A stretch of 64,000 bases of DNA from Lachnospiraceae bacterium (GTDB lineage Bacteria; Bacillota; Clostridia; Lachnospirales; Lachnospiraceae): the NCBI GenBank assembly GCA_022792535.1, contig JAAWBG010000048.1, positions 1 to 64,000 of the forward strand, read 5' to 3'. The notes beneath the pieces were generated by a model. The model was not told the DNA's origin, made no database searches, and worked only from the letters and a program-made list of their open reading frames with translations. The first letter of the stretch is position 1. Each line of letters opens with the position of its first letter. Shown here one piece after another: positions 1 through 64,000 of the stretch. The position numbers and the translations under genes were made by a program.

Positions 1-84
1 AGCAGCATAAAAAGCAGAGAGGCTATTCCAGGGGGAAAGGGGGAGGTATACGCTTTTTTAAGATAGAGCTGAATTTTTAAGACA

Positions 85-140
85 AAAAAGAGGAGCTGTG
101 AAAAATGGTGTTTCAATCACTCCATTTTTTCACAGCCCCT
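85..140 (-). terminator. Rho-independent terminator of mgtE
   Basis: A long hairpin pairs 91-107 with 122-140 (AGGAGCTGTGAAAAA against its near-exact complement). Read on the minus strand it is followed by a run of T (complement of 85-89), directly after the mgtE stop. The + strand flank is also T-rich, so it may act both ways. Bases 1-84 hold no gene I can support. Confidence 0.8.
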
Positions 141-144
141 TATT

Positions 145-1539
145 TTATGAGATATGAAGTACGATGGTGGCGATCTTAAAATAAATTAAGATAGAGCAGA
201 TATCCACAATGGTAGAGATCAAAGGGGCGGCCATCAAAGCCGGATCTAAATGGATGTGTTCTGCAATCAGAGGCAGAGTACATCCAATGAATTTTGACAA
301 GACTACGATTGCAATTAGAGCCAGAGCAATTACAAATGCCATCTGCAGATCGCCGTATTGGATATAGATCCGCAGTCCGTTTACCACGGACAAAACGGTG
401 CTCACAAGAAGGGCGATGCGGAATTCTTTGAAAATAACTTTAAAAATATCTTTGAATTTGATTTCATCTAATGCCAGCCCCCGGATCATTAAAGTGGAGC
501 TTTGGGAACCGCAGTTTCCTCCTGTTCCAGTCAGCATGGGAATAAAGGAGACTAAGAGGGGATAAAGCTGAAAAGATTCCTGGTAATGGGTGATGATAGC
601 CCCGCTTACAGTGGCGGATAACATCAGCACCAGCAGCCACGCGATACGGCTTTTGGCATGGGAAAAGGCGGAAGTATGGAAGTAACTGTCATCGGTAGGG
701 GTCATAGCAGCCATTTTTGTAATGTCTTCCGTGGTTTCTTCTAACATAACGTCCATGGCGTCGTCAAAGGTAACGATGCCCACTAAGCGTTCTTCCTGGT
801 CTACCACAGGAAGGGCGAGAAAATCGTATTTGTTGAAGACTTTTACAACTTCCTCTTTATCTTCATGAGTGTCTACATAGATGACGTTTGTCTCCATAAT
901 ATCTTCAATCTGCATGGAATCTTCTGCCATCAGCAAGTCTTTTACAGATACCATACCAATCAATTTTCGATGTTCTGTGACGTAACAAGTATAGATGGTT
1001 TCTTTTGCCACAGAGGTGTGCCGGATGCGGTAGATGGCTTCTCCCACCGTCATCTCTTTTTTTATGTTTACATATTCGATGGTCATCAGGCTTCCTGCAC
1101 TGTCTTTGGGATAGTTCAGAATCTGGTTGATCATCTTTCGAGTCTCTTCATCTGTATTGCGCAGAATCCTTGCCACTACGTTAGCCGGCATTTCCTCAAT
1201 CATATCTACAGTATCATCCAGAAAAATATCATCCATAACGGCGCGAAGCTCCCGGTCTGTCAAAGTATTGATCAAAGTTTTCTGCATATCCCGGCTCATA
1301 TAAGAAAAACTATCTGCCGCCTCCTCTTTGGGCAGCAGGCGATAGAGCAGAGGGATCTCTTTTTTATCTACTTGATCAAACAAAAGGGCGATATCGGCTG
1401 CATTGAGATGGTTTAACATCTGCCTTAAGAGGGAATACTTTCGTTCCGCCAGTAATTTTTCTGCTAAATGATGGATTTCTTCAATTTCCATATCTACAAA
1501 ATCCAGATCTTCCATGTTGATGTTGTCGGTGTTTTCCAT
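145..1539 (-). CDS. mgtE: Magnesium transporter MgtE
   Basis: Inner-membrane Mg2+ channel gated by cytosolic Mg2+. The 464-residue product has the family order: an acidic helical MgtE_N domain (about residues 30-130), two CBS domains (about 135-255), and a C-terminal part with five hydrophobic helices containing the signature PMLTGTGGNCGSQSS. Two ATGs lie near the ribosome site; the GGAGG at 1547-1551 is 7 nt from the ATG at 1539 but only 1 nt from the one at 1545, so 1539 is chosen. A TATAAT lies at 1608-1603. The leader is only about 60 nt and shows no M-box Mg2+ riboswitch. Monocistronic. Family assignment is secure. Confidence 0.95.
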   Translation of the reverse strand: MENTDNINMEDLDFVDMEIEEIHHLAEKLLAERKYSLLRQMLNHLNAADIALLFDQVDKKEIPLLYRLLPKEEAADSFSYMSRDMQKTLINTLTDRELRAVMDDIFLDDTVDMIEEMPANVVARILRNTDEETRKMINQILNYPKDSAGSLMTIEYVNIKKEMTVGEAIYRIRHTSVAKETIYTCYVTEHRKLIGMVSVKDLLMAEDSMQIEDIMETNVIYVDTHEDKEEVVKVFNKYDFLALPVVDQEERLVGIVTFDDAMDVMLEETTEDITKMAAMTPTDDSYFHTSAFSHAKSRIAWLLVLMLSATVSGAIITHYQESFQLYPLLVSFIPMLTGTGGNCGSQSSTLMIRGLALDEIKFKDIFKVIFKEFRIALLVSTVLSVVNGLRIYIQYGDLQMAFVIALALIAIVVLSKFIGCTLPLIAEHIHLDPALMAAPLISTIVDICSILIYFKIATIVLHIS

Positions 1540-1602
1540 GATCATCCCTCCTTAAATCAGATAGTTTCCCATGTTTAATAGATAGTTTTCTTTATGAAAG
1601 TT

Positions 1603-1608
1603 ATTATA
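1603..1608 (-). promoter_or_regulatory. -10 element upstream of mgtE
   Basis: TATAAT on the minus strand about 64 nt upstream of the mgtE start; no convincing -35 box at 17 nt spacing. Position and sequence support a promoter, but only the -10 is clear. Confidence 0.45.
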
Positions 1609-1678
1609 CCATAAGTTTCCCTGATTTTCCTAAGAATATAAAAACTCTGATTTTATTTTAGGAGGAGGAAAATATTGC

Positions 1679-1769
1679 TCTGCAATTGCGCCCGGCGCAG
1701 CAAAGAAGCTAAGTCGTTCATGAATGAGGGGAGTAGGGAGTTGACGGACGACTTGTCTGCCTTGTTCTA
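1679..1769 (+). repeat. Structured intergenic repeat, copy A
   Basis: Shares a common core with 22728-22810: GGCGC..CAAAG, then GA.TGAGGGG..TAGGGA.GTTGA, then CTTG.C.GC.TTGTTCTA. Both copies contain a GC-rich hairpin near the start (TGCGCC-C-GGCGCA here) and a small CTTG-loop hairpin near the end, and both lie just upstream of a plus-strand gene. Two copies in one window suggest a dispersed element or structured RNA. Function unknown. Confidence 0.5.
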
Positions 1770-1826
1770 ATTTTTGCCGGCCTGACATAAGATAAAAGGA
1801 ATATAGGGCAGAATGGACATCTTCGT

Positions 1827-3608
1827 ATGGGAGAAAAATTGTTAAGGAAAAGGATTACGGATCAGAGAAAAAAGTATCGGAAAAAAAGGTTTCTGCTGTT
1901 ATTTGCAGTGTTTTTATGTTTTTTGACAGGGTGCAGTGGAAAACAGAAAGAAAACAGTGAGTTTTCTGCATATATGAACCAGATTTTCAGGTCGGAGATT
2001 ACAGCGAGTACTTTGAATATGCATTATACTCTGGCTCATCCAGAAAATTACGGCATTTCAGATTACAAGGTTACATATGGGAAAGTTTCGGCCGGAGAGG
2101 ATTCTGAAAATGCGACGCCGGTGATTTTAGAAAATTGGAAGAGGAAATTGGAAAATTTTGATAAAAAGGATTTATCTGTTTCTCAGCAGATGACCTATGA
2201 TATTATGATGGATGAGATTGAGAAAGAGCTTCCAGCGGCAGAAAAGTACAGTTTGTACCGAGAGGTATTAAAGCCTTCTACGGGCTTTCAGTCCCAGCTT
2301 CCAGTGCTGTTGGCAGAATATACCTTTTACGATGAAAAGGACATTGAGGACTATCTACAGCTGATTTCTGAGACGCCGGATCTGTTTGATCAGATTATGG
2401 AAATGGAAAAGAAGAAATCCGAGAAAGGGCTGTTTATGGCGGATTTTGCAGTGGAGGATATTGTGAGCCAGTGCAATAATTTTACAGAAGATCCAGAAAA
2501 TAATTATCTCTTGTCTACTTTTGACGATCGTGTAGATGGAGCGGAGTTTTTGACGCCGGAACAGGCGGAAACTTATAAAGTGGAAAACCGGCGTATCGTG
2601 ACGGAAACATTGATACCGGCCTATCAGAAGCTGACGGAGGAGTTAAACAAATTAAAAGGAACCGGGCGGAATACAGAAGGTCTGTGCGGGCTGGAGGGCG
2701 GAAGAGAATATTATGAGTATCTGGTAAAAGATACCACAGGATCTGATCTGTCGATAGAGAAAATGCAGGCACAGACCAAGAAACAGAGGAAACAAGATCT
2801 GGAGGATATGGTAAAAATCTCAAAAGAACACAAGGATATAGGGGAGAAATGCGCCAAGTACCAGCTTCCCACGGAAGATCCGGAAATGATCCTAAAGGAT
2901 CTTCAGGAAAAAATGCAGCAGGACTTTCCGGTTCCTCCAGAAGTGTCCTTTACCATCAAAGAAGTGCATCCTTCTTTAGAGGAATACACAGCGCCTGCCT
3001 TTTATCTGACCCCTCCCATTGACGATATTTCCCAGAACTGTATCTACATCAATCAGTCAAAGGGAGATGAGAGAATGCAGCTTTACACTACCCTTGCCCA
3101 TGAAGGGTTTCCAGGGCATCTTTACCAGAATATAATGGAGAGAAGCTGCGGCTTAGAGCCTGTCCGCAGTCTCTTTGGAAGCAGCGGTTATGCGGAAGGG
3201 TGGGCTACTTATGTGGAAATGCAGTCTTATTACTATGCAGATATTGATCAGAGTGTGGCAGAATTTTTACAGAAAAATCAGGCGGCCCTGCTGAGCCTTT
3301 ATGCCAGCGCAGATATGGGAATTCACTATGATGGATGGAGTTTGCGGGATACCATTGATTTTTTTGCCAAGTATCAGATTACAGATAAGAAAACCATACA
3401 GAAAATCTATCAATTGATTGTAGAAGAGCCGGCTCATTATTTGAAATACTATGTGGGATATTTGGAATTTTTGAATCTGAGAGAGTATGCTATGGAACGA
3501 TATCAGAAGGATTACAGCGATTACAAATTCCACAGTGCATTGATGAAGATGGGAGCGGCGCCTTTTGAGATCTTGAGAAAATATCTGCCAAAGTACTGGG
3601 AATCTTAA
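1827..3608 (+). CDS. DUF885-family lipoprotein, putative metallopeptidase
   Basis: 593 residues. The N-terminus is basic, followed by a hydrophobic stretch and lipobox LTGC with acylated Cys36, so it is probably a membrane-anchored extracellular lipoprotein. The C-terminal half carries HEGFPGH (residues 425-431) and, about 25 residues later, GYAEGWATY; this HExxxxH/E layout is typical of DUF885 proteins, a family regarded as zinc-metallopeptidase-like. Substrate unknown. The start ATG has only a weak upstream ribosome site, but the signal peptide fits this start. It stands alone, preceded by repeat copy A and followed by a bidirectional hairpin. Fold assignment is firm, activity inferred. Confidence 0.85.
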   Translation: MGEKLLRKRITDQRKKYRKKRFLLLFAVFLCFLTGCSGKQKENSEFSAYMNQIFRSEITASTLNMHYTLAHPENYGISDYKVTYGKVSAGEDSENATPVILENWKRKLENFDKKDLSVSQQMTYDIMMDEIEKELPAAEKYSLYREVLKPSTGFQSQLPVLLAEYTFYDEKDIEDYLQLISETPDLFDQIMEMEKKKSEKGLFMADFAVEDIVSQCNNFTEDPENNYLLSTFDDRVDGAEFLTPEQAETYKVENRRIVTETLIPAYQKLTEELNKLKGTGRNTEGLCGLEGGREYYEYLVKDTTGSDLSIEKMQAQTKKQRKQDLEDMVKISKEHKDIGEKCAKYQLPTEDPEMILKDLQEKMQQDFPVPPEVSFTIKEVHPSLEEYTAPAFYLTPPIDDISQNCIYINQSKGDERMQLYTTLAHEGFPGHLYQNIMERSCGLEPVRSLFGSSGYAEGWATYVEMQSYYYADIDQSVAEFLQKNQAALLSLYASADMGIHYDGWSLRDTIDFFAKYQITDKKTIQKIYQLIVEEPAHYLKYYVGYLEFLNLREYAMERYQKDYSDYKFHSALMKMGAAPFEILRKYLPKYWES

Positions 3609-3613
3609 AAAAA

Positions 3614-3667
3614 GGAATGTTGCAAGATCTGACGCCTCTCTTATAGTAAAGGCTTTTGCAACATTCC
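3614..3667 (-). terminator. Bidirectional terminator between convergent genes
   Basis: Perfect 12-bp stem GGAATGTTGCAA (3614-3625) / TTGCAACATTCC (3656-3667). On the minus strand it is followed by seven T (complement of 3607-3613), so it terminates the DUF2085 transcript; it also lies just after the DUF885 stop on the plus strand. Confidence 0.8.
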
Positions 3668-3687
3668 CACTCTCTTTTCCTTTTACA

Positions 3688-4101
3688 TTACACAAATTTT
3701 TCCATCACGCGGTCTACTGCAGATGGATCTGCCCCAAAAAGTTTTAAGACACAGCCTGCCAGATAAATACACAGGCGGTGAAAATAAATAAAAGCAAAAA
3801 TAAAAGCAATACCAAATAGAATTCCTGTCAGTAATCTTCGGGTGTTTGTACTTTCATAAGAGGTAAGCCTCTGTACAAATCCATCAAGAACCAGAGGAAA
3901 TATCATGAGAATAACAATCCAAAAATGCGGAACTCCCAGAAAAACAGCCAGGGGAATTCCGGCGATCATACCGATCAATTCTCCGGTACATCTGGCACAG
4001 ATGGGAAATTGTTTTCCATGAAAATAAAAAGAACGGTCCGGCCTTGCATGGCACCCAAAGAAGATTCTCAGGAATTTTCCGGCTTTATGCGCCAAGTGCA
4101 A
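3688..4101 (-). CDS. DUF2085 membrane protein
   Basis: 137 residues with two or three hydrophobic segments. The N-terminal part contains GCHARPDRSFYFHGKQFPIC and ARCTGE, the conserved Cys/His-rich start of DUF2085 membrane proteins. The family has no established biochemical role. The start is a TTG at 4101 close to an AGGAG, lying inside the last codons of the upstream gene (17-nt overlap), so the two are translationally coupled. Family call is good; function unknown. Confidence 0.75.
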   Translation of the reverse strand: MHLAHKAGKFLRIFFGCHARPDRSFYFHGKQFPICARCTGELIGMIAGIPLAVFLGVPHFWIVILMIFPLVLDGFVQRLTSYESTNTRRLLTGILFGIAFIFAFIYFHRLCIYLAGCVLKLFGADPSAVDRVMEKFV

Positions 4102-4306
4102 GAGCTCCTACACCGATGATCACAAAGAAGATCACGTAGAGAACGACTACGGAGATTACACCTACCAGCGCGCCGATTCCAGCGGCTTTAGAGGTATTTG
4201 GTTTCTGATCTTTCCATACTAGGAATAAAATAAGTCCTACGATTGGAATACAGCATCCTAAAAGTCCCCAGAGAAATCCGCCATTATCATTTACATTGTT
4301 TTCCAT
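4085..4306 (-). CDS. Small two-helix membrane protein
   Basis: 73 residues: short polar N-terminus, a first helix (FLWGLLGCCIPIVGLILFLVW), a KDQKPNTSKA loop, and a second helix rich in V/I/G. This resembles small zinc-ribbon-less membrane proteins found widely in Clostridia; no function is assigned. A sigma-A-type promoter lies 62 nt upstream, and the gene overlaps the DUF2085 gene by 17 nt, so it heads a two-gene unit. Confidence 0.7.
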   Translation of the reverse strand: MENNVNDNGGFLWGLLGCCIPIVGLILFLVWKDQKPNTSKAAGIGALVGVISVVVLYVIFFVIIGVGALALGA

Positions 4307-4367
4307 TTTTCTCTCCCACTTTCTTAATAAATTATAAAGTTTATAAAAAAATTATAAATATGAATTT

Positions 4368-4396
4368 ATTATGCAATAAATTTTAAGATTTGTCAA
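4368..4396 (-). promoter_or_regulatory. Sigma-A-type promoter for the small-membrane-protein/DUF2085 pair
   Basis: Minus-strand TTGACA (4396-4391), 17-nt spacer, CATAAT (4373-4368). The -35 box abuts the stop of rsmI, so this unit is separately transcribed although it lies downstream of the rsmI operon. Confidence 0.7.
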
Positions 4397-5251
4397 TTAC
4401 TTTTCATTTGAGTTTTGCAATAATTCTTGATATACTTCCCGCTTGGAAATTCCCCGGTCTTTGGCCACCTGCTTCATGGCTTCCTTTCGGGAAATATTCT
4501 GATTTTCGTAATGGGCCATATGTTCTTCCAATGAAAGGCGCTCCCAGTTCTGCCTCTGTTTTTCCAGGATCTCTTGCTGGCTTTTCCCCTGAATGACTAA
4601 GACAAACTCTCCTCTTGGTTCCTGTTCCGTATAATAGGAAACAGCGCCGGATAAAGTGGTGGAGAGCAGGGTTTCATATTTTTTGGTCAATTCCCGGCAG
4701 AGAGTGATCTTGCGGTCTCCTAAGACTTCATATAGCTCTCTTAAGGTCTTTACCAGGTGGTGAGGAGCTTCATACAGAACGATAGTTCTGGTTTCCTGTT
4801 CCAGGACAGACAGGAGAAAAGCACGTTCTTTTTTGTCTTTTGGAAGGAAGGCTTCAAAGGCAAACCGCCGGGTAGGAAGGCCGGACATGGTGAGGGCTGT
4901 GATACAGGCGCAGGCTCCCGGCAGAGAGGTAACGGTAATGCCGGATTCCTGGCAGATACGAACCAGATCTTCTCCTGGATCAGAGATGCCAGGAGTTCCG
5001 GCGTCGGTGATCAATGCGATATTTTGCCCGTTTTTCATTTTTTCTACCAATTGGTATGCCTTCTCAATTTTATTATATTCATGATAGCTGGTCATGGGAG
5101 TCTTAATATTAAAATGATTTAAAAGTTTGATGGAATTGCGGGTGTCTTCCGCCGCAATCAGGTCTGCTTCCTCCAGGATTCGAAGAGCTCTTAAGGTGAT
5201 ATCTTCCAGATTGCCGATTGGGGTAGCGCATAGATATAGTTTACCTGACAT
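4397..5251 (-). CDS. rsmI: 16S rRNA (cytidine1402-2'-O)-methyltransferase RsmI
   Basis: 284 residues. SAM-dependent enzyme that 2'-O-methylates C1402 of 16S rRNA near the P site. Tetrapyrrole-methylase fold: N-terminal LYLCATPIGNLEDIT, then AAEDTRNSIKLLNHF, the glycine-rich DAGTPGISDPGEDLV and SLPGACACITAL motifs, all characteristic of RsmI (YabC/YraL). The start has an AGAAAGGA ribosome site. Last gene of the yaaR-holB-ricT-trmN6-rsmI operon, matching the Bacillus yabB-yabC order; it lies 35 nt downstream of trmN6. Confidence 0.96.
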   Translation of the reverse strand: MSGKLYLCATPIGNLEDITLRALRILEEADLIAAEDTRNSIKLLNHFNIKTPMTSYHEYNKIEKAYQLVEKMKNGQNIALITDAGTPGISDPGEDLVRICQESGITVTSLPGACACITALTMSGLPTRRFAFEAFLPKDKKERAFLLSVLEQETRTIVLYEAPHHLVKTLRELYEVLGDRKITLCRELTKKYETLLSTTLSGAVSYYTEQEPRGEFVLVIQGKSQQEILEKQRQNWERLSLEEHMAHYENQNISRKEAMKQVAKDRGISKREVYQELLQNSNEK

Positions 5252-5286
5252 GGTGTGATCCTTTCTGTCATTTTGTAAAATAAGAG

Positions 5287-6024
5287 TTAGTATCCATAGA
5301 TCTCGTAGATTTCGTCAGTGTAGACGCCGGGGGATTGGTAGACGATCAGAGGTTTTTCCACAGTAATCTGGGGGCGTCCTCCTCGGAGACCTTCAATCAA
5401 GACCATATTTGGTTCTTTGTCTACAAAGGGATGAACCATTTTCATTCGTTTTGGTTCTATCTTATATTGATGCATAAGCACCATGATTTCAGCCAAGCGG
5501 AAAGGACGGTGCACCATATAAAAACGTCCCTGAGGTTTTAGGAGACGGGCGCTTTCCCGAATGATGTCTTCCAAACTGCATAAAATCTCATGGCGGGCAA
5601 TAGCTTTGGCTTCATTGGGGTTGGTGAGGCCCTTTTGGGCGGTCATATAAGGGGGATTGGTGGTCACCACATGAAAAGAAGATGCTCCAAATTGTCTTGA
5701 AGCATCCTTAATGTTGCCGATTTCTATGGTAATTTTATCTTCTAAATGGTTGTAGGCTACGCTGCGCCTTGCCATATCGGCGCTTTCCGGCTGAATCTCC
5801 AGGCCGGTAAAATGTATGCCTTCTGTTTTGGCTTCTAACAGGATTGGAATAATACCTGTTCCAGTTCCTAAATCTATGACGGTTTCCTGAGGTTTTACTT
5901 TGGCAAAGCCAGAGAGCAGAACTGCATCCATGCCAAAACAGAATTTTTGAGGGTCCTGAATAATAAAATAACCATTGCGGTGCAGTTCGTCCAACCGTTC
6001 ATGTTCTAATAATTTTACAGACAT
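5287..6024 (-). CDS. trmN6: tRNA1(Val) (adenine37-N6)-methyltransferase
   Basis: 245 residues from the ATG at 6024. SAM-dependent methyltransferase: motif I DLGTGTGIIPILLE and catalytic TNPPYMT (NPPY motif of N6-adenine methyltransferases). Family members methylate A37 of tRNA-Val. A TTG at 6045 would add seven residues, but GGAG lies 8 nt before the ATG and the family starts at this point, so the ATG is preferred. It follows ricT by about 20 nt, the same neighbour as in the Bacillus yaaT-yabA-yabB order, though yabA is missing here. Confidence 0.88.
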   Translation of the reverse strand: MSVKLLEHERLDELHRNGYFIIQDPQKFCFGMDAVLLSGFAKVKPQETVIDLGTGTGIIPILLEAKTEGIHFTGLEIQPESADMARRSVAYNHLEDKITIEIGNIKDASRQFGASSFHVVTTNPPYMTAQKGLTNPNEAKAIARHEILCSLEDIIRESARLLKPQGRFYMVHRPFRLAEIMVLMHQYKIEPKRMKMVHPFVDKEPNMVLIEGLRGGRPQITVEKPLIVYQSPGVYTDEIYEIYGY

Positions 6025-6046
6025 AAATGATCTCCGGTAAGTCAAA

Positions 6047-6955
6047 TCAATGGGCGTCGTCGATTTTAGACTTGCCCTTGTCTTCCAGTGCGGATAATTC
6101 TTTCAATTCTTCTGGGGACAGTTTCAAATGTTCTTTTTTTCGTTTTGGTTTAAACCGCAGTTGGTCGATCTTGTATTCCCGGATTTCCTTCTCGTCGTCA
6201 ATTTCTACGATTACTTTTACGGTCTGGCGTAATACGCTGACGCTGTGAACTTCCCCTTTTAACTTATCATAGGTGGTAACGTAATCTCCCACATTGGGCA
6301 GCCGGCTGTTAAGGTATTCGTAAGTTTCTTCTTCATTTTTCAGACAGCACATCAATCTTCCGCAGACGCCGGAGATCTTGGAAGGATTCAGGGAAAGGTT
6401 CTGTTCCTTTGCCATCTTGATAGATACAGGGGCAAATTCTGCCAAAAAAGTATTGCAGCAGAGAGGTCTTCCGCAGATGCCGATACCGCCTAAAATCTTG
6501 GTCTCGTCTCGGACGCCGATCTGGCGCAGTTCAATACGGGTGCGGAATACGGAGGCCAAATCTTTTACCAGTTCCCGGAAATCAATTCGTCCGTCTGCAG
6601 TGAAGTAGAACAGAAGTTTGTTATTGTCAAAGGTGTATTCTGCATCTACCAGTTTCATCTCCATGTTGTGTTTCTGGATCTTTTCTAAACAGATCTTAAA
6701 GGCTTCTTTTTCTTTCTGCCGGTTTTTTTCTTCGAATTTTTCATCTTCTGGAGTGGCAACCCGGATAACGGCTTTGAGAGGCTGCACAACTTTGTCGTCT
6801 TCCACTTCTCTGGGAGCGATCATTACCGTGCCGAATTCCACCCCTCTTGCAGTCTCTACGATTACGTGGCTTCCAACGATAATATCATAATCTTTGGGGT
6901 CAAAGTAATAGATTTTTCCAGCGGTACGAAATCTGACTCCAACTATCTTTGTCAT
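6047..6955 (-). CDS. ricT: PSP1-domain protein RicT (YaaT)
   Basis: 302 residues. RicT is the PSP1-domain subunit of the Bacillus RicA-RicF-RicT complex, an Fe-S protein complex that promotes RNase Y-dependent mRNA maturation. Here the central part carries the family's cysteine motifs GICGRPLCCNTFL and GVCGRLMCCLKNEEETY, plus a basic C-terminal tail. RicA and RicF partners are not in this window. Starts 3 nt after the holB stop with AAGGAG inside the end of holB, so translation is coupled. Identity is firm; the role in this organism is inferred. Confidence 0.92.
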   Translation of the reverse strand: MTKIVGVRFRTAGKIYYFDPKDYDIIVGSHVIVETARGVEFGTVMIAPREVEDDKVVQPLKAVIRVATPEDEKFEEKNRQKEKEAFKICLEKIQKHNMEMKLVDAEYTFDNNKLLFYFTADGRIDFRELVKDLASVFRTRIELRQIGVRDETKILGGIGICGRPLCCNTFLAEFAPVSIKMAKEQNLSLNPSKISGVCGRLMCCLKNEEETYEYLNSRLPNVGDYVTTYDKLKGEVHSVSVLRQTVKVIVEIDDEKEIREYKIDQLRFKPKRKKEHLKLSPEELKELSALEDKGKSKIDDAH

Positions 6956-6958
6956 GGT

Positions 6959-7948
6959 TTAATTCTCCTTTATGGTAAACAGCAGCAATTCCATTACCAA
7001 TTCAAAGTTGACATTGGCCCTTAGCCGGCGCTTTGCCTTGTGCAAAGCTTTGATAATGTTTTCAATTCCTTCATAGGAACTTTTGCTGGCCTGTTTTTTT
7101 ATGTCATAAATCTCATCTTTAAAAATTAGATGGTTGATATCTGAGGTAGCTTTATAGTAAAGAACATCTCGATACCAGATGGTCATAATATCGAAATAAT
7201 CGTTAATTTCTAGTTTATAGTTACTGATTTGACGGATGGCTTCCATCATTTCATACAAGTCGATTTCCCGCACCCGTTTCAAAAGCTGAAGGGCAGAATT
7301 CTTAATCTCGTTGAAATCTTCTGAGCCAGCCAGCTGAATGGCTTTGCCCACATTCCCTTGAGCGAAGGCGGTACAGATATCCGCTTTGTAATCTGGAATC
7401 TGGTATTCTTTCATTAAAAAAGAACGAATCTCCTGATCGGGAACTACTTTTAGATTCAAGGTAATACATCTTGAGAGAATTGTGGGAAGAAAAGCGTCTG
7501 CATTGTTGGTTAGAAGCAGAATGATACCATAAGAAGGAGGCTCTTCTATGGTTTTGAGAAGAGCATTCTGGGCCTGCTGATTCATTTTTTCTGCTTCATC
7601 AATGATGTATATTTTATAAGGGGAGGAGTAAGGTTTTATGGCAATATCCTGGTTGATCTGTTTTCGAATATCGTCTACAGAAATGGTGTTTGGTTTCTCA
7701 TGCTGCAGATAAATGATATCTGGATGGTTGTCAGATAAAACCTGTCTGCAGGAGTGACATGTCATACATCCCTCTGTAAGATGGTTCTCACACTGCAGCG
7801 CCAGAGCAAAACTCTTTGCCAGCATCATTTTGCCGGACTGATCTGGTCCGTGGAAAATGTATGCGTGAGATACTTTATCTGTGGAAATTGCATTTTGTAA
7901 ATGTTCTTTAATCTGTTCGTGTCCAATAATGTTTGCGAAACCTGCCAT
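6959..7948 (-). CDS. holB: DNA polymerase III subunit delta'
   Basis: 329 residues. Clamp-loader subunit that helps place the beta sliding clamp on DNA. AAA+ features: P-loop-like GPDQSGKMML (variant of GxxxxGKT, as usual for delta'), zinc-binding cysteines CENHLTEGCMTCHSC, DEAEKMNQQAQNALLKTIEEPP (Walker B region), and sensor-1 LSRC. Length and domains match HolB. Operon position after yaaR and before ricT matches Bacillus. Start has a GGGGA ribosome site. Confidence 0.93.
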   Translation of the reverse strand: MAGFANIIGHEQIKEHLQNAISTDKVSHAYIFHGPDQSGKMMLAKSFALALQCENHLTEGCMTCHSCRQVLSDNHPDIIYLQHEKPNTISVDDIRKQINQDIAIKPYSSPYKIYIIDEAEKMNQQAQNALLKTIEEPPSYGIILLLTNNADAFLPTILSRCITLNLKVVPDQEIRSFLMKEYQIPDYKADICTAFAQGNVGKAIQLAGSEDFNEIKNSALQLLKRVREIDLYEMMEAIRQISNYKLEINDYFDIMTIWYRDVLYYKATSDINHLIFKDEIYDIKKQASKSSYEGIENIIKALHKAKRRLRANVNFELVMELLLFTIKEN

Positions 7949-8029
7949 AAAAATTCCCCATTTCCAATGATTTTCTGAGCAAAAGGTCAGAAAATCATAA
8001 ATAATTGTGTGATAAGATTCTGTGTTTGT

Positions 8030-8470
8030 CTAGGTGGAAATATCCAAAAGCAGTCCTCGGATCTCTCCAACTTTATTTAAAATTGCAAGGTGGTCTTTTT
8101 CATCCTTGACCAGTTCGCTGGCAAGTGCGTCTAGATTTTTATCCACCAGTTTGACAATTCCATATACCCGGTGGCGTCCTCTGCGGTCTAAAAAATTTTC
8201 TCTGGAGAACTTGTGAGAACGGTTTACCACTTCGTTCAGAAAATCTTTTACCAGTTCCCGATATTTTTTCATATCCCGAATATCCATATGTTCCGCCAGC
8301 TTTTCACCCTGAGCGGTGATATCGCTCATAAGGCCGTTTAGTTTTTCCTGAAGTTCTGCTTCTTCCACATGACTTGCCAGAGTAAATTTAAAACTTCCGT
8401 CGCCCTTTTCCACTGGCTGGGCAGTTTCTACTGGCTGGGGAGCATTGACGCCCTCTACTTTAATTGCCAT
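8030..8470 (-). CDS. yaaR: YaaR family protein (DUF327)
   Basis: 146 residues, mostly helical and charged, with the DUF327 pattern [61 protein letters not shown]. The family is conserved upstream of holB in Bacillota; its function is unknown. Start has AGGTG about 8 nt upstream. It sits about 80 nt before holB and 87 nt after the kinase gene; the yaaQ gene that normally precedes it in Bacillus is absent. Confidence 0.88.
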
Positions 8471-8557
8471 GGGATCACCTGCCTTTCTGTTTCCTGCTGT
8501 TCTATAAGATTCTATAGTATTATTATCGGTTTTTTCTCTAAAGTTGTAAAGTGAGAA

Positions 8558-9145
8558 TTATAGGTTCTGACTGATCCAGGCGGTGATTTCCTGAATGCAG
8601 CAGTCCAGATCATGATTGGTAAAATAATTGTGGATTCCTGCCTGTTCCAGATGTTCTCTGGAAAAATCCGCCTCGTCTGCCAGAAACCGGCGGCAGAGTT
8701 CCGAGTATTTTGGTTCTGTCTGCATTCGTTCCCGATCCAGGGCGCGCTGCAGGCGTTCTCCGGGATCAAGGTCGATATAGAGCGGAACCAGACAATCTTT
8801 TCCAAAGTATTGCTGCAGAGCCAGATAAGATTCCAGAGTACCGATAATCAGATAGTGATAATGGCTCAGATTGATCTGGTGATCGTTTACAGTAAAGTAA
8901 CTCCAGGGACCATGAACTGTGTGATAGGTCCGCAGTTCAATAATCTTTCCCTGTTGTTTTAAATTTTCCAGATCTTGTTCTGTCAAAAAATAGTATTCGA
9001 TACCGTTTGTCTCACCATCCCGGATAGGACGGGTGGTATAAGATACCAGCGTCTTCAGAGGAAGACGTTTTTCAGATAAAATCCGCTTGTATATAGTGTC
9101 TTTTCCACAGGAACTTTTTCCCATTAAACAAAATATTTTTCCCAT
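8558..9145 (-). CDS. Guanylate-kinase-fold nucleoside monophosphate kinase
   Basis: 195 residues from ATG 9145. P-loop MGKSSCGKDT, followed by SYTTRPIRDGETNGIEYYFL, which matches the GMP-binding segment of guanylate kinases (SxTTRxxRxGExxGxxYxF). It lies between a yaaO homologue and yaaR, exactly where Bacillus has thymidylate kinase (tmk). The usual lid region is divergent (TYHTVHGPWSYF), so the substrate may not be GMP. The start codon lies at the predicted transcription start, suggesting a leaderless message. A longer frame starting upstream would overlap the promoter. Confidence 0.8.
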   Translation of the reverse strand: MGKIFCLMGKSSCGKDTIYKRILSEKRLPLKTLVSYTTRPIRDGETNGIEYYFLTEQDLENLKQQGKIIELRTYHTVHGPWSYFTVNDHQINLSHYHYLIIGTLESYLALQQYFGKDCLVPLYIDLDPGERLQRALDRERMQTEPKYSELCRRFLADEADFSREHLEQAGIHNYFTNHDLDCCIQEITAWISQNL

Positions 9146-9152
9146 AATCCAC

Positions 9153-9181
9153 ATTATAGTATAGCTGATGAAAAATTGCAA
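9153..9181 (-). promoter_or_regulatory. Strong sigma-A promoter for the kinase/yaaR/holB operon
   Basis: Minus-strand TTGCAA (9181-9176), exact 17-nt spacer, TATAAT (9158-9153). The expected +1 lies at about 9147-9145, coinciding with the ATG at 9145-9143 of the kinase gene. Confidence 0.75.
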
Positions 9182-9230
9182 AAGAAATCTGCTGGAAAAG
9201 GCTCCAGGCTGAACTGCTGCAAGCAGATAC

Positions 9231-10685
9231 CTATATTTTCACCACATGAATATTGTTGTTTTTAGCGTCGTGAAGTCCAATCACAGATAATCCCTGTTTT
9301 TCGCATTGAGCGATTGTGCGGAGAATGTTTCCGGTCAGGATTTCTCCGGGAGCCACTAGAGGGATGCCAGGGGGATACAGATAGATATATTCCTGGCTGA
9401 CATGACCGATAGAGGCTTTGAGGGGAAGGGTTTCCGTATGCTGTTCCATGGCCTGGGAAAGAGACATTCCAGGCTTTGGCATTTGATAGATCATTTCTGC
9501 AGTCAGAGGGTTTTCCTGGGACTGGGAAGGGTGGTATTTTCGGTCAATCATTTCCAAAGCGGATAAAAGCCGCTGAAACCCGATGGAGGTGTCTTTTAAG
9601 CTGGTAAGAGCCACCACATAATGTCCAGAAGTCATTTCCATCTGAAGATGATAATCCTGCAGAAGAATGTCATGCAGTTCCTTTCCTGTTAATCCTGTAT
9701 CGCCTGCAGCAATTAAAATCTTGGAGAAATCGTGGTCAAAGCAGGTTCCCGGCTCGCAGGAAGTTTTGTCAAAGATTTGAATATGGTGGAATTCTTTGGC
9801 GGTTTGGTAAAACTGATGCAGCAGCTCTGTAAATTTTGCCATGGGTTTTGCACTTTCTTCTTTTAAGAAACGAATACATTGTTCCATGGAAGACATCAGC
9901 ACATAGGAAGGCGAGCTGGTCTGGTAAATATTCAGAAAACGTTTTAGCAGATCCAGGTCTATTAAGTCAGAGTTCACATGAAGCAGCGCTGTCTGGGTGA
10001 GGCAGGGCAGGGTTTTGTGAAGGCTTTGTATCACGAGATCTGCGCCGCATTCCAGTGCAGAGCTGGGGAAATCTTTGGAAAAAGGAAAATGCGCGCCATG
10101 TGCCTCATCTACAATCAATGGAATGTTATGAGCATGGGCGAGATCGGCAATCGCACGGATATCAGACACGATTCCGTCATAGGTAGGCGAAGTGATAAAA
10201 ACACAGCCTGTCTGAGGAAAATCATGCAACGCCTGTTCTACATAGGCAGGGGGAATTGATCCGGAAATGCCGAATTGCGTAGAGGCAGGCAATAGATAGA
10301 TAGTTTCTAACTGCCGCAGGTAAGCGGCGTGGTAAGCAGATTTATGGCTGTTGCGGGACATTAAAAGGGTTCCGTTTCTAGGCAGGGCGGCGCTGATGGC
10401 GCTTAAGACGCCGCAGGTACTGCCGTTGATCAGATAAAAAGATCTCTTGGAACCGTAGAGTTCGGCAGCCCGCTTTTGCGCTTCTTTTAAGATTCCTTCT
10501 GCATAGTAGAGATTGTCAAATTCGTCAATTTCTGTAATGTCGATGGAGTAAGGATTAGGAAATTCCAGGGGGGCCCGCTTGTGTCCCGGCATGTGAAAAG
10601 GGTAATAATCACTTTGAGCATAAGTTTGTAATTTCTGATCCAGATAGGAAATCTTCTGGAGGGTATAAAATATATTGTTGGACAT
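9231..10685 (-). CDS. Orn/Lys/Arg decarboxylase-family PLP enzyme (YaaO-like)
   Basis: 484 residues. PLP-dependent fold-type I decarboxylase of the short, Bacillus SpeA/YaaO type that lacks the N-terminal wing domain. Motifs: FHMPGHK near the N-terminus, LINGSTCGVLSAISA, cofactor-contacting DEAHGAHFPF, and the Schiff-base lysine in SLHKTLPCLTQ. A C-terminal domain completes the family layout. The substrate (arginine, lysine or ornithine) cannot be fixed from sequence. Start ATG has CGGAGGA 9 nt upstream. It precedes the kinase gene with a separate promoter between them, the same neighbourhood as yaaO in Bacillus. Confidence 0.9.
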   Translation of the reverse strand: MSNNIFYTLQKISYLDQKLQTYAQSDYYPFHMPGHKRAPLEFPNPYSIDITEIDEFDNLYYAEGILKEAQKRAAELYGSKRSFYLINGSTCGVLSAISAALPRNGTLLMSRNSHKSAYHAAYLRQLETIYLLPASTQFGISGSIPPAYVEQALHDFPQTGCVFITSPTYDGIVSDIRAIADLAHAHNIPLIVDEAHGAHFPFSKDFPSSALECGADLVIQSLHKTLPCLTQTALLHVNSDLIDLDLLKRFLNIYQTSSPSYVLMSSMEQCIRFLKEESAKPMAKFTELLHQFYQTAKEFHHIQIFDKTSCEPGTCFDHDFSKILIAAGDTGLTGKELHDILLQDYHLQMEMTSGHYVVALTSLKDTSIGFQRLLSALEMIDRKYHPSQSQENPLTAEMIYQMPKPGMSLSQAMEQHTETLPLKASIGHVSQEYIYLYPPGIPLVAPGEILTGNILRTIAQCEKQGLSVIGLHDAKNNNIHVVKI

Positions 10686-10718
10686 AAATAATTCCTCCGA
10701 AATGAAATTATATGATCC

Positions 10719-10876
10719 CTGAAAGGCTTGAGTTTCCGTATTTTACAGTTCCGCAATGCCAAAGTGTCACGGAAAGCTGGTTTTCCAAACAATTTTTGTG
10801 CAAGATGTCCATGCTGCCTTTGGCAGCAAGACCTTTTGGCATAAATATAAAAAATACGAAAACTCAAGCTGAAAGG
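10719..10876. repeat. Candidate MITE-like palindromic element
   Basis: Terminal inverted repeats of 19 bp with one mismatch (10726-10744 and 10851-10869; GCTTGAGTTT.CGTATTTT). They are flanked on both sides by the 8-bp direct repeat CTGAAAGG (10719-10726 and 10869-10876). Inside lie a second inverted pair ATGCCAAA/TTTGGCAT (10756-10763, 10835-10842) and two hairpins (GGAAA..TTTCC 10771-10786; GCTGCC-TTT-GGCAGC 10813-10827). It encodes no protein. It occupies most of the 296-nt gap between divergent genes. Confidence 0.5.
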
Positions 10877-10981
10877 TTGTTTATAGTATACTGGAAAATT
10901 GATAAAATAGCTACTAAATCACAAAAATATGACACATATTCTCTTTGTGATCCGTTAATCACTGTGAAAGGAGGTTTTGGC

Positions 10982-11482
10982 GTGTCTTTGGATATTCAAG
11001 AACAATATGATAAGATCTATCGTTATTGCTATTTTAAGGTACAAGACTCTTGTTTGGCGGAGGATCTCACCCAGGAAACATTTCTCCGCTATTTTGCCCA
11101 GACCTCCTATATTCATCGGGGAAAACAATTGGCTTATCTCTATACCATTGCCCGGAATTTGTGCATTGATTATTATCGGAAGCCAAAGCATGTTCCCTGG
11201 AAAGAAGAATGGGAATTTTCTGGAAATTCCTGGTCTGACCAGGAACGGAAGATGAGAGAGCATCCTATGGAACAGGTGGAAGGGATGATTTCTCTGGAGA
11301 TGGCAGTAGAAAAGCTTCCCAGGGAAATGCAGGAATTAATTTTGCTGCGATATGTGAATGAGCTTTCTATCCGGGAAATCTGCAGAATCACTGGTTTGTC
11401 CAGAAGCAGTGAGTATCGAATAGAAAAAGAAGCCTTAAGACGGTTGAAAGAAATATTAGAGGAGGGATATTGTGGGAAATAA
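10982..11482 (+). CDS. ECF-like sigma-70 family RNA polymerase sigma factor
   Basis: 166 residues from the GTG at 10982, preceded by AAAGGAGG with a 7-nt gap; longer upstream frames lack such a site and run through the repeat element. Region 2: YDKIYRYCYFKVQDSCLAEDLTQETFLRYF and LAYLYTIARNLCIDYYRK. Region 4: LPREMQELILLRYVNELSIREICRITGLS followed by a recognition helix. Starts a four-gene operon with a membrane protein and an ABC exporter, so it likely controls their expression, probably including its own. Its stop overlaps the next gene by 11 nt. No classical anti-sigma gene is recognisable. Confidence 0.85.
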   Translation: MSLDIQEQYDKIYRYCYFKVQDSCLAEDLTQETFLRYFAQTSYIHRGKQLAYLYTIARNLCIDYYRKPKHVPWKEEWEFSGNSWSDQERKMREHPMEQVEGMISLEMAVEKLPREMQELILLRYVNELSIREICRITGLSRSSEYRIEKEALRRLKEILEEGYCGK

Positions 11483-12236
11483 AAAATCTCGGATCAAAAC
11501 ATCCTGGCTGAAAAAGGAGATACGCCAGTTATATCCGGCGCCTTGTCCAGAAAAAAAAGAAGATTTTTTGAGAGAATTTTCTTATCCTGCGGCTTCTAAA
11601 TGGGAAGTCATACAAATACAGATGGGGTATATTCGTAAAAGCGTATGGATTTTATCGCTGCTGCTGGTAGGAGCAGTTTTGGCGGCAGGGGAAAGCGGCT
11701 GGTGGAGCGGCACATCTTACGACGTACTGTGGAGATTGTCCGGCATTATGCCGATCCTGGCAGTTTTGGTAGTAACGGAAACTTTTCGTTCCAGTGTTTA
11801 TGGGATGGCAGAAATGGAAATGGCGGCAAAACATTATCTTCCCCAAGTGCTTCTGATACGGATGGGAATCATAGGGACTGTGGATTTTCTGCTGATTCTT
11901 TTGGGAATCCCTTTTGTGGTAAAAGAGGGAACAGTAGGCATATTTCGGACTTTAGTCTATCTTTTGGCGCCCTATCTGTGTACCTGTGCGCTGTCCCTTC
12001 AAATTCAAAAATGCCAAAGAGGAAGAGATACCCTTTGGTCCTGTATTTGCTGCGGGCTTCTGGTCAGCGGAATGAATCTGATCAGCAGGATCATTCAGGA
12101 CAAAATTTATGATATCGGAATATTTTACCTTTGGATCTGCGGATTACTGCTGCTTGTGTGTTTTTTATACCGGCAGATGAAACAGATTTTACATGGAATG
12201 GAGGAATGGGAATGGAACTTGTATTTGACCGAGTGA
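11472..12236 (+). CDS. Membrane protein of sigma/ABC operon
   Basis: 254 residues, GTG start at 11472 after GAGGAGGG, overlapping the sigma gene. The first 55 residues are basic and soluble, then about six hydrophobic segments (for example VWILSLLLVGAVLAAGESG, FLLILLGIPFVV, LLLLVCFLYRQM). No family is recognised with confidence. Its place right after the sigma factor, with a cytosolic N-terminus and membrane part, would suit an anti-sigma or regulatory subunit, or a third exporter component; this is inference. The 3' end overlaps the ATPase gene start. Confidence 0.65.
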   Translation: MGNKKSRIKTSWLKKEIRQLYPAPCPEKKEDFLREFSYPAASKWEVIQIQMGYIRKSVWILSLLLVGAVLAAGESGWWSGTSYDVLWRLSGIMPILAVLVVTETFRSSVYGMAEMEMAAKHYLPQVLLIRMGIIGTVDFLLILLGIPFVVKEGTVGIFRTLVYLLAPYLCTCALSLQIQKCQRGRDTLWSCICCGLLVSGMNLISRIIQDKIYDIGIFYLWICGLLLLVCFLYRQMKQILHGMEEWEWNLYLTE

Positions 12237-13066
12237 CAAAGCAGTATAAAAATAAGATAGCGGTGGACCGGGTGTCTCTCACTTTGACAAAGGGCGTCTA
12301 TGGCCTTCTGGGGGCGAATGGAGCTGGAAAGACCACGCTGATGCGTATGATGTGCGGGATCTTAAAGCCAGACAGCGGTGAGATTTTTTATGATGGAATC
12401 AAGGTGGAGGAAGAGAGATATCGGGATATTTTAGGCTATCTACCCCAGGAATTTGGTTATTATCCTGAATTTACAGCCTGGGATTTTCTCATGTATCTGG
12501 CTTCTTTAAAGGGAATCCCCAGGCGGCGGGCCAAAGAGAGGGTTTTAGAACTGTTGGAATTGACAGGACTTTCTTCTTCAGCCAAAAAGAAGGTCAAGAC
12601 TTTTTCAGGAGGTATGAAACAGCGTCTGGGAATCGCTCAGGCTTTGTTGAATCATCCTAAAGTCCTTGTACTGGATGAGCCAACGGCAGGGCTGGACCCA
12701 AAGGAGCGGGTGAGATTCCGAAACTTGATTTCAGAGCTGGGAACAGACAGGATCGTGCTGTTATCCACCCATATTGTATCAGATATAGAATACATTGCAG
12801 ATAAGATTCTGATTATGCGGGAAGGGGCTGTGATCCATAAGGGCAGCCGGGAGGAAATTATTCAGGTTATTGATCAAAAGGTTTGGGAGTGCAGAGTGGA
12901 CAGCAGACAGGCGGAGGATTTGATGGAACGGTATCCGGTGCTGAATATCCGTCAGGAAGAGCAGGGAACGTTTCTGCGGATTGTGTGTGAGGAAAAACCG
13001 GCAGAAAATGCGGTGAATGCAGAAGCATCTTTAGAGGATCTTTATCTCTATTATTTTAGTAAATAG
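12212..13066 (+). CDS. ABC transporter ATP-binding protein
   Basis: 284 residues from ATG 12212, chosen because GGAGG (12200-12204) is 7 nt upstream; an ATG at 12206 is too close. Walker A GANGAGKTTL, Q-loop in LPQEFGYYPEFTAWDFL, signature FSGGMKQRLGIAQ, Walker B VLVLDEPTAGLD, switch His in LSTHIVSDIE. Resembles ATPases of bacitracin/multidrug-type ABC-2 exporters. The C-terminal 70 residues are an accessory domain. It overlaps the preceding gene by 25 nt and pairs with the following permease. Confidence 0.9.
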   Translation: MELVFDRVTKQYKNKIAVDRVSLTLTKGVYGLLGANGAGKTTLMRMMCGILKPDSGEIFYDGIKVEEERYRDILGYLPQEFGYYPEFTAWDFLMYLASLKGIPRRRAKERVLELLELTGLSSSAKKKVKTFSGGMKQRLGIAQALLNHPKVLVLDEPTAGLDPKERVRFRNLISELGTDRIVLLSTHIVSDIEYIADKILIMREGAVIHKGSREEIIQVIDQKVWECRVDSRQAEDLMERYPVLNIRQEEQGTFLRIVCEEKPAENAVNAEASLEDLYLYYFSK

Positions 13067-13110
13067 GCAATTACTTAAATAGGTAATTTTTAGGAAAAGG
13101 AGAGACGGTT

Positions 13111-14241
13111 ATGAGAGAAATAGGAATACTGATTGGATATGAATATAAAAAGATACTGCAGAGGCGTTCTTCCTGGATCTCATTGGGAGTGGTATTGATC
13201 TTAGTGATTTTTGGAGGCATTGCCGGCGTAATAGGGGATTATTACATGGACGGAAAAAGAATAGGAAGCAATTATGATCTGGTGCGGCAGGAGCGGAAGG
13301 AATTGGAAAGTCTCACAGGAAGAAGGCTGGATGAGAAACTTTTTCCAGAAGTTCAAGAAGAGTTAAACGTAAGCGTATTATGTATGATGATTCAGCGGGA
13401 AATCGGAAGCAGAGTAAAAATTGACGGGGAAAATTTTTATAAGTGCCGGGAAAAAATGCTGGCGTCTAATTATCAGAGGGAAAAATTATCTGCCGGAGAA
13501 ATTGAGTTTCACAAAAAAGAAGAAAAGAAAATAGAGACGCCCTATCTCTATGGAAATATGATGGGATTTGAAAGGTATTTTTCCATTCAGAGTGTAAATG
13601 GTATATGTTTGTCTTTTGCGCTGGCGATCTGCTTTGCCCCTATGTTTGCCGGGGAGTATGCTTCTCGTATGGATGCTTTTGTGCTGACCACCCGGTTTGG
13701 AAAAAATAAATTGATTGCCGCAAAATTTCTTACAGGTCTCTCTTTCGCAGTGTTTTCTGAGCTTTTGGTTTTAGGGATCTCCCTGCTGGAGATCGGAATT
13801 TTTTATGGGCTCAGCGGATGGAATCTTCCAATACAAGTCAGCACCACAGGATTTTATTTCAGTCTTCCCATCAATCTACTGGAAATGCTGGGGATTACAG
13901 CAGGATGCAGCATTATGGCATTGTGTATGACAGTATTTTTTGTGATGTTTTGTTCTGTAAAGATAAAATCTTCCTTTGGGGTGATTATCTTAAACTTTAT
14001 CTTTATTTTTCTTCCAGAACCCCTTCTTTTGATGGTGGCGGAAAAACGATGGTTGTTTATGCTGGTCAACAGTATGCCCGCTTCCATGATGGAAGCCAGA
14101 GCCCCTATGGCGGATCAGTTATTTACAATGGGAAATCGGCATTTTTATTTTTACCAGTTGATTCCCGTGGTATATCTGTTTCTGATGGCAGGGCTGGCCT
14201 GGCGGACCTATCGAAGCTTTCATGACAGGGTCATTGTCTGA
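13111..14241 (+). CDS. ABC-2-type permease
   Basis: 376 residues. One N-terminal transmembrane segment (WISLGVVLILVIFGGIAGVIG), a large soluble loop of about 110 residues, then five hydrophobic segments, the usual layout of ABC-2 exporters partnered with a separate ATPase. AAAAGGAGAG ribosome site before ATG 13111. Substrate unknown. Last gene of the sigma-factor operon; no strong terminator is visible after it. Confidence 0.75.
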   Translation: MREIGILIGYEYKKILQRRSSWISLGVVLILVIFGGIAGVIGDYYMDGKRIGSNYDLVRQERKELESLTGRRLDEKLFPEVQEELNVSVLCMMIQREIGSRVKIDGENFYKCREKMLASNYQREKLSAGEIEFHKKEEKKIETPYLYGNMMGFERYFSIQSVNGICLSFALAICFAPMFAGEYASRMDAFVLTTRFGKNKLIAAKFLTGLSFAVFSELLVLGISLLEIGIFYGLSGWNLPIQVSTTGFYFSLPINLLEMLGITAGCSIMALCMTVFFVMFCSVKIKSSFGVIILNFIFIFLPEPLLLMVAEKRWLFMLVNSMPASMMEARAPMADQLFTMGNRHFYFYQLIPVVYLFLMAGLAWRTYRSFHDRVIV

Positions 14242-14325
14242 GCTTTAAAATATTTCAGAAGATAGAATCAAATCTGTAAAAAATGCATATACTGAGTGTA
14301 GGATGGTAAAAAAGTAACAAAAAAT

Positions 14326-14354
14326 TTGACATTTTCCAGATTATGGAATATAAT
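14326..14354 (+). promoter_or_regulatory. Consensus promoter of tRNA-fMet
   Basis: TTGACA (14326-14331), 17-nt spacer, TATAAT (14349-14354), both boxes perfect. The tRNA begins 12 nt after the -10. Confidence 0.9.
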
Positions 14355-14366
14355 AGATCCTATCAG

Positions 14367-14440
14367 CGCGGGATGGAGCAGTCTGGAAGCTCGTCGGGCT
14401 CATAACCCGAAGGTCGCAGGTTCAAATCCTGCTCCCGCAA
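14367..14440 (+). tRNA. Initiator tRNA-fMet (CAT)
   Basis: 74 nt without encoded CCA. Acceptor CGCGGGA/TCCCGCA leaves the C1:A72 mismatch typical of initiators. The anticodon stem has three consecutive G:C pairs (GGG-CTCATAA-CCC), another initiator mark, and the anticodon is CAT. D-arm GAGCAGTCTGGAAGCTC and T-arm GCAGG-TTCAAAT-CCTGC fold normally. Confidence 0.96.
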
Positions 14441-14445
14441 TTAAG

Positions 14446-14490
14446 AAGCACTACCGAAAGAGAAATCTGCCGGCAGTGCTATTTTATCTT
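14446..14490 (+). terminator. Terminator of tRNA-fMet
   Basis: Stem AGCACTACCG / CGGCAGTGCT with one mismatch, followed by ATTTTATCTT. It begins a few bases after the tRNA end. Confidence 0.75.
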
Positions 14491-14526
14491 ATAGGAAATT
14501 CCTTCGGATTTCCTATAAGATAAAAT
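14481..14526. repeat. Perfect 19-bp hairpin containing repeat motif TCTTATAGGAAATTCCTT (copy 1)
   Basis: Arms 14481-14499 and 14508-14526 are perfect complements around the loop TCCTTCGG. The motif TCTTATAGGAAATTCCTT (14487-14504) recurs at 14615-14632 and 22644-22661. The structure is symmetric, so it could terminate either strand. Confidence 0.7.
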
Positions 14527-14539
14527 AGAATGATCGCAC

Positions 14540-14580
14540 TGCGGCGGAGAGGAAATAAACCGCGGAAGCGGCCCGCCGCA
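14540..14580. repeat. GC-rich nested hairpin in intergenic region
   Basis: TGCGGCGG (14540-14547) pairs with CCGCCGCA (14573-14580), enclosing CCGC-GGAA-GCGG. The segment around it (ATCGCACTGC.GCGG, then AAA..CCGC) resembles 47601-47630, which lies downstream of the ferredoxin gene. A further hairpin AGAATCCT/AGGATTCT follows at 14586-14608. Both sites lie downstream of minus-strand genes. Confidence 0.5.
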
Positions 14581-14614
14581 GGCGGAGAATCCTACTTAGC
14601 AGGATTCTTTCTTG

Positions 14615-14632
14615 TCTTATAGGAAATTCCTT
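14615..14632 (+). repeat. TCTTATAGGAAATTCCTT repeat, copy 2
   Basis: Exact 18-nt match to 14487-14504 and 22644-22661; here without the second arm. Located just beyond the 3' end of the XRE gene. Confidence 0.6.
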
Positions 14633-14653
14633 TTTACCTTTATTTCATTACAT

Positions 14654-14851
14654 TTACTTTTCGATCCGAAGAATATCCTCCACGCCGCAGTCTAAGTAAA
14701 AACAGATTTTTTCTAATATGTCAAAGCTGATGCGGGTTGTTCTGTTGTGGTTTAGATTTCTGAGGGTAGTGATAGAGATTCCAGTATCTTTTGCCAGTCT
14801 GTTTTGAGAGATTCCTTTTTCATCCAGGACTTGGTTAAGCATAATTTCCAT
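14654..14851 (-). CDS. XRE-family helix-turn-helix regulator
   Basis: 65 residues, essentially a single Cro/C1-type HTH domain: GISQNRLAKDTGISITTLRNLNHNRTTRISFDILEKICFYLDCGVEDIL. The small size and lone domain match YozG/YdaS-like regulators. It lies 73 nt after the ATPase gene on the same strand and may form a unit with it. Target unknown. Confidence 0.88.
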   Translation of the reverse strand: MEIMLNQVLDEKGISQNRLAKDTGISITTLRNLNHNRTTRISFDILEKICFYLDCGVEDILRIEK

Positions 14852-14924
14852 TTGTAATCACTCCTAAATTATAGATTTCTATCGGTATAGAGTTTTCCCC
14901 AGGGAGTAAAAAATATGTATCTGC

Positions 14925-15665
14925 CTAATCGTTTAATAACCGGTTCAAAAGAGCTCCTCTGTGGTTGAGAAACATTTCTGTCACCTGATAACTTTCTGTG
15001 TCTTCATATTGACAGTATTTTATTTCCTGCTGGTCAAAAGAGAGGATCTCTGCCCCTGGAATTCCAAGAAGGATAGGAGAGTGAGAGGCAATCAGGAATT
15101 GAGAGCCCTTTTCAGCCATTTTTACAATCTGAATCAGCAGCGTGAGCTGGCGTTGGGGAGACAGAGCGGCTTCCGGCTCATCCATAAGATAGAGGCCGGC
15201 CTGATCAAAAGACTGGAAATAGGAAAGAAAACTTTCACCGTGGGATTGTTCATGCAAAGATTTGCCTCCATACTTTTGGTAGAAGATCTCTTTTGGGGTG
15301 TGATCCCGGTAATCTTCTGTTTTGCTGGCTACATTAAAGAAACTTTCCGCCCGGAAAAAATAGTTGGACTTGGGCCGGCGGTATCCTTTGGTGATGGAGA
15401 TGGCGTTCTGCAGTTCTGAAACATCGTCGAAGGTACTGAATCTGTAATTTAAGGTTCCGCCTTCTGGATTAAAACCGTAAGCTGTGGCAATCCCTTCTAA
15501 CAGCGTGGATTTTCCGGTTCCATTTTCACCGGCAAAAAAGGTGATATTCTGGGAAAATTCCAGCTCTGTAATCTGCCTTAAAGCAGTAATTTGATGAAGA
15601 TAAGAATCTTTTTCAATTTTATTCCAGTTCACGCGGATACTTTGGATAAATCTATCGCTGATCAT
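14925..15665 (-). CDS. COG3910-like AAA/ABC-type ATPase
   Basis: 246 residues. Walker A FFAGENGTGKSTLLEGIA, an ABC-like signature LHEQSHGESFLSYF, Walker B LYLMDEPEAALSPQRQ and switch-like IASHSPIL. The layout fits soluble SMC/ABC-type ATPases of the COG3910 kind, not a transporter, because no membrane partner is nearby. Its function is not established. It is divergent from cysK and followed by the XRE gene. Confidence 0.8.
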   Translation of the reverse strand: MISDRFIQSIRVNWNKIEKDSYLHQITALRQITELEFSQNITFFAGENGTGKSTLLEGIATAYGFNPEGGTLNYRFSTFDDVSELQNAISITKGYRRPKSNYFFRAESFFNVASKTEDYRDHTPKEIFYQKYGGKSLHEQSHGESFLSYFQSFDQAGLYLMDEPEAALSPQRQLTLLIQIVKMAEKGSQFLIASHSPILLGIPGAEILSFDQQEIKYCQYEDTESYQVTEMFLNHRGALLNRLLND

Positions 15666-15721
15666 AAAAACTTCTCCTGAATGTAGATATTCCTTTTCGA
15701 TACGAATATTTTACGGGGGTC

Positions 15722-15750
15722 TTGTTCCAGTGATAGGCTAATGATATAAT
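15722..15750 (+). promoter_or_regulatory. Promoter of cysK
   Basis: TTGTTC (15722-15727), 17-nt spacer, TATAAT (15745-15750), 50 nt before the cysK start. No T-box or S-box is visible in the short leader. Confidence 0.65.
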
Positions 15751-15800
15751 ACCAGAGGGAAAAAATCAATGAGATGTCAGTTTAGAAAGGATTCAAGAAA

Positions 15801-16727
15801 ATGATTTATGAAAATATATTAGAAGCAATGGGAAATACGCCGCTGATACGTCTGAATCATATGGCAGACCCTGAGGGGGCTCAGGTTTTGGTTAAATTTG
15901 AAGGATTGAATGTAGGAGGTTCTATCAAGACGAGAACGGCTTACAACATGATCTGTGAGGCGGAAAACCAAGGATTGATTCAAAAAGATACCATTATTGT
16001 GGAACCTACCAGCGGGAACCAGGGAATTGGGCTGGCGCTGGTGGGAGCTGTGCGGGGATATCAGACGAAGATTATTATGCCCGATTCTGTCAGTGAGGAA
16101 CGCCGGAAATTGGTAGAGCATTACGGAGCGGAGGTAATTCTGATTCATGACGCCGGAAATATCGGAGCATGTATTGAGGAATGTCTGCAGAAGGCCCTTA
16201 CCATGGCAAAGGAGGATCCCAAAGTCTTTGTGCCTCAGCAGTTTGAAAATCCTGCCAATCCTGCCGTACACCGGTCACAGACAGGGATTGAGATTTTAGA
16301 ACAGGCGGCAGGGCCCATTCATGGATTTTGTTCAGGGATTGGCACAGGCGGTACGATTACAGGAGTAGGGGAGACAATCAAAGAGCAGAATCCTGAGATG
16401 GAAATCTGGGCGGTAGAACCAGAACATGCGGCAATTCTGTCCGGCGGTTCCATCGGAACTCATCTGCAGATGGGAATTGGAGATGGGCTGATTCCAGAAA
16501 TCTTAAACCAGCAGATTTATGATGAAGTCTGTATTATCACAGATGAAGAGGCCCTTAATACCTCCAAAAGGCTGGCGGCGGAAGAAGGAATTATGTGCGG
16601 GATATCCAGCGGAACCAACGTGGCCGCAGCCTTAAAGCTGGCAAGAAAATTGGGAAAAGGAAAGACCGTTGTCACCATATTGCCGGATACTGCGGAACGG
16701 TATTTTTCCACGCCGCTGTTTGATTAA
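15801..16727 (+). CDS. cysK: Cysteine synthase (O-acetylserine sulfhydrylase)
   Basis: 308 residues. PLP enzyme that makes L-cysteine from O-acetylserine and sulfide. Schiff-base lysine in GGSIKTRTAY, substrate loop PTSGNQGIG, phosphate-binding GTGGTITG, and C-terminal GISSGTNVAAAL. Length matches CysK. The canonical loop SVKDR appears as SIKTR, seen in some Clostridia homologues. AGAAAGGA ribosome site. Monocistronic, converging on the NlpC/P60 gene. Confidence 0.93.
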   Translation: MIYENILEAMGNTPLIRLNHMADPEGAQVLVKFEGLNVGGSIKTRTAYNMICEAENQGLIQKDTIIVEPTSGNQGIGLALVGAVRGYQTKIIMPDSVSEERRKLVEHYGAEVILIHDAGNIGACIEECLQKALTMAKEDPKVFVPQQFENPANPAVHRSQTGIEILEQAAGPIHGFCSGIGTGGTITGVGETIKEQNPEMEIWAVEPEHAAILSGGSIGTHLQMGIGDGLIPEILNQQIYDEVCIITDEEALNTSKRLAAEEGIMCGISSGTNVAAALKLARKLGKGKTVVTILPDTAERYFSTPLFD

Positions 16728-16747
16728 AAAAATTTGATTGGTGTTGT

Positions 16748-17605
16748 CTATATACCGCCGTAATTGGGAAATATACTGCCTGCTGCAGTGAGATTTTCCG
16801 CTAAATCTTTTCGGTAATCTGGGTCTTGCGGGTTCAGACTGTTGACAACACAGCCGAAACTCTTGAGATTTCCAGTGGAATGGATATATCTGTTATTGCC
16901 CAGATAGAGGGCGATATGGCCGGGAAAATACAAAAGGTCTGCAGGCTGTATCCGGGAAATGGGAATTTCCTGGACTGGGTAGCCGGTTACGATGGCTGCA
17001 TCCCGGTAAATCAGAATTCCGCACATATAATAACTCATAAAAGTAAGGCCGGAACAGTCAATGCCAATGTGAGTTTTGCCGCCCCAGCGGTATGGAACTC
17101 CCAGGTAAGTTTTAGCATAACGAAGGATCTCACAGCGAAGGCTGGAATCTGTCTGAGGGATCTCTAAGGTTCCTTTGAGGGAAACAGCAGGGAGATACCC
17201 GCACAGGCCATCCGCTGTCTTTACCTTCTGCCATCCATCTCTGGAATCATCCAAAAGAAGCACTTTGCTGCCCATACAAAGAGTAGATACAATCTCAGAT
17301 TGTACCCTGGGTTCTCTCAAAATATCTATGGTTTTTCTGGAGATAACAGCAGAGGAGTGCACAGAACCCCCATTCCAGAGTTCACATTCCTGGGGGGAAA
17401 TACAGCGGAGGTGAGAGGAATCCAGCCATCCGCTGTAGCCATAGTGGGTAGTGACCTTCAGATATTGAGCTTGTTTCTGCTGTATCATAACCAGCCATCC
17501 AGATAAAAGCTCATCTGAAATGGAAACGCCGTAGGTATGGCCTCTTCCAGTCAGAATATTTTCATAGAGAAATGCTTGAGGAGCGGTGATAATGGCTGTC
17601 TGCAT
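16748..17605 (-). CDS. SH3-domain NlpC/P60 cysteine peptidase
   Basis: 285 residues from ATG 17605, which has AAAGGA 5 nt upstream; a TTG six codons earlier has none. The N-terminal half contains two SH3-like segments (about 30-80 and 95-150, with WLDSSHL and GYLPAVSL). The C-terminal half is NlpC/P60: Cys in GGKTHIGIDCSGLTF, His in FPGHIALYLG, then His in YIHSTG. Such enzymes cleave D-gamma-glutamyl-meso-DAP bonds of peptidoglycan peptides. No signal peptide is seen, so it may act in muropeptide recycling, consistent with the adjacent dipeptidase. 51 nt downstream of that gene. Confidence 0.88.
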   Translation of the reverse strand: MQTAIITAPQAFLYENILTGRGHTYGVSISDELLSGWLVMIQQKQAQYLKVTTHYGYSGWLDSSHLRCISPQECELWNGGSVHSSAVISRKTIDILREPRVQSEIVSTLCMGSKVLLLDDSRDGWQKVKTADGLCGYLPAVSLKGTLEIPQTDSSLRCEILRYAKTYLGVPYRWGGKTHIGIDCSGLTFMSYYMCGILIYRDAAIVTGYPVQEIPISRIQPADLLYFPGHIALYLGNNRYIHSTGNLKSFGCVVNSLNPQDPDYRKDLAENLTAAGSIFPNYGGI

Positions 17606-17656
17606 AAAAATCCTTTCTATCAATAGACGGTGAACCCTTTAGAAAACAGCAGGGGT

Positions 17657-18631
17657 TTACAAAAGTTCCTGGTAAAATGCCAGTACATTCTGATAAAAAA
17701 TCTTATCAATTTCACTTTCATGAAATCCAATTTTTTTCAATTCTTCTTCTAACAGATCCATCAGGCTGCAGTTTTTCAATTCCAGATGATTGTCGATTCC
17801 GTCAAAATCAGAACCAAGACCAATACAATTTATGCCGCCCACGTCCGAGATATGCCGGATATGCAGGGCAATATCTTTGACATAGCCATAGTAACGGCCA
17901 AATACGTCTGGTATCTGAGAGAGAAAGGGGCCGTAGTAATTGGCTCCGATGACCCCTCCGTGTTCTGCAATGCTGCGGATCAGCGAATCGGGAAGGTTGC
18001 GTCCTCTCTGACAAAGAGCGCGGGCATTGGAATGGCTGGCACAGAAAGGTTTTCGGGCAAGGCGGCACACGTCGCGGATGCCTGCGTCTGATAAATGGGA
18101 TACATCGGGAATGATTCCCAGCTCTTCCATCCGCTCTAAAAATTCCATGCCAAGGGAAGTCAGTCCTTGGGACTGAGACAGATGAGCGGCGGCAGGTTCG
18201 CCGGGAAAGCCCAGGCCATTGGGATAGTTCCAGGTAAAGGTCATCATGCGTGCTCCCAGATCATAGAATTCTTCTAGTTTTTCCAGACTTCTTTCGCAGA
18301 TCTCTCCTTCCTCTAAGGTCATCAGAGCAGACATTTTTCCCTGTTTTTCATTTTCCAGGATATCAGAATAAGAAAGGGCAGGGGCGATCATATCCTGATT
18401 ATTCTGTATCTCTTCCTGAAAAAGGGCGATCTGTTTTTTGGCCTCCTCATAAGGGTTAGCGGTTTGCTTTATATCAAGAAAAATGGCAAAATTCTGAAGC
18501 AGATAGCCGGTTTTTTTCATTTTTTCCAGATCTAGATGAAAAAAATTGCTGCGGAGCAGGGCATGTTTTCCCTGCCGGCGTTCCTGATAAATACGGGAAA
18601 TAGTGTCGCAATGCATATCTATAATTTTCAT
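17657..18631 (-). CDS. M19-family membrane dipeptidase-like protein
   Basis: 324 residues. Renal-dipeptidase (M19) fold: zinc-binding DMHCDT at the N-terminus, bridging Glu in LTLEEGE, PDVSHLSD, FCASHSNARALC and GSDFDG. These enzymes hydrolyse dipeptides, often with a D-residue at the C-terminus. No signal peptide, so cytosolic. Co-directional with the NlpC/P60 gene, suggesting joint breakdown of peptide fragments. Confidence 0.93.
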   Translation of the reverse strand: MKIIDMHCDTISRIYQERRQGKHALLRSNFFHLDLEKMKKTGYLLQNFAIFLDIKQTANPYEEAKKQIALFQEEIQNNQDMIAPALSYSDILENEKQGKMSALMTLEEGEICERSLEKLEEFYDLGARMMTFTWNYPNGLGFPGEPAAAHLSQSQGLTSLGMEFLERMEELGIIPDVSHLSDAGIRDVCRLARKPFCASHSNARALCQRGRNLPDSLIRSIAEHGGVIGANYYGPFLSQIPDVFGRYYGYVKDIALHIRHISDVGGINCIGLGSDFDGIDNHLELKNCSLMDLLEEELKKIGFHESEIDKIFYQNVLAFYQELL

Positions 18632-18821
18632 TTTAATCTTTCCCTCCTATTCCGGTTTCAAAAGTGTGCGCTGGGTCTATTTTATCACAGATTAGTCCTT
18701 TCATAAGTGCATTTATGGAAAAATTTTGAAGTAATTAGAAAAGGACTCTCGTTTTATTATATAGAATTCCAGAGAAAAAAAGGTCAAAACAAAAGACAAA
18801 AGTAAGAGAAACGTAAGATAA

Positions 18822-18830
18822 TGTTATAAT
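18822..18830 (+). promoter_or_regulatory. Extended -10 promoter of MacAB-like operon
   Basis: TGTTATAAT at 18822-18830, an extended -10; no good -35 box. Located about 60 nt before the operon in a 259-nt divergent region. Confidence 0.5.
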
Positions 18831-18890
18831 TTCTTTAAGAAAATATTAGTAAAATAATTGTAACAGAGGGAAAGAAAGGAAGGAAAAAGA

Positions 18891-19619
18891 TTGGGAAATT
18901 TGATCAAAGTTCAGGATATGTGCAAGATCTATAATCCTGGAGAAAATGAAGTCCGGGCGCTGGACCATGTAAGTTTAGAGATTGATCAGGGAGAGTTTGT
19001 GGCCATTATCGGCCATTCTGGTTCTGGGAAATCCACTTTGATGAATATGCTGGGATGCTTAGACGTTCCCACTTCCGGTTCTTATTATCTGAATGGAAAA
19101 GATGTCTCGTCTTTAAAAGACAACCAACTGTCGGAAATACGGAATCAGGAAATCGGATTTATTTTTCAGGGCTTTAATCTGATCGCAAATCTGAACGCAG
19201 TGGAAAATGTGGAGCTGCCGTTGATCTATCGGGGAATCGGCAGAAGTGAGCGGAACAAGATGGCAAAAGAGGCGCTGAAAAAAGTAGGCCTGGAAAAACG
19301 AATGCACCATAAGCCTTCTGAGATGTCTGGAGGCCAGCAGCAGAGGGTAGCTATCGCCAGGGCCATTGCAGCAGAACCGCCGGTGATATTGGCAGATGAA
19401 CCTACCGGAAATCTGGATTCGGCCTCTACCCAGGAGATCATGGACATTTTAAAGGGACTGCACCGTGGAGGAAGAAGCGTAATCTTGATTACCCATGACA
19501 GTGAGATTGCAGAACAGGCAAAAAGAGTGGTGCGGATTTTGGATGGTAAGATCGTAGAAGATTATTATAATAAAGAGAAAAGGAAAGAAAAAGCGGAGGA
19601 AACAGGATATGAAAAATAA
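18891..19619 (+). CDS. MacB-type ABC transporter ATP-binding protein
   Basis: 242 residues with a TTG start, AGGAAGG about 8 nt upstream. LolD/MacB-type ATPase: YNPGENEVRALDHVSL, Walker A GHSGSGKSTLMNMLG, signature MSGGQQQRVAIARA, Walker B ILADEPTGNLD, H-loop ITHDSE. The basic C-terminal tail overlaps the adaptor gene by 11 nt. With the next two genes it forms a three-part exporter or mechanotransmission system for peptides or antibiotics. Confidence 0.93.
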   Translation: MGNLIKVQDMCKIYNPGENEVRALDHVSLEIDQGEFVAIIGHSGSGKSTLMNMLGCLDVPTSGSYYLNGKDVSSLKDNQLSEIRNQEIGFIFQGFNLIANLNAVENVELPLIYRGIGRSERNKMAKEALKKVGLEKRMHHKPSEMSGGQQQRVAIARAIAAEPPVILADEPTGNLDSASTQEIMDILKGLHRGGRSVILITHDSEIAEQAKRVVRILDGKIVEDYYNKEKRKEKAEETGYEK

Positions 19620-21318
19620 GAAGGTGTGGAAGATTATCATTCCCGTGGTTCTTTTAGGCGTGGTTCTGGTGATATTTGCGGTGAGTAGTTCAGGAAAAGC
19701 GAAGGAAGCCATGACAGAAGCCATGAAAGTAGAAACCATAACAGCGGAGAAAGGAAATGTGTCAGAGACCATAGAGACCAGCGGAAACGTAGTCAGCGGA
19801 CAGCAGAAGACCATCTTTTCTCCTGTCAACGCAAAAGTGGAGACAGCGGGATTTCAGACAGGGGATCTGGTGAAAGAGGGACAGAAGCTGGTGACTTTTG
19901 ATCTGAAAGATTTAGAGGTACAGAATCAGAAGGCAGAACTTACCGTAAAGGCCAACCAATTGGGATATCAGGATTCTGTCAACAAGTCTAATGAAGCTGC
20001 AGCAAAACAGGCCCAGGCGAAATCTCAGGTATCTTCTCTGCAGGCGCAGGTGGATGCAAAAAAACAAGAAGTGGCAGATTTAACCGGGGCTCTTTCCGGG
20101 GAGGCAAAGGCCCAGGAAGAAGCGGCTAAAAAAGCTGCGGATGATCTTAAAAATCAGATATCCTCTCTTCAAAAGGAATTGGGAAAGGCAGAGAAGGCGC
20201 TGAGCAAGGCAAAGGAAAAATATGAGAAAGCCCTTGCAGATCAACAGGAGGCACAGGTGAATTTTGACGCGGCAGCAGCCGCTTCAAACCCAGAAAAGTT
20301 AGAGACAGCGCGGGAGGCTCTCAATACAGCCAATACCAAGCTGGCAGAGGCAAAGGGAGATTATGAGGCAAAAGAAGCAGCTGTGGAAAATCTGAATACG
20401 CAGATTGCAGAGCTTCAATCCACACTTCCGGCTGTCAGTACAGAAACAGGAAATAGTGCAGAGCTGCAGCAGAAATTAGAAGGGGCTCAGGCGGAGCTGG
20501 CAAATCTGGAGGCAAAATTGGAGAGCGAGAAAGCCATGGCAGAGGCAGACGCCGGGACGCTGAGCAGCGCGGCCAGAGCCCAGATGCAGACCAATAACAA
20601 CCTTGCAGAGCTGGAAAGTAAATCTTTGGAAGAACTGATATTAGAAGGAAAACAGGGAATTTCAGCAGAATTTAACGGAGTGATTTCTGGAAAACAGGTG
20701 GTGGAAGGAGCTACCGTTTCTCAGGGAATGGAACTTTTTACCCTCCAGAGCATTGATGATGTAAATGTGGAGATTACCTTATCAAAAAATGTATATGAAA
20801 AAGTAAAAGAAGGACAGAAAGCGGAAGTTACCTTTGCAGGCCAGACTTATGAAGGAACAGTAAGCAGAATCAACCGGATTGCCACAGCTGGAGAGACAGG
20901 TACCAATCAGGCGGCAGTGGCGTCTGCAGGAATTATGGCGACGGTACATCTGGATCATCCAGACGATAATATTTTTTTAGGCGTAGACGCTAAGGTTAAA
21001 ATTATGGCGGCAGAGGCCAAAGATGTGGTGATTCTTCCCATTGAGGCCATCAATATTGGAAAAGATGGAAGTTTTTGCTGGGTGTGTGAAGATGGCCTTT
21101 TAGTGAAGCGTGCCATTACCACAGGGGTGACGTCAGATGAATATGCAGAGATCAAAGAAGGGATCCAGGAAGGGGAACAGGTAATCACAGACCCTGGAAA
21201 TCATGAAGAAGGGGACAAGATTATGACAGTGGAGGCAGGAGAATCTGCAGAGAAAGCAGAAACAGGAGAATCCCAGGGAAAAACAGAGACAGAGGAGTCA
21301 GCAGAGGCAGGAGATTGA
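19609..21318 (+). CDS. HlyD/MacA-type membrane-fusion adaptor
   Basis: 569 residues. N-terminal membrane anchor (IIIPVVLLGVVLVIFAVSS), a biotinyl-lipoyl-like strand region, then a long Ala/Glu/Lys/Gln-rich coiled coil (about residues 100-340), followed by beta-barrel and membrane-proximal domains (FNGVISGKQVVEGATVSQG, VNVEITLSKNVYEKVKEGQKAEVTF). The last 30 residues are a Glu/Thr/Gly-rich tail. It is longer than most Gram-positive adaptors owing to the coiled coil. Partner of the flanking ATPase and permease genes. Confidence 0.9.
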   Translation: MKNKKVWKIIIPVVLLGVVLVIFAVSSSGKAKEAMTEAMKVETITAEKGNVSETIETSGNVVSGQQKTIFSPVNAKVETAGFQTGDLVKEGQKLVTFDLKDLEVQNQKAELTVKANQLGYQDSVNKSNEAAAKQAQAKSQVSSLQAQVDAKKQEVADLTGALSGEAKAQEEAAKKAADDLKNQISSLQKELGKAEKALSKAKEKYEKALADQQEAQVNFDAAAAASNPEKLETAREALNTANTKLAEAKGDYEAKEAAVENLNTQIAELQSTLPAVSTETGNSAELQQKLEGAQAELANLEAKLESEKAMAEADAGTLSSAARAQMQTNNNLAELESKSLEELILEGKQGISAEFNGVISGKQVVEGATVSQGMELFTLQSIDDVNVEITLSKNVYEKVKEGQKAEVTFAGQTYEGTVSRINRIATAGETGTNQAAVASAGIMATVHLDHPDDNIFLGVDAKVKIMAAEAKDVVILPIEAINIGKDGSFCWVCEDGLLVKRAITTGVTSDEYAEIKEGIQEGEQVITDPGNHEEGDKIMTVEAGESAEKAETGESQGKTETEESAEAGD

Positions 21319-21319
21319 G

Positions 21320-22555
21320 ATGGGAAATATGATAGAATATGTAAAAATGGCATTTAAAAATATTATGGCCAACAAAGGCCGGTCTTTTCTGACGATGCTG
21401 GGAATTATTATAGGAATTTCTTCTGTGATTATGGTAATGTCAGTGGGAGATGGAACGACGAATGCCATGAATTCTGAGGTGGCGGATCTGGGGACGGGCC
21501 AGATCAGCGTCTACTGCAGTGAGGAAGCTGCCACAGAAGGGGAATGGATTACGCCGGAGGATCTTACAGCCATTGGGGAGCAGGTGAAAGGTGTAGATGG
21601 AGCGACGCCTAACGACGGTTCCTCTGGAAGCACCGCCACAGAAAAGGGAGAATTTGCAGTTCAGTTAAACGGCGGGACAGAAGATTTACAGAGAGCTGTA
21701 AATTATAACATAAAGCGGGGAGCTTATTTTACTTCTGTAGATGTAGAGGAAGGAAACCGAGTCTGCGTGATCACTTCCAGCGATGCAAAGCGTCTGTTTG
21801 GTTCTGATGATGTGGTAGGCATGGACATTGAAGTAACCATTGGAGACATAACCGGCAGTTATCGGATTGTGGGCGTTACACAGCAAAAGGAAAACGGTGC
21901 TTTTGTCAGTTACACCTATGAAGGCGCGCCGGTAAGCCTGGATGTGCCCTATACCTCCTTTGAGAGTTATGGATGGGAGAGCGATTCCTTCTATTCGGCC
22001 ACAATTTTTGCTAATGATCAAGTCAGCGGTGAAAAAGTGGCCAAAGAGATTGTTCATCTGTTAGAGAGCAGGCACCAATGTGCAGGAGAAGAATATTTCC
22101 AGATACAGAGTTTTCAGGATATGGTCCAGGAATTAAATGATATACTGGGTATTGTAACCACATTTATTTCCTGTGTAGCCGCGATTTCTCTGATTGTAGG
22201 AGGAATCGGCGTTATGAATATTATGCTGGTATCAGTGACAGAACGTACCAGGGAGATTGGAATCCGAAAATCCCTGGGCGCAAAGACTTCTTCTATTCTG
22301 ATGCAGTTTTTGGCAGAAGCAGCAATTCTTACGGTTGTAGGAGGAATAATAGGGATCTTGTTAGGACTGCTGGGATCGGTAGGGGTCTGCGGACTGATGA
22401 GCGCTTCCATGGGAAGTACGATTCATCCTGGCGTAAAGGCAAGCACAATCTTAGGGGCAACTTTATTTTCCTGTGGGATTGGAGTGTTTTTTGGAATCTA
22501 TCCGGCCAGAAAAGCAGCGAAATTAAGTCCCATTGAGGCGCTGCGGAGGAATTAA
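21320..22555 (+). CDS. MacB-type ABC permease (FtsX-like)
   Basis: 411 residues. One N-terminal transmembrane helix (FLTMLGIIIGISSVIMVMSVG), a large extracellular MacB_PCD domain (about 50-270), and three C-terminal helices with the FtsX family sequence GGIGVMNIMLVSVTERTREIGIRKSLGA. Begins 1 nt after the adaptor stop. Substrate unknown. Confidence 0.93.
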   Translation: MGNMIEYVKMAFKNIMANKGRSFLTMLGIIIGISSVIMVMSVGDGTTNAMNSEVADLGTGQISVYCSEEAATEGEWITPEDLTAIGEQVKGVDGATPNDGSSGSTATEKGEFAVQLNGGTEDLQRAVNYNIKRGAYFTSVDVEEGNRVCVITSSDAKRLFGSDDVVGMDIEVTIGDITGSYRIVGVTQQKENGAFVSYTYEGAPVSLDVPYTSFESYGWESDSFYSATIFANDQVSGEKVAKEIVHLLESRHQCAGEEYFQIQSFQDMVQELNDILGIVTTFISCVAAISLIVGGIGVMNIMLVSVTERTREIGIRKSLGAKTSSILMQFLAEAAILTVVGGIIGILLGLLGSVGVCGLMSASMGSTIHPGVKASTILGATLFSCGIGVFFGIYPARKAAKLSPIEALRRN

Positions 22556-22597
22556 ATCCCAGAAGGCGTATCTATTGGATTTTCATAGTTTTATGTG

Positions 22598-22643
22598 ATA
22601 TACTTATTGAATCTAACAGGTTCAATAAGTATATTTTATTTTA
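22598..22643 (+). terminator. Terminator of MacAB-like operon
   Basis: Perfect 14-bp stem (22598-22611 / 22621-22634) with a 9-nt loop, followed by a T-rich run TTTTATTTTA. Confidence 0.85.
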
Positions 22644-22686
22644 TCTTATAGGAAATTCCTTTGGATTTTATTTAGAAGATAAAAAT
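22641..22686. repeat. TCTTATAGGAAATTCCTT repeat, copy 3, in an imperfect hairpin
   Basis: Exact 18-nt motif at 22644-22661; the outer arms TTATCTT and AAGATAAAA pair, a degraded version of the perfect hairpin at 14481-14526. It directly follows the operon terminator. Confidence 0.6.
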
Positions 22687-22690
22687 AATA

Positions 22691-22810
22691 TGCGCACTCG
22701 TGCAAAAGGAATATGTCGCTGAAGCGACTGCACTCGGCGCGTCAAAGTGTGCAATCCCCTCAAGATTGAGGGGTAGGGAAGTTGATGTGGGCTTGCCCGC
22801 TTTGTTCTAG
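22691..22810 (+). repeat. Structured intergenic repeat, copy B
   Basis: The core at 22728-22810 matches copy A at 1679-1769. Successive hairpins are TGC.CACTCGTG.CA, GTCGC-TGAA-GCGAC, CCCCTCA-AGAT-TGAGGGG and GGGC-TT-GCCC. It ends 21 nt before the sortase start. Series of hairpins without a coding frame suggests a structured RNA or a mobile repeat. Confidence 0.5.
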
Positions 22811-22831
22811 GATTCAGGTGTCAAGAGGAAT

Positions 22832-23575
22832 ATGAAACTGAAAAAAACAGACTGGAAATATAAAATAATTCTTATACTGGCAGCAGCAGCGCTGTTATTT
22901 GCAGCGGCGAGACTTGGACAATTTTTATGGGAATATTATGGAGGCCGGCAGGAATACGGAAGGTTAGAGGAGCTGGCGGTACAGGGGGAGGCTGCTGAAG
23001 GACAGGGATTTTTTGTGGATTTTGATGAATTGCAAAAGATCAATCCAGATGTGATCGGCTGGATTCGGCTGGAAGATCTGGGAATCAGCTATCCCATTGT
23101 TCAGGGGAAGGACAATGAATATTATCTTCACCATACTTTTTATAACAAGGAAAATAAATGCGGATGCATTTTTATGGAAGTAGAAAACGCGCCGGATTTC
23201 AGCGATCAGAATTCTTTTTTGTATGGCCACAACATGAAAGACAGGTCTATGTTTGCAAAGTTAAATGAATTTCGGGAAGAAGAGACGTACAGGAAGAATC
23301 CAGAATTTTTTATCTACACTCCAGAGGGAACGGGACGTTATGAGATTTTTTCCTGTTACGCCACAGAGCTTAAAGGGGATGCTTTTCTCTGTCAATTTGC
23401 CAACGAAGAAACATATGGAGAATGGCAGCAGAGGACTGTAGAGAGGAGCCTTTATGACACAGGAGTGAAAGTTTCACCAAAGCAAAAGACAGTGACGTTA
23501 ATGACTTGCACCCCGGCAGGAGGCAGAGAACGATTTTTGGTACATGGGGTGCTGGCAGACTTTTATGAGGATTAG
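22832..23575 (+). CDS. srtB: Class B sortase
   Basis: 247 residues. Cell-wall transpeptidase anchored by an N-terminal helix (IILILAAAALLFAAARLGQFLW). Catalytic His in FLYGHNM, Cys in VTLMTCTP (TLxTC motif), Arg in GGRERFLVHG. The spacing and the pattern PDVIGWIRLEDLGISYPIVQGKDNEYYLHHTF are of the SrtB type. No protein with an obvious LPxTG/NPxTN motif is encoded next to it. AAGAGGA ribosome site. Confidence 0.92.
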   Translation: MKLKKTDWKYKIILILAAAALLFAAARLGQFLWEYYGGRQEYGRLEELAVQGEAAEGQGFFVDFDELQKINPDVIGWIRLEDLGISYPIVQGKDNEYYLHHTFYNKENKCGCIFMEVENAPDFSDQNSFLYGHNMKDRSMFAKLNEFREEETYRKNPEFFIYTPEGTGRYEIFSCYATELKGDAFLCQFANEETYGEWQQRTVERSLYDTGVKVSPKQKTVTLMTCTPAGGRERFLVHGVLADFYED

Positions 23576-23601
23576 ATTTTGAAGAAAAAGGAGGAAACAG
23601 C

Positions 23602-24339
23602 ATGGCAGATCAGAAAAATCAGGAAAAAGTGGAAATGTTTCTGGAGATGGTACAGAAATCCGACAATATTGTATTTTTCGGCGGGGCAGGAGTGTCCACC
23701 GAAAGCGGCATACCAGACTTTCGCAGCGTGGATGGATTGTACAATCAAGAGTACGATTATCCGCCGGAGATGATACTGAGTCATACCTTTTACCGTCAGA
23801 ATCCAGAGGAATTTTATCGGTTTTACCGGAATAAAATGCTTTGTCTGACTGCAAAACCCAATGAGGCTCACAAAAAACTGGCGGAATTGGAGGCAAGAGG
23901 AAAAGTCAAAGCTGTGATCACCCAGAATATTGACGGTCTTCATCAGCTTGCAGGCAGCAAAAAAGTGCTGGAACTTCATGGAAGCGTCCACCGGAATTAC
24001 TGTGAGTCCTGCCATCAGTTTTACGACGCAGAATATATGTTAAACAGCCAGGGAGTCCCCCACTGCGAGAAATGTCATGGCGGAATCAAACCAGACGTGG
24101 TCTTGTATGAGGAAGGTCTTGATAACCAGACGATACAGGAATCCATTTACTATATCAGCCAGGCAGATATGCTGATTATAGGAGGAACCTCCCTTGCAGT
24201 TTATCCGGCGGCCGGGCTGGTAGACTATTATCAGGGAAATAAATTGGTTTTGGTCAATAAGACAGCTACGCTAAGAGACGGTCAGGCAGATCTGGTACTG
24301 CAGGAAAGCATAGGAGCTTTGTTTGAAAGGATTGTTTAG
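23602..24339 (+). CDS. NAD-dependent protein deacylase, SIR2 family
   Basis: 245 residues. NAD-binding GGAGVSTESGIPDFRS, catalytic TQNIDGLHQLAGSKKVLELHGS, and a zinc ribbon CESCHQFYDAEYMLNSQGVPHCEKC. These are all sirtuin hallmarks. Substrates unknown. Ribosome site GGAGGAAACAGC. It starts 26 nt after the sortase stop, so the two may be co-transcribed. Confidence 0.93.
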   Translation: MADQKNQEKVEMFLEMVQKSDNIVFFGGAGVSTESGIPDFRSVDGLYNQEYDYPPEMILSHTFYRQNPEEFYRFYRNKMLCLTAKPNEAHKKLAELEARGKVKAVITQNIDGLHQLAGSKKVLELHGSVHRNYCESCHQFYDAEYMLNSQGVPHCEKCHGGIKPDVVLYEEGLDNQTIQESIYYISQADMLIIGGTSLAVYPAAGLVDYYQGNKLVLVNKTATLRDGQADLVLQESIGALFERIV

Positions 24340-24381
24340 CAATTATCTGGGTTTGTTTCAGACTGGAAGGGAGGGAGAACC

Positions 24382-24588
24382 ATGCCGATATTATTTGAAA
24401 TAGGAGATATTGTACGTCTGAAAAAACAGCATCCTTGCGGCAGCAATGAATGGGAGGTGCTTCGGGTGGGGGCGGATTTTCGTTTAAAATGCTTAGGATG
24501 CGGACATCAGATTATGATCTCAAGAAAGCAGGTGGAGAAAAATACCAGGGGGATTCGAAAAAGCACAGAGGAAGGAGAAAAGTTATGA
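24382..24588 (+). CDS. DUF951 family protein
   Basis: 68 residues, pattern FEIGDIVRLKKQHPCGSNEWEVLRVGADFRLKCLGCGHQIMISR, a compact beta-rich domain with CxxC (LKCLGCGH). It matches DUF951 (YyzM-like), conserved in Bacillota and of unknown function, possibly nucleic-acid binding. It overlaps the next gene by ATGA, so they are translationally coupled. Confidence 0.88.
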   Translation: MPILFEIGDIVRLKKQHPCGSNEWEVLRVGADFRLKCLGCGHQIMISRKQVEKNTRGIRKSTEEGEKL

Positions 24589-27263
24589 AAAAAATCATGT
24601 CAAAAATGGTCAGTATGGGACTTTCTGTCTGTCTTTTACTGACGGCAGTTCCTACAGAATTTGTTCATGGGGCTAATGAACCAGAGGGACAAGAAGAAGT
24701 AGTTCTGGAAATTTCAGAAGAGAAGCAAGGGGAAATTCCTTTAGGATATGGAGAAAATGGCCAAGAAAAAGGAAAGTTGAAAAAGGAAGTTTCTGAGAAG
24801 GGAGCCAGTACGTCAGCGGCTACATCCGGCGACTGCAGTGGAAGTAAGGGAAAAGTTACCTGGAAATACAGCGATGGGAAATTAACGATTACCGGAACTG
24901 GAAAAATGAAAGATATGTCTTCTGGCGCACCCTGGTATGGGTATAGTTACGAGATCGAAGAAGTGGAGGTGGGAGAAGGAGTTACAAATATTGGAGAAGC
25001 GGCTTTTTATGACTGCTATTATCTGAACAAAGTTACTCTTCCAAGTACCATAACCTCTATTGGAAGTGGCGCTTTTGCAGGGTGTTATGATTTGGAAGAA
25101 CTTACACTGGCAAGTAAGATCACAAGTATTGGCGATTATGCGTTTCAGGATTGCGGTTTGAAAGAGCTTACGCTGCCAGCGTCCTTGAAAGAACTGTCGT
25201 CTTTGGCATTTTTCCGATGCAGAGATATGGAACGTGTATCTATTGCTGCTTCCAACACCCTTTATCAGACGCGGGATGGAATATTATTTTCTAAAAATGG
25301 AAAGCAGATTCTCTATTATCCGGCCGGAAAGAGCACAGACAGGTATCAAGTTCCTTCCAGCGTAACAGAAATTGGAGCTTTGGCTTTTGCTCAGGCGGGG
25401 GTTTCGGAGGTTATTCTTCCAACAAGTGTGAAAGCCATTGGAAGTTCTGCATTTCAGCAAAGTGATATCACGAGTCTGACGATTCCGTCTTCTGTGACAA
25501 AAGTGGAAGATTTTTTCTGTTATGAATGTGCAAAACTGAAAAGCGTAACGATTAAGCCGGGATTGAAAAAATTATCCTACCAGGCATTTGAGAAATGCAG
25601 GGCATTGGAAAGGGTGGATCTTGGAAGTGTGACGGATCTGAATAACCTTGCGTTTACCTACTGTTCTTCACTGAAAGAGGTTAAGATTCCAAAAGGCGTC
25701 ACTTTAATAGGCAATGGAAGCTTTGGAGAATGTACTGCTCTGAGAAAGGTGGTGCTGCCTTCTACCATCAAAGAGATCGCCTACCAATCTTTTTTGAACT
25801 GCAGTTCTCTGTCAGAAATTAATTTTCCGAAGGGACTGACCCATATTTACCGCTACTCGTTTTATGGCTGCGGAAAGTTAAAGAGCGTTACAATACCTTC
25901 CACTGTTGTGGAAATTGGGGAAAATGCCTTTCCATCTACTACAAAGTTGAAAAATATACCCAAATCCCTGACGAAACAGGAAGACGGTTCTTATGCACAG
26001 CTGGCACAGGTGAAAATAAAAGGCAAAGAAGTTTATGCGGAAGCCTTTCAGGTATTGAAAAAGGTTAACAGCGAACGAAAAAAACAAGGACTTGGCAGTC
26101 TGAAAATGGACAAAGAGTTGCTGGAGGCAGCCATGAAGCGGGCTGCGGAGACAGGGGTACACTGGAGCCATACCCGTCCCAATGGAAGCGATTGTTTTAC
26201 AGCATCTCAGAAGATGATGGGTGAGAATATCGCTGTTGGTTCTTCCTCAGCTGCAGGAGTGATGTCTCTGTGGATGAATTCTCCTGGCCACAGGTCCAAT
26301 ATATTGGGAAAGAACTGGAAATCTATCGGAATCGGGTGTGTGGAAATTGATGGAATCCGTTATTGGGTGCAGTGTTTTGGAAGTTCCAAGGCATCTGAGG
26401 TCAAATCCAGTTCCTATAAAGATAAAAATAAGACCAGGACTATCCATGTAAAACCAGAAAAAGAGTATTACAGACCTTCCATTACGGTCAGCGGTTCCAA
26501 AGTGAAAGCAGGAGAGACTTTGAAGGTGTCTGCTATTTGGTATAATGGATTTTCCTATATCAAGATTCCATCTTCCAGCTTAAAATACAGCAGTTCCGAT
26601 ACTTCTGTGTGCACCGTATCAAAAGGAACCATCAAAGGAGTTGGAAACGGGACCGCTAAAGTGAAAATCTGGTTTCCAGGTTATGAGAAGGGCGCCGTCA
26701 CAAAGAAGATCACAGTAAGCGGCGGAGAGCAGAGAAAGACCTATACTGTAAAATTCAATCAGAACGGTGGAAAGAAGTTAAGTAAGAAGAGCAAGAAAGT
26801 GGTACATGGAGCTAAGATTGGAACTTTGCCGAAAGTACAGCGGAAAGGGTATGTTTTCAAGGGATGGTACACCCAGAAATCCAAAGGAAAGAAGATCACA
26901 GAGAAGACCAAGATAAAGAAGAACCAGACCTTCTATGCACAGTGGAGCAAAGTGAAAAAGCCGAAAAAATCGGAGATCAGTTCTTTGAGAGATGTTTCTC
27001 AAAATGGAAAAGCAGGAAGTTTAGCAGTGGAATGCAAGAAAATCAAAGGTGTGAAAGGCTATGAGATCTCCTGGTCCACATCTGAAAATTTTGCAAAAAG
27101 CGCCACTTCCAGGCAGAATGTGGCAAATGGAAAGAAAACCTTGCAGAATCTGACACGGGGAAAGACTTATTATGTGCGTGTCCGGGCGTACCATGTGGAT
27201 TCCACAAAAGCAAAGATTTATGGACCTTACAGTAATGTGAAAAAAATAACAATCAGGAAATAG
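24585..27263 (+). CDS. BspA-like leucine-rich repeat protein with CAP, Ig-like, Flg_new and FN3-like domains
   Basis: 892 residues. Start ATG 24585 (GAAGGAG upstream; ATGA overlap) gives a clear signal peptide (MSKMVSMGLSVCLLLTAVPTEFVHG). Domains: about 12 LRR_5/BspA repeats of the form AFxxCxxLxxVxIPxxVxxIG (about 105-470); a CAP/SCP domain (about 489-598; VNSERKKQGL, GENIAVGSS, WMNSPGHRSNIL); a bacterial Ig-like domain (about 632-712); a Flg_new/InlB repeat (about 719-786; KGYVFKGWYTQKSKGKKI); and an FN3-like domain at the end. No LPxTG motif. Secreted surface adhesin or colonisation factor by family; attachment mode unknown. Confidence 0.88.
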   Translation: MKKIMSKMVSMGLSVCLLLTAVPTEFVHGANEPEGQEEVVLEISEEKQGEIPLGYGENGQEKGKLKKEVSEKGASTSAATSGDCSGSKGKVTWKYSDGKLTITGTGKMKDMSSGAPWYGYSYEIEEVEVGEGVTNIGEAAFYDCYYLNKVTLPSTITSIGSGAFAGCYDLEELTLASKITSIGDYAFQDCGLKELTLPASLKELSSLAFFRCRDMERVSIAASNTLYQTRDGILFSKNGKQILYYPAGKSTDRYQVPSSVTEIGALAFAQAGVSEVILPTSVKAIGSSAFQQSDITSLTIPSSVTKVEDFFCYECAKLKSVTIKPGLKKLSYQAFEKCRALERVDLGSVTDLNNLAFTYCSSLKEVKIPKGVTLIGNGSFGECTALRKVVLPSTIKEIAYQSFLNCSSLSEINFPKGLTHIYRYSFYGCGKLKSVTIPSTVVEIGENAFPSTTKLKNIPKSLTKQEDGSYAQLAQVKIKGKEVYAEAFQVLKKVNSERKKQGLGSLKMDKELLEAAMKRAAETGVHWSHTRPNGSDCFTASQKMMGENIAVGSSSAAGVMSLWMNSPGHRSNILGKNWKSIGIGCVEIDGIRYWVQCFGSSKASEVKSSSYKDKNKTRTIHVKPEKEYYRPSITVSGSKVKAGETLKVSAIWYNGFSYIKIPSSSLKYSSSDTSVCTVSKGTIKGVGNGTAKVKIWFPGYEKGAVTKKITVSGGEQRKTYTVKFNQNGGKKLSKKSKKVVHGAKIGTLPKVQRKGYVFKGWYTQKSKGKKITEKTKIKKNQTFYAQWSKVKKPKKSEISSLRDVSQNGKAGSLAVECKKIKGVKGYEISWSTSENFAKSATSRQNVANGKKTLQNLTRGKTYYVRVRAYHVDSTKAKIYGPYSNVKKITIRK

Positions 27264-27328
27264 GATTCAGATCCGGGCCTTTGAGAATGGAGCGGGACTG
27301 AACCGTTACCAAAGAGAGTAAGACAGCA

Positions 27329-28336
27329 ATGGAAAGCAAAAAGAGAAGTGGGAAAAAGATTTTGATTCGGGCAGGCATCGCTTTGCTGGTTGTACTGATT
27401 CTGTACTTTGCCCTGGTTAATTTTCTGGTAAGCGCAGCCCTGGTTCCCTCCTTTATGGAAAAATTAGAGGCGTTTGAGCGGATTACAGAAGAAAGCTATG
27501 CGGCTCAGGTACAGACTTCAGACATTAAAGGGAACCGGCAGCTTGCCTGGAATGAGACAAAAAAGTGGCTGGAAAAAGCGGAACGAAGAAAAATTTCCAG
27601 AGAAACAGAAGATGGTTATCAGCTGGTTGCGGAAGAATTTCCGGCAGAAGAGGAAAGTCACAACTGGGTGCTTCTTCTTCATGGATACACTGGCTGGAAA
27701 GAAGAGATGTATCCTTTCGCTTACTGGTATCATGAACAGGGTTTTCATGTGGTGGCGCCGGATCTGCGGTGCCAGGGAGAGAGCCAAGGAGACTTTATCG
27801 GAATGGGATGGACCGATCATTTTGACTGTATGCTTTGGGTGGATTACATATTAGAACAGGATCAGGAAGCTCAGATTGTCCTTCATGGACAGTCTATGGG
27901 CGCGGCCACAGCTTTGATGATGACTGGAGAAAAAAATCTTCCGGCCAATGTTCGGGCAGTGGTCTCGGATTCTGCCTATACTGACGCCTATGCCATGTTT
28001 CATGAAAAGATCAAAGAGTGGTTTCATCTGCCAGCCTTTTTTCTGGTGGATTCCGCCTGTCTAGTTTTGAAAATCCGAGGCGGTTATGATCTAAAGGACG
28101 CGTCAGCCATTCGCGCAGTGAAAAAGAGCCAGATTCCAATTCTGTTTATTCATGGAGATTCCGACGCCATGATCTCTGTTCAGATGTCAAGAGAGCTGTA
28201 TGAAGCGGCAGACTGTCCGAAAGAGCTGCTGATTGTGGAAGGAGCCGGACATGGGCAGACCCAAGAGAAAGACCCTGAATTGTATTACGGAAAGATCCAG
28301 TGGTTTTTGAACAAAAGCCTTGCAAAATCCGACTGA
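27329..28336 (+). CDS. Membrane-anchored alpha/beta hydrolase
   Basis: 335 residues. N-terminal transmembrane anchor (ALLVVLILYFALVNFLVSAAL), then an alpha/beta-hydrolase fold: oxyanion region LLLHGYTGWKEEMYP, nucleophile Ser in LHGQSMGAAT, acid in FIHGDSDAMI and His in EGAGHGQT. Resembles YqkD/YtmA-like extracellular hydrolases. Substrate unknown. The rpsF promoter starts inside its last codons. Confidence 0.85.
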   Translation: MESKKRSGKKILIRAGIALLVVLILYFALVNFLVSAALVPSFMEKLEAFERITEESYAAQVQTSDIKGNRQLAWNETKKWLEKAERRKISRETEDGYQLVAEEFPAEEESHNWVLLLHGYTGWKEEMYPFAYWYHEQGFHVVAPDLRCQGESQGDFIGMGWTDHFDCMLWVDYILEQDQEAQIVLHGQSMGAATALMMTGEKNLPANVRAVVSDSAYTDAYAMFHEKIKEWFHLPAFFLVDSACLVLKIRGGYDLKDASAIRAVKKSQIPILFIHGDSDAMISVQMSRELYEAADCPKELLIVEGAGHGQTQEKDPELYYGKIQWFLNKSLAKSD

Positions 28337-28348
28337 TTGTGGTAAAAT
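28320..28348 (+). promoter_or_regulatory. Promoter of rpsF-ssb-rpsR
   Basis: TTGCAA (28320-28325), 17-nt spacer, TAAAAT (28343-28348). Confidence 0.7.
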
Positions 28349-28377
28349 ACTAGTCCGTGATATAATAATTATCCTTG

Positions 28378-28396
28378 CTCCCGGCAGAGACTGGGG
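28378..28396 (+). promoter_or_regulatory. Possible S6:S18-binding leader hairpin
   Basis: CTC (28378-28380) can pair with GGG (28394-28396), leaving a CCGG bulge (28381-28384) below an upper stem CAG-AGA-CTG. A hairpin with a CCG bulge just upstream of rpsF is the known feature of the S6:S18 autoregulatory leader. The stems are short, so this is tentative. Confidence 0.35.
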
Positions 28397-28419
28397 GCCA
28401 GAGACCAGAAGGAGGTACG

Positions 28420-28716
28420 ATGAGCATGAACAAATATGAATTAGCACTTGTTGTTAATGCAAAAATCGAGGATGAAGAGAGAGCCGGCGTGGTAGAAAAA
28501 GCAAAAGAATATATTGCACGTTTCGGCGGCACCGTAACCAACGTGGATGAATGGGGTAAGAAGAGATTAGCTTACGAGATTCAGAAGATGCGCGAAGGTT
28601 TCTATTACTTTATCCAGTTCGATGCAGAGGCAGACTGTCCGGCAGAAGTTGAAAAACGTGTACGGATCATGGACAATGTGCTTCGTTTCTTATGCGTTAG
28701 GCAAGATGAGGCATAA
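28420..28716 (+). CDS. rpsF: 30S ribosomal protein S6
   Basis: 98 residues. MNKYELALVVNAKIEDEERAGVVEKAKEYIARFGGTVTNVDEWGKKRLAYEIQKMREGFYYFIQF is a typical S6. The ATG at 28420 is 4 nt after AAGGAGG; one two codons later is also possible. First gene of rpsF-ssb-rpsR. Confidence 0.96.
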   Translation: MSMNKYELALVVNAKIEDEERAGVVEKAKEYIARFGGTVTNVDEWGKKRLAYEIQKMREGFYYFIQFDAEADCPAEVEKRVRIMDNVLRFLCVRQDEA

Positions 28717-28734
28717 TAGAAAGTAGGAGATTGA

Positions 28735-29178
28735 ATGAATAAAGTTATATTGATGGGCAGATTGACCAGAGATCCGGAAGTGCGTTACTCCCAGGGAGAA
28801 TCAGCTACGGCTGTTGCAAGATATACATTGGCGGTAGATAGAAGATTTAGACGTGATAATGATCAGCAGACGGCAGATTTTATTAACTGCGTTGCCTTTG
28901 GAAGAAATGGCGAGTTTGCAGAAAAGTATTTTCACAAGGGAATAAAGATCGCCATCACCGGAAGGATTCAGACTGGAAGCTATACCAACCAGGAAGGTCA
29001 GAAAGTCTATACAACTGACGTCGTAGTGGAGGAGCAGGAGTTTGCAGAGAGCAAATCTGCAAGTGAAAGCCAGTCAGGCGGATATCAGCCTGCAGGAAGA
29101 CCGGCGCCTAGTGCGGCAGCAGGGGATGGATTTATGAATATTCCAGATGGAATTGATGAAGAACTGCCCTTTAACTAG
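28735..29178 (+). CDS. ssb: Single-stranded DNA-binding protein
   Basis: 147 residues. OB-fold region [38 protein letters not shown] and [21 protein letters not shown]; flexible linker; acidic C-terminal tip DEELPFN, which recruits partner proteins. Middle gene of the ribosomal S6/S18 operon, the usual arrangement. Confidence 0.97.
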
Positions 29179-29195
29179 AACAGGAGGTAAGAACA

Positions 29196-29459
29196 ATGGC
29201 TTATAATAAAACCGAGAGAGGCGATTCTCCCATGAAGAGAAGAGGCGGAATGCGCAGAAGAAAGAAAGTATGTGTGTTCTGCGGAAAAGATAATGTGATC
29301 GACTACAAAGACACAAACAAATTAAAGAGATATATTTCTGAGAGAGGTAAGATCCTCCCCAGAAGAATTACTGGAAACTGTGCAAAACATCAGAGAGCTC
29401 TTACTGTTGCAATCAAGAGAGCAAGACATATTTCCCTGATGCCTTACGTTACAGATTAA
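29196..29459 (+). CDS. rpsR: 30S ribosomal protein S18
   Basis: 87 residues with the core [63 protein letters not shown]. The CxxC near the N-terminus marks the zinc-binding type of S18. ACAGGAGGT ribosome site. Confidence 0.97.
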
Positions 29460-29479
29460 TTTAAGAAATTAGAAAGACT

Positions 29480-29511
29480 GACCAATCATCTTCGGGTGGT
29501 TGGTCTGTTTT
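29480..29511 (+). terminator. Terminator of rpsF-ssb-rpsR
   Basis: 11-bp stem GACCAATCATC / GGTGGTTGGTC (with two G:T pairs) around a TTCG tetraloop, followed by TGTTTT. The start of the next gene lies 19 nt further on. Confidence 0.85.
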
Positions 29512-29529
29512 GCCTATTGGAGACGACAA

Positions 29530-31062
29530 ATGATAAAAGAGTTTTATGAGAAAAACAAGAAGATATTCTGCGCAGGGCTTATATTTTCTTTCCTTTGCTT
29601 CGGATTTATGCTGACCCATTATATGGTAAATATTGACGAAGAGACTTGGCTGCTGAAAGATTCCAATTCTCTGCTGTGGCTGTTCCAGGGGCGTTACGGA
29701 CTCTATATTTACGATTTTCTTTTTACAAAATACGGGCGTTTTGTGCCGTTTTTTTCCGACGTAGTCAGCATTGTGTTTTGGAATATCTCAGGATTTGTGT
29801 TTGCCTATGTCTTTTTTGATTTTGAGAAAAAAGGGCATTGGTGGATCCGGTTGATTATGCTCTGCTATTACAGTTCCCTTCCTCTTTGCATGGGGGAGGC
29901 TTTTGCATTTACCATGCAGATGATACCGGAATCTTTCGCTATGATTTTAACAGCGGCGGCTTTTGCGGCCACAGTAAAACCCTGGGTGAAGAAGAAAAAG
30001 ATCAATCTGGCTCTTATCATAGGAATGCTGGTCATGGCGGCAGGCGTATATCAGGCTTTAATCAATGTATATATTACGGCAGTGGCGGCTTGGTGTTTCT
30101 GCAGGTTTTTGGAGAAAGATACCATTAAACAGGGATTTTGCAGAGGAGTTTTTTGCAGTATTATTTCTGTGGCGGCATATTATGTAATAAATACTATCAT
30201 AGGAAAAGCCATAGGAACAGCGGCTTATCTGACCGATAATTATATTGGCTGGAATGATGAGCAGGGGATAGGACATGCCCTTTTTATGGCATTTGCCAAC
30301 GTAGTCCGGGTGTCTTTTGGAATTAAGATTCAGGATGTCTATATCTATGGCGCAATGCCCCTTCGGATTCTTATGATTCTGTTTTTGGGAGTTTCTGTGT
30401 GCTGGCTGTTTCAGAAAAAAGAGGGAATACAGCGGACAATAGCCGGGTTGTTTTTCTTAGGCGGCGTGGTGGCGGCGCCTTTTGCCACTTATCTGGCCAT
30501 GGGAACTTACAAGACCCAGGGAAGAATGCTGCTGGCCTTGTCTTTGTCTGGTATGGTTGAGATCCTTGTGATTTATCAAATGTTGTCCCGGAAAATATTC
30601 CAAAAAGCAGCGGTACTTGTTTTTTCAGGTGTTTTGGCGGCAAATGCTTCCAACATGAATCAGATTTATTATCATAGTTATTTGGTATACCAGCAGGATA
30701 AGGTCATTGCAGACGAGATCATGGATGAGATACAGAGACTCGGATATGATTATCATTCCAAGCCGGTGGTATTTATCGGAAGCAAAGAGAGAGATCAGGT
30801 TCCTCTTTTAAGATCCGGTACGCTGGGAGGATCTTTTTTTGAATGGGACGGGGGAAATATTGCCAGATTAGTAGATTTTATGGAATTGGAAGGTTATGTT
30901 TTATCTATGCCTTCCACTGCACAGATTGAGGAGGGATTAGAGCGGAGCAAAAATATGCAGACCTGGCCTCAGGAAGGAAGTATCGTAGAAACGAAGGATT
31001 CTATTGTGGTGTACCTGTCGGAACCTGGGGAAAAGTGGTATGCAACGAATCTGAGAAGATAA
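29530..31062 (+). CDS. GtrII-like polytopic membrane glycosyltransferase
   Basis: 510 residues from ATG 29530 (TTGGAGACGACAA upstream). About ten hydrophobic segments fill residues 15-380; after the first is MVNIDEETWLLKDSN, with an acidic DEE in the first loop, then FQGRYGLYIYDFL. A soluble domain of about 120 residues ends the protein. This layout matches Glucos_trans_II (GtrII) proteins, which modify surface glycans from lipid-linked sugars. It is directly upstream of the exosortase locus but appears to have a separate transcript. Confidence 0.65.
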   Translation: MIKEFYEKNKKIFCAGLIFSFLCFGFMLTHYMVNIDEETWLLKDSNSLLWLFQGRYGLYIYDFLFTKYGRFVPFFSDVVSIVFWNISGFVFAYVFFDFEKKGHWWIRLIMLCYYSSLPLCMGEAFAFTMQMIPESFAMILTAAAFAATVKPWVKKKKINLALIIGMLVMAAGVYQALINVYITAVAAWCFCRFLEKDTIKQGFCRGVFCSIISVAAYYVINTIIGKAIGTAAYLTDNYIGWNDEQGIGHALFMAFANVVRVSFGIKIQDVYIYGAMPLRILMILFLGVSVCWLFQKKEGIQRTIAGLFFLGGVVAAPFATYLAMGTYKTQGRMLLALSLSGMVEILVIYQMLSRKIFQKAAVLVFSGVLAANASNMNQIYYHSYLVYQQDKVIADEIMDEIQRLGYDYHSKPVVFIGSKERDQVPLLRSGTLGGSFFEWDGGNIARLVDFMELEGYVLSMPSTAQIEEGLERSKNMQTWPQEGSIVETKDSIVVYLSEPGEKWYATNLRR

Positions 31063-31155
31063 ATGAAAGAAATGATGTTTTTGTACATTTGCACAAAAAT
31101 GACAGAAAATTTTGCCTAATATGGAGAAAAGGACCTGAATTGAGGAATATTGGGA

Positions 31156-31185
31156 TTGAAAAACAAGGTTTTTTTGTGCTATAAT
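31156..31185 (+). promoter_or_regulatory. Promoter of the XrtG locus
   Basis: TTGAAA (31156-31161), 18-nt spacer, TATAAT (31180-31185), with TGC just before the -10 (extended -10). The resulting leader is about 115 nt. It holds a small hairpin ATTGAT-GTTTT-ATCAAT but nothing I recognise as a riboswitch. Confidence 0.65.
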
Positions 31186-31308
31186 GTTTTGCATAACATA
31201 ACTTATTGTGTGATTGATGTTTTATCAATATATTTTATGGGACATTAATTGCTTAATAAGTATCTTAAGTTATAGGGCATAGCCAAAAGGATGGGCAGGT
31301 AGAGTGGG

Positions 31309-31662
31309 ATGAAATACCATCGTTTAAAGTATCGTTTATGTATGCAGCACAGCTTTGACGGGAAGATAGAGAACAAACATCAGCATTTAATTGAAATAGA
31401 AATTGTGGCGAGGCAGATGACAGAAGATTTTATGGAGTTTGCCAGTATGGATTCCATTTTAGAGAAGGTGTTTGGTCCTTATCAATATCAATATTTGAAT
31501 GATTTTCCAGAATTTGAGGGGAATACAAGTATTGAAAATTTAGGCGAGGTGTTTTATTTAAAGGTAAGGGACGCATTAGAGAGGCAGCATTGGAAATTTG
31601 CCCGATTTGAGATTAGCGAAACACCTTTGCGAATCTATGCCATTGTAGAAGAAACATTTTAA
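31309..31662 (+). CDS. Divergent PTPS/QueD-fold protein, exosortase-locus associated
   Basis: 117 residues. Matches the 6-pyruvoyl-tetrahydropterin synthase/QueD fold: His14 and the pair His24-x-His26 fit the zinc triad; YLNDFPEFEGNTSIENL aligns with LDHxxLNxxxxxxxPTxEN; ISETPLRIYAIVEE keeps the pterin-binding Glu. The catalytic Cys before HxH is replaced (NKHQH), and the catalytic Asp-His pair before LN is lost (YQYLN). It therefore probably binds a ligand without being a synthase. First gene of the XrtG operon; a second such protein is encoded at 39458-39940. Confidence 0.7.
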   Translation: MKYHRLKYRLCMQHSFDGKIENKHQHLIEIEIVARQMTEDFMEFASMDSILEKVFGPYQYQYLNDFPEFEGNTSIENLGEVFYLKVRDALERQHWKFARFEISETPLRIYAIVEETF

Positions 31663-31694
31663 CACTGAGTCACTTTATCAAGGGAGGATTTTTT

Positions 31695-33857
31695 ATGAAA
31701 GCCAGAAAGATTTTCAGAGGAGCCGTGGCTGGTTTGATGTCAGTGTCACTTTTCCTGTCGGGAATGCCGGTAACAGCAGCAGAACTGGATAATAATACTG
31801 CACCTGCCCAGCAGACAGAGGCAGAGAATAATACTGGAGAGACAAAGACACCGGAGCAGCAGGCGCCAGAGCAGCAGCCTGGAACGGAGACGCAGCCGGA
31901 ACAGCAGCCCGGAACAGAGCAGCAGCCGGAACAGCAGCCCGGAACAGAGCAGCAGCCTGGAACAGAGACGCCGCCAGAGCAGCAGCCTGGAACAGAGACG
32001 CCGCCGGAACAACAGCCCGGGACAGAGCAGCAGCCTGGAACAGAGACAGATCAGAATACAGAGAACAATGGCGGAATAGAAGATAGCGATACGGAGAATC
32101 AAGGAGATATAAAAGATATAGAAGACGAAGAAGTTTTAGATCAAGAAGATAAAAAAAATATTGAGGACGAAGAAGAGGGAGAGATCAAAGAGAACGAGAC
32201 CCAGGCTTTTTCCCTGGATAGCCTTTCTGTTGTCAATGGAAATATTGCCATTGACGGTGATTTGTCTGACTGGGCAGAGGTAATGTCACGGAATTCCAAT
32301 GTTTCCAATGTGGATTCCTGGAAAGCCGCTTACTCGCCAGATGGCGGCACCTTGTATTTCAGTTATACAGGAACTGCCAGTACAGAATGGGATTATGGAT
32401 TTGGAAGCAAGGAGAATCGCTTTGCTATCAATTATTCCGATGGAATCACCGGAGAGAACAGTGAAATTTCTATTCGCGCATGGAATGGCGGGGCAGAAGT
32501 GAAAAATTCTTTCTGGGGCAATATTAACGGAGCATCTGTTGCAGTGACAAACGGGGCTCATGGAAATAATGCCGGACCTTATGTGGTTGAGTTTTCCGTT
32601 CCGGTGAGCTTTTTCCACAGTATGGATTTTACCATTGATTTTGGCGGAACGACTGTAAAATCCAATGAGATTCAAAAAATAAATGGAACATCCGTAGAGA
32701 CGGAGGCTCCGGCTGTATACGCAGGAATTACTATTGATGGAAATTATGCGGACTGGGAGGCAGTTTCTAAGACAGACGCGTCTTGTCCAAATGACGCCCA
32801 CAAAGAATGTTTATCTCAGGTTGCAGCGATTTTTGATGGAGACTGGTTCTACATTTATATCCGGGATGGTAAAAGCAGCAATGCTTCTGGCGCAGGTACT
32901 CACTCCAACGGAAGATTTGCCATCACTTCGGATTTGGGTCAGGAGACAGATATTCAGCTGAGCACTGCACCGGCAGTAAACGGTGTAAACGGAGCGCAGG
33001 TTGCTTACGTGGGAGACGAATGGGAGATTGCAATTCCTAAAGACCAGCTTCCAAAATACAGAGAGAGCCTTTCTTTTGGTCTCTATCTGGGTGAGCCCTT
33101 TATCACAGGTATCGTAAACTTGAAGCCAGACAGTGGAAATAATCTGGAACATCTTTTTGACGGAATCGTATATGATGGACAGTATGAAGACTGGGAAGAC
33201 TATGGACACACAACCATTGAATATGCAACTGCGGGAACTCAGGAGTCACAGGTTGACGCTAAGGGCGCGCTTTATTCTGATGGAGAAAAAGTGTATGCTC
33301 ATGTAGTTACTGATATGCCGCAGCATTTACAGGAAGCCGGTCAAGAGTTTACAGAGGCGGTTACCGTTGCATTTAATCAGAGTGCAGAGAAGCTGAACAA
33401 TGGAAGTTATGACCAGAAAATGGTTTTCTATCCCAGATATGTTGCAGTGGATGCCAATGGCAATATCAATTGGAACCCAGAGCGTATGCATTTACCAGAA
33501 GGTACATATGAATATTATATGGCTTCCCTGGATGCGTGGGGTACCTCTACGAACATCAGTAATTTGAATGAACATGATCAGCTGTATGGCAAGATGATGA
33601 TGACAATTGGCAAAGATGGCAAAGATGAGATGGAATTCTATCTGGAACTGCCGAAAATTGCTAAAAAACTTGGAGTTGATGAGACAGATTTGAAAGAAAT
33701 CTCCGCACAATTCGGACGGATCGGCCGGCAGTGGATTTTTACAGCAGGCACCTCTACCGGACCAATCGTGGGAGTGGTACTGTGTATTGCATCTGTAGGA
33801 GCAGTACTTTGGTATCGAAAGAGAAAAAAAAATGAATTATTGCCGGCGGCTGTATAA
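31695..33857 (+). CDS. Putative XrtG-sorted surface protein (Firmicu-CTERM-type tail, IDG-DW modules)
   Basis: 720 residues. Signal peptide (RKIFRGAVAGLMSVSLFLSGMPVTAAE); a spacer built of PEQQPGTE-type repeats (about residues 52-117); an acidic linker; then three modules beginning IDGDLSDW (about 184), IDGNYADW (about 345) and YDGQYEDW (about 491), resembling CBM9/DOMON-like carbohydrate-binding domains. The C-terminus has TSTGP, a hydrophobic helix (IVGVVLCIASVGAVLWY) and a basic RKRKKN tail, consistent with the Firmicu-CTERM signal processed by XrtG. It is encoded three genes from that exosortase. The sorting role is inferred from tail and context. Confidence 0.75.
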   Translation: MKARKIFRGAVAGLMSVSLFLSGMPVTAAELDNNTAPAQQTEAENNTGETKTPEQQAPEQQPGTETQPEQQPGTEQQPEQQPGTEQQPGTETPPEQQPGTETPPEQQPGTEQQPGTETDQNTENNGGIEDSDTENQGDIKDIEDEEVLDQEDKKNIEDEEEGEIKENETQAFSLDSLSVVNGNIAIDGDLSDWAEVMSRNSNVSNVDSWKAAYSPDGGTLYFSYTGTASTEWDYGFGSKENRFAINYSDGITGENSEISIRAWNGGAEVKNSFWGNINGASVAVTNGAHGNNAGPYVVEFSVPVSFFHSMDFTIDFGGTTVKSNEIQKINGTSVETEAPAVYAGITIDGNYADWEAVSKTDASCPNDAHKECLSQVAAIFDGDWFYIYIRDGKSSNASGAGTHSNGRFAITSDLGQETDIQLSTAPAVNGVNGAQVAYVGDEWEIAIPKDQLPKYRESLSFGLYLGEPFITGIVNLKPDSGNNLEHLFDGIVYDGQYEDWEDYGHTTIEYATAGTQESQVDAKGALYSDGEKVYAHVVTDMPQHLQEAGQEFTEAVTVAFNQSAEKLNNGSYDQKMVFYPRYVAVDANGNINWNPERMHLPEGTYEYYMASLDAWGTSTNISNLNEHDQLYGKMMMTIGKDGKDEMEFYLELPKIAKKLGVDETDLKEISAQFGRIGRQWIFTAGTSTGPIVGVVLCIASVGAVLWYRKRKKNELLPAAV
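31848..32048 (+). repeat. In-frame tandem repeat coding PEQQPGTE units
   Basis: About ten imperfect 18-24-bp units (GAGCAGCAGCCTGGAACA and close variants) code for QQPGTE or PEQQPGTE repeats. The codon-level identity between units suggests recent slippage-type expansion, so length may vary between strains. Confidence 0.85.
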
Positions 33858-33939
33858 TTCTGATCTTTCTGTCACATGTGAGATAAAGAGACATTATTCT
33901 GCTGGACAATAAAAATATAGGATATAGGAGGAATGGGCA

Positions 33940-36411
33940 TTGAGAGACAGAAGAAAGTCATATTATCTGATGGTATTAATGCCCATTCTTTATGCGTTAT
34001 CGGCATATGGAATGGCAATACTGGTACAAAACAGCGGGATTTACCCCAGCGGATCAGACACTTTGTCCCATATTTACAGGGGAGACGTGCTGTATCATGC
34101 AATTTGTAATGGAGATTATTGGCCTGTTTTTGATCCGCACTGGTATAATGGTGCGGAACTCATGCGTTATATGGCCCCGCTGCCTACATATCTTTTCGCT
34201 TTCTGCCAGTTTTTGGGCGGCGGAAATGCTATGACGGGCTTTCTGATTTTTGTTGCGTTTATTTTTTTTACAGGGGCTCTTGTGTGGCTTTATATTGGAT
34301 TTAAGGTGAATCGTCCATATTTTGGAGCCTTTGTTGGTTTTTTGTGGTTTTTTATTCCAAATAACTTGATTACGTTGTTTTATGAAGGGGACTTGCCCCG
34401 GTCTGTCTGCATTGCAGTTTTACCGCTCTTGATATATTGGGTGTATGATTATCTGCGGGAGCAGCACTGGTACACCATTCCTAAATTATCTCTTTGCTTT
34501 GCGGTGCTTGCTCTGTGCGAGCCGGAGTATGCATTGCTGGTGATGATTGCCTGCATGATCTACTTTGTGATAGACATGATTATTTATCACAAATGGCATA
34601 GAGATGTACAGGCATTTTTTGCATTGTTTTTGGGGTACTTTTTGATTGGCGTGTGGCTGGTTCCGGTTATAAAAGGAGACGTCACAGAGATAGATAATCT
34701 GGAGATTATGGCAGATTTTTTCCAGAATATGTTTTTGTCTGTCAATCCTTTTGCAAGGCTGCAGAGAGGATGCGTAGATGTTTATTTTGGCCTGGCGGCG
34801 ATGCTGCTGGCAGTTTTTGGAATTCTTTTAAGCAAGAAAAAATCTATGCCGGGATTTTGGACAGGGATTCTTATTTTGATCTGTTCTTCCGAGACGCTGT
34901 ACATTTTATTATCTTCCCTGCCGGGAGGAGACATTTTATTGATGCTGCGTTTTGTATCCATTGGCCTGTGTATGATTCTGTTTAGTTTTTTGATATGGGA
35001 CACTTTAAAAAAAGGATGGATCTTGTTTTTTGGAGTTTTGCTGATCCTGGATGTTGTGCCTTCCATGCCTCTGATCTTAGGGGGCCAGACGGGAAACCCT
35101 CCGGAGGTGCGTTTGAACTCTTATGCAGAGCGGACTTTGGTCAGGGAAGCAAAGGAAATGACAAGGCAGCGCCTGGCTTTGGTGGATGAGAGCAGCCTGG
35201 GTGGAATGAGTTCCTATTTGATTACGGGATATGAGAAAGCTGCGTTTACTACCTACGGCGGAGCAGAGGAAGCTGCCGCTACCATCAGCAATTTTAAACA
35301 GATTGACCGGGCGTTGGAAGAAGGGCATTATCTGTATGTATTTGACCGTTGTCTGGAAATGGGCAACGATACGGTAGTGATTCAGTTAGATATCGTGGGA
35401 GATCTGGGAAAGAATCCTATTCTGCAGATGGATCATGCCGCTTTACGAGTTGGATATGAGTTGGTAGATTATAATGATAATTACCGTTTTTATAAATTAA
35501 AGAAAAAAGGAATTGATGGAAATTGGGGAACGATCACAAAATATCGTGCTATCGGTATTGGAAGGGCTGCTCCGGGAATTTCCAGACAGTTTCCGATTGT
35601 AGAGGAAACAGAGACAACGAATTTGAATGATTTTACTTTTGAGGAATTAAAGGGATATGATATGATCTATTTGTCTGGCTTTACTTATGATGATAAGGAG
35701 AAGGCAGAGAAAATGATTGAGGATCTAAGTGAAGCCGGCGTTCGAATTGTGATAGCGGCAGATGGAATACCGGATGACAGGGGGAGCCAGAACCAGAGTT
35801 TTCTGGGAGTAATCTGTAATGGAGTTTCTTTTTCTCAGGGATATCCCAATCTGGATACCATAGACGGGGTGTTGGAGACAGATCTGTTTCCTAACGGATA
35901 CCGGGATTGGAGCACTGTATATGTGGACGGCCTGGATGAAGTCTGGGGAACTGTGAAAGATTTGGACTGGAATCTTCCCTTCTTTGGGACAGTAAAAAAT
36001 GATAATATTATTGTAATTGGATTGAATTTGACCTATTATTATGGATTGACTTTAGATGAAGGAGTAGGCGCTTTGTTGAACCGCGCTATGAATATAAGCT
36101 CTACGGAACTGCCGGAGCGGGAGATCGTGCCCTATACTGTTCAGTATGGAACAGATGATATTACCATTCAGGTAGATCGGGATGATGTCAATACAGGTCT
36201 GGCATATCATAATAGTTTTACTGCCAGTCAGGAAATTTATATGAAAAATCATTTGACTTATGTAGGAGCGGGAACCACGGTAATCTCCATTGGTCATCCC
36301 TATCTGGTATATGGCATTGCAGTCAGCGGAGGGGCTCTGGTCTTACTGTTGGGGTATACCGTCTACATACGCTCGCGTCTGCAGAGGAAGGAAGAAGAAA
36401 CAGAAAAATAG
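33940..36411 (+). CDS. PTPS-related large membrane protein of the XrtG locus
   Basis: 823 residues from a TTG start 8 nt after AGGAGG. The first 375 residues hold about ten transmembrane segments with the conserved early loop GSDTLSHIYRGDVLYHAICNGDYWPVFDPHWYNGAELMRY. A soluble, probably extracellular domain of about 400 residues follows, and one last helix (PYLVYGIAVSGGALVLLLGYTVYI) with a basic tail. This matches the PTPS_related (PF10131) membrane family, which has a GT-C-like layout and no proven reaction. A role in polymerising or transferring a lipid-linked sugar is inferred. Confidence 0.75.
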   Translation: MRDRRKSYYLMVLMPILYALSAYGMAILVQNSGIYPSGSDTLSHIYRGDVLYHAICNGDYWPVFDPHWYNGAELMRYMAPLPTYLFAFCQFLGGGNAMTGFLIFVAFIFFTGALVWLYIGFKVNRPYFGAFVGFLWFFIPNNLITLFYEGDLPRSVCIAVLPLLIYWVYDYLREQHWYTIPKLSLCFAVLALCEPEYALLVMIACMIYFVIDMIIYHKWHRDVQAFFALFLGYFLIGVWLVPVIKGDVTEIDNLEIMADFFQNMFLSVNPFARLQRGCVDVYFGLAAMLLAVFGILLSKKKSMPGFWTGILILICSSETLYILLSSLPGGDILLMLRFVSIGLCMILFSFLIWDTLKKGWILFFGVLLILDVVPSMPLILGGQTGNPPEVRLNSYAERTLVREAKEMTRQRLALVDESSLGGMSSYLITGYEKAAFTTYGGAEEAAATISNFKQIDRALEEGHYLYVFDRCLEMGNDTVVIQLDIVGDLGKNPILQMDHAALRVGYELVDYNDNYRFYKLKKKGIDGNWGTITKYRAIGIGRAAPGISRQFPIVEETETTNLNDFTFEELKGYDMIYLSGFTYDDKEKAEKMIEDLSEAGVRIVIAADGIPDDRGSQNQSFLGVICNGVSFSQGYPNLDTIDGVLETDLFPNGYRDWSTVYVDGLDEVWGTVKDLDWNLPFFGTVKNDNIIVIGLNLTYYYGLTLDEGVGALLNRAMNISSTELPEREIVPYTVQYGTDDITIQVDRDDVNTGLAYHNSFTASQEIYMKNHLTYVGAGTTVISIGHPYLVYGIAVSGGALVLLLGYTVYIRSRLQRKEEETEK

Positions 36412-36441
36412 AATGAAGGAAAAGTGGAGTGAAGTGATGAA

Positions 36442-37041
36442 ATGATAAAGTATATTGTGGGTTTGATCGGATTGGTCATATGGTTATTTATCTTACACAT
36501 TTTAAATAAGAGTAAATTAAATTTCTGGCATTTTATTGTGGGAAGCGCAGGAGCCTTTATTCTGATGCTGGTTTTCTTACAGCCAGTGCTGACACAGCCT
36601 TTGGCCCGGATTGTAGCTTTATTGGCAAGCCTTCCAGGTAAGATCGGCAGCATGTACAGCGCCCATTACAAATATGGCGTAATTTTTGTACAGTCTGCGG
36701 TGGGGGCCATTTCCTTAAAAATTGACTTTGAGTGTTCTGGTATTATAGAGATTATAGCTTATCTTTCCCTGCTGATCTTTTATCGGGTTTATACCGTGTA
36801 TGAGCGGGTATATGTGGGAGTTCTTGGAGTGATTGCCATGGTACTGGCAAACGCCCTGCGTATTACAGTGATTTGCATGATCATTTATTTTGGCGGCATT
36901 GACATGTATTATATAGCCCATACCTTTGTGGGCCGGTTTGTATTTTATGGATTATCCGTTATGATATATTTCTATGTCTTTACGAAACCGCAGATAATCA
37001 AACAGAAGGTGGGAAGTTTCCGATATGACAGTGATAAGTAA
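36442..37041 (+). CDS. xrtG: Exosortase XrtG
   Basis: 199 residues, about seven transmembrane segments. The exosortase active-site residues are present in order: Cys98 (FECSGIIEI), Arg140 (NALRITVI) and His160 (YIAHTFVGRF). The short form without an N-terminal extra domain and the Gram-positive setting fit XrtG. Exosortases are membrane cysteine proteases/transpeptidases that cut proteins bearing a C-terminal helix-plus-basic tail. The likely substrate is the protein at 31695-33857. The gene overlaps the glycosyltransferase by 17 nt. Confidence 0.85.
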   Translation: MIKYIVGLIGLVIWLFILHILNKSKLNFWHFIVGSAGAFILMLVFLQPVLTQPLARIVALLASLPGKIGSMYSAHYKYGVIFVQSAVGAISLKIDFECSGIIEIIAYLSLLIFYRVYTVYERVYVGVLGVIAMVLANALRITVICMIIYFGGIDMYYIAHTFVGRFVFYGLSVMIYFYVFTKPQIIKQKVGSFRYDSDK

Positions 37042-38389
37042 TTTTATAAATTCCATATTGTTTTGGGCGGCGTGGATTATCATTCCCTTAATCATGGAGA
37101 TCATTCCCTCTATGGGAAGTGTTTTTATCCTGATTAAGAAGAAATTATTTCCGAAAAAATATGAGGATCCGGTATTTTGGCCGGAGATTACGCTGATTAT
37201 TCCAGTATACAATTCGGAGGATTCTCTTCAAGAATGTATTCAATCCATCAATAACAGCGATTATCCCAATGACAAGATGCGTATCTTTCTGGTGAATAAT
37301 CAGGGAAAAGACAATTCTTTTCAAGTCTATACCAAATGTCAGGAATTGTATCCAGATCTGTTGATGCAATGGCTTAATGCAAAACAAGGGAAATCCCGCG
37401 CGCTGAATCTTGCGCTGTTTAATGCAGATGGAAAATACATTATCCATGTGGACAGCGACGGACAGTTTGAACCTCATGCCATCAGTAATATGGTGCGCAA
37501 ATTTGAGTGCAGCCCGGATGTGGACTGTATGACAGGCGCGATTCTTACCATGCCGGAAATGATCGAAGAGTATAAAGGAGTCTTTGCAAGGCTGCTGCGG
37601 AAGATGGAATTTATGGAGTATGCCCAGGCGTTTTTGGCAGGGCGTAACTATGCTTCTGAGACGAATTCTATCTATACTCTTTCCGGGGCGTTTTCTGCCT
37701 TTCGGAAATCGGCGGTGTTAAAATCTCAGCTTTATAATACAGATACCATCTGCGAAGATACTAATATTACCTTTCAGATGCGTTTTCTGCAGAAAATTAA
37801 GGTGGAGATCTGTGAGAATGCTATTTTCTGTGTGGATCCTATTGAGGGGATCAATAAGCTTTACACTCAGAGACAGCGTTGGCAGAGGGGAAGCCTGGAA
37901 GTTTCCCATCAGTTCCTGGAGAAAGATCTGAAAGTGCATAAGATGTTTACCAACGTTATGGTTCGGACTTTGATGTACGATCATACGTTTGCTTTTCCGC
38001 GTTTGATTTGGTATCTGGCCTTGATCTGCCTGATGTGCATGAATTATTCTGCAAAAGTGATCTTAATTTCCACAGGAATTATCTTTTTACTCTACATTAT
38101 CAGCGGCTACCTGTACTATCTTTCTACAGTAGGATTCTTAAAGGAGTTTGATGATCTGAAGAAATACTACCGAAGGCATTGGTATGTGGTGCCTTTACTT
38201 CCGTTTTTTAATTTTATCGTATTCTTTATTCGGTTTGCAGGAGTGATCAACAGTATCAACACAGACAGCGCATGGAAAACCCGTACATTGACGGATGAAC
38301 GGAAGGATTTCGAGGCAGAGTTAAAATCGGAAGCACAGAAACCCTTGAATTTATTACAGAAAGCGCGTAAGGCAGTAAATTACGAGTAG
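37025..38389 (+). CDS. Processive family 2 glycosyltransferase, exosortase-G associated
   Basis: 454 residues. One N-terminal helix, then a GT2 domain (ITLIIPVYNSEDSLQECI), DxD as HVDSDGQ (Asp143, Asp145), catalytic base in TICEDTN (Asp245) and QRQRW (282-286), the D,D,D,QxxRW set of cellulose/hyaluronan-synthase-type processive enzymes. C-terminal transmembrane segments (LALICLMCMNY, VILISTGIIFLLYIISGYL, LPFFNFIVFFIRF) would form the export channel. The polymer product cannot be deduced from sequence. The gene is coupled to xrtG by overlap. Confidence 0.88.
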   Translation: MTVISNFINSILFWAAWIIIPLIMEIIPSMGSVFILIKKKLFPKKYEDPVFWPEITLIIPVYNSEDSLQECIQSINNSDYPNDKMRIFLVNNQGKDNSFQVYTKCQELYPDLLMQWLNAKQGKSRALNLALFNADGKYIIHVDSDGQFEPHAISNMVRKFECSPDVDCMTGAILTMPEMIEEYKGVFARLLRKMEFMEYAQAFLAGRNYASETNSIYTLSGAFSAFRKSAVLKSQLYNTDTICEDTNITFQMRFLQKIKVEICENAIFCVDPIEGINKLYTQRQRWQRGSLEVSHQFLEKDLKVHKMFTNVMVRTLMYDHTFAFPRLIWYLALICLMCMNYSAKVILISTGIIFLLYIISGYLYYLSTVGFLKEFDDLKKYYRRHWYVVPLLPFFNFIVFFIRFAGVINSINTDSAWKTRTLTDERKDFEAELKSEAQKPLNLLQKARKAVNYE

Positions 38390-38402
38390 GGGAACGAAGC
38401 TT

Positions 38403-39461
38403 ATGAAACATAAAATTAATTTTTTCGTTATAACGGCTATTGTGGTGTTTTTTTCCATGGCGGCAGATATCTTTATTGTATATCAGCTGAATAATTATGA
38501 GACCAGATTTTTGGAAATCTATGGTTCTGAGCAGGATGGATATGTTAAAATCATTCTGGAACAGATCAATCGTCTGGATGATCAGGGAACAGAGGAAGAC
38601 ATCACGGAGATCATCAGTTCTCTGGACGCGACTGCCAGCAGATATTGGACCCTGAGTAAGGGAGATTCCATTTTATTTGTAAAAAGCGTTACGGAGACAA
38701 ACAGATACAAGGGATTTACAGATGGAACTTATTATGCAAGCGAGACGGCTTCTGAGTTTATGCGCAATCTAGGTGTAAACCAGGTAGGCCATCAGATTAT
38801 TTATCTGGATAATGACCGTTTTATTGCTTCCGGCATGATTTTTAACTGGAAAGATGAGGAGTATCGAATCTGTCTGCTGACTTATGACCGGGTGATTTTA
38901 GAGGACAACATTCTGCTGGAATGCAAGAATTCTATTATCATTATTCTATCTCTGGTTCTGGCTCTTTTGATTATTTTGAGTATGATTATGTCCCGGAAGA
39001 TCAGTAAGCAGGCCATTCGGATTGATAAACAGGAAGAGCGCGTGGTATGGCAGAATCAGCAGATTGAGCTGTTAGACGAACAGTTAAAACGGGAGTATGC
39101 TTTTAGCGCCAGCAAACACGTATTTAAGAAAAATATATTAAATGAATTTTTGCGCACATTGGATGAAAAGGGTGTATGTCCCCTTCATTTTGCATTGTTT
39201 GAAACCGACTCTAAGGAAGCGCGGGATGAATTTTTTGAGCATATGCAGATTGTTCTGGATAACAATGTACTGCGTTTTTCCATGGATGAAAGACAGGTGC
39301 TTTTGATCTTTGTCCAGTATGAGAGAACTGTCAGCGACAGAATTATTGAATCTCTGGAAAACTGGAATGTGCGCGGTTTGGATCAGTTATATTGCGAGGA
39401 TAATATGAACAGCTATCAAGTGCAGTTTGATGAATTTTGGAAGAAGGTGGCGGGTGCGTGA
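38403..39461 (+). CDS. Two-helix sensor-like membrane protein of the XrtG locus
   Basis: 352 residues. Helix near 8-28, an extracytoplasmic domain of about 150 residues, a second helix near 177-196 (SIIIILSLVLALLIILSMIM), a coiled-coil segment (KQEERVVWQNQQIELLDEQLK) and a cytosolic C-terminal domain of about 120 residues. The layout is that of a membrane receptor. The cytosolic domain has alternating strands and helices that could be a very degenerate GGDEF-type domain, but no GGDEF or catalytic motif is seen. Probably controls polymer production; inference only. GTGA overlap with the next gene. Confidence 0.65.
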   Translation: MKHKINFFVITAIVVFFSMAADIFIVYQLNNYETRFLEIYGSEQDGYVKIILEQINRLDDQGTEEDITEIISSLDATASRYWTLSKGDSILFVKSVTETNRYKGFTDGTYYASETASEFMRNLGVNQVGHQIIYLDNDRFIASGMIFNWKDEEYRICLLTYDRVILEDNILLECKNSIIIILSLVLALLIILSMIMSRKISKQAIRIDKQEERVVWQNQQIELLDEQLKREYAFSASKHVFKKNILNEFLRTLDEKGVCPLHFALFETDSKEARDEFFEHMQIVLDNNVLRFSMDERQVLLIFVQYERTVSDRIIESLENWNVRGLDQLYCEDNMNSYQVQFDEFWKKVAGA

Positions 39462-39940
39462 GAAAAGAGAGATTATATCGGGAATATCGTTTGAAGTCTT
39501 ATTTGAATATGAATCACTATATCACCATCAATGGCAAGCAGGGACAGACACATCCTCATACCTGGGAATTTGTGATCACTATGATTGTAGATGGGGATGA
39601 ATTTGTAGAATTTCGTACCTTTGAGTCTCTGATTGAACAGTATTTGGACAAATATCAGAATCAGATCTTGAATACGATTGAGCCCTTTGACATTATCGTT
39701 CCGACCATTGAGAATGTGACGGATCATTTTAATGAGGAACTTCAGGGATTATTGCAGGAACATGGAGGCGAGCTGGTGTCTATGGAGGGAAGTGAGACGC
39801 CTACGAGAAGCTATATTGTCAGCCATAGAAATGAGCCAGAGTTTATTGATCAGATCGGAAAGAAGCAGACAGAGCAGATTTCCGGCGTGGTTAACTATGT
39901 GGTAGAGCAGATTATCAATGGCCAGGACAAGAAGTGGTAA
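39458..39940 (+). CDS. Second divergent PTPS/QueD-fold protein
   Basis: 160 residues from GTG 39458 (a GTGA overlap with the previous stop). PTPS-like: His20 and His32-Pro-His34 fit the zinc triad; FVEFRTFESL corresponds to the DFxxL segment; YQNQILNTIEPFDIIVPTIENV aligns with LDHxxLN...PTxEN; SETPTRSYIV keeps the Glu. As in the protein at 31309-31662, the catalytic Cys and Asp-His are replaced, here by Gln and Gln-Asn. Probably non-catalytic, ligand-binding. Paralogue of the first gene in the same operon. Confidence 0.7.
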   Translation: MRKERLYREYRLKSYLNMNHYITINGKQGQTHPHTWEFVITMIVDGDEFVEFRTFESLIEQYLDKYQNQILNTIEPFDIIVPTIENVTDHFNEELQGLLQEHGGELVSMEGSETPTRSYIVSHRNEPEFIDQIGKKQTEQISGVVNYVVEQIINGQDKKW

Positions 39941-39986
39941 TTCCATAGAGAGTGGGAGTGGCAGGGAATTGTGAAAGGACGAAAAA

Positions 39987-42137
39987 ATGAAAAAATTAAG
40001 ATCTAGTGCGGCGCTGATATTAGTCTTGACAATATCAGCAGGACTTTTTTCAGGTTGTTCTCGTAAAGATTCAGAGATCACCATTCATCCAGATACGAAA
40101 AATGAAGCAGAGACAGAACAGGAAAAAGAAACAGAGAAAGTGGAATCTCCTGTTCTGCCTATCTATACAGAAGATGATATTCAGTATGCTTTTCGGACGA
40201 ATGAGAAAAAATTTCAGATTTACAAAGAGGATGGCACCTGGCAGGACATCCTTCCTGTGGGAGTGAATATTGGAGCAGGGAAACCAGGAGCTTTTCCAGG
40301 AGAATTTGCCATTACAAAGGATGATTATCTGCGGTGGTTTCGCCAGATCAGTGAAATGCATGCAGATACTATCCGTGTCTATACCGTGTTGATGCCGGAG
40401 TTTTATGAAGCCCTTGCAGAATATAATGCCGCGGCAGAAAATCCTTTGTATTTTATCCAGGGCGTTTACAATAATGAGGAAGATATCAGCAATATCTGTG
40501 ATGCCTATGGGGAGGATAGCAAGATTACAAAAGATTGGATTGCTATGTGTGAAACGATCGTAGATGTTGTCCATGGAAATGCAGTGATTGATCCGGTTCC
40601 GGGAAATGCCAGCGGAACTTATACAGCAGATGTGTCTCAATATCTGCTTGGCTGGATTCTGGGAATTGAATGGCAGCCGGATTTTGTCATCAATACCGAT
40701 GAGAGTAATCCAGATAAAAATGTATTTGAAGGAAAATACCTGTACACCGAAGAGGCGACGCCTTTTGAGGCTTTTCTTGCTTCTGGGATGGATGCATGTA
40801 TTGCTTATGAGACAGAGAATTACAAGATGCAGCACCCTACTGCCTTCGCAAACTGGGTGACGACAGATCCTCTTTCCCATCCGGGAGAACCCAATCCTGA
40901 GATGGAAGATGCGGTGTCTGTAGATGCAGAGCATGTGAAAGCAAAACCAGAATTTAAGGCGGGGCTCTTTACTTCTTATCACGTATATCCCTATTATCCA
41001 GAAATGATGCGGTATGCGCCGGAGCTGCTGACAGAGGATCCCAAGAATCCCTATAAACATTATTTGAATGATCTGAACAGCTACCATACGATGCCAGTGG
41101 TGATCTCTGAGTTTGGCGTACCTGCGTCCAGAGGAATCACTCATCTTGCCCATGATCCAGGTTTTAATCAGGGCGGATTGACGGAAGAAGAACAGGGGAA
41201 TGCAATTGTATCCATGTTAAGTGATATTATTGAGACAGGATGCGCCGGGGCCTGCGTATTTATCTGGCAGGATGAATGGTTTAAAAGAACCTGGAATACT
41301 ATGGATTATACCGATGGAGAGATCAGACCTTATTGGTGTGACGTCCAGACCAGCGAGCAATTTTTTGGTCTGCTGTCTTTTGATCCGGGAGAACAGCCAG
41401 TCTGTGTGGTAGATGGCGATGATAAAGAATGGGAGGGAGAAGAGCCTCTGCTTGTGAGCGGCAATACGGAACTCTATGTGAGAAGTGATGAAGCATATGT
41501 CTATCTGATGATCCGCGGCGATAATGATAATATCAATATTACTCTGGATACCATTGAAAATCAGGGGAATTCAGAATATGGAGGAGCAGATTTTTCTCTG
41601 GAATTAAAGGGAACAGAAGAGAGCCGGCTTCTGATTGATCCTTATTACGATGTGAATTACTGGCTCTACACCACAGGATTATATGCAGAAAACAAGATCC
41701 TGGAGGTGAAAGAAGGGTATGCAGAGCCAGACAGTAATAAATTTGAAGCAATCTACCTGATGCTGAACCGGCCGGTACTGCTTACAGATGGAACGCTGGT
41801 GGAAACAGAGCAGATTGAGACAGGCAGACTTCGTCATGGCAATGCCGATCCAGATTCATCTGACTATAATTCCAGAGCAGATTTCTGCATCAAAGACCAG
41901 GTGACGGAGATCCGTCTGCCTTGGCTGCTGCTCAATATACCAAAGCCCAACGTTAAGATGCGTATTGCGAATCTGTATGCAAATGATGAGATCACTTATG
42001 AGGCCATTGATCATATCAATTTTGCAATTGGCGATGAGAGCGCTCCCTATCTCTGGGAGGAATGGATGATGCCTACTTATCGGGAACGGTTAAAGCAGTC
42101 TTATTATATTTTGCAGGATTACCTTTCAAAACGATAA
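39987..42137 (+). CDS. TIM-barrel glycosidase-like lipoprotein with CBM9-like module
   Basis: 716 residues. Lipobox LFSGC gives Cys24, so an extracellular lipoprotein. Residues about 60-460 look like a glycoside-hydrolase TIM barrel: GVNIGAGKPGAFPGEF, TIRVYTVLMPEFYEALA, a nucleophile-like Glu in VISEFGVPASRG (about 375), and FIWQDEWFKRTWNTMDY. From about 470 a module begins VDGDDKEWEGE, resembling the IDG-DW modules of the putative XrtG substrate. It probably trims, transfers or holds the locus polysaccharide. The glycosidase family is not identified. Last gene of the operon. Confidence 0.7.
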   Translation: MKKLRSSAALILVLTISAGLFSGCSRKDSEITIHPDTKNEAETEQEKETEKVESPVLPIYTEDDIQYAFRTNEKKFQIYKEDGTWQDILPVGVNIGAGKPGAFPGEFAITKDDYLRWFRQISEMHADTIRVYTVLMPEFYEALAEYNAAAENPLYFIQGVYNNEEDISNICDAYGEDSKITKDWIAMCETIVDVVHGNAVIDPVPGNASGTYTADVSQYLLGWILGIEWQPDFVINTDESNPDKNVFEGKYLYTEEATPFEAFLASGMDACIAYETENYKMQHPTAFANWVTTDPLSHPGEPNPEMEDAVSVDAEHVKAKPEFKAGLFTSYHVYPYYPEMMRYAPELLTEDPKNPYKHYLNDLNSYHTMPVVISEFGVPASRGITHLAHDPGFNQGGLTEEEQGNAIVSMLSDIIETGCAGACVFIWQDEWFKRTWNTMDYTDGEIRPYWCDVQTSEQFFGLLSFDPGEQPVCVVDGDDKEWEGEEPLLVSGNTELYVRSDEAYVYLMIRGDNDNINITLDTIENQGNSEYGGADFSLELKGTEESRLLIDPYYDVNYWLYTTGLYAENKILEVKEGYAEPDSNKFEAIYLMLNRPVLLTDGTLVETEQIETGRLRHGNADPDSSDYNSRADFCIKDQVTEIRLPWLLLNIPKPNVKMRIANLYANDEITYEAIDHINFAIGDESAPYLWEEWMMPTYRERLKQSYYILQDYLSKR

Positions 42138-42209
42138 AGTGTACAGAAAAGCTGTCCTGCTAATATGGTTGCTCATTCAGGAAATTTTGCCGCTAAAACG
42201 TCAAATTAG

Positions 42210-42325
42210 AATGGGGCTGTCGCAAAATACGACGATTCTACAAAATATGGTTACAACAGTAATAAGTTTTACCGTATTTTGCAGAAATCTGCCATTTTGC
42301 GCCAGCCTCATTTTGTTTTTTCATA
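42210..42325 (+). terminator. Long nested terminator of the XrtG operon with alternative pairing
   Basis: Outer arms 42210-42228 and 42294-42312 pair over 19 bp with two mismatches, followed by TTGTTTTTT. GCAAAATACG (42222-42231), part of the left arm, can alternatively pair perfectly with CGTATTTTGC (42273-42282). A small GCAGA-AA-TCTGC hairpin lies between the two right arms. Confidence 0.65.
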
Positions 42326-42484
42326 GGAAAGACCTAATAAGATTGGGGTGTCAAAAGCGCCTTTGGCGCTGCACTCATACCATATATTGCTATTGCAAGC
42401 TTGCTTGCACATCAATATATGGTATAGAGTGGGTGCGTCGCACCCTTTTGACACCCTAATCCTAATAACTAATAATAGGAAAGA
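42323..42484. repeat. Cloverleaf-like palindromic element
   Basis: The outer stem pairs 42341-42357 with 42445-42461 (17 bp, one mismatch; TGTCAAAAG core). Inside are side hairpins AGCGCC-TTT-GGCGCT (42356-42370) and GGGTGC-GTC-GCACCC (42431-42445), a 17-bp inner stem with one bulge (42373-42389 / 42413-42430), and an apical hairpin TGCAAGC-TT-GCTTGCA (42394-42409). The 10-bp direct repeat ATAGGAAAGA flanks it (42323-42332, 42475-42484). It has no credible coding frame. Together with the terminator it fills the 492-nt gap before gdpP. Confidence 0.65.
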
Positions 42485-42509
42485 ACATATATTTGATTCA
42501 AAAACCATA

Positions 42510-42539
42510 TTGTAACTATTCCAGGAAATATGGTATAAT
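42510..42539 (+). promoter_or_regulatory. Promoter of gdpP-rplI-dnaB
   Basis: TTGTAA (42510-42515), 18-nt spacer, TATAAT (42534-42539). An inverted pair CCATAT (42505-42510) / ATATGG (42528-42533) brackets the spacer and may be an operator. The leader is about 85 nt. Confidence 0.6.
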
Positions 42540-42629
42540 ATATATGCCCTATGGGCAGTTTGAAAGCAGCAATATCATGCGTGTATGGATACAGAGGAAC
42601 GCGGAATGAAACTGAAAGTAGGAAAATAA

Positions 42630-44684
42630 ATGAAAAAGCAAAATCGTTTCAGAGGACAATTGAAAAATTATATGTATTGGCCTCTGATGATGACAATTTT
42701 AATTGTGTTGATGAACATACCGATTTATTACTTGGACAAGAAAGCAGGAATCTGCGTATCTGTGTTTGCAGTACTGTATTTTTTGATTGTGTTCGGAATT
42801 TTTATGGTTAACAGATCTCTCATACGAAATGAGGTAATCAGCTTTGCCACTCAGTATGGGACAGTTCAGAAAAAATTATTGGATGAATTTATGATTCCTT
42901 ATGCTTTACTGGATTATAACAGTAAAATTCTCTGGATGAATGAGATTTTTTCTCAGATTACCGAAAAAGATAAGCAGTATCACAAATCCATCACTACTAT
43001 TTTTCCGGCTATTACCAGAGAGATATTGGAGCGGGAAGGCGACCATAACAATATTCAGGTAGAGTGGAAAGATCGAATCTACAGGGCCAGTATAGGAAAG
43101 ATTTATTTTGACGAGGCTGCCAGTGAAGGCGGCTTGATTGAAGTGGAAAGCAAAAATCAGTTTCTGATGGCATTATATCTCTTTGACGAGACGGAGCTTC
43201 ACAAATATATTCAGGAAAACCGGGAACAGCAGCTGATCTCTGCCCTGGTTTATATTGACAATTACGAGGAAGCTCTGGAAAGTATCGAGGAGGTAAAACG
43301 ATCTCTTTTGGTGGCCCTGGTGGACCGTAAAGTGAGCAAATATTTTTCTGAGCGGGACAGCATTGTGAAAAAATTTGAGAAAGACAAATATTTTGTGGTC
43401 TTTAAACACAAATATTTAGAAGAGTTGATCACAGACAAGTTCAGTATCTTAGAGGATGTAAAAACCATTAAAGTGGGAAATGAAATGGCGGTAACTCTAA
43501 GTATCGGCGTAGGCGTCAGCGGCAATAATTACAACCAAAAATATGAATATTCCCGAATGGCCATTGACCTTGCCCTGGGCAGAGGCGGAGATCAGGCTGT
43601 GGTGAAAGAAGGGGAAAAAATCTCCTATTTTGGCGGAAAATCCAGACAGATGGAGAAAATGACCCGTGTAAAAGCCCGTGTGAAAGCCCATGCGCTGCGG
43701 GAGATTATTGAGAGCCGGGAGCAGGTATTTATTATGGGCCACAGCATTAGCGATATGGATGCTTTTGGAGCGGCTATCGGTATTTTCTGTGCGGCGCAGG
43801 TATTAGGAAAGAAGACCTATATTGTCTTAAATGAAGTAACTTCTTCTCTCCGGCCTATGAAAGAATGTTTTACGGAGGAAAAGGGATATCCGCCGGATAT
43901 GTTTGTGCGGAGTGAAAAGGCCATGGAACTGGTAAATGCCCAGAGCGTAGTGGTGGTGGTGGACACCAATCGTCCCAATTATACGGAATGTCCGGAATTG
44001 CTGAACCGCAGTAAAACCATCGTAGTGTTCGACCATCACAGACAGAGCAGCGAAGTAATTGAAAATGCGGTGCTCTCTTATATTGAGGCTTATGCTTCTT
44101 CCACTTGTGAGATGGTGGCGGAGGTACTGCAGTATTTCAATGAAAATATCCATTTGAAGCCTAATGAGGCAGACAGTATCTATGCAGGAATCTTGATTGA
44201 TACCAATAATTTTATGACAAAAACAGGTGTGCGTACTTTTGAGGCGGCGGCATATCTGCGAAGATGCGGTGCCGAGGTGACAAGAGTCCGCAAACTTTTG
44301 CGGGATGACATGGCAGCTTACAAGGCAAGAGCAGAAGCAGTCCGCCATGCGGAAGTATATAAGGGAGCCTTTGCCATTTCCATCTGCCCTGCAGATCAGG
44401 ATGTGGAAAGTCCAACTATCGCCGGAGCCCAGGCAGCCAACGAGCTGCTGAATATTGTGGGAATCAAAGCATCTTTTGTGCTCACTGAGTACAATGGGAA
44501 AATATATATTAGTTCCCGTTCCATTGATGAGATCAATGTACAGCTTATTATGGAACGGTTAGGAGGCGGCGGACATCTGAACGTGGCCGGAGCCCAGATG
44601 ACAGACTGCAGTGTATTGGAGGCAAAAAAACGCATTCAGGAGACATTAGATCAGATGCTTGAGGAAGGAGACATAGAAGTATGA
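42630..44684 (+). CDS. gdpP: Cyclic-di-AMP phosphodiesterase GdpP
   Basis: 684 residues. Two N-terminal transmembrane helices, a degenerate PAS domain (about 85-180), a modified GGDEF-like domain ([34 protein letters not shown]), and the DHH/DHHA1 catalytic module: [30 protein letters not shown], and [12 protein letters not shown]. It hydrolyses c-di-AMP to pApA. It overlaps rplI by ATGA; the gdpP-rplI-dnaB order is standard in Bacillota. Confidence 0.95.
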
Positions 44685-45130
44685 AAGTGATATTGTTAGA
44701 AGATGTGAAAGCATTGGGAAAAAAAGGTGATATTGTAAATGTAAGCGACGGGTATGCGAGAAATAAACTTCTTCCCCAAAAATTAGGGGTGGAGGCAAAT
44801 GGAAAGAATCTGAACGATCTGAAATTAAAGAATCAGCATGCAGAAAAGGTTGCTCAGGAAAATTTAGACGCAGCAAAAGCCCTTGCAGAAGAGATCAAGG
44901 AAAAAGAAGTAACGGTTAAAATAAAAACAGGCGAAGGGGGAAAAACCTTTGGTTCTGTCTCTTCCAAAGAGATTGCGGCGGCGGCGAAGGAGCAGATTCA
45001 GATGGAGTTGGACAAAAAGAAGATGCAGATTCCAGAAGGCGGCTTAAAGTCTTTGGGAGTTTATGAGATCACCATAAAATTCCACCCCAAAGTGACAGGA
45101 ACTTTGAAAGTCAAGGTTGTAGAAGAATAA
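44681..45130 (+). CDS. rplI: 50S ribosomal protein L9
   Basis: 149 residues. [39 protein letters not shown] is the L9 N-terminal domain; a long helix and the C-terminal domain follow. The 4-nt overlap with gdpP couples translation. Confidence 0.97.
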
Positions 45131-45185
45131 AGACAAAAGAATAGAGTTTAACCGCCCTATTCACAGAAGAAAATAGGAGGCTCAT

Positions 45186-46517
45186 ATGGAGGAAGATCTT
45201 ATCAAGCGGATCATGCCCAATAATCTGGAGGCGGAGCAGTCGGTAATTGGAGCTATGATTATGGACAGAGAGGCGATTATTGTAGCATCAGAGACCTTGC
45301 TCCAGGAAGATTTTTATCATAGACAGTATGGAATTCTCTTTGAAACGATGGTGGAACTCTATAATGAAGAACAGCCCATTGATATTATTACACTGCAGAA
45401 CCGGCTCAGGGAAAAAGACGTTCCTCCGGAATTGAGCAGTCTGGAATTTGTGGGAGGGCTGGTGGCCTCAGTACCCACTTCTGCCAATATAAAATATTAT
45501 GCCAGAATTGTAAAAGAGAAGGCGACGCTGCGCAGACTGATCAAAGTAAATGAAGAGATTGCCAACCAGTGCTATCTGGGCCGGGAAAGTTTGGAAGATA
45601 TTCTGGCAGATACCGAAAAAAGGATTTTTGAACTGCTTCAGAATAAAAACAACACCGATTACGTGCCCATCAAACAAGTGGTGATCCAAGCATTGGAAAA
45701 GATAGAGCAGGCCTCAAAGACAAAAGGAAATGTTACTGGGATTGCCACTGGATTTGTAGATCTGGATTACCGCATGTCGGGGCTGCAGCCATCCGATTTG
45801 ATCTTGATCGCAGCCAGGCCCTCTATGGGAAAGACAGCCTTTGTATTGAATATTGCCCAGTACGCAGCCTTTCACAGCAACTTGTGCACAGCGATTTTCA
45901 GTCTGGAAATGTCAAAGGAACAGCTGGTCAATCGTTTGTTTTCTCTGGAATCCCGCGTAGATGCTCAGCTTCTTCGGACAGGTAATTTAGCGGATTCTGA
46001 CTGGGAAAAATTGATTGAAGGAGCCGGAACCATTGGCCGTTCCAAGTTAATTATTGACGATACGCCAGGAATTTCCATTTCGGAACTTCGCTCAAAGTGC
46101 AGAAAATATAAATTGGAACATGATTTGAAATTGATTATTATCGACTATCTTCAATTGATGTCCGGTTCTGGAAAAACAGATTCCAGACAGCAGGAGATTT
46201 CAGATATTTCCCGTGCTCTGAAAGGGCTTGCCCGTGAATTGAACGTTCCGGTTATTGCCCTGTCTCAGTTAAGCCGCCAGGTGGAACAGCGGCCGGATCA
46301 CAGGCCCATGCTTTCAGATTTGAGAGAATCGGGCGCAATTGAGCAGGACGCGGACGTTGTGATGTTTATTTACAGAGACGATTATTACAATAAAGATACC
46401 CCGGATAAAAATATTGCAGAGATCATTATTGCAAAACAGAGAAACGGTCCTATCGGAACAGTGAATTTAGTCTGGCTGCCTCAGTATACCAAATTTGTCA
46501 ACATGGAAAAGAGTTAG
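45186..46517 (+). CDS. dnaB: Replicative DNA helicase DnaB
   Basis: 443 residues. N-terminal DnaB domain (NNLEAEQSVIGAMIMD); RecA-like ATPase with Walker A LILIAARPSMGKTAF, Walker B LKLIIIDYLQLM, and the arginine-finger region SDLRESGAIEQDADVVMFIYRDDYY. No intein. AATAGGAGG ribosome site. Third gene of gdpP-rplI-dnaB. Confidence 0.97.
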   Translation: MEEDLIKRIMPNNLEAEQSVIGAMIMDREAIIVASETLLQEDFYHRQYGILFETMVELYNEEQPIDIITLQNRLREKDVPPELSSLEFVGGLVASVPTSANIKYYARIVKEKATLRRLIKVNEEIANQCYLGRESLEDILADTEKRIFELLQNKNNTDYVPIKQVVIQALEKIEQASKTKGNVTGIATGFVDLDYRMSGLQPSDLILIAARPSMGKTAFVLNIAQYAAFHSNLCTAIFSLEMSKEQLVNRLFSLESRVDAQLLRTGNLADSDWEKLIEGAGTIGRSKLIIDDTPGISISELRSKCRKYKLEHDLKLIIIDYLQLMSGSGKTDSRQQEISDISRALKGLARELNVPVIALSQLSRQVEQRPDHRPMLSDLRESGAIEQDADVVMFIYRDDYYNKDTPDKNIAEIIIAKQRNGPIGTVNLVWLPQYTKFVNMEKS

Positions 46518-46535
46518 CATATATTGTTGAGAGAA

Positions 46536-46572
46536 GCAGATATTTTTCTAAAAAGAAAGATATCTGTTTTTT
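46536..46572 (+). terminator. Terminator of gdpP-rplI-dnaB
   Basis: GCAGATATTTTTC pairs with GAAAGATATCTG around a short A-rich loop, followed by six T. Confidence 0.85.
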
Positions 46573-46600
46573 GCTGTCGTTATTTCACGATGAAAAAAGA

Positions 46601-46629
46601 TTGTAACAGAAGAAGGAAATCGGTAAAAT
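46601..46629 (+). promoter_or_regulatory. Promoter of MerR-family gene
   Basis: TTGTAA (46601-46606), 17-nt spacer, TAAAAT (46624-46629), 114 nt before the start. Confidence 0.6.
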
Positions 46630-46743
46630 AGAATTAGTAAAAAGGGACAAGCTGACGATCCGGGATTTGTAAGACAGATCTGGACAGAAAGTAATGCAGT
46701 CCAAATACATTGGAATGTATTATCCCAAAAAGGAGGTTAAAAT

Positions 46744-47493
46744 GTGGAAAATGTACGCTATATGATTTCAGATGCGGCCAATATAGTAAATGTTGAGTCT
46801 CATGTACTGCGGTATTGGGAAGAAGAGTTAGAACTTCAGATTCCCCGCAATGAAATGGGACACCGCTATTACACAGAAGAAAATATAGCGCAGTTCCAAA
46901 AGATAAAAGAGTGGAAAGAACAAGGATATCAGTTAAAGGCCATCCGTATGATGATACATAACAGAGGTGCAGAAAACAGTGGAATGACAGAGGGAAAGAC
47001 GATGATTAAGCCAGAGAGGATGCCGGGGAACTCCCCTATGGCAGAATCAGAGAAAATGTCAGGCAAAGTTCCGATGACAGAGATAGAGAGCAATGCCGGG
47101 GCCCTTGGAGAGGGAGTGACAGGAGGCAATAATGTCATTCAGATGAATCGGGAATATTTGGGAACAGAGGCCCAGACTCTTCCAGTAAGAAATGACCGCC
47201 CAGCTTCTAACACCGTAAAATTAGAGCAATTCCAGGCTATGATGCTTACTATTGTAAAACAAGCAGTAGAGGAAAACAACCAGGCTTTGGGAAAAGAAGT
47301 AGGCGTCCAGGTAGGAGAGAGGGTATTAAAAGAGATGAATTATCTAATGCGGGAACAGGATGAGGCAGAGGAAGAACGGTTCCGTAAATTAGACGCAGCA
47401 ATCCGCACTCATCAAAAGCCCAAAAGATTCCGCAAAGAGAAAAAAGAGAAGGAAACAAATGGAAAGAAACTGAATCCGAATCTGACAGTATAA
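46744..47493 (+). CDS. MerR-family helix-turn-helix regulator
   Basis: 249 residues. MerR N-terminal domain: YMISDAANIVNVESHVLRYWEEELELQIPRNEMGHRYYTEENIAQFQKIKEWKEQGYQLKAIRMMI. A low-complexity Met/Glu-rich linker and a basic C-terminal region (KPKRFRKEKKEKE) follow instead of a ligand-binding domain; it resembles RacA/chromosome-anchoring-type MerR proteins more than metal sensors. GTG start with AGGAGG 7 nt upstream. An out-of-frame ATG overlaps it at 46742 and opens an 8-codon frame. Confidence 0.85.
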   Translation: MENVRYMISDAANIVNVESHVLRYWEEELELQIPRNEMGHRYYTEENIAQFQKIKEWKEQGYQLKAIRMMIHNRGAENSGMTEGKTMIKPERMPGNSPMAESEKMSGKVPMTEIESNAGALGEGVTGGNNVIQMNREYLGTEAQTLPVRNDRPASNTVKLEQFQAMMLTIVKQAVEENNQALGKEVGVQVGERVLKEMNYLMREQDEAEEERFRKLDAAIRTHQKPKRFRKEKKEKETNGKKLNPNLTV

Positions 47494-47498
47494 AAAAA

Positions 47499-47534
47499 GG
47501 AGCTGTACATCGAAAAGATGTCAGCTCCCTTTTA
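47499..47534 (+). terminator. Terminator after MerR-family gene
   Basis: GGAGCTGTACATC / GATGTCAGCTCC stem with one bulge and a GAAAA-type loop, then CTTTTATT; begins 6 nt after the stop codon. Confidence 0.85.
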
Positions 47535-47593
47535 TTCTCCTATAAGAAAGATACTGTTAAACTTCCATCTAATCAGGTCTTTCCTATGGAAAA

Positions 47594-47644
47594 ATAAGTT
47601 ATCGCACTGCAGCGGAAAAGAAAAAGCCGCAGCCCCTAACTTAT
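47594..47644 (-). terminator. Terminator of ferredoxin gene
   Basis: ATAAGTTA (47594-47601) pairs with TAACTTAT (47637-47644), enclosing a GC-rich inner stem (GCGG/CCGC). Read on the minus strand it is followed by TTTTT. The inner segment resembles the repeat at 14531-14580. Confidence 0.65.
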
Positions 47645-47651
47645 GTAAATA

Positions 47652-47822
47652 TTAACCCTGCTCAATAGCGCCTGTTGGACAGGTACCAGCGCATGATCCA
47701 CAATCAATACAGGTATCTGCATCGATTTCATATTTAGAATCTCCAGCAGAGATAGCTCCTACTGGACATCCACCTTCACATGATCCACAGCTTACACAAG
47801 CATCAGTAATTACGTATGCCAT
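47652..47822 (-). CDS. 2[4Fe-4S] ferredoxin
   Basis: 56 residues from ATG 47822, which has AAGGAGG upstream. Two complete clusters: CVSCGSCEGGCPVGAI and CIDCGSCAGTCPTGAI. Typical clostridial low-potential electron carrier of the cytosol. Monocistronic, with promoter and terminator identified. A frame 11 codons longer would read through the ribosome site, so it is rejected. Confidence 0.95.
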   Translation of the reverse strand: MAYVITDACVSCGSCEGGCPVGAISAGDSKYEIDADTCIDCGSCAGTCPTGAIEQG

Positions 47823-47841
47823 ATCTTTGTTCCTCCTTATA

Positions 47842-47857
47842 AAATGAATATTCATTT
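47842..47857. promoter_or_regulatory. 16-bp perfect palindrome in ferredoxin leader
   Basis: AAATGAATATTCATTT lies between the -10 and the ribosome site of the ferredoxin gene. Its position suits an operator; no matching regulator is identified. Confidence 0.4.
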
Positions 47858-47885
47858 CAGCTTCCTTATGGTAGCTTTGAATTAT

Positions 47886-47914
47886 ATTTTAATACAAATG
47901 CTTCATGATTACAA
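47886..47914 (-). promoter_or_regulatory. Promoter of ferredoxin gene
   Basis: Minus-strand TTGTAA (47914-47909), 17-nt spacer, TAAAAT (47891-47886). Confidence 0.6.
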
Positions 47915-48049
47915 GTAAAATTTATGGAGAGATTGTATTATTTTGGCAACAATTTAAGGCAGGAGGCATTTGCTGTAAGAGGGGAACTTCTGAGAATCTA
48001 TCTTTTGCGGGACTTTCCGTATGCCTGGTTTTGAACCCATTGTAAATAC

Positions 48050-48077
48050 TAAAGTTTTTCCAATTATTTACCGAAAT
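48050..48077 (+). promoter_or_regulatory. Sigma-28-type promoter of DUF6240 gene
   Basis: TAAA (48050-48053), 16-nt spacer, ACCGAAAT (48070-48077), close to the flagellar sigma consensus TAAA-N15-GCCGATAT. The start codon lies 45 nt further. Confidence 0.5.
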
Positions 48078-48122
48078 AATGAGTATCACATGGTAGAAAA
48101 ATAAGGATAATGAGGCGCGGAT

Positions 48123-51100
48123 ATGAATATAAGAGTGGATCACAGTAATCTGACGGAAATTACACAGACAAACAGTAAAGTGGAAATAAAGGGAAATGTT
48201 GCAGTCACTACCCAGGAGACCACTGCCAAAGAAGTGGAAAAGGATACCGGCGTTGTAAGGGCGTTGCAGCAGACTACGGTAGAGACTGCTTTTCGTTCTG
48301 AGGAATCTCAGATGGAAAAGATACAGCAGGAAGCAGAAAATATGGAGGCGGAACTGTTTCAGCAAAAGATGGCGGTTGTGTCGAATACCATGTCGGAAGA
48401 AGACTGCAGAAAGATGGATGGAGATGGATTTTCAGTCAATGGCACAGAGGTAGAGACCATTGTGACGGAGATTGATAAGATAAAAATGGAATTGGCCAAG
48501 GCGGGAGTAGATATCAGTATTTTCGGGGAAGGGCTGAGCGGAGAGCAGTTAGAGGCCCTTGCTGGAAACGCAGCTTTGGCAAGTCAGCTGGAAACCATGC
48601 TGAAACAGGCAGACCTTCCGGCTACAGAGGAAAATATTTCAGACTGTGAAGAAACCATACAGCAGGCCGCAGACTTGACTGCCAACAAGGAAGAGACTGT
48701 AAAATACATGCTGGAACAGGAACTGCCTCCTACCGTTGAGAATCTTTACAAGGCGCAGCACAGCACCAGCAGCGGAAGGGTCCAGAAAGATCCTCAAAGG
48801 GTGGAAATGGATGAACAGCTGAGATCTCAGGTGGAACAGGTGATTACAAAGGCGGGACTTCCAGTCAATGAAGAGACCATGTCTTACAGCCAATGGATGC
48901 TGGACAATCAGATTCCCCTGACAGAGGAGAATTTAACATATGTTATGGATCTGAATCATATGCAGATGCCGCCAGAGGCAGGACAGTTGATGGGGGCAGT
49001 GTTAGAGGCCATGGCAGAAGGACAGCGTCCTGGAGATGCAGTAATCTTAGAGGGATACAGCAATGCTTATCGGGCAGAGGAAGCGGCTCAGGTAATAGAA
49101 CAGGCTACGGATGCTCAAGTGTGGAGCGTAGTGGAAAAAGGCATTCCGCTGACCATTGAAAATCTGCAGGCAGAACAGAAAAATCAGGAGCAGAAAGAGG
49201 GGCAGACCCCTTCTCAGAACAGCCAGGAGATTCCAGCTTATGGGAGAGAGGATATGGATTTTCTCACTGCCAAACGACAGTTGGAGGAGACTCGGCTGAT
49301 GATGACGATACAGGCAAATTACGCATTGCTGAAAAAGGGGATTGCCATTGAGACAGAATCTTTGGAACAGTTGGTAGAACAGTTAAAATCTTTGGAAGAA
49401 GATTACTACAAGAGTCTTTTGTCTCAAAATGGGGTGGCTGCCACAGAAGAAAATGCAGCAATTTTTGCAGAAACCATCGGAAAAACCCAGGAACTTGCCA
49501 GTGCGCCGGCTTATATTCTGGGAAATATTCATACAGATGAAGACACTGTCTCCACCATGCATGAAGCAGGGATGGCGAAAGCGGCAGAGATGAAGCGGGC
49601 AGGAGAAGCCTATGAGACCCTTCAGACAGCTCCCAGAGCGGATCTGGGAGATTCTATTCAGAAAGCATTCCGAAATGTGGATGATATTTTGACAGATCTG
49701 GGATTAGAGATAACGGAAGCTGACCGCCGGGCAGTGCGTATCCTGGCATATAACCAGATGGAGATTACACCAGAATCCATTGCTCAGATCAAAGGGGCAG
49801 ACCAGAAGGTTCAGAATCTGTTTCAGAATCTGTCTCCTGCCGTGGTGATGGAAATGATACGGGAAGGTGTGAATCCTCTGGAAATGGATGTGGAACAGCT
49901 GAACCGCAAGGCAGAAGAGATCCGCCATCAACAGGAGGGAACAGAGGAAGAGAAATTCAGCAAATACCTCTGGAAGCTGGAACAGCATCAGGAAATTACG
50001 CCCCAGGAGCGGGACAGTTATATTGGAATTTACCGCCTTTTGAATCAGATTGATAAGACGGACGGAGCAGTGGTGGGCGCTTTGGTGAACCAGGGAGCAG
50101 ATCTCACCATGAAGAATCTATTGACGGCTGTCAGAACCAATCGAAATCCAGGAATCAATGTGTCTGTGGATGAGAATTTCGGCGAAGCAGATGAGATTCA
50201 GCGACAGGAATTGAGTATTTCCCAGCAAATTGAGGCTGCCTATCAGACAGACTGCGCCAAAGAAGCCTTTGCAATGGTTACGCCGGAGGGACTGCAGCAG
50301 ACAGCGGCCCAGGGCGGCCTAGAAAAGATGACGCCGGAAGAGTTACTGTGGCAGTTGAGAGAAGCTCCTGTGGAAGAGGAATTGGAACGGTCTTATTACA
50401 GGGAACAGATGCAGGAATTTTCCAGTGCCAGAGAGGCGGAGGCTCAGGTGCTTCAACTGCTGAGCGGGCATGACATGCCGGTGACTGCCTATAATATTAT
50501 GGCGGCGCAGCAGATGATTCACAATAGAAACGGTATCTTTAAATCTCTGTTTGATCCGAAAAAGATGGGAGAAGAGATTGATTTTGAGGAAGTAAAGGCA
50601 GAGATCTTAGAGGAATTTGGAGAAGCAGTTAAGACGCCGGAAGATATGGCAGAAGCCCAGGAAAAACTGGCGGATCTGGCGGAAAACGCCATGAAGACCA
50701 TGATTCAGTCAGAGAATGTAGAAAGTGTGGATATCAGAGATATGAGGATTCTGCAGCAGCAGATTGCACTGGGAACCAGAATGGCCAAAGAAGAGACTTA
50801 TGCGATTCCTGTACTGGTGGCGGATGAACTGACAAATGTGCAGCTTAAGATCGTCCGTGGAAAAGAGGAGCGGGGCAGAGTAGATATTTTATTTGATTCA
50901 CCTCAGCTGGGAAAAGTGGCGGCAAGGTTTCAGGTGCAGCAGGAATCTATGAAGGGCTACGTAATCTCTGATTCCAAACAGACAATAGAAGAACTGAATC
51001 GTCAGGAAGAACGTATCAGGCAGCAGGCAGGCCCAGATTCAGAGATATCCTGGAATCTGGATCTGATACACAGCAGCGATCTGGACCTCTCGCGTTTTGC

Positions 51101-51239
51101 CTCAGAAGATAAGGGAATTGCAAAGTCAGAGCAGACAGAAGAAGCATGGCAGGTGCAGACAAAGACCTTGTATGGCATTGCAAAATCTTTTTTAGAGGAA
51201 GTAAAGTACATTGGCCGGCAAATGGAAGGAATGGCTTAA
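48123..51239 (+). CDS. DUF6240 protein with flagellar hook-length-like C-terminus
   Basis: 1038 residues, acidic and helical, no signal peptide or membrane helix. It contains many degenerate copies of a motif like (G/M)hPhTEENhxxh: LPATEENI, LPPTVENL, LPVNEETM, IPLTEENL, IPLTIENL, VAATEENA, MPVTAYNI and others. The C-terminal 130 residues (VQLKIVRGKEERGRVDILFDSPQLGKVAARF, then helix EELNRQEERIRQQ) resemble the FliK hook-length-control C-domain. Genomic place directly before flagellin and a sigma-28-like promoter support a flagellar role. The exact function is not known. Confidence 0.7.
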   Translation: MNIRVDHSNLTEITQTNSKVEIKGNVAVTTQETTAKEVEKDTGVVRALQQTTVETAFRSEESQMEKIQQEAENMEAELFQQKMAVVSNTMSEEDCRKMDGDGFSVNGTEVETIVTEIDKIKMELAKAGVDISIFGEGLSGEQLEALAGNAALASQLETMLKQADLPATEENISDCEETIQQAADLTANKEETVKYMLEQELPPTVENLYKAQHSTSSGRVQKDPQRVEMDEQLRSQVEQVITKAGLPVNEETMSYSQWMLDNQIPLTEENLTYVMDLNHMQMPPEAGQLMGAVLEAMAEGQRPGDAVILEGYSNAYRAEEAAQVIEQATDAQVWSVVEKGIPLTIENLQAEQKNQEQKEGQTPSQNSQEIPAYGREDMDFLTAKRQLEETRLMMTIQANYALLKKGIAIETESLEQLVEQLKSLEEDYYKSLLSQNGVAATEENAAIFAETIGKTQELASAPAYILGNIHTDEDTVSTMHEAGMAKAAEMKRAGEAYETLQTAPRADLGDSIQKAFRNVDDILTDLGLEITEADRRAVRILAYNQMEITPESIAQIKGADQKVQNLFQNLSPAVVMEMIREGVNPLEMDVEQLNRKAEEIRHQQEGTEEEKFSKYLWKLEQHQEITPQERDSYIGIYRLLNQIDKTDGAVVGALVNQGADLTMKNLLTAVRTNRNPGINVSVDENFGEADEIQRQELSISQQIEAAYQTDCAKEAFAMVTPEGLQQTAAQGGLEKMTPEELLWQLREAPVEEELERSYYREQMQEFSSAREAEAQVLQLLSGHDMPVTAYNIMAAQQMIHNRNGIFKSLFDPKKMGEEIDFEEVKAEILEEFGEAVKTPEDMAEAQEKLADLAENAMKTMIQSENVESVDIRDMRILQQQIALGTRMAKEETYAIPVLVADELTNVQLKIVRGKEERGRVDILFDSPQLGKVAARFQVQQESMKGYVISDSKQTIEELNRQEERIRQQAGPDSEISWNLDLIHSSDLDLSRFASEDKGIAKSEQTEEAWQVQTKTLYGIAKSFLEEVKYIGRQMEGMA

Positions 51240-51263
51240 TATTTTAGGCAGGGACGCCGATAT
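51237..51263 (+). promoter_or_regulatory. Sigma-28 promoter of flagellin
   Basis: TAAT (51237-51240), 15-nt spacer, perfect GCCGATAT -10 (51256-51263), 66 nt before the flagellin start; it begins at the stop codon of the preceding gene. Confidence 0.8.
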
Positions 51264-51328
51264 ATCAGACAGAGTTACAGAATGGAAAAGAAAACGCAGG
51301 ATATTCTGTGTTGATGGAGGGAAAATAA

Positions 51329-52777
51329 ATGAAAATTAATCATAATATGTCAGCAACCATTGCCAATAAAAGATTATTAGCATCTGATAGAAGTTTGTCA
51401 AGTTCCATTGAACGCTTATCAACAGGACTTCGTATTAATCGGGCTTCTGATGATGCGGCTGGAATGGCAATTTCCAGCAAGATGAAAACACAGATCAAAG
51501 GTCTGGCCCAGGCTTCTAGAAATGCTTCAGATGGAGTTTCCGTGTTGGAGACAGCAGACGGTGCCTTAAGTGAGGTTCATGGAATGCTTCAGAGAATGCG
51601 TGAACTGTCTGTACAGGCGGCAAATGGAACAAACACCCCAGACGACTTGGAAGCGATTCAGGCAGAAGTTGCTTCTCTGCGGGAAGAGATCGACCGTATT
51701 TCCAGAGATACAGAATTTAATACGAAACCACTGTTGGACGGTACGCTGGATCAAAGAGTGTATCCCAGCGACAGAGGGATTACCAGAATTGATATTTCTG
51801 ACTCGGTAACGCCCAATACCTATTCTGTGAATGTGACAGCAGATGCCTCCCATGCGGTGATCGAAGGAGGAAGCACATTGATAGGGACAGACGTGGTTCC
51901 TGCCGGAGCTTCTGGAGTTGTTGTAATTAATGGGGTGGAAGTTGAAATCACCGAAGGAGAGACCTTTGAAGAAGTATTTGAAAACCTGCGTTACGGGGCG
52001 GAACTTGGAGAAGTGAATCTGATCCTGGTAGATGATCTTACCGATAAGACAGGAGAGCCGGAAAATGAGGGTTATGTGCCCAGTGATGTGGCAAATGGCG
52101 GTAATCTGGTATTTGTTTCGGCTGAATATGGAAGTTCTTCAGAGATGGATATTAAATGTGACAATCCTGATTTGGCAGCTTTTCTTGGAATCAATGCCAC
52201 CAATCAGGCGGTGGGAAGCGATGTGGAAATTGAATTTCATGGGGCAGATATAGGTTTTGGCACCCAGGCTACCATGCTGACCGATGGGAATTATGTGACT
52301 GTTTCCGACAGAAGCGGTTTTGAGATGAAATTTGAAGTGGTTCCGGGAACCAACGGAAGAGTGGACTTAGAAGTTACTGATATTGGTACCATGACACTGC
52401 AGATCGGTGCAAATGAGAATCAGACTGTGGACGTACGTATTCCAGAGATTTCTTCTCAGACGCTCTATATTGATAAAGTAAATGTGTGTACCATAACGGG
52501 AGCGGACCGGGCCATTACCAGCTTTGACAAAGCCATTGCCAAAGTGAGTGAAGTTCGTTCCAGTATCGGAGCTTATCAAAATCGTTTGGATTATGCAGTC
52601 AGCAGTTTAGATGGAGCAGAATTGAATATGACTCAGGCTCTGTCACGTATCGAGGATGTAGATATGGCAGAGGAAATGACAGAATACACGAAATATAACG
52701 TATTGACCCAGGCGGCAACATCTGTGCTGGCTCAGGCAAATGATCTTCCTCAGCAGGTATTACAGTTATTACAATAA
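51329..52777 (+). CDS. Flagellin
   Basis: 482 residues. N-terminal D0/D1 (MKINHNMSATIANKRLL, ERLSTGLRINRASDDAAGMAIS, NASDGVSVLETADGALSEVHGMLQRMRELSVQAANGT) and C-terminal D1/D0 (SEVRSSIGAYQNRLDYAVSSL, ALSRIEDVDMAEEMTEYTKYNVLTQAATSVLAQAN). The ending LPQQVLQLLQ is canonical. The variable centre of about 250 residues is beta-rich and would face outwards. Exported by the flagellar type III system; assembled with the FliS chaperone encoded downstream. GGAGGG ribosome site. Confidence 0.97.
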   Translation: MKINHNMSATIANKRLLASDRSLSSSIERLSTGLRINRASDDAAGMAISSKMKTQIKGLAQASRNASDGVSVLETADGALSEVHGMLQRMRELSVQAANGTNTPDDLEAIQAEVASLREEIDRISRDTEFNTKPLLDGTLDQRVYPSDRGITRIDISDSVTPNTYSVNVTADASHAVIEGGSTLIGTDVVPAGASGVVVINGVEVEITEGETFEEVFENLRYGAELGEVNLILVDDLTDKTGEPENEGYVPSDVANGGNLVFVSAEYGSSSEMDIKCDNPDLAAFLGINATNQAVGSDVEIEFHGADIGFGTQATMLTDGNYVTVSDRSGFEMKFEVVPGTNGRVDLEVTDIGTMTLQIGANENQTVDVRIPEISSQTLYIDKVNVCTITGADRAITSFDKAIAKVSEVRSSIGAYQNRLDYAVSSLDGAELNMTQALSRIEDVDMAEEMTEYTKYNVLTQAATSVLAQANDLPQQVLQLLQ

Positions 52778-52821
52778 TAATATGATGCCAAAAAGCAGGG
52801 AGTTGTAATAGGGAGACGAAT

Positions 52822-53298
52822 ATGACTCAGGAAAAAAAGCAGGAATTCACCCGGCGTTTGAGCTGCTGTAACAAGGGAGAGATGATTGTTATTATGTATG
52901 ATATTCTCTTTTCTTATTTAGAGGATGCTCTGAAAGCCCAGAAAGCGGGAGAATATGAAAATTTTCGAGATGCGTCTGGAAAGGCTCAGCAGGTAGTGAG
53001 AAGACTGATGGAAGATTTAGATTTCTCTTATCCGATAGCAGGTGAATTGTATCCAGCCTATCAATTTGTAAATAAACTGCTGGCTCTGGCAGTGTGCAAA
53101 AATACATCCCAGAATATACAGGATGCACAGAAAGTTCTGAAGAATCTCTATGAAGGCTTTGTGGAAGCCGCAAAAGAGGATTCTTCAGAACCGCTGATGC
53201 AGCATACCCAGCAGGTTGTGGCAGGTATGACGTATCAAAAGGGCAGTCTGACAGAGACACTTCAAGGCTCTGAAAGTTCAAGAGGATTCTTCGCGTAA
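52822..53298 (+). CDS. fliS: Flagellar export chaperone FliS-like
   Basis: 158 residues. Helical FliS pattern: an N-terminal segment, CCNKGEMIVIMYDILFSYLEDALKAQKAGEYENFRDASGKAQQVVRRLMEDLDFSYPIAGELYPAYQFVNKLLALA. FliS binds the flagellin C-terminus before export. 44 nt after the flagellin stop. The last 12 codons are antisense to the end of the convergent DUF2508 gene. Confidence 0.85.
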   Translation: MTQEKKQEFTRRLSCCNKGEMIVIMYDILFSYLEDALKAQKAGEYENFRDASGKAQQVVRRLMEDLDFSYPIAGELYPAYQFVNKLLALAVCKNTSQNIQDAQKVLKNLYEGFVEAAKEDSSEPLMQHTQQVVAGMTYQKGSLTETLQGSESSRGFFA

Positions 53299-53516
53299 GG
53301 ATCCTCATTTAATTGTTTGGCTTTGGTCAGTAAGAATTTGTAACGCATCTGCAGAGCATTCACCTGATAGATACAGCAGTCGATCAGATCTGGTTCCATT
53401 GCATTTTCAAAATTATTATATGCAAGAGCCAGATCATATTTTGCTTTTTCCAGATCATCTAAAAGTAAAGAGTAGTTGGTAGTATCTGTCATTTGTTTTT
53501 TAGAAGTTTGAAACAT
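53262..53516 (-). CDS. DUF2508 (YaaL-like) protein
   Basis: 84 residues. LLLDDLEKAKYDLALAYNNFENAMEPDLIDCCIYQVNALQMRYKFLLTKAK matches DUF2508; role unknown. ATG 53516 has GAGAGGG 6 nt upstream, whereas the ATG at 53522 directly abuts it, so 53516 is chosen. It converges on fliS with a 37-nt overlap. Confidence 0.85.
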   Translation of the reverse strand: MFQTSKKQMTDTTNYSLLLDDLEKAKYDLALAYNNFENAMEPDLIDCCIYQVNALQMRYKFLLTKAKQLNEDPYAKNPLELSEP

Positions 53517-53604
53517 ATGCATCCCTCTCGTATCGTTTTCTCACTTAAAGTATAAGCAAAAACTTCCAGTTCTATACAAAAAAGTCATAAATTTTTCCAA
53601 AAAG

Positions 53605-53640
53605 TATGCTTATGGAACATGAAATAGTTTCATAAGCATA
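53605..53640. other. Palindromic hairpin upstream of bofA-like gene
   Basis: TATGCTTATG (53605-53614) pairs perfectly with CATAAGCATA (53631-53640); the stem extends to 14 bp with one G:T pair. No T-run follows on the plus strand. Possible operator or relic terminator. Confidence 0.4.
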
Positions 53641-53687
53641 TATTAATAACAGGAATAGACAAACATGTATGGAAAGGAAAACAAAGT

Positions 53688-53960
53688 ATGGAAAATTATT
53701 ATGGGGCCGCAGCCATTGCAGTTATCTGCATTCTAATACTTTTTATAGGAAATATGAAACAGAAAACAGGGCTGGCTTTTATTTTTGTGATTCGCAGCCT
53801 TGCAGGGGCAGTGGGTATCTGTATCGTAAATGAATTCTTACAAAAACAGGGAATTTCAGTGGCTCCAGGGGTTAATCCGGTAACAGTTTTGACAGTGGGA
53901 ACCCTTGGTATCAGCGGGTTTGCGCTGATTTATGGAATTTTATTCTACCGATTATTGTAA
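53688..53960 (+). CDS. BofA-family membrane protein
   Basis: 90 residues, two or three hydrophobic segments, ending GVNPVTVLTVGTLGISGFALIYGI, which is the pattern of BofA (pro-sigma-K processing inhibitor family, PF07441). BofA inhibits SpoIVFB cleavage in sporulating bacilli; in other Clostridia the homologues occur at unrelated loci, so a sporulation role here is unproven. Monocistronic between fliS and the Tad operon. Confidence 0.85.
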   Translation: MENYYGAAAIAVICILILFIGNMKQKTGLAFIFVIRSLAGAVGICIVNEFLQKQGISVAPGVNPVTVLTVGTLGISGFALIYGILFYRLL

Positions 53961-53996
53961 AATACTTACAAAAATGAAAAAATTTTCATAATCCAC

Positions 53997-54025
53997 TTTA
54001 CAAGAAAAAGAACTTGCTTTATAAT
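53997..54025 (+). promoter_or_regulatory. Promoter of Tad pilus operon
   Basis: TTTACA (53997-54002), 17-nt spacer, TATAAT (54020-54025), 60 nt before the first gene. Downstream, TCACCT (54034-54039) can pair with AGGTGA (54067-54072) in the leader. Confidence 0.65.
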
Positions 54026-54084
54026 CCTAAGAAATCACCTGCTTCTCAACAGGCAGCGGCAAAGTGAGGTGATGGATTGGGGAT

Positions 54085-54591
54085 ATGAGAATTGTTCTTA
54101 GCCTGATACTGTTAAGTCTGGCAGTGGTTATGGACATACGAAGCAGGAAGATCAGTAATCGGCTGATTCTAACAGGCTTAACCATAGGGTTTCTTATCCA
54201 GACGGCAGAATTTGGATGGAAGGGAGCCGGCGTTTTTCTGATAAACGTTTCTATACCGATTATCTTATGTTATCTATTATTTCTTATGCGTGCCTTAGGG
54301 GCAGGCGACATCAAATTATTTTCCGTAGTTGGCAGTATTTGGAATGTGAAGATACTTTTTGCAACGATCATTGCATCTTTTCTGACAGCAGCTTTTTTAT
54401 CTTTATGTAAGCTGCTATATCATGGTAATCTGATTTCACGTCTATGTGTATTTGGAAAATATGTCAGGCAGGCGGCAGCGGCAGGCAGACTGCTTCGATA
54501 CCCTGCAGGACCTCAGGAAAAGCAATACACCATTCATTTTTCAATTTCAATTCTGATTGGATATCTCATAGCTTTGGAGGTGGCTTATTGA
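54085..54591 (+). CDS. tadV: Prepilin peptidase, TadV/CpaA type
   Basis: 168 residues, about five membrane segments. A24 aspartic peptidase: first catalytic Asp in VVMDIRSRKISN, second in RALGAGDIKLFS. Without the N-terminal methylase domain, as usual for TadV. It would mature Flp pilin and pseudopilins. First gene of the Tad operon; stop overlaps the next start (TTGA). Confidence 0.9.
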   Translation: MRIVLSLILLSLAVVMDIRSRKISNRLILTGLTIGFLIQTAEFGWKGAGVFLINVSIPIILCYLLFLMRALGAGDIKLFSVVGSIWNVKILFATIIASFLTAAFLSLCKLLYHGNLISRLCVFGKYVRQAAAAGRLLRYPAGPQEKQYTIHFSISILIGYLIALEVAY

Positions 54592-55643
54592 AGAAAATTT
54601 CAATTGCCATATGCGATGCAGAGCAGGCATATGGAGAAAAATTAGGAGAGTGGATTTCCTTGGAGAAACAGGAAGAGATGAAAAGCTATTACTTTTCTTC
54701 TTTAAGTGTTTTTCTGGAATTCCAAAGGATACAGGAACTGGATGTTATCTTGCTGGGAAAAGGATTTTGGGGAAACATACAGATCATAGAACAGATGAAA
54801 GAGCAAAAGAGTTTGTGGATCTGTCTGTATGATCCGGCAGAAGAAAATTTTTCAGAAGAAGAACAGGGATTTCCCAGAACAGAGCAGGAAGTTTTGGCAG
54901 TAAGAAAATACCAGCCGGCTTCTGAAATAATAAGAGAGATATTTTTTTATTATCAGAAATATGGGAAACAGAATAGAGATATGGCATTGCCGGAGGGGGA
55001 GGTTTTGGGAATCTATTCCCCAGACCACAGTATTTGGCGTACGCCTTTTGCCCTGACTTTTGCGCAGACATTGGGAAAAGAGGAGAGAGTACTCTATGTG
55101 AATTTGAATGAATGTGCTGGATTTGAAAGATGGTTCCAGAAAAAATATCACAGGGATCTGCTGGATGTGATCTACTTATGTCTGGTGGAGGGAGGGAATA
55201 TTTCAGACTGTATCGGAAGTGCAGTTTATAGGACGGAAGGGTTTGACTACATTCCTCCGGCGGCAGACGGAGCCTGCCTGGGAGAGATTTCGAAGGAAGA
55301 CTATCTCCGATTTGTCAGGCTTTTGGCAGAAAAAAGCAGTTATGATGTGGTTATTTTGGACTTTGGCATAATGATTCCAGGATTTTTTGAATTGCTGGAA
55401 GAGTGCAGCAGCATTTACATTGCCGCGGAAGGAGGAGAGCTTCGAGAGGGGCCATTACAGCATTTTCGGCAGATGACAGCCAGGCAGAACAGACAGGGAC
55501 TGGAGAAAAAAATATCTTATCTGAATCTGCCGCGTATATCAGAGAATCTATATCAGGGGGAGGAAAAGATGCAGCATTGGATATGGGGAGAGCTGGGAGA
55601 TTATACCAGAAGGTTAATGGGGGTACAAAGTGGAACAGATTAA
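54588..55643 (+). CDS. TadZ/CpaE-like protein with degenerate ATPase site
   Basis: 351 residues. Start TTG 54588, 7 nt after GGAGG and overlapping the tadV stop. N-terminal 110 residues form a receiver-like alpha/beta domain; the rest resembles a MinD/ParA ATPase (GEVLGIYSPDHSIWRTPFALTFAQTLG, VLYVNLNE, YDVVILDFGIMIPGFFELLEE). The P-loop position lacks the GK(T/S) lysine (SPDHSIWRT), so ATP hydrolysis is doubtful. In Tad systems TadZ positions the pilus machine at the pole. Assignment by fold and position. Confidence 0.75.
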   Translation: MKKISIAICDAEQAYGEKLGEWISLEKQEEMKSYYFSSLSVFLEFQRIQELDVILLGKGFWGNIQIIEQMKEQKSLWICLYDPAEENFSEEEQGFPRTEQEVLAVRKYQPASEIIREIFFYYQKYGKQNRDMALPEGEVLGIYSPDHSIWRTPFALTFAQTLGKEERVLYVNLNECAGFERWFQKKYHRDLLDVIYLCLVEGGNISDCIGSAVYRTEGFDYIPPAADGACLGEISKEDYLRFVRLLAEKSSYDVVILDFGIMIPGFFELLEECSSIYIAAEGGELREGPLQHFRQMTARQNRQGLEKKISYLNLPRISENLYQGEEKMQHWIWGELGDYTRRLMGVQSGTD

Positions 55644-56823
55644 AAAGAATGTGCTGGAACAACTTGATATGACAAGAGAGCACGAGGAAGAGGAACTGTT
55701 GGCTGTGATTGATGAAGAGATCTGCAGGGAGGCTAAGAGGAGAGTTATTCCTCTGAGCTGGCGGAAGGAATTGAGAATACAGATTTTTCATTCCCTTCGT
55801 AAACTGGATGTACTTCAGGAACTCCTGGATGAGGATGATATTACGGAGATCATGGTAAATGGAGCGGATCGTATTTTCTATGAGAGAAAGGGGGAGATCA
55901 CAGAGTGGAAGAAACATTTTTCTTCCAGAGAAAAACTGGAAGATATTATACAGCAGATGGTGGGGAAGCACAACCGAATGGTAAATGAAGCGGAACCCAT
56001 TGCAGATACTAGATTAGCAGACGGTTCCAGAGTGAATGTAGTTCTGCCGCCGGTGGCATTGGAGGGTCCTATTGTGTCTATCCGCAAATTTCCCAAAGAG
56101 CCGATCCTGATGGATCAGATGGTGGAGACAGGAACCATCAGTGAAGAATGCAGAGAATTTCTGGAAAAGCTGGTAAAAGCCGGCTATAACATCTTTATTT
56201 CGGGGGGAACCGGATCTGGAAAAACCACATTTCTAAATGCACTTTCAGAATTTATTCCAAAATCAGAACGCGTAATTACAATTGAAGATTCTGCAGAGCT
56301 GCAGATTCAGGGAATTAAAAATCTAGTTCGTTTAGAGAGCAGAACAGCAGGCGCTGAGGGAACTTTGGCCATTACCACACGTGATTTGATCCGCGCAGCT
56401 TTGCGTATGCGGCCGGATCGGATTATTGTAGGGGAGATTCGGGGAGCAGAATGCCTGGACATGCTTCAGGCTATGAATACAGGCCATGATGGTTCTCTGA
56501 GCACAGGACATGCCAATAGCTGCCAGGATATGCTCAGCCGCATGGAAACCATGGTGCTGATGGGAATGGAACTGCCTTTGCTGGCGATCCGCTCTCAGAT
56601 TGCAGCAGGCGTGGATATCCTGGTTCACCTGGGAAGGCTGCGGGATCGCAGCAGGCGGGTATTATCTATTGTGGAAGTAGACCAGATCGTACAGGGAGAG
56701 ATTCAGCTGAATCCTTTGTATGAGTTTGCGGAGATGGGAGAGCAGAATGGAAGAATCATAGGGAATTGGATCAAAAAGGGAGAGCTGATCCATCAGGGAA
56801 AACTTTACATGGCAGGGCTTTAA
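55630..56823 (+). CDS. tadA: Tad pilus assembly ATPase TadA/CpaF
   Basis: 397 residues, GTG start overlapping the TadZ-like gene by 14 nt. N-terminal helical domain, EDDITEIMVNGADRIFYERKG, Walker A FISGGTGSGKTTFLNALSEF, Asp-box/Walker B IIVGEIRGAECLDMLQAMNTGHDGSLSTGHANS. Hexameric secretion ATPase that drives Flp assembly and possibly retraction. Confidence 0.95.
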   Translation: MEQIKKNVLEQLDMTREHEEEELLAVIDEEICREAKRRVIPLSWRKELRIQIFHSLRKLDVLQELLDEDDITEIMVNGADRIFYERKGEITEWKKHFSSREKLEDIIQQMVGKHNRMVNEAEPIADTRLADGSRVNVVLPPVALEGPIVSIRKFPKEPILMDQMVETGTISEECREFLEKLVKAGYNIFISGGTGSGKTTFLNALSEFIPKSERVITIEDSAELQIQGIKNLVRLESRTAGAEGTLAITTRDLIRAALRMRPDRIIVGEIRGAECLDMLQAMNTGHDGSLSTGHANSCQDMLSRMETMVLMGMELPLLAIRSQIAAGVDILVHLGRLRDRSRRVLSIVEVDQIVQGEIQLNPLYEFAEMGEQNGRIIGNWIKKGELIHQGKLYMAGL

Positions 56824-56833
56824 GGAGGCAGAA

Positions 56834-57574
56834 ATGGAAGATTATAGATGTTATCGGATGAGTGGAAGAGAAAAACTGCTGTGTGCGGGAATGACGATTG
56901 GACTGGCAGGAATAATCTCATGGCTTTTTTATCGCAGCTATTATGGAATGGCAGTAGGGTTGTTTCTGTATCTTCCAGTAAAAAGGGCTGCTGGGAATTA
57001 TTGGATGGAAAAAAGGAAAAAGGATATGTTATTTCATTTTAAGGAAATGCTGCAAATGGCCTCCGCCGCTTTGAAAGGGGGAGCCTCTATGGAAAATGCA
57101 TTTGTACAGGCCAGGGAAGAGTTTGTGAAACTGTATGGGGAGGAGAAAGCGATGGCAAAAGAATTTGCTTACATTAATCATCAGGTGCAGCTAAACCTGC
57201 CTTTGGAACAATTACTGGAAGATTTGGCAGAGCGGAGCGGAATAGAAGAGATCAGCAGTTTCAGTCAGGTATTTGGATTTGCAAAACGGGGAGGGGGAGA
57301 TTTTATGAAAATTTTCCGCAATACCGTAAATAAGATCAGCCAGAAAACGGAGCTGATGCGGGAAATAGAAACTGTGACGGCGGCAAAGAGAATGGAGATG
57401 AATATTATGAATCTGGTTCCCTTTGGGATTCTGCTCTATGTGGGGCTTACATCGCCAGAATTTCTAGAACCTCTGTATGGGAACTGGCTGGGAACAGGGA
57501 TGATGACAGTCTGTTTGATTGGATACGGATGCGCCTGCAGAATGGCAGAGAAGATAGTAAATATTCAATTATAA
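56834..57574 (+). CDS. tadB: TadB-like inner membrane platform protein
   Basis: 246 residues. Two N-terminal and two C-terminal hydrophobic segments flank a T2SF domain (MLQMASAALKGGASMENAFVQAREEF, AERSGIEEISSFSQVFGFAKRGGGDFMKIFRN). Starts 11 nt after tadA with TAAGGAGG. Confidence 0.88.
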   Translation: MEDYRCYRMSGREKLLCAGMTIGLAGIISWLFYRSYYGMAVGLFLYLPVKRAAGNYWMEKRKKDMLFHFKEMLQMASAALKGGASMENAFVQAREEFVKLYGEEKAMAKEFAYINHQVQLNLPLEQLLEDLAERSGIEEISSFSQVFGFAKRGGGDFMKIFRNTVNKISQKTELMREIETVTAAKRMEMNIMNLVPFGILLYVGLTSPEFLEPLYGNWLGTGMMTVCLIGYGCACRMAEKIVNIQL

Positions 57575-57605
57575 AATGGAAGTCTAAAAATAGTTTGGAG
57601 GATCT

Positions 57606-58883
57606 ATGTATTGGTACGCAGCAGGTGCGGTTCTCTGCGGGATCGCGGCCCGGAACATGAAGCGAAAGGTTTCCGGCGAGAAAAAGTTTTATGAAGCATT
57701 ATTGATTTTGACGGGTGGATTTTTACTGGCAATGGTGCTTTGGAAGATAGACATGGGACAGGCAGATCAGAAGAAAGTTTTGAGAAACAGACCAGGTCAG
57801 GGATTGGAGGAAAGAACATATGAAGTAAGTGCAGAGGGAATTTTAGAAAAATATCTGTTACAAGTACAGATAGAAGAGAGAAAATTGACGAAAAAGGAAA
57901 AAGAAAAGTATTTTGAACAGGCAAAACAAGAATTGGATCAAGTCATACTAGGGGAAAATACAGCTAAGGAGAAGATAACAGAATCCTTGAATCTGCCTGC
58001 AGTATTACAGAATGGAGCGGTGGAAGCGGAATACAGTTTTTCCGATTATGAGGTATTTGACCCGGAAGGTAAGTTAAGCCAAGAGGTGACAGAACCCGTT
58101 ATGGTGGAGGTAACCGCAGAGTTAACTTGTCAGGAAGAAACTTGTCTCTATCGTTTTTTTCTTCAGGCAGTTCCGAAAGGATTATCTGAAAAGGAACAAT
58201 ATCAAAAAGAGTTGGAAGAGCTGATAGCGGCAGAAAATAAAGAGGCAGGAAAAGATTATCTGAAGCTGCCGGAAACCTTAGCCGGAAAGCCGCTGATCTG
58301 GAAAGAACAGAAGGAAAACCGCAGTCTGATTGCTGTATTCCTTGGAATTGCCGGAGCTATAGGGGTCTTTTTGATCCAGGAAGAAGAAAAAAAGCGAAAA
58401 GAATCAGAGCGCAGGCGGCAGATGCTTCTGGACTATCCAGAGATCGTCAGCAAATTATCACTGCTTCTGGGAGCAGGAATGAGTATTTTTTCTGCCTGGG
58501 AAAAAATTGCAGAAACTTACCGAAAAAAACGGGAAAAGAAAGAAATAAAGAAACGATACGCCTATGAGGAGATGCTGACAGTTCTCTATGAGATACAAAG
58601 CGGAACAGGAGAATTACAGGCCTTTGAAAATTTTGGCGAGAGATGTCACCTTGGCGAATACCGTAAATTGTCCTCCTTAATTCTGCAAAATGTGCGCAAA
58701 GGAGCCAAAGGAATGCAGCAATTATTGGAGGAAGAAGAACGAGAAGCCTTTGAACAGCGAAAAGCGATAGCAAAAAAGGCAGGAGAGGAAGCAGGAACTA
58801 AGTTATTGCTTCCTATGGGAATCATGCTGGTGATCGTGCTGGTTATTCTGATTCTCCCGGCTGGAATATCCCTCAATGGGTAA
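57606..58883 (+). CDS. TadC-like platform protein with large extracytoplasmic insertion
   Basis: 425 residues. Two N-terminal hydrophobic stretches (about 1-10 and 30-45), then about 190 residues of soluble, Glu/Lys-rich sequence (about 50-235), a helix (SLIAVFLGIAGAIGVFLI) and a T2SF-like domain (DYPEIVSKLSLLLGAGMSIFSAWEKIAETY, LQNVRKGAKGMQQLLEEEEREAF) ending in a C-terminal helix. TadC proteins are normally about 300 residues, so the soluble block is an addition. Confidence 0.75.
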   Translation: MYWYAAGAVLCGIAARNMKRKVSGEKKFYEALLILTGGFLLAMVLWKIDMGQADQKKVLRNRPGQGLEERTYEVSAEGILEKYLLQVQIEERKLTKKEKEKYFEQAKQELDQVILGENTAKEKITESLNLPAVLQNGAVEAEYSFSDYEVFDPEGKLSQEVTEPVMVEVTAELTCQEETCLYRFFLQAVPKGLSEKEQYQKELEELIAAENKEAGKDYLKLPETLAGKPLIWKEQKENRSLIAVFLGIAGAIGVFLIQEEEKKRKESERRRQMLLDYPEIVSKLSLLLGAGMSIFSAWEKIAETYRKKREKKEIKKRYAYEEMLTVLYEIQSGTGELQAFENFGERCHLGEYRKLSSLILQNVRKGAKGMQQLLEEEEREAFEQRKAIAKKAGEEAGTKLLLPMGIMLVIVLVILILPAGISLNG

Positions 58884-58924
58884 GGAAATTGGATAGGTAA
58901 TTGAAAAAGAAAAGGAGAATGACT

Positions 58925-59092
58925 ATGAGCGAATGGAAAGCATTTTTAACAGAAGAAGACGGAATGGGTGTTGTGGAAGTGATCTTGATTATTGTAGTTT
59001 TGATCAGCTTAGTAGCAATTTTTAAAACCCAGATCAAGAGTGTGGTAAATACCATTTTGCAGAAGGTAAAGACAAATGCAGGAAAGATCTAA
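58925..59092 (+). CDS. flp: Flp-type pilin
   Basis: 55 residues from ATG 58925, about 8 nt after AAAAGGAG. Class III leader: the segment EEDG then MGVVEVILIIVVLISLVAIF, with cleavage expected after Gly and Glu at +5 of the mature chain. Main pilus subunit, very short after processing. The 3' end overlaps the next gene by 17 nt. Confidence 0.85.
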   Translation: MSEWKAFLTEEDGMGVVEVILIIVVLISLVAIFKTQIKSVVNTILQKVKTNAGKI

Positions 59093-60620
59093 GAGAGAAG
59101 AGGGTTTGGCAAAGGGAAGTATTACGTTATTTTATGCGTTAATGCTGACACTGATCTTGTCCTTTTTGTTTTCTCTCTTAGAGGCGGCGCGGGCAGAATC
59201 CTTAAAAAGAATTACAAAACAGGATCTGCTGCTGAGCCTGGAATCAGAGTTTGGGGCGTATCATATTCCTTTGTGGGAGGATTACCGCATGTTGTTCTTA
59301 GAAGGAGGAAATGGATCAGGGGAATTGGATCTCAAAATGCTGGAAGGAAATATGATACAGGAATCTTGCCTAGAGCAGCGGGGCATAAGCATCTATCAAA
59401 TGGTATTAAAAGATCTTGAGATCTGCGGATACGCCCTGGCAACTGATTGGAATGGAGCAGCTTTTAAGGAACAGGCTTGTAAGGCCATTCAGGAACAGAT
59501 GGCAGTCAATGCAGCAGAATTGGTGAAAACAAAGTTAGAAGAAGGGAAAACACTGGCAGAAAAGGAAGAAGAGCTTCAAAGGGAATGGAATTCGGCCCAG
59601 GATGCAGTGAAAGAGGCCGAAAAATTGGAAAAGGAAGGGAAACAAGAGACAGATTCTGAAAAGGGAGAGGAGGAAGGAGAGTATTCAGAAGGATCTTTCC
59701 CTTCAAATCCTACAGAAAAAAAGGAGAATCTGCCGGAAAATCCTATGGACGCGGTAAAAAATTGGAAAAAATCGTCTGTACTGGACTTGGTGGTAAAAGA
59801 TCCTTCTGGGATTTCGGAAAAGGGGATCAAGGAAGAGAATCTTTTGGCAAATCGGGAAAAAGAGAAAGGAAATTTGGAGGAACCGAAAAATAAAAAATTA
59901 GAAAAATTGTGGTTTATCCAATATTTGAATCATTATTTTTCCTGTCAGACTGGCAAGGGAGCAGGGGGAACAAGAGAACATGCGCTAGATTATGAATTAG
60001 AATACTGTATTGGAGGAAAGGAAACAGACCGGGAGAATCTGGAACGGACGGTTTGCGAATTGCTGTTACTGCGGGAAGCAGGTAATTTTGTGACTATTAT
60101 GCAGGATGGGAAGAAACAGGCGCTGGCTTTAGAAATTGCTGCTGCCGCAGTAGGATTTACAGGGCTTGCGCCTGTAATCCAGGCGGTAAAAATTGGCATT
60201 CTGCTGGCTTGGAGCTACATAGAAAGCATTCTGGATGTGAGAAATCTTCTGAAAGGCGGGAAAGTACCCTTAGTAAAGGCTGTGACAGAATGGAAAAGCG
60301 ACGTGTCTTTGGGCCATCAGGCGATTGAGAAACAGACAGAAAAAGGGGAAGGTGAGAAGGGAATGGATTACCGGGAATATTTACAGATCCTTCTGCTGAT
60401 GGTCAGAGAAAATGTATTAGTAGAACGCGCAATGAATCTTGTAGAGCAAAATATGAGGCTGCTGCCAGGGGGCGAAAACTTTCGGATGGATGTTATGCTG
60501 CAGAAAACTCAGGTTAAGGGTACTTATGAATCACAACCGTTATTTCTGGGATTTGTGACTATTGTAAAAGCAAAAGGCGGAACTTATCGTTTTGTTCCGG
60601 ATCAAGAGTTTTCCTATTAG
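59076..60620 (+). CDS. DUF5702 Tad-locus protein
   Basis: 514 residues. N-terminus KGSITLFYALMLTLILSFLFSLLEAARAESLKRITKQDLLLSLESEFGAYHIPLWEDYRMLF is the DUF5702 pattern, a TadE/TadG-like membrane anchor followed by a large extracytoplasmic domain. An acidic low-complexity region (about 160-265) lies between two globular parts. Probably a pilus-associated assembly or tip protein; role not proven. Confidence 0.75.
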   Translation: MQERSKREEGLAKGSITLFYALMLTLILSFLFSLLEAARAESLKRITKQDLLLSLESEFGAYHIPLWEDYRMLFLEGGNGSGELDLKMLEGNMIQESCLEQRGISIYQMVLKDLEICGYALATDWNGAAFKEQACKAIQEQMAVNAAELVKTKLEEGKTLAEKEEELQREWNSAQDAVKEAEKLEKEGKQETDSEKGEEEGEYSEGSFPSNPTEKKENLPENPMDAVKNWKKSSVLDLVVKDPSGISEKGIKEENLLANREKEKGNLEEPKNKKLEKLWFIQYLNHYFSCQTGKGAGGTREHALDYELEYCIGGKETDRENLERTVCELLLLREAGNFVTIMQDGKKQALALEIAAAAVGFTGLAPVIQAVKIGILLAWSYIESILDVRNLLKGGKVPLVKAVTEWKSDVSLGHQAIEKQTEKGEGEKGMDYREYLQILLLMVRENVLVERAMNLVEQNMRLLPGGENFRMDVMLQKTQVKGTYESQPLFLGFVTIVKAKGGTYRFVPDQEFSY

Positions 60621-60641
60621 AAAAAGGAGGGGTGTGAAAAA

Positions 60642-61493
60642 GTGCCTTGGAATCTAGGAAAGGAAAATGAAAATATCTCTCTCAGACATAAAATCAGGAA
60701 AAAAAGTAACAGGGAAATTCCCTGGCCTAAGGCACTTTTCCATGCCCCCTGTTATTTCGCAGGAAATAGGAAAGGAAGTCTTACGGTGGAAACTGCATTG
60801 GTACTGCCTATTTTCCTGTTTGCAATGGTGATGGTACTGTATTTCTTCTGGGTCATGCAGATTCAGTATGTTGTAGGAAATTCCCTGGACAGAGCAGTGG
60901 CAGAAAGTTCTTTGGTCAAGGAAATTTCGCCGACGAAGGCAGAAAATTTGACGAAGGCTTCTTTTTATAAGGAACTTGTCCGGCAGAAATGCTCGTTATC
61001 CCGAATTACAAAGGGAATCGGAGGGTTTTCTTGGAAGAATACGAAAGTAGATGAAGAATATATAGATGCGCTGGTTACTTATCGGGTGAAATGGCCCATT
61101 CGATTTTTTGGAAAAACAGAGATAAAATTGTCTGATGGGTGCAGAATGCACCGCTGGACAGGAAATCAGGATGAAGAAGGTGGAAAGAAATATCAGGAAT
61201 GGGTATATATTACTCCTACAGAGAGCGTGTATCATTTGAGCCGTGGGTGTACACATCTGAAACTGTCCATAAAGTCGGCAGCTTCAGAACGACTGAAAAC
61301 AGATTTGAAACAGTATGCGCCTTGTGGACATTGTACAGATCAAAAGAAAAAAGGGGCTGTAATCTATATTACAGAGGAAGGAACCTGCTATCACGTGAAA
61401 ATAGATTGCAGCGGGCTAAAAAGAACCGTTTATATGATATTAAAAAGTCAGGCAGGAAATAGAAATCCCTGTTCGAGATGTGGAGGAAAATAG
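60642..61493 (+). CDS. TadE-like pseudopilin with two cysteine-pair modules
   Basis: 283 residues from GTG 60642 (11 nt after GGAGG). An unusual 45-residue basic N-terminus, then GNRKGSLTVETALVLPIFLFAMVMVLYFFWVMQ, the TadE segment with prepilin-like Gly-Ser..Glu. The C-terminal 85 residues carry two similar modules, VYHLSRGCTHLK..YAPCGHC and CYHVKIDCSGLKR..RNPCSRC, like Ada/ComEA-associated YHxxxC..PCxxC putative metal sites. The start codon lies in an 11-bp long-range inverted repeat (60638-60648 / 60729-60739). Confidence 0.75.
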   Translation: MPWNLGKENENISLRHKIRKKSNREIPWPKALFHAPCYFAGNRKGSLTVETALVLPIFLFAMVMVLYFFWVMQIQYVVGNSLDRAVAESSLVKEISPTKAENLTKASFYKELVRQKCSLSRITKGIGGFSWKNTKVDEEYIDALVTYRVKWPIRFFGKTEIKLSDGCRMHRWTGNQDEEGGKKYQEWVYITPTESVYHLSRGCTHLKLSIKSAASERLKTDLKQYAPCGHCTDQKKKGAVIYITEEGTCYHVKIDCSGLKRTVYMILKSQAGNRNPCSRCGGK

Positions 61494-61494
61494 T

Positions 61495-61917
61495 ATGCAG
61501 AAATATATGTTGCTGGGCCTGCTGGGTTTATGCAGTTGGGAAGATATGAAGAGAAAAGAATTAAAGATTGTCTATATTTTATTATTTGGAATTGGAGGTA
61601 TGGTACTGCATTTATTCTACCCGGTATGTTCTATTTACAGTATATTGTGGGGGATTTTATTGGGTGTGATTATGATGCTGCTTAGCTGGATAAGCAGAGG
61701 AAGCATTGGTATGGGAGATGGAATTCTGTTGGTGGTGACAGGGATCTATCTGGGCGGAAACAATAACCTGGAATTATTTTTGACAGGGCTTTTGCTGGCA
61801 GCCCTTTGGTCTTTGAGTTTACTGGCATTTCGCAAAAAGAATCGAAAAGAAGAGATTGCGTTTGTTCCCTTTTTACTGGTGTCTTATATAACGATGATCC
61901 TTCGGTGGGCAGTATGA
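61495..61917 (+). CDS. Second prepilin peptidase-like protein (A24)
   Basis: 140 residues from ATG 61495, GGAGG upstream, 1 nt after the preceding stop. Hydrophobic, with Asp in CSWEDMKRKEL and Asp in SIGMGDGILLV, the two-Asp A24 signature, and no methylase domain. Why the operon holds two such enzymes is unclear; perhaps one serves Flp and the other the pseudopilins. ATGA overlap with the next gene. Confidence 0.82.
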   Translation: MQKYMLLGLLGLCSWEDMKRKELKIVYILLFGIGGMVLHLFYPVCSIYSILWGILLGVIMMLLSWISRGSIGMGDGILLVVTGIYLGGNNNLELFLTGLLLAALWSLSLLAFRKKNRKEEIAFVPFLLVSYITMILRWAV

Positions 61918-62150
61918 AAAGCTGGAAAGGAAGCCTGACAGTGGAGGCGTCTCTGGTGGTTCCTATTGTTTTAGCCTGCATTCTGATGGTTCTGAATCAG
62001 GGAATAGAATTATATTGCAAGACAGTAGAAATAGTTCAAAAGGGAGAGATATGGGAAGAATGGGAACCGGCAAAGAGATTTCGGAAATTAGAATTGTCAG
62101 AAGATATCATCCATGTATTTTGGGAGGACGATGATGGAAACAATTTATAA
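61914..62150 (+). CDS. Small TadE-like pseudopilin
   Basis: 78 residues. WKGSLTVEASLVVPIVLACILMVLNQGIELY matches the TadE N-terminal membrane segment, with a prepilin-like G-SLTVE site; the short acidic tail is soluble. Overlaps the upstream gene by 4 nt and the following one by 17 nt. Confidence 0.75.
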   Translation: MKSWKGSLTVEASLVVPIVLACILMVLNQGIELYCKTVEIVQKGEIWEEWEPAKRFRKLELSEDIIHVFWEDDDGNNL

Positions 62151-63474
62151 AAGAAGCCTGCATAAAAGTTATATGTGCATCAGAGGGCAGGAAAAGACGG
62201 TGGAGGAATATGAGCTTAAAATACTAGAGGGGGAGAAAATACCATATCTTCTGCAGATGCAGACTGCCATTGTGGATGGAGAGCAAAATTATCTGTATGA
62301 GATCAGTGGAAAACAAAAAATAGAAGATTATCTTTCTGGAAAAAAGATAGATTATAAAATGTTTCGGAATCTTTTGTTTGCAATAACAAAATTATGCTGC
62401 GTGTTGGCGGAATATCTGCTGCGGGAGGAAGGAATCCGCCTGGAACCAGAATATATTTACATAAGCCTGGAAAATGAAAGAATATATTTTACCTATCTGC
62501 CGTTCTGGCAAAAAAATTTGACAGAGGCCTTTGGCTTTTATATGGAGCAGATGTTACGAAAAATTGATCATCAAGACCAATTAGCAGTAGAATTGGCTTA
62601 TCATGTGTATCAAATGTGCGGAACAGAAAATTTAAGCATCAGGGAGATACTGGAAGATGTGATAAAAGCAGAAAAGAGGGGAGAAGGAGATCAAAAGGAG
62701 GAACAGAAGTTTTGTCAAAAGGCAGATAAAGTAGAAAGAAAAGAGAGAGGAGAAGAAAGAGGAAGAACAGAGGAAAAGAAGAGACTGATGGAAGAAGAGG
62801 AGGATTTAGAGAGACAAAAAGACGTAACAGGAAGAAAGATTTGGAGACAGAGGAGAGAGGGGGAAGAGGTAAAAAGAAAAAATTTAGTGAACATAGAAGA
62901 GAGAATGTTAGGAAAAATAAAAGAGAGTCTGCAGAAAAAGAAGGAAAGATGGAATGCAGAAGTTTCTAAAATATGGCAGATGGTGCAGAATAAGACAGAA
63001 GTTTTATCATTTAACAGGGACTATTTCAGAAAAAATATAGAGAAAAATGACAGAAAAAAAGAAAAGAAAGAAGAGGGGAAGGGAAAGGTATTTTCAGAAA
63101 AAATTCTATTTCAGGAGACCGAGAAATCAGAGGAATCAGTGCGGTATCCAACAGAAATTCTAAAAGAGGATCAGCAAAAATTAAGAGGAAAGTTGGCATA
63201 CCAGGGAATTCATGGATGTGAAGATCTTGTGATCGCCGGAGAAGAGTTTTTGGTGGGAAAGAGTGTACAGCAGGCAGAGGGAATCATTGAAGGGGAAGGA
63301 GTGAGCCGGCTTCATGCCCGGATTACCCGGCAGAAAAACACATTTTATATTGAAGATCTGAACTCTACCAATGGAACTTACCTCAATGAAGTTCCTCTGG
63401 AATACTGCCAAAAAAAGGAATTGTGCAAGAATGATCATATTCGTTTTGGCGGGGAAGAATACGTGTTTTATTGA
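62134..63474 (+). CDS. DUF6382 and FHA-domain protein
   Basis: 446 residues from the second of two adjacent ATGs (62134), 6 nt after GGAGG. The N-terminal 190 residues (YKRSLHKSYMCIRG, VLAEYLLREEGIRLEPEYIYISLENERIYFTYLPFW) match DUF6382. A highly charged Glu/Lys/Arg linker follows (about 190-330). The C-terminus is an FHA domain (FLVGKSVQQAEGIIEGEGVSRLHARITRQ, then DLNSTNGTYLN), which binds phosphothreonine. Probably a cytosolic regulator linking a Ser/Thr kinase to the pilus; no kinase is in the window. Confidence 0.85.
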   Translation: METIYKRSLHKSYMCIRGQEKTVEEYELKILEGEKIPYLLQMQTAIVDGEQNYLYEISGKQKIEDYLSGKKIDYKMFRNLLFAITKLCCVLAEYLLREEGIRLEPEYIYISLENERIYFTYLPFWQKNLTEAFGFYMEQMLRKIDHQDQLAVELAYHVYQMCGTENLSIREILEDVIKAEKRGEGDQKEEQKFCQKADKVERKERGEERGRTEEKKRLMEEEEDLERQKDVTGRKIWRQRREGEEVKRKNLVNIEERMLGKIKESLQKKKERWNAEVSKIWQMVQNKTEVLSFNRDYFRKNIEKNDRKKEKKEEGKGKVFSEKILFQETEKSEESVRYPTEILKEDQQKLRGKLAYQGIHGCEDLVIAGEEFLVGKSVQQAEGIIEGEGVSRLHARITRQKNTFYIEDLNSTNGTYLNEVPLEYCQKKELCKNDHIRFGGEEYVFY

Positions 63475-63481
63475 AAAAAGA

Positions 63482-63510
63482 TTGATTTTGTCTCCAAAAA
63501 TTTATATACT
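63482..63510 (+). promoter_or_regulatory. Promoter of flavodoxin-fold gene
   Basis: TTGATT (63482-63487), 17-nt spacer, TATACT (63505-63510), directly after the FHA gene stop. Confidence 0.6.
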
Positions 63511-63540
63511 AATGATATTGATGAATTTGGAGGCTTTGGT

Positions 63541-64000
63541 ATGAAAGTAAATATTTATTATGGAGGACGCGGACTGTTAGACGATCCTACGTTATATGTT
63601 ATCGATAAAATGCAGGAGGTTTTAGTGGAACTTCGTGTGGAAGTAGAGCGTTACAATATATATGAACATAAGAACAGTATTTCTACGCTGCCTCAGACAA
63701 TTAAGGATGCAGACGGAATTATTCTGGCCACTACAGTAGAATGGCTGGGAATCGGCGGATATATGCAGCAATTTTTAGACGCCTGTTGGTTATATGGAGA
63801 TAAAGAGAAGATTGCGGCTACTTATATGCAGCCAATTGTAATGTCTACCACATATGGCGAGCGGGAAGGGGAGATTACTCTTGCAAATGCATGGGAAATT
63901 TTAGGCGGCCTGCCCTGTAGCGGCCTGTGCGGTTATGTTGAAAATCTGATCTCTTTTGAGATGAACCGGGATTACACCTTGATTATAGAAAAGAAAGCAG
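63541..64000 (+). CDS. Flavodoxin-fold NAD(P)H-dependent reductase-like protein (partial)
   Basis: The first 153 residues are in the window; the gene runs off the end. Translation begins MKVNIYYGGRGLLDDPTLYVIDKM and contains DADGIILATTVEWLGIGGYMQQFLDACWLYGDKEK, the flavin-binding fold of FMN-dependent NADPH reductases. AGGAGG-like site (TTGGAGG) 7 nt upstream. Substrate unknown. Probably not part of the Tad operon since it has its own promoter. Confidence 0.75.
   Translation, partial: MKVNIYYGGRGLLDDPTLYVIDKMQEVLVELRVEVERYNIYEHKNSISTLPQTIKDADGIILATTVEWLGIGGYMQQFLDACWLYGDKEKIAATYMQPIVMSTTYGEREGEITLANAWEILGGLPCSGLCGYVENLISFEMNRDYTLIIEKKA

Follow-up and report, generated by a model that had tools for sequence, protein, structure and literature searches.

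Exosortases of the XrtG type and their Firmicu-CTERM partner proteins are encoded together at loci of Lachnospira eligens (NC_012780.1), on the Lactococcus lactis plasmid pBV60 and, as a further example, at LP_RS09075-09090 of Lactiplantibacillus plantarum, in strains whose aggregation and host signalling have been investigated (PMC12854382, available text). Other systems are close in one respect or another. XrtA/PEP-CTERM systems likewise have a membrane enzyme with Cys, Arg and His, substrates whose tail combines a motif, a helix and a basic stretch, and exopolysaccharide genes nearby, but in the available account they have a median of eight substrates per genome (PMC1569441). Archaeosortase A falls under the same superfamily model, TIGR04178, and its Cys forms a proposed enzyme-substrate thioester; its partners include PssA and PssD (PMC7157517, in part). 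The Listeria Pss operon combines an IcaA/BcsA-like GT2 synthase with a degenerate GGDEF protein, and differs in having PssD (BcsB-like) and the c-di-GMP-binding I-site of PssE, with no exosortase described in the accessible text (PMC4125290).

Here we analysed a 64,000-nucleotide stretch of Lachnospiraceae DNA (the window), in which positions 31309-42137 hold an operon-like run of eight open reading frames, all on the plus strand with short gaps or overlaps. The order is PTPS-a, Firmicu-CTERM protein, PTPS-related GT-C protein, XrtG, GT2, sensor-like protein, PTPS-b and lipoprotein:

31156..31185, plus strand: promoter-like site TTGAAA-18-TATAAT, 5′ of the run (consensus match 11/12)
31309..31662, plus strand: PTPS-a (TIGR03112 74.5 bits, cut-off 69.35; PF01242 48 bits)
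31695..33857, plus strand: Firmicu-CTERM protein (TIGR04145 118.7 bits, cut-off 50, over residues 491-712)
33940..36411, plus strand: PTPS_related membrane protein of the GT-C clan (PF10131 396.8 bits, cut-off 26.4); start uncertain, TTG 33940 or later
36442..37041, plus strand: exosortase XrtG (TIGR03110 171.1 bits, cut-off 102.75)
37025..38389, plus strand: processive GT2 synthase, overlapping xrtG by 17 bases (TIGR03111 623.9 bits, cut-off 363.95)
38403..39461, plus strand: sensor-like membrane protein (no match in family searches; AlphaFold2 model pLDDT 75.7)
39437..39940, plus strand: PTPS-b (TIGR03112 122.1 bits, cut-off 69.35); start uncertain, 39437 or 39458
39987..42137, plus strand: lipoprotein with lipobox Cys24; one half may be a glycoside hydrolase, and the C-terminus holds a DGxxxDW-like module

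A preliminary description of this DNA had counted nine elements on one strand; strand and spacing were confirmed, and the count of reading frames was corrected to eight. It had left the sensor-like frame unnamed. The four families it had pointed to (TIGR03110, TIGR03111, TIGR03112 and TIGR04145) all score above cut-off in the run, including both of its PTPS-fold proteins, and the features it had read from the letters were found again: the QRQRW motif of the GT2, Cys98, Arg140 and His160 of XrtG, and a TSTGP-helix-RKRKKN tail on the Firmicu-CTERM protein. The promoter-like site carries little weight, since 42 such sites were found against 37.9 expected. A riboswitch search of the whole window returned none.

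Judged by its sequence, the locus is an ordinary member of the named XrtG/Firmicu-CTERM system, and its relatives are already annotated as such. Common to both are the four families over their cut-offs and the grouping of the CTERM, xrtG and GT2 genes with PTPS adjoining. The window's clade differs in having the GT-C gene between CTERM and xrtG, three modules and, in most of its members, a lipoprotein gene that follows. The run lies between rpsR and gdpP. The gdpP neighbour was judged incidental because no loci other than those closely related to the window's have it. Compared with XrtA/PEP-CTERM systems, the window system has one substrate at the locus and no outer membrane; compared with archaeosortase A, the run lacks PssA/PssD genes and has a polysaccharide synthase in their place.

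For the window GT2, the next families were PgaC_IcaA (123.7 bits, under its cut-off) and CelA (28.7), and the QRxRW motif was present in 55/55 GT2 rows from the window and related loci. A DSD pattern matched 42/55 rows, was too narrow and was left unused. PF10131, the family of the neighbouring membrane protein, belongs to GT-C clan CL0111 (PMC7801869, in part); a GT-C motif search, which matched 18/46 proteins and missed near-identical ones, was likewise too narrow and was discarded. Two long proteins that had been candidate XrtG-GT2 fusions (L068, 958 residues; L039, 982 residues) are instead a GT2 joined to a phosphoglycerol-transferase-like domain, as read from family scans for L068 and from the sequence only for L039. 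A joined XrtG-GT2 frame (L088) was also rejected as a true fusion: its GT2 is short by about 90 residues and the frame is probably degenerate.

The preliminary description had called the locus complete, with a probable dedicated substrate, and had suggested that it is synthase-coupled. Both points are supported by the distribution of the families. XrtG and the TIGR03111 synthase exceeded their cut-offs in the identical 20/299 genomes of the family, which include gut Lachnospiraceae; the synthases scored 583-668 bits, with the next match at 117 bits. A Firmicu-CTERM gene lay at the locus in 20/20 XrtG genomes (19 over cut-off), with no second tail-bearing gene matched in these genomes, and the one TIGR04145 gene of the window's own genome (92.7% complete) is 31695..33857. 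It is highly improbable that the substrate of XrtG is another protein or a lipid-linked sugar, a reading to which tails without a clear STGP motif (L061-, L075- and L077-type) would lend some support; the single tail-bearing gene matched per XrtG genome is located at the locus, and where module and exosortase are fused, as described below, tail and Cys are lost together.

The Firmicu-CTERM protein consists of a signal peptide, a Pro/Gln/Thr-rich linker, three modules with DGxxxDW motifs at residues 187, 348 and 494, and a TSTGP-TM-RKRKKN tail, which scored 11.6 bits with the LPXTG anchor model, below its 15.9 cut-off. Outside the family, TIGR04145 exceeded its cut-off in 2/398 phylum genomes and XrtG in 9, a difference that reflects the limited reach of the model rather than absence of the gene. 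Indeed, the idea that Firmicu-CTERM is missing there was rejected: the module was present, fused or diverged, in 18/18 XrtG genomes searched, some with [ST]P[IV]P tails that resemble PEP. It takes one of three arrangements, being separate, on the GT-C protein or on the exosortase itself. Profile comparison (hhalign) linked the module at the GT-C C-terminus (L079, L085, L086, L087) to the XrtG-fused module (99.7%, 3e-26), and the Firmicu-CTERM module to the XrtG-fused module (81%, 1.2e-5); Firmicu-CTERM against GT-C-fused modules reached 32% only, over 21 columns. Four module profiles gave at most 1.2% in all 12 comparisons with PTPS, GT2 and sensor profiles. The module may bind sugars, as hinted by weak matches to 2j44 (the best structure, E 0.046), a CBM41-type chain, and to two Pfam families: of 14 members, one matched AMPK1_CBM (0.031) and one pullulanase X25 (0.06).

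Where the module is fused to the exosortase, the catalytic Cys is replaced by Asn (ENSG) in 9/9 loci from 8 genomes, and the sorting tail is absent from all 9. Arg is retained in 9/9 and His in 8/9, the ninth being cut by a contig end. In contrast, Cys is retained in 52/52 non-fused XrtG rows (49/49 + 3/3), where the 49 include L089 (23.6 bits, below cut-off and another exosortase type), the joined frame L088, and L076, a sequence duplicate of L028 that the tree omits; L078, a weak second place in G573, was left out of the row counts. The Cys outcome at ten loci, five unfused and five from among the nine fused, was predicted before they were read, and the loci matched the prediction. The fused exosortase is under purifying selection, with dN/dS of about 0.14 and 0.10 in two close pairs. 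A TIGR04178 search found no second kind of exosortase in 18 genomes, and the module profile found one locus gene per genome, except for two fused copies (G709) and a partial contig-end piece (G730). At L102 and L104 the contig ends within the module gene, leaving its upstream end outside the sequence, and at L105 the second half of a module lies in a short frame 3′ of a shortened GT-C protein. The exosortase-fused forms make up a single clade in the XrtG tree, so that the association of fusion with Cys loss counts as one event, however often inherited, and the function of the fused lineage may have shifted. The tree was midpoint-rooted for drawing only and gives no ancestral arrangement.

From the family assignments, co-occurrence, fusions and residue losses, all observed directly, we infer an explanation that we favour tentatively. 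The run would be a synthase-dependent surface-polysaccharide machine in which XrtG cuts the Firmicu-CTERM tail and keeps the module beside the synthase through a near-membrane acceptor, with fusion replacing the cutting. The GT2 would build and extrude a putative beta-linked, probably hexosamine-type polymer, and the GT-C protein would draw on a lipid-linked donor to add sugars at the outer face. Outside, the Firmicu-CTERM protein would display one to three probable sugar-binding modules. XrtG would cleave its C-terminal tail via Cys98 and pass the new C-terminus to an acceptor near the membrane, for which a lipid is the likeliest candidate, on the model put forward for archaeosortase A; archaeosortase A has PssA, whereas the run has no lipid-synthesis gene that would point to such an acceptor. 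An acceptor close to the membrane would leave the module beside the synthase. Once the module was fused to XrtG, cutting would be superfluous, Cys98 could change to Asn, and the exosortase body would be kept as a membrane subunit of the complex.

A lesser, though real, possibility is that XrtG is chiefly a structural subunit of the synthase: the Cys would only set one partner module there, a reaction that fusion replaced, and the dead PTPS domains would form a ligand-binding ring linking sensor, GT-C protein and substrate protein in the cytoplasm. The preliminary description had suggested a system that joins protein to polysaccharide at the Gram-positive surface; on this reading XrtG would link the cut Firmicu-CTERM protein to polysaccharide still being made, and a capsule tethered by protein would result. 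Sorting to exopolysaccharide was advanced for PEP-CTERM proteins (PMC1569441, available text), XrtG is strictly coupled to a processive synthase, and the GT-C-fused lineage retains Cys; sorting there would leave the new C-terminus of the GT-C protein joined to something, for which the polymer is a sensible partner. However, the acceptor chemistry is not visible, and the exosortase-fused lineage manages without the reaction, its sole exosortase found being Cys-less with the module welded on and the QRxRW motif of its synthase intact. Two natural arrangements in which the module stays attached to a membrane protein, the GT-C enzyme in one and an exosortase lacking its Cys in the other, weaken the case for protein-polysaccharide joining, which appears rather unlikely; the fusions and co-occurrence also argue against a substrate that has to leave the membrane to join a distant polysaccharide. 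Simple removal of the tail, with water as acceptor and release or maturation of the protein as the outcome, is decidedly improbable: the scheme is simple and motif, helix and basic residues follow one another in the tail as usual, but tail loss from the GT-C fusion frees nothing and the XrtG fusion rules release out.

In the favoured machine, the sensor together with both dead PTPS domains would constitute a cytoplasmic control or scaffold layer. Like QueD/PTPS enzymes, the window PTPS proteins have the T-fold family match, three His and the anchoring Glu; unlike them, they lack the catalytic Cys and the Asp-His pair. In a residue census the three Zn-binding His were present in 73/75 domains, including both window copies, and the Cys and the Asp-His pair in 0/75 each. 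Because both are absent throughout, the domains are, on residue content, pseudoenzymes. Relatives carry PTPS fusions of two kinds, one with the sensor (L059, L064) and one with the N-terminus of the GT-C protein.

The sensor-like protein has a TM segment, an extracellular PAS/Cache-like domain, a second TM segment, a coiled coil and a degenerate GGDEF-like end; Foldseek matched its AlphaFold2 model to the WalK ectodomain (TMt 0.61, E 0.003) and to GGDEF domain 4zvg (TMt 0.38-0.43, E 0.008-0.016). That c-di-GMP switches the synthase through this end, as through PssE in Listeria Pss, is unlikely. The fold itself, GKGEF at the motif place in one sensor (L062), the 12 GGDEF places counted in the genome that the window comes from, and an active-looking GGDEF gene and an EAL gene immediately 5′ of Firmicu-CTERM and xrtG on the Lactococcus lactis plasmid speak for such a switch. 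However, GG[DE]EF occurs in 0/31 sensor rows, RxxD lies within the last 140 residues of 11/31 (including the window's) but, as we read the sequences, off the I-site place, the sensor profile against true GGDEF gave 0.25%, which is no support, and no c-di-GMP riboswitch was found in the window or in 7 related loci. No BcsB family was found beside the synthase among the matches listed for the run. Membership of Listeria Pss was rejected because the sensors lack an I-site and the run lacks BcsB. The Lactobacillus acidophilus gts operon, a GT2 with a c-di-GMP receptor and no exosortase described in the available text (PMC6123363), was also rejected as a functional stand-in.

The lipoprotein had been called a TIM barrel; it gave no significant family or PDB sequence match, and its AlphaFold2 model had a pLDDT of 41. 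Conserved positions are C24, E228, E375 and D476-G477-W482. Glu228 and Glu375 would fit a TIM-barrel (clan GH-A) glycoside hydrolase, without showing one, and a distant copy in L081 has a weak GH113 match (E 0.019). When the C-terminal part of the lipoprotein was compared with the modules, the exosortase-fused one matched at 61%, that of Firmicu-CTERM at 13% and the one fused to GT-C at 0.7%.

New here are the co-occurrence of XrtG and synthase in 20/299 genomes and the module arrangements, including the Cys-less fused exosortase. Elsewhere, a natural variant has its substrate welded to the exosortase, with tail and catalytic Cys lost and exosortase body and synthase kept; we found no earlier description of such welding with Cys loss in the open-licence literature searched. 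This variant identifies the substrate of XrtG by evolution, suggests that the product of its reaction acts beside the synthase, and yields simple bench predictions in lactic acid bacteria. Exosortases were named from sequence, and the fusion variant hints at what XrtG is for in Gram-positive bacteria.

The run was read as eight open reading frames on the plus strand, spaced by 13-82 bases or overlapping slightly. Each of the four NCBIfam models that the preliminary description had named for checking its exosortase assignment (TIGR03110, XrtG; TIGR03111, GT2 synthase; TIGR03112, PTPS; TIGR04145, Firmicu-CTERM) matched here above its curated cut-off in an HMM search. The PTPS_related membrane protein matched PF10131 at 396.8 bits, a family that stands in the GT-C clan listing in the excerpt of PMC7801869 consulted.

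29196-29459: rpsR, flanking the run on one side
29500-31062: PF14264 gene (78.7 bits) for a GtrII-type GT-C membrane protein, separating rpsR from the run
31309-42137, plus strand: PTPS-a, Firmicu-CTERM protein, PTPS_related membrane protein (GT-C), XrtG, GT2 synthase, sensor-like membrane protein, PTPS-b and lipoprotein, in this order
42630-44684: gdpP (c-di-AMP phosphodiesterase-like), flanking the run on the other side, upstream of rplI and dnaB

The observation of an exosortase locus is confirmed; it is a further locus of the XrtG/Firmicu-CTERM type, a known system. Its XrtG shares 88-93% identity with the proteins of Petralouisia muris, Eubacterium sp. 14-2 and uncultured relatives; the genome (3.19 Mb, 92.7% complete) holds the window within a 94.5 kb contig. 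The gdpP-rplI-dnaB neighbourhood was seen after the run in the closest relatives only, and the PF14264 gene was labelled in none of 48 related loci compared. At its start (31695-32200) the Firmicu-CTERM protein carries a long Pro/Gln/Thr-rich repeat linker ahead of the first copy of its DGxxxDW domain (hereafter the module).

A profile search of 299 genomes from the same family found XrtG above cut-off in 20. The TIGR03111 synthase was found above cut-off in the identical 20, scoring 583-668 bits there and at most 117 bits in the remaining genomes, which supports the earlier proposal of a synthase-coupled system. Firmicu-CTERM was matched in 21 family genomes (19 above cut-off), namely the 20 with XrtG, including G475 at 36 bits under the cut-off, and G530, which scored 21.7 bits and lacked XrtG. 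The matches in XrtG genomes were a single gene at the locus, except for one place in G463 that holds the module part only. A draw across the phylum gave XrtG in 13 of 398 genomes (9 above cut-off) and Firmicu-CTERM in 6 (2 above cut-off); because these counts disagree, module arrangements outside the family were examined.

Two kinds of fusion were found. At four loci (L079, L085, L086, L087) the GT-C protein ends in the module and a [ST]PVP-helix-basic tail, while at four others (L080, L081, L083, L084) an N-terminal helix and a similar module are fused ahead of the exosortase, giving proteins of 398-400 residues. In hhalign comparisons the two fused modules matched each other at 99.7% (3e-26); the Firmicu-CTERM module matched the exosortase-fused one at 81% (1.2e-5), and its match to the GT-C-fused one was weak (32% over 21 columns). 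The C-terminal part of the lipoprotein gave 61% with the exosortase-fused, 13% with the Firmicu-CTERM and 0.7% with the GT-C-fused module, and none of the 12 comparisons between the four profiles and those for PTPS, GT2 and sensor exceeded 1.2%. At the fused junction GDIQW-xPFP persists with slight variation, as the counterpart of GDIQWSPIP in the separate proteins, and the tail helix and basic end are absent from it. The earlier suggestion of a dedicated substrate is thus supported, by a Firmicu-CTERM gene at the locus in XrtG genomes of the family and by a module fused to the exosortase elsewhere. Relatives of the window's lipoprotein also adjoin a second GT-C protein near two fused-exosortase loci (L081:2164-4332, L084:17172-19400).

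In these four fused exosortases the catalytic cysteine (Cys98 in the window) is replaced by asparagine (ENSG), while the other 44 of 48 rows keep cysteine. In the bacterial family f26, XrtG was matched in 13 of 54 genomes, and the loci of all 13 were read. For ten further loci the expectation that fused exosortases carry asparagine and unfused ones cysteine was written down before reading. All five fused loci (L103, L107-L110) read ENSG and all five unfused loci (L101, L102, L104-L106) read ECSG. These five unfused loci have a module gene with an SPIP-helix-basic tail immediately upstream of the exosortase; L101 and L106 hold the whole gene, in L102 and L104 it runs off the contig, and L105 has its second half only. 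Three named plasmid loci kept the cysteine. In total, asparagine was found in 9/9 fused loci (8 genomes; families f26 and f70) and cysteine in 52/52 other rows, near-copies counted. The arginine is kept in all nine fused exosortases and the histidine in eight, the ninth being lost to a contig end; the asparagine codon was AAT in the eight copies checked.

In a tree of 54 synthases, the seven fused loci with a synthase form one clade (SH-aLRT 100) beside the unfused f26 loci, so fusion, tail loss and cysteine loss represent one event or a short series rather than nine. Identity between members falls to 56% in the exosortase part, and dN/dS was approximately 0.14 and 0.10 for two close pairs, more distant pairs being saturated; the fused exosortase has lasted. 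Across 18 genomes around these loci, some incomplete and one (G015) a single contig, the exosortase superfamily model TIGR04178 revealed one exosortase each and two in G709, both fused copies; no second exosortase able to take over was seen. The module profile likewise found one gene each at the locus, two in G709 and an extra partial contig-end piece in G730.

All 20 loci of the family (the window and L059-L077) have a PTPS domain (19 by ORF picking; the L069 copy is masked by an opposite-strand ORF). The GT-C protein is present in 18, L062 stopping at a contig edge and L077 showing none, and the sensor in 16, being missing in L061, L065, L075 and L077 and partial in L060. The L068 synthase (L068:10235-13111) bears a phosphoglycerol-transferase-like domain (PF00884, 68.7 bits, above cut-off; 155 bits against phosphoglycerol transferase I, below the cut-off of 572), and the L039 synthase (L039:10584-13532) has an extension judged similar from sequence. 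This sulfatase-fold domain suggests glycerol-phosphate decoration of the polymer. Together with a YfhO-type GT-C neighbour in L063 (611 bits) and small GT2s in L066 and L079, whose best matches are polyprenyl-phosphate-sugar synthases below cut-offs, the synthase fusion would speak for a decorated surface polymer. At L088:9785-11233, XrtG and GT2 lie in one frame lacking approximately 90 GT2 residues, probably a degenerate copy.

PTPS domains occur alone, at the GT-C N-terminus (L063-L066, L070, L074 and most non-family loci), at the sensor C-terminus in place of the GGDEF-like end (L059:11613-12710, L064:7219-8316), and once ahead of the Firmicu-CTERM module, where a cytoplasmic PTPS domain, a membrane helix and the module share one frame (L060:10284-11318). 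Among 75 domains with E values no higher than 1e-8, close relatives counted, three histidines were kept in 73 and the glutamate in 72 (aspartate in the other three). None had the Asp-His pair (YQ, YE and similar in its place) or a cysteine just before HxH. The profile matches four solved PTPS structures, and the pair is present in all three alignments shown. Since the histidines, which we take to form the Zn site, are kept while the presumably catalytic Asp-His pair and cysteine are absent, the domains appear to be Zn-site pseudoenzymes, which may bind a pterin- or guanine-like ligand. In Aneurinibacillus (L113) the PTPS lacks one Zn histidine, and the protein before XrtG (L113:6802-10173) has a sorting-like tail without the DGxxxDW motif.

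Modelled at a pLDDT of 75.7, the sensor is similar to the outer domain of WalK (TMt 0.61, E 0.003), and its terminal part is similar to GGDEF domains (TMt 0.38-0.43, with E values of 0.008 or above). No support came from comparing its profile with that of a true GGDEF. GG[DE]EF occurs in none of 31 sensor rows (L062 reads GKGEF), and RxxD strings occur in 11, by reading none at the I-site place. On Lactococcus lactis plasmid pBV60 (L112:4413-8765), PAS-GGDEF and EAL genes directly precede those for Firmicu-CTERM, xrtG and the synthase, making c-di-GMP control likely there. In the genome of the window, GGDEF matches occur at 12 places.

Among the papers listed, one names XrtG together with Firmicu-CTERM (PMC12854382), describing them as over-expressed by L. 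plantarum strains that induce interferon; its excerpt contained no functional work on either. Open literature yielded nothing further on the function of TIGR03110, TIGR03111 or PF10131, nothing on function among the matches listed for exosortase with pyruvoyl-tetrahydropterin, and no report of fused or inactive exosortases.

Because the nucleophile has disappeared from the proteins in which cutting of the module has become unnecessary, the module protein would be the XrtG substrate and its cutting the cysteine's main job; because the exosortase body is kept after that loss, XrtG would have a further, structural role. A membrane-welded module can replace the product, and in another lineage the GT-C enzyme itself contains the module, which argues for a module acting at the membrane, beside the synthase. 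For this reason a membrane-near acceptor, most likely a lipid by analogy with archaeosortase A (in the portion of PMC7157517 consulted), is favoured over export and joining to a distant polymer. Sugar binding by the module is plausible. The earlier proposal that XrtG joins protein to polysaccharide is somewhat weakened, and the most interesting result is the cysteine-less, substrate-fused exosortase of the relatives.
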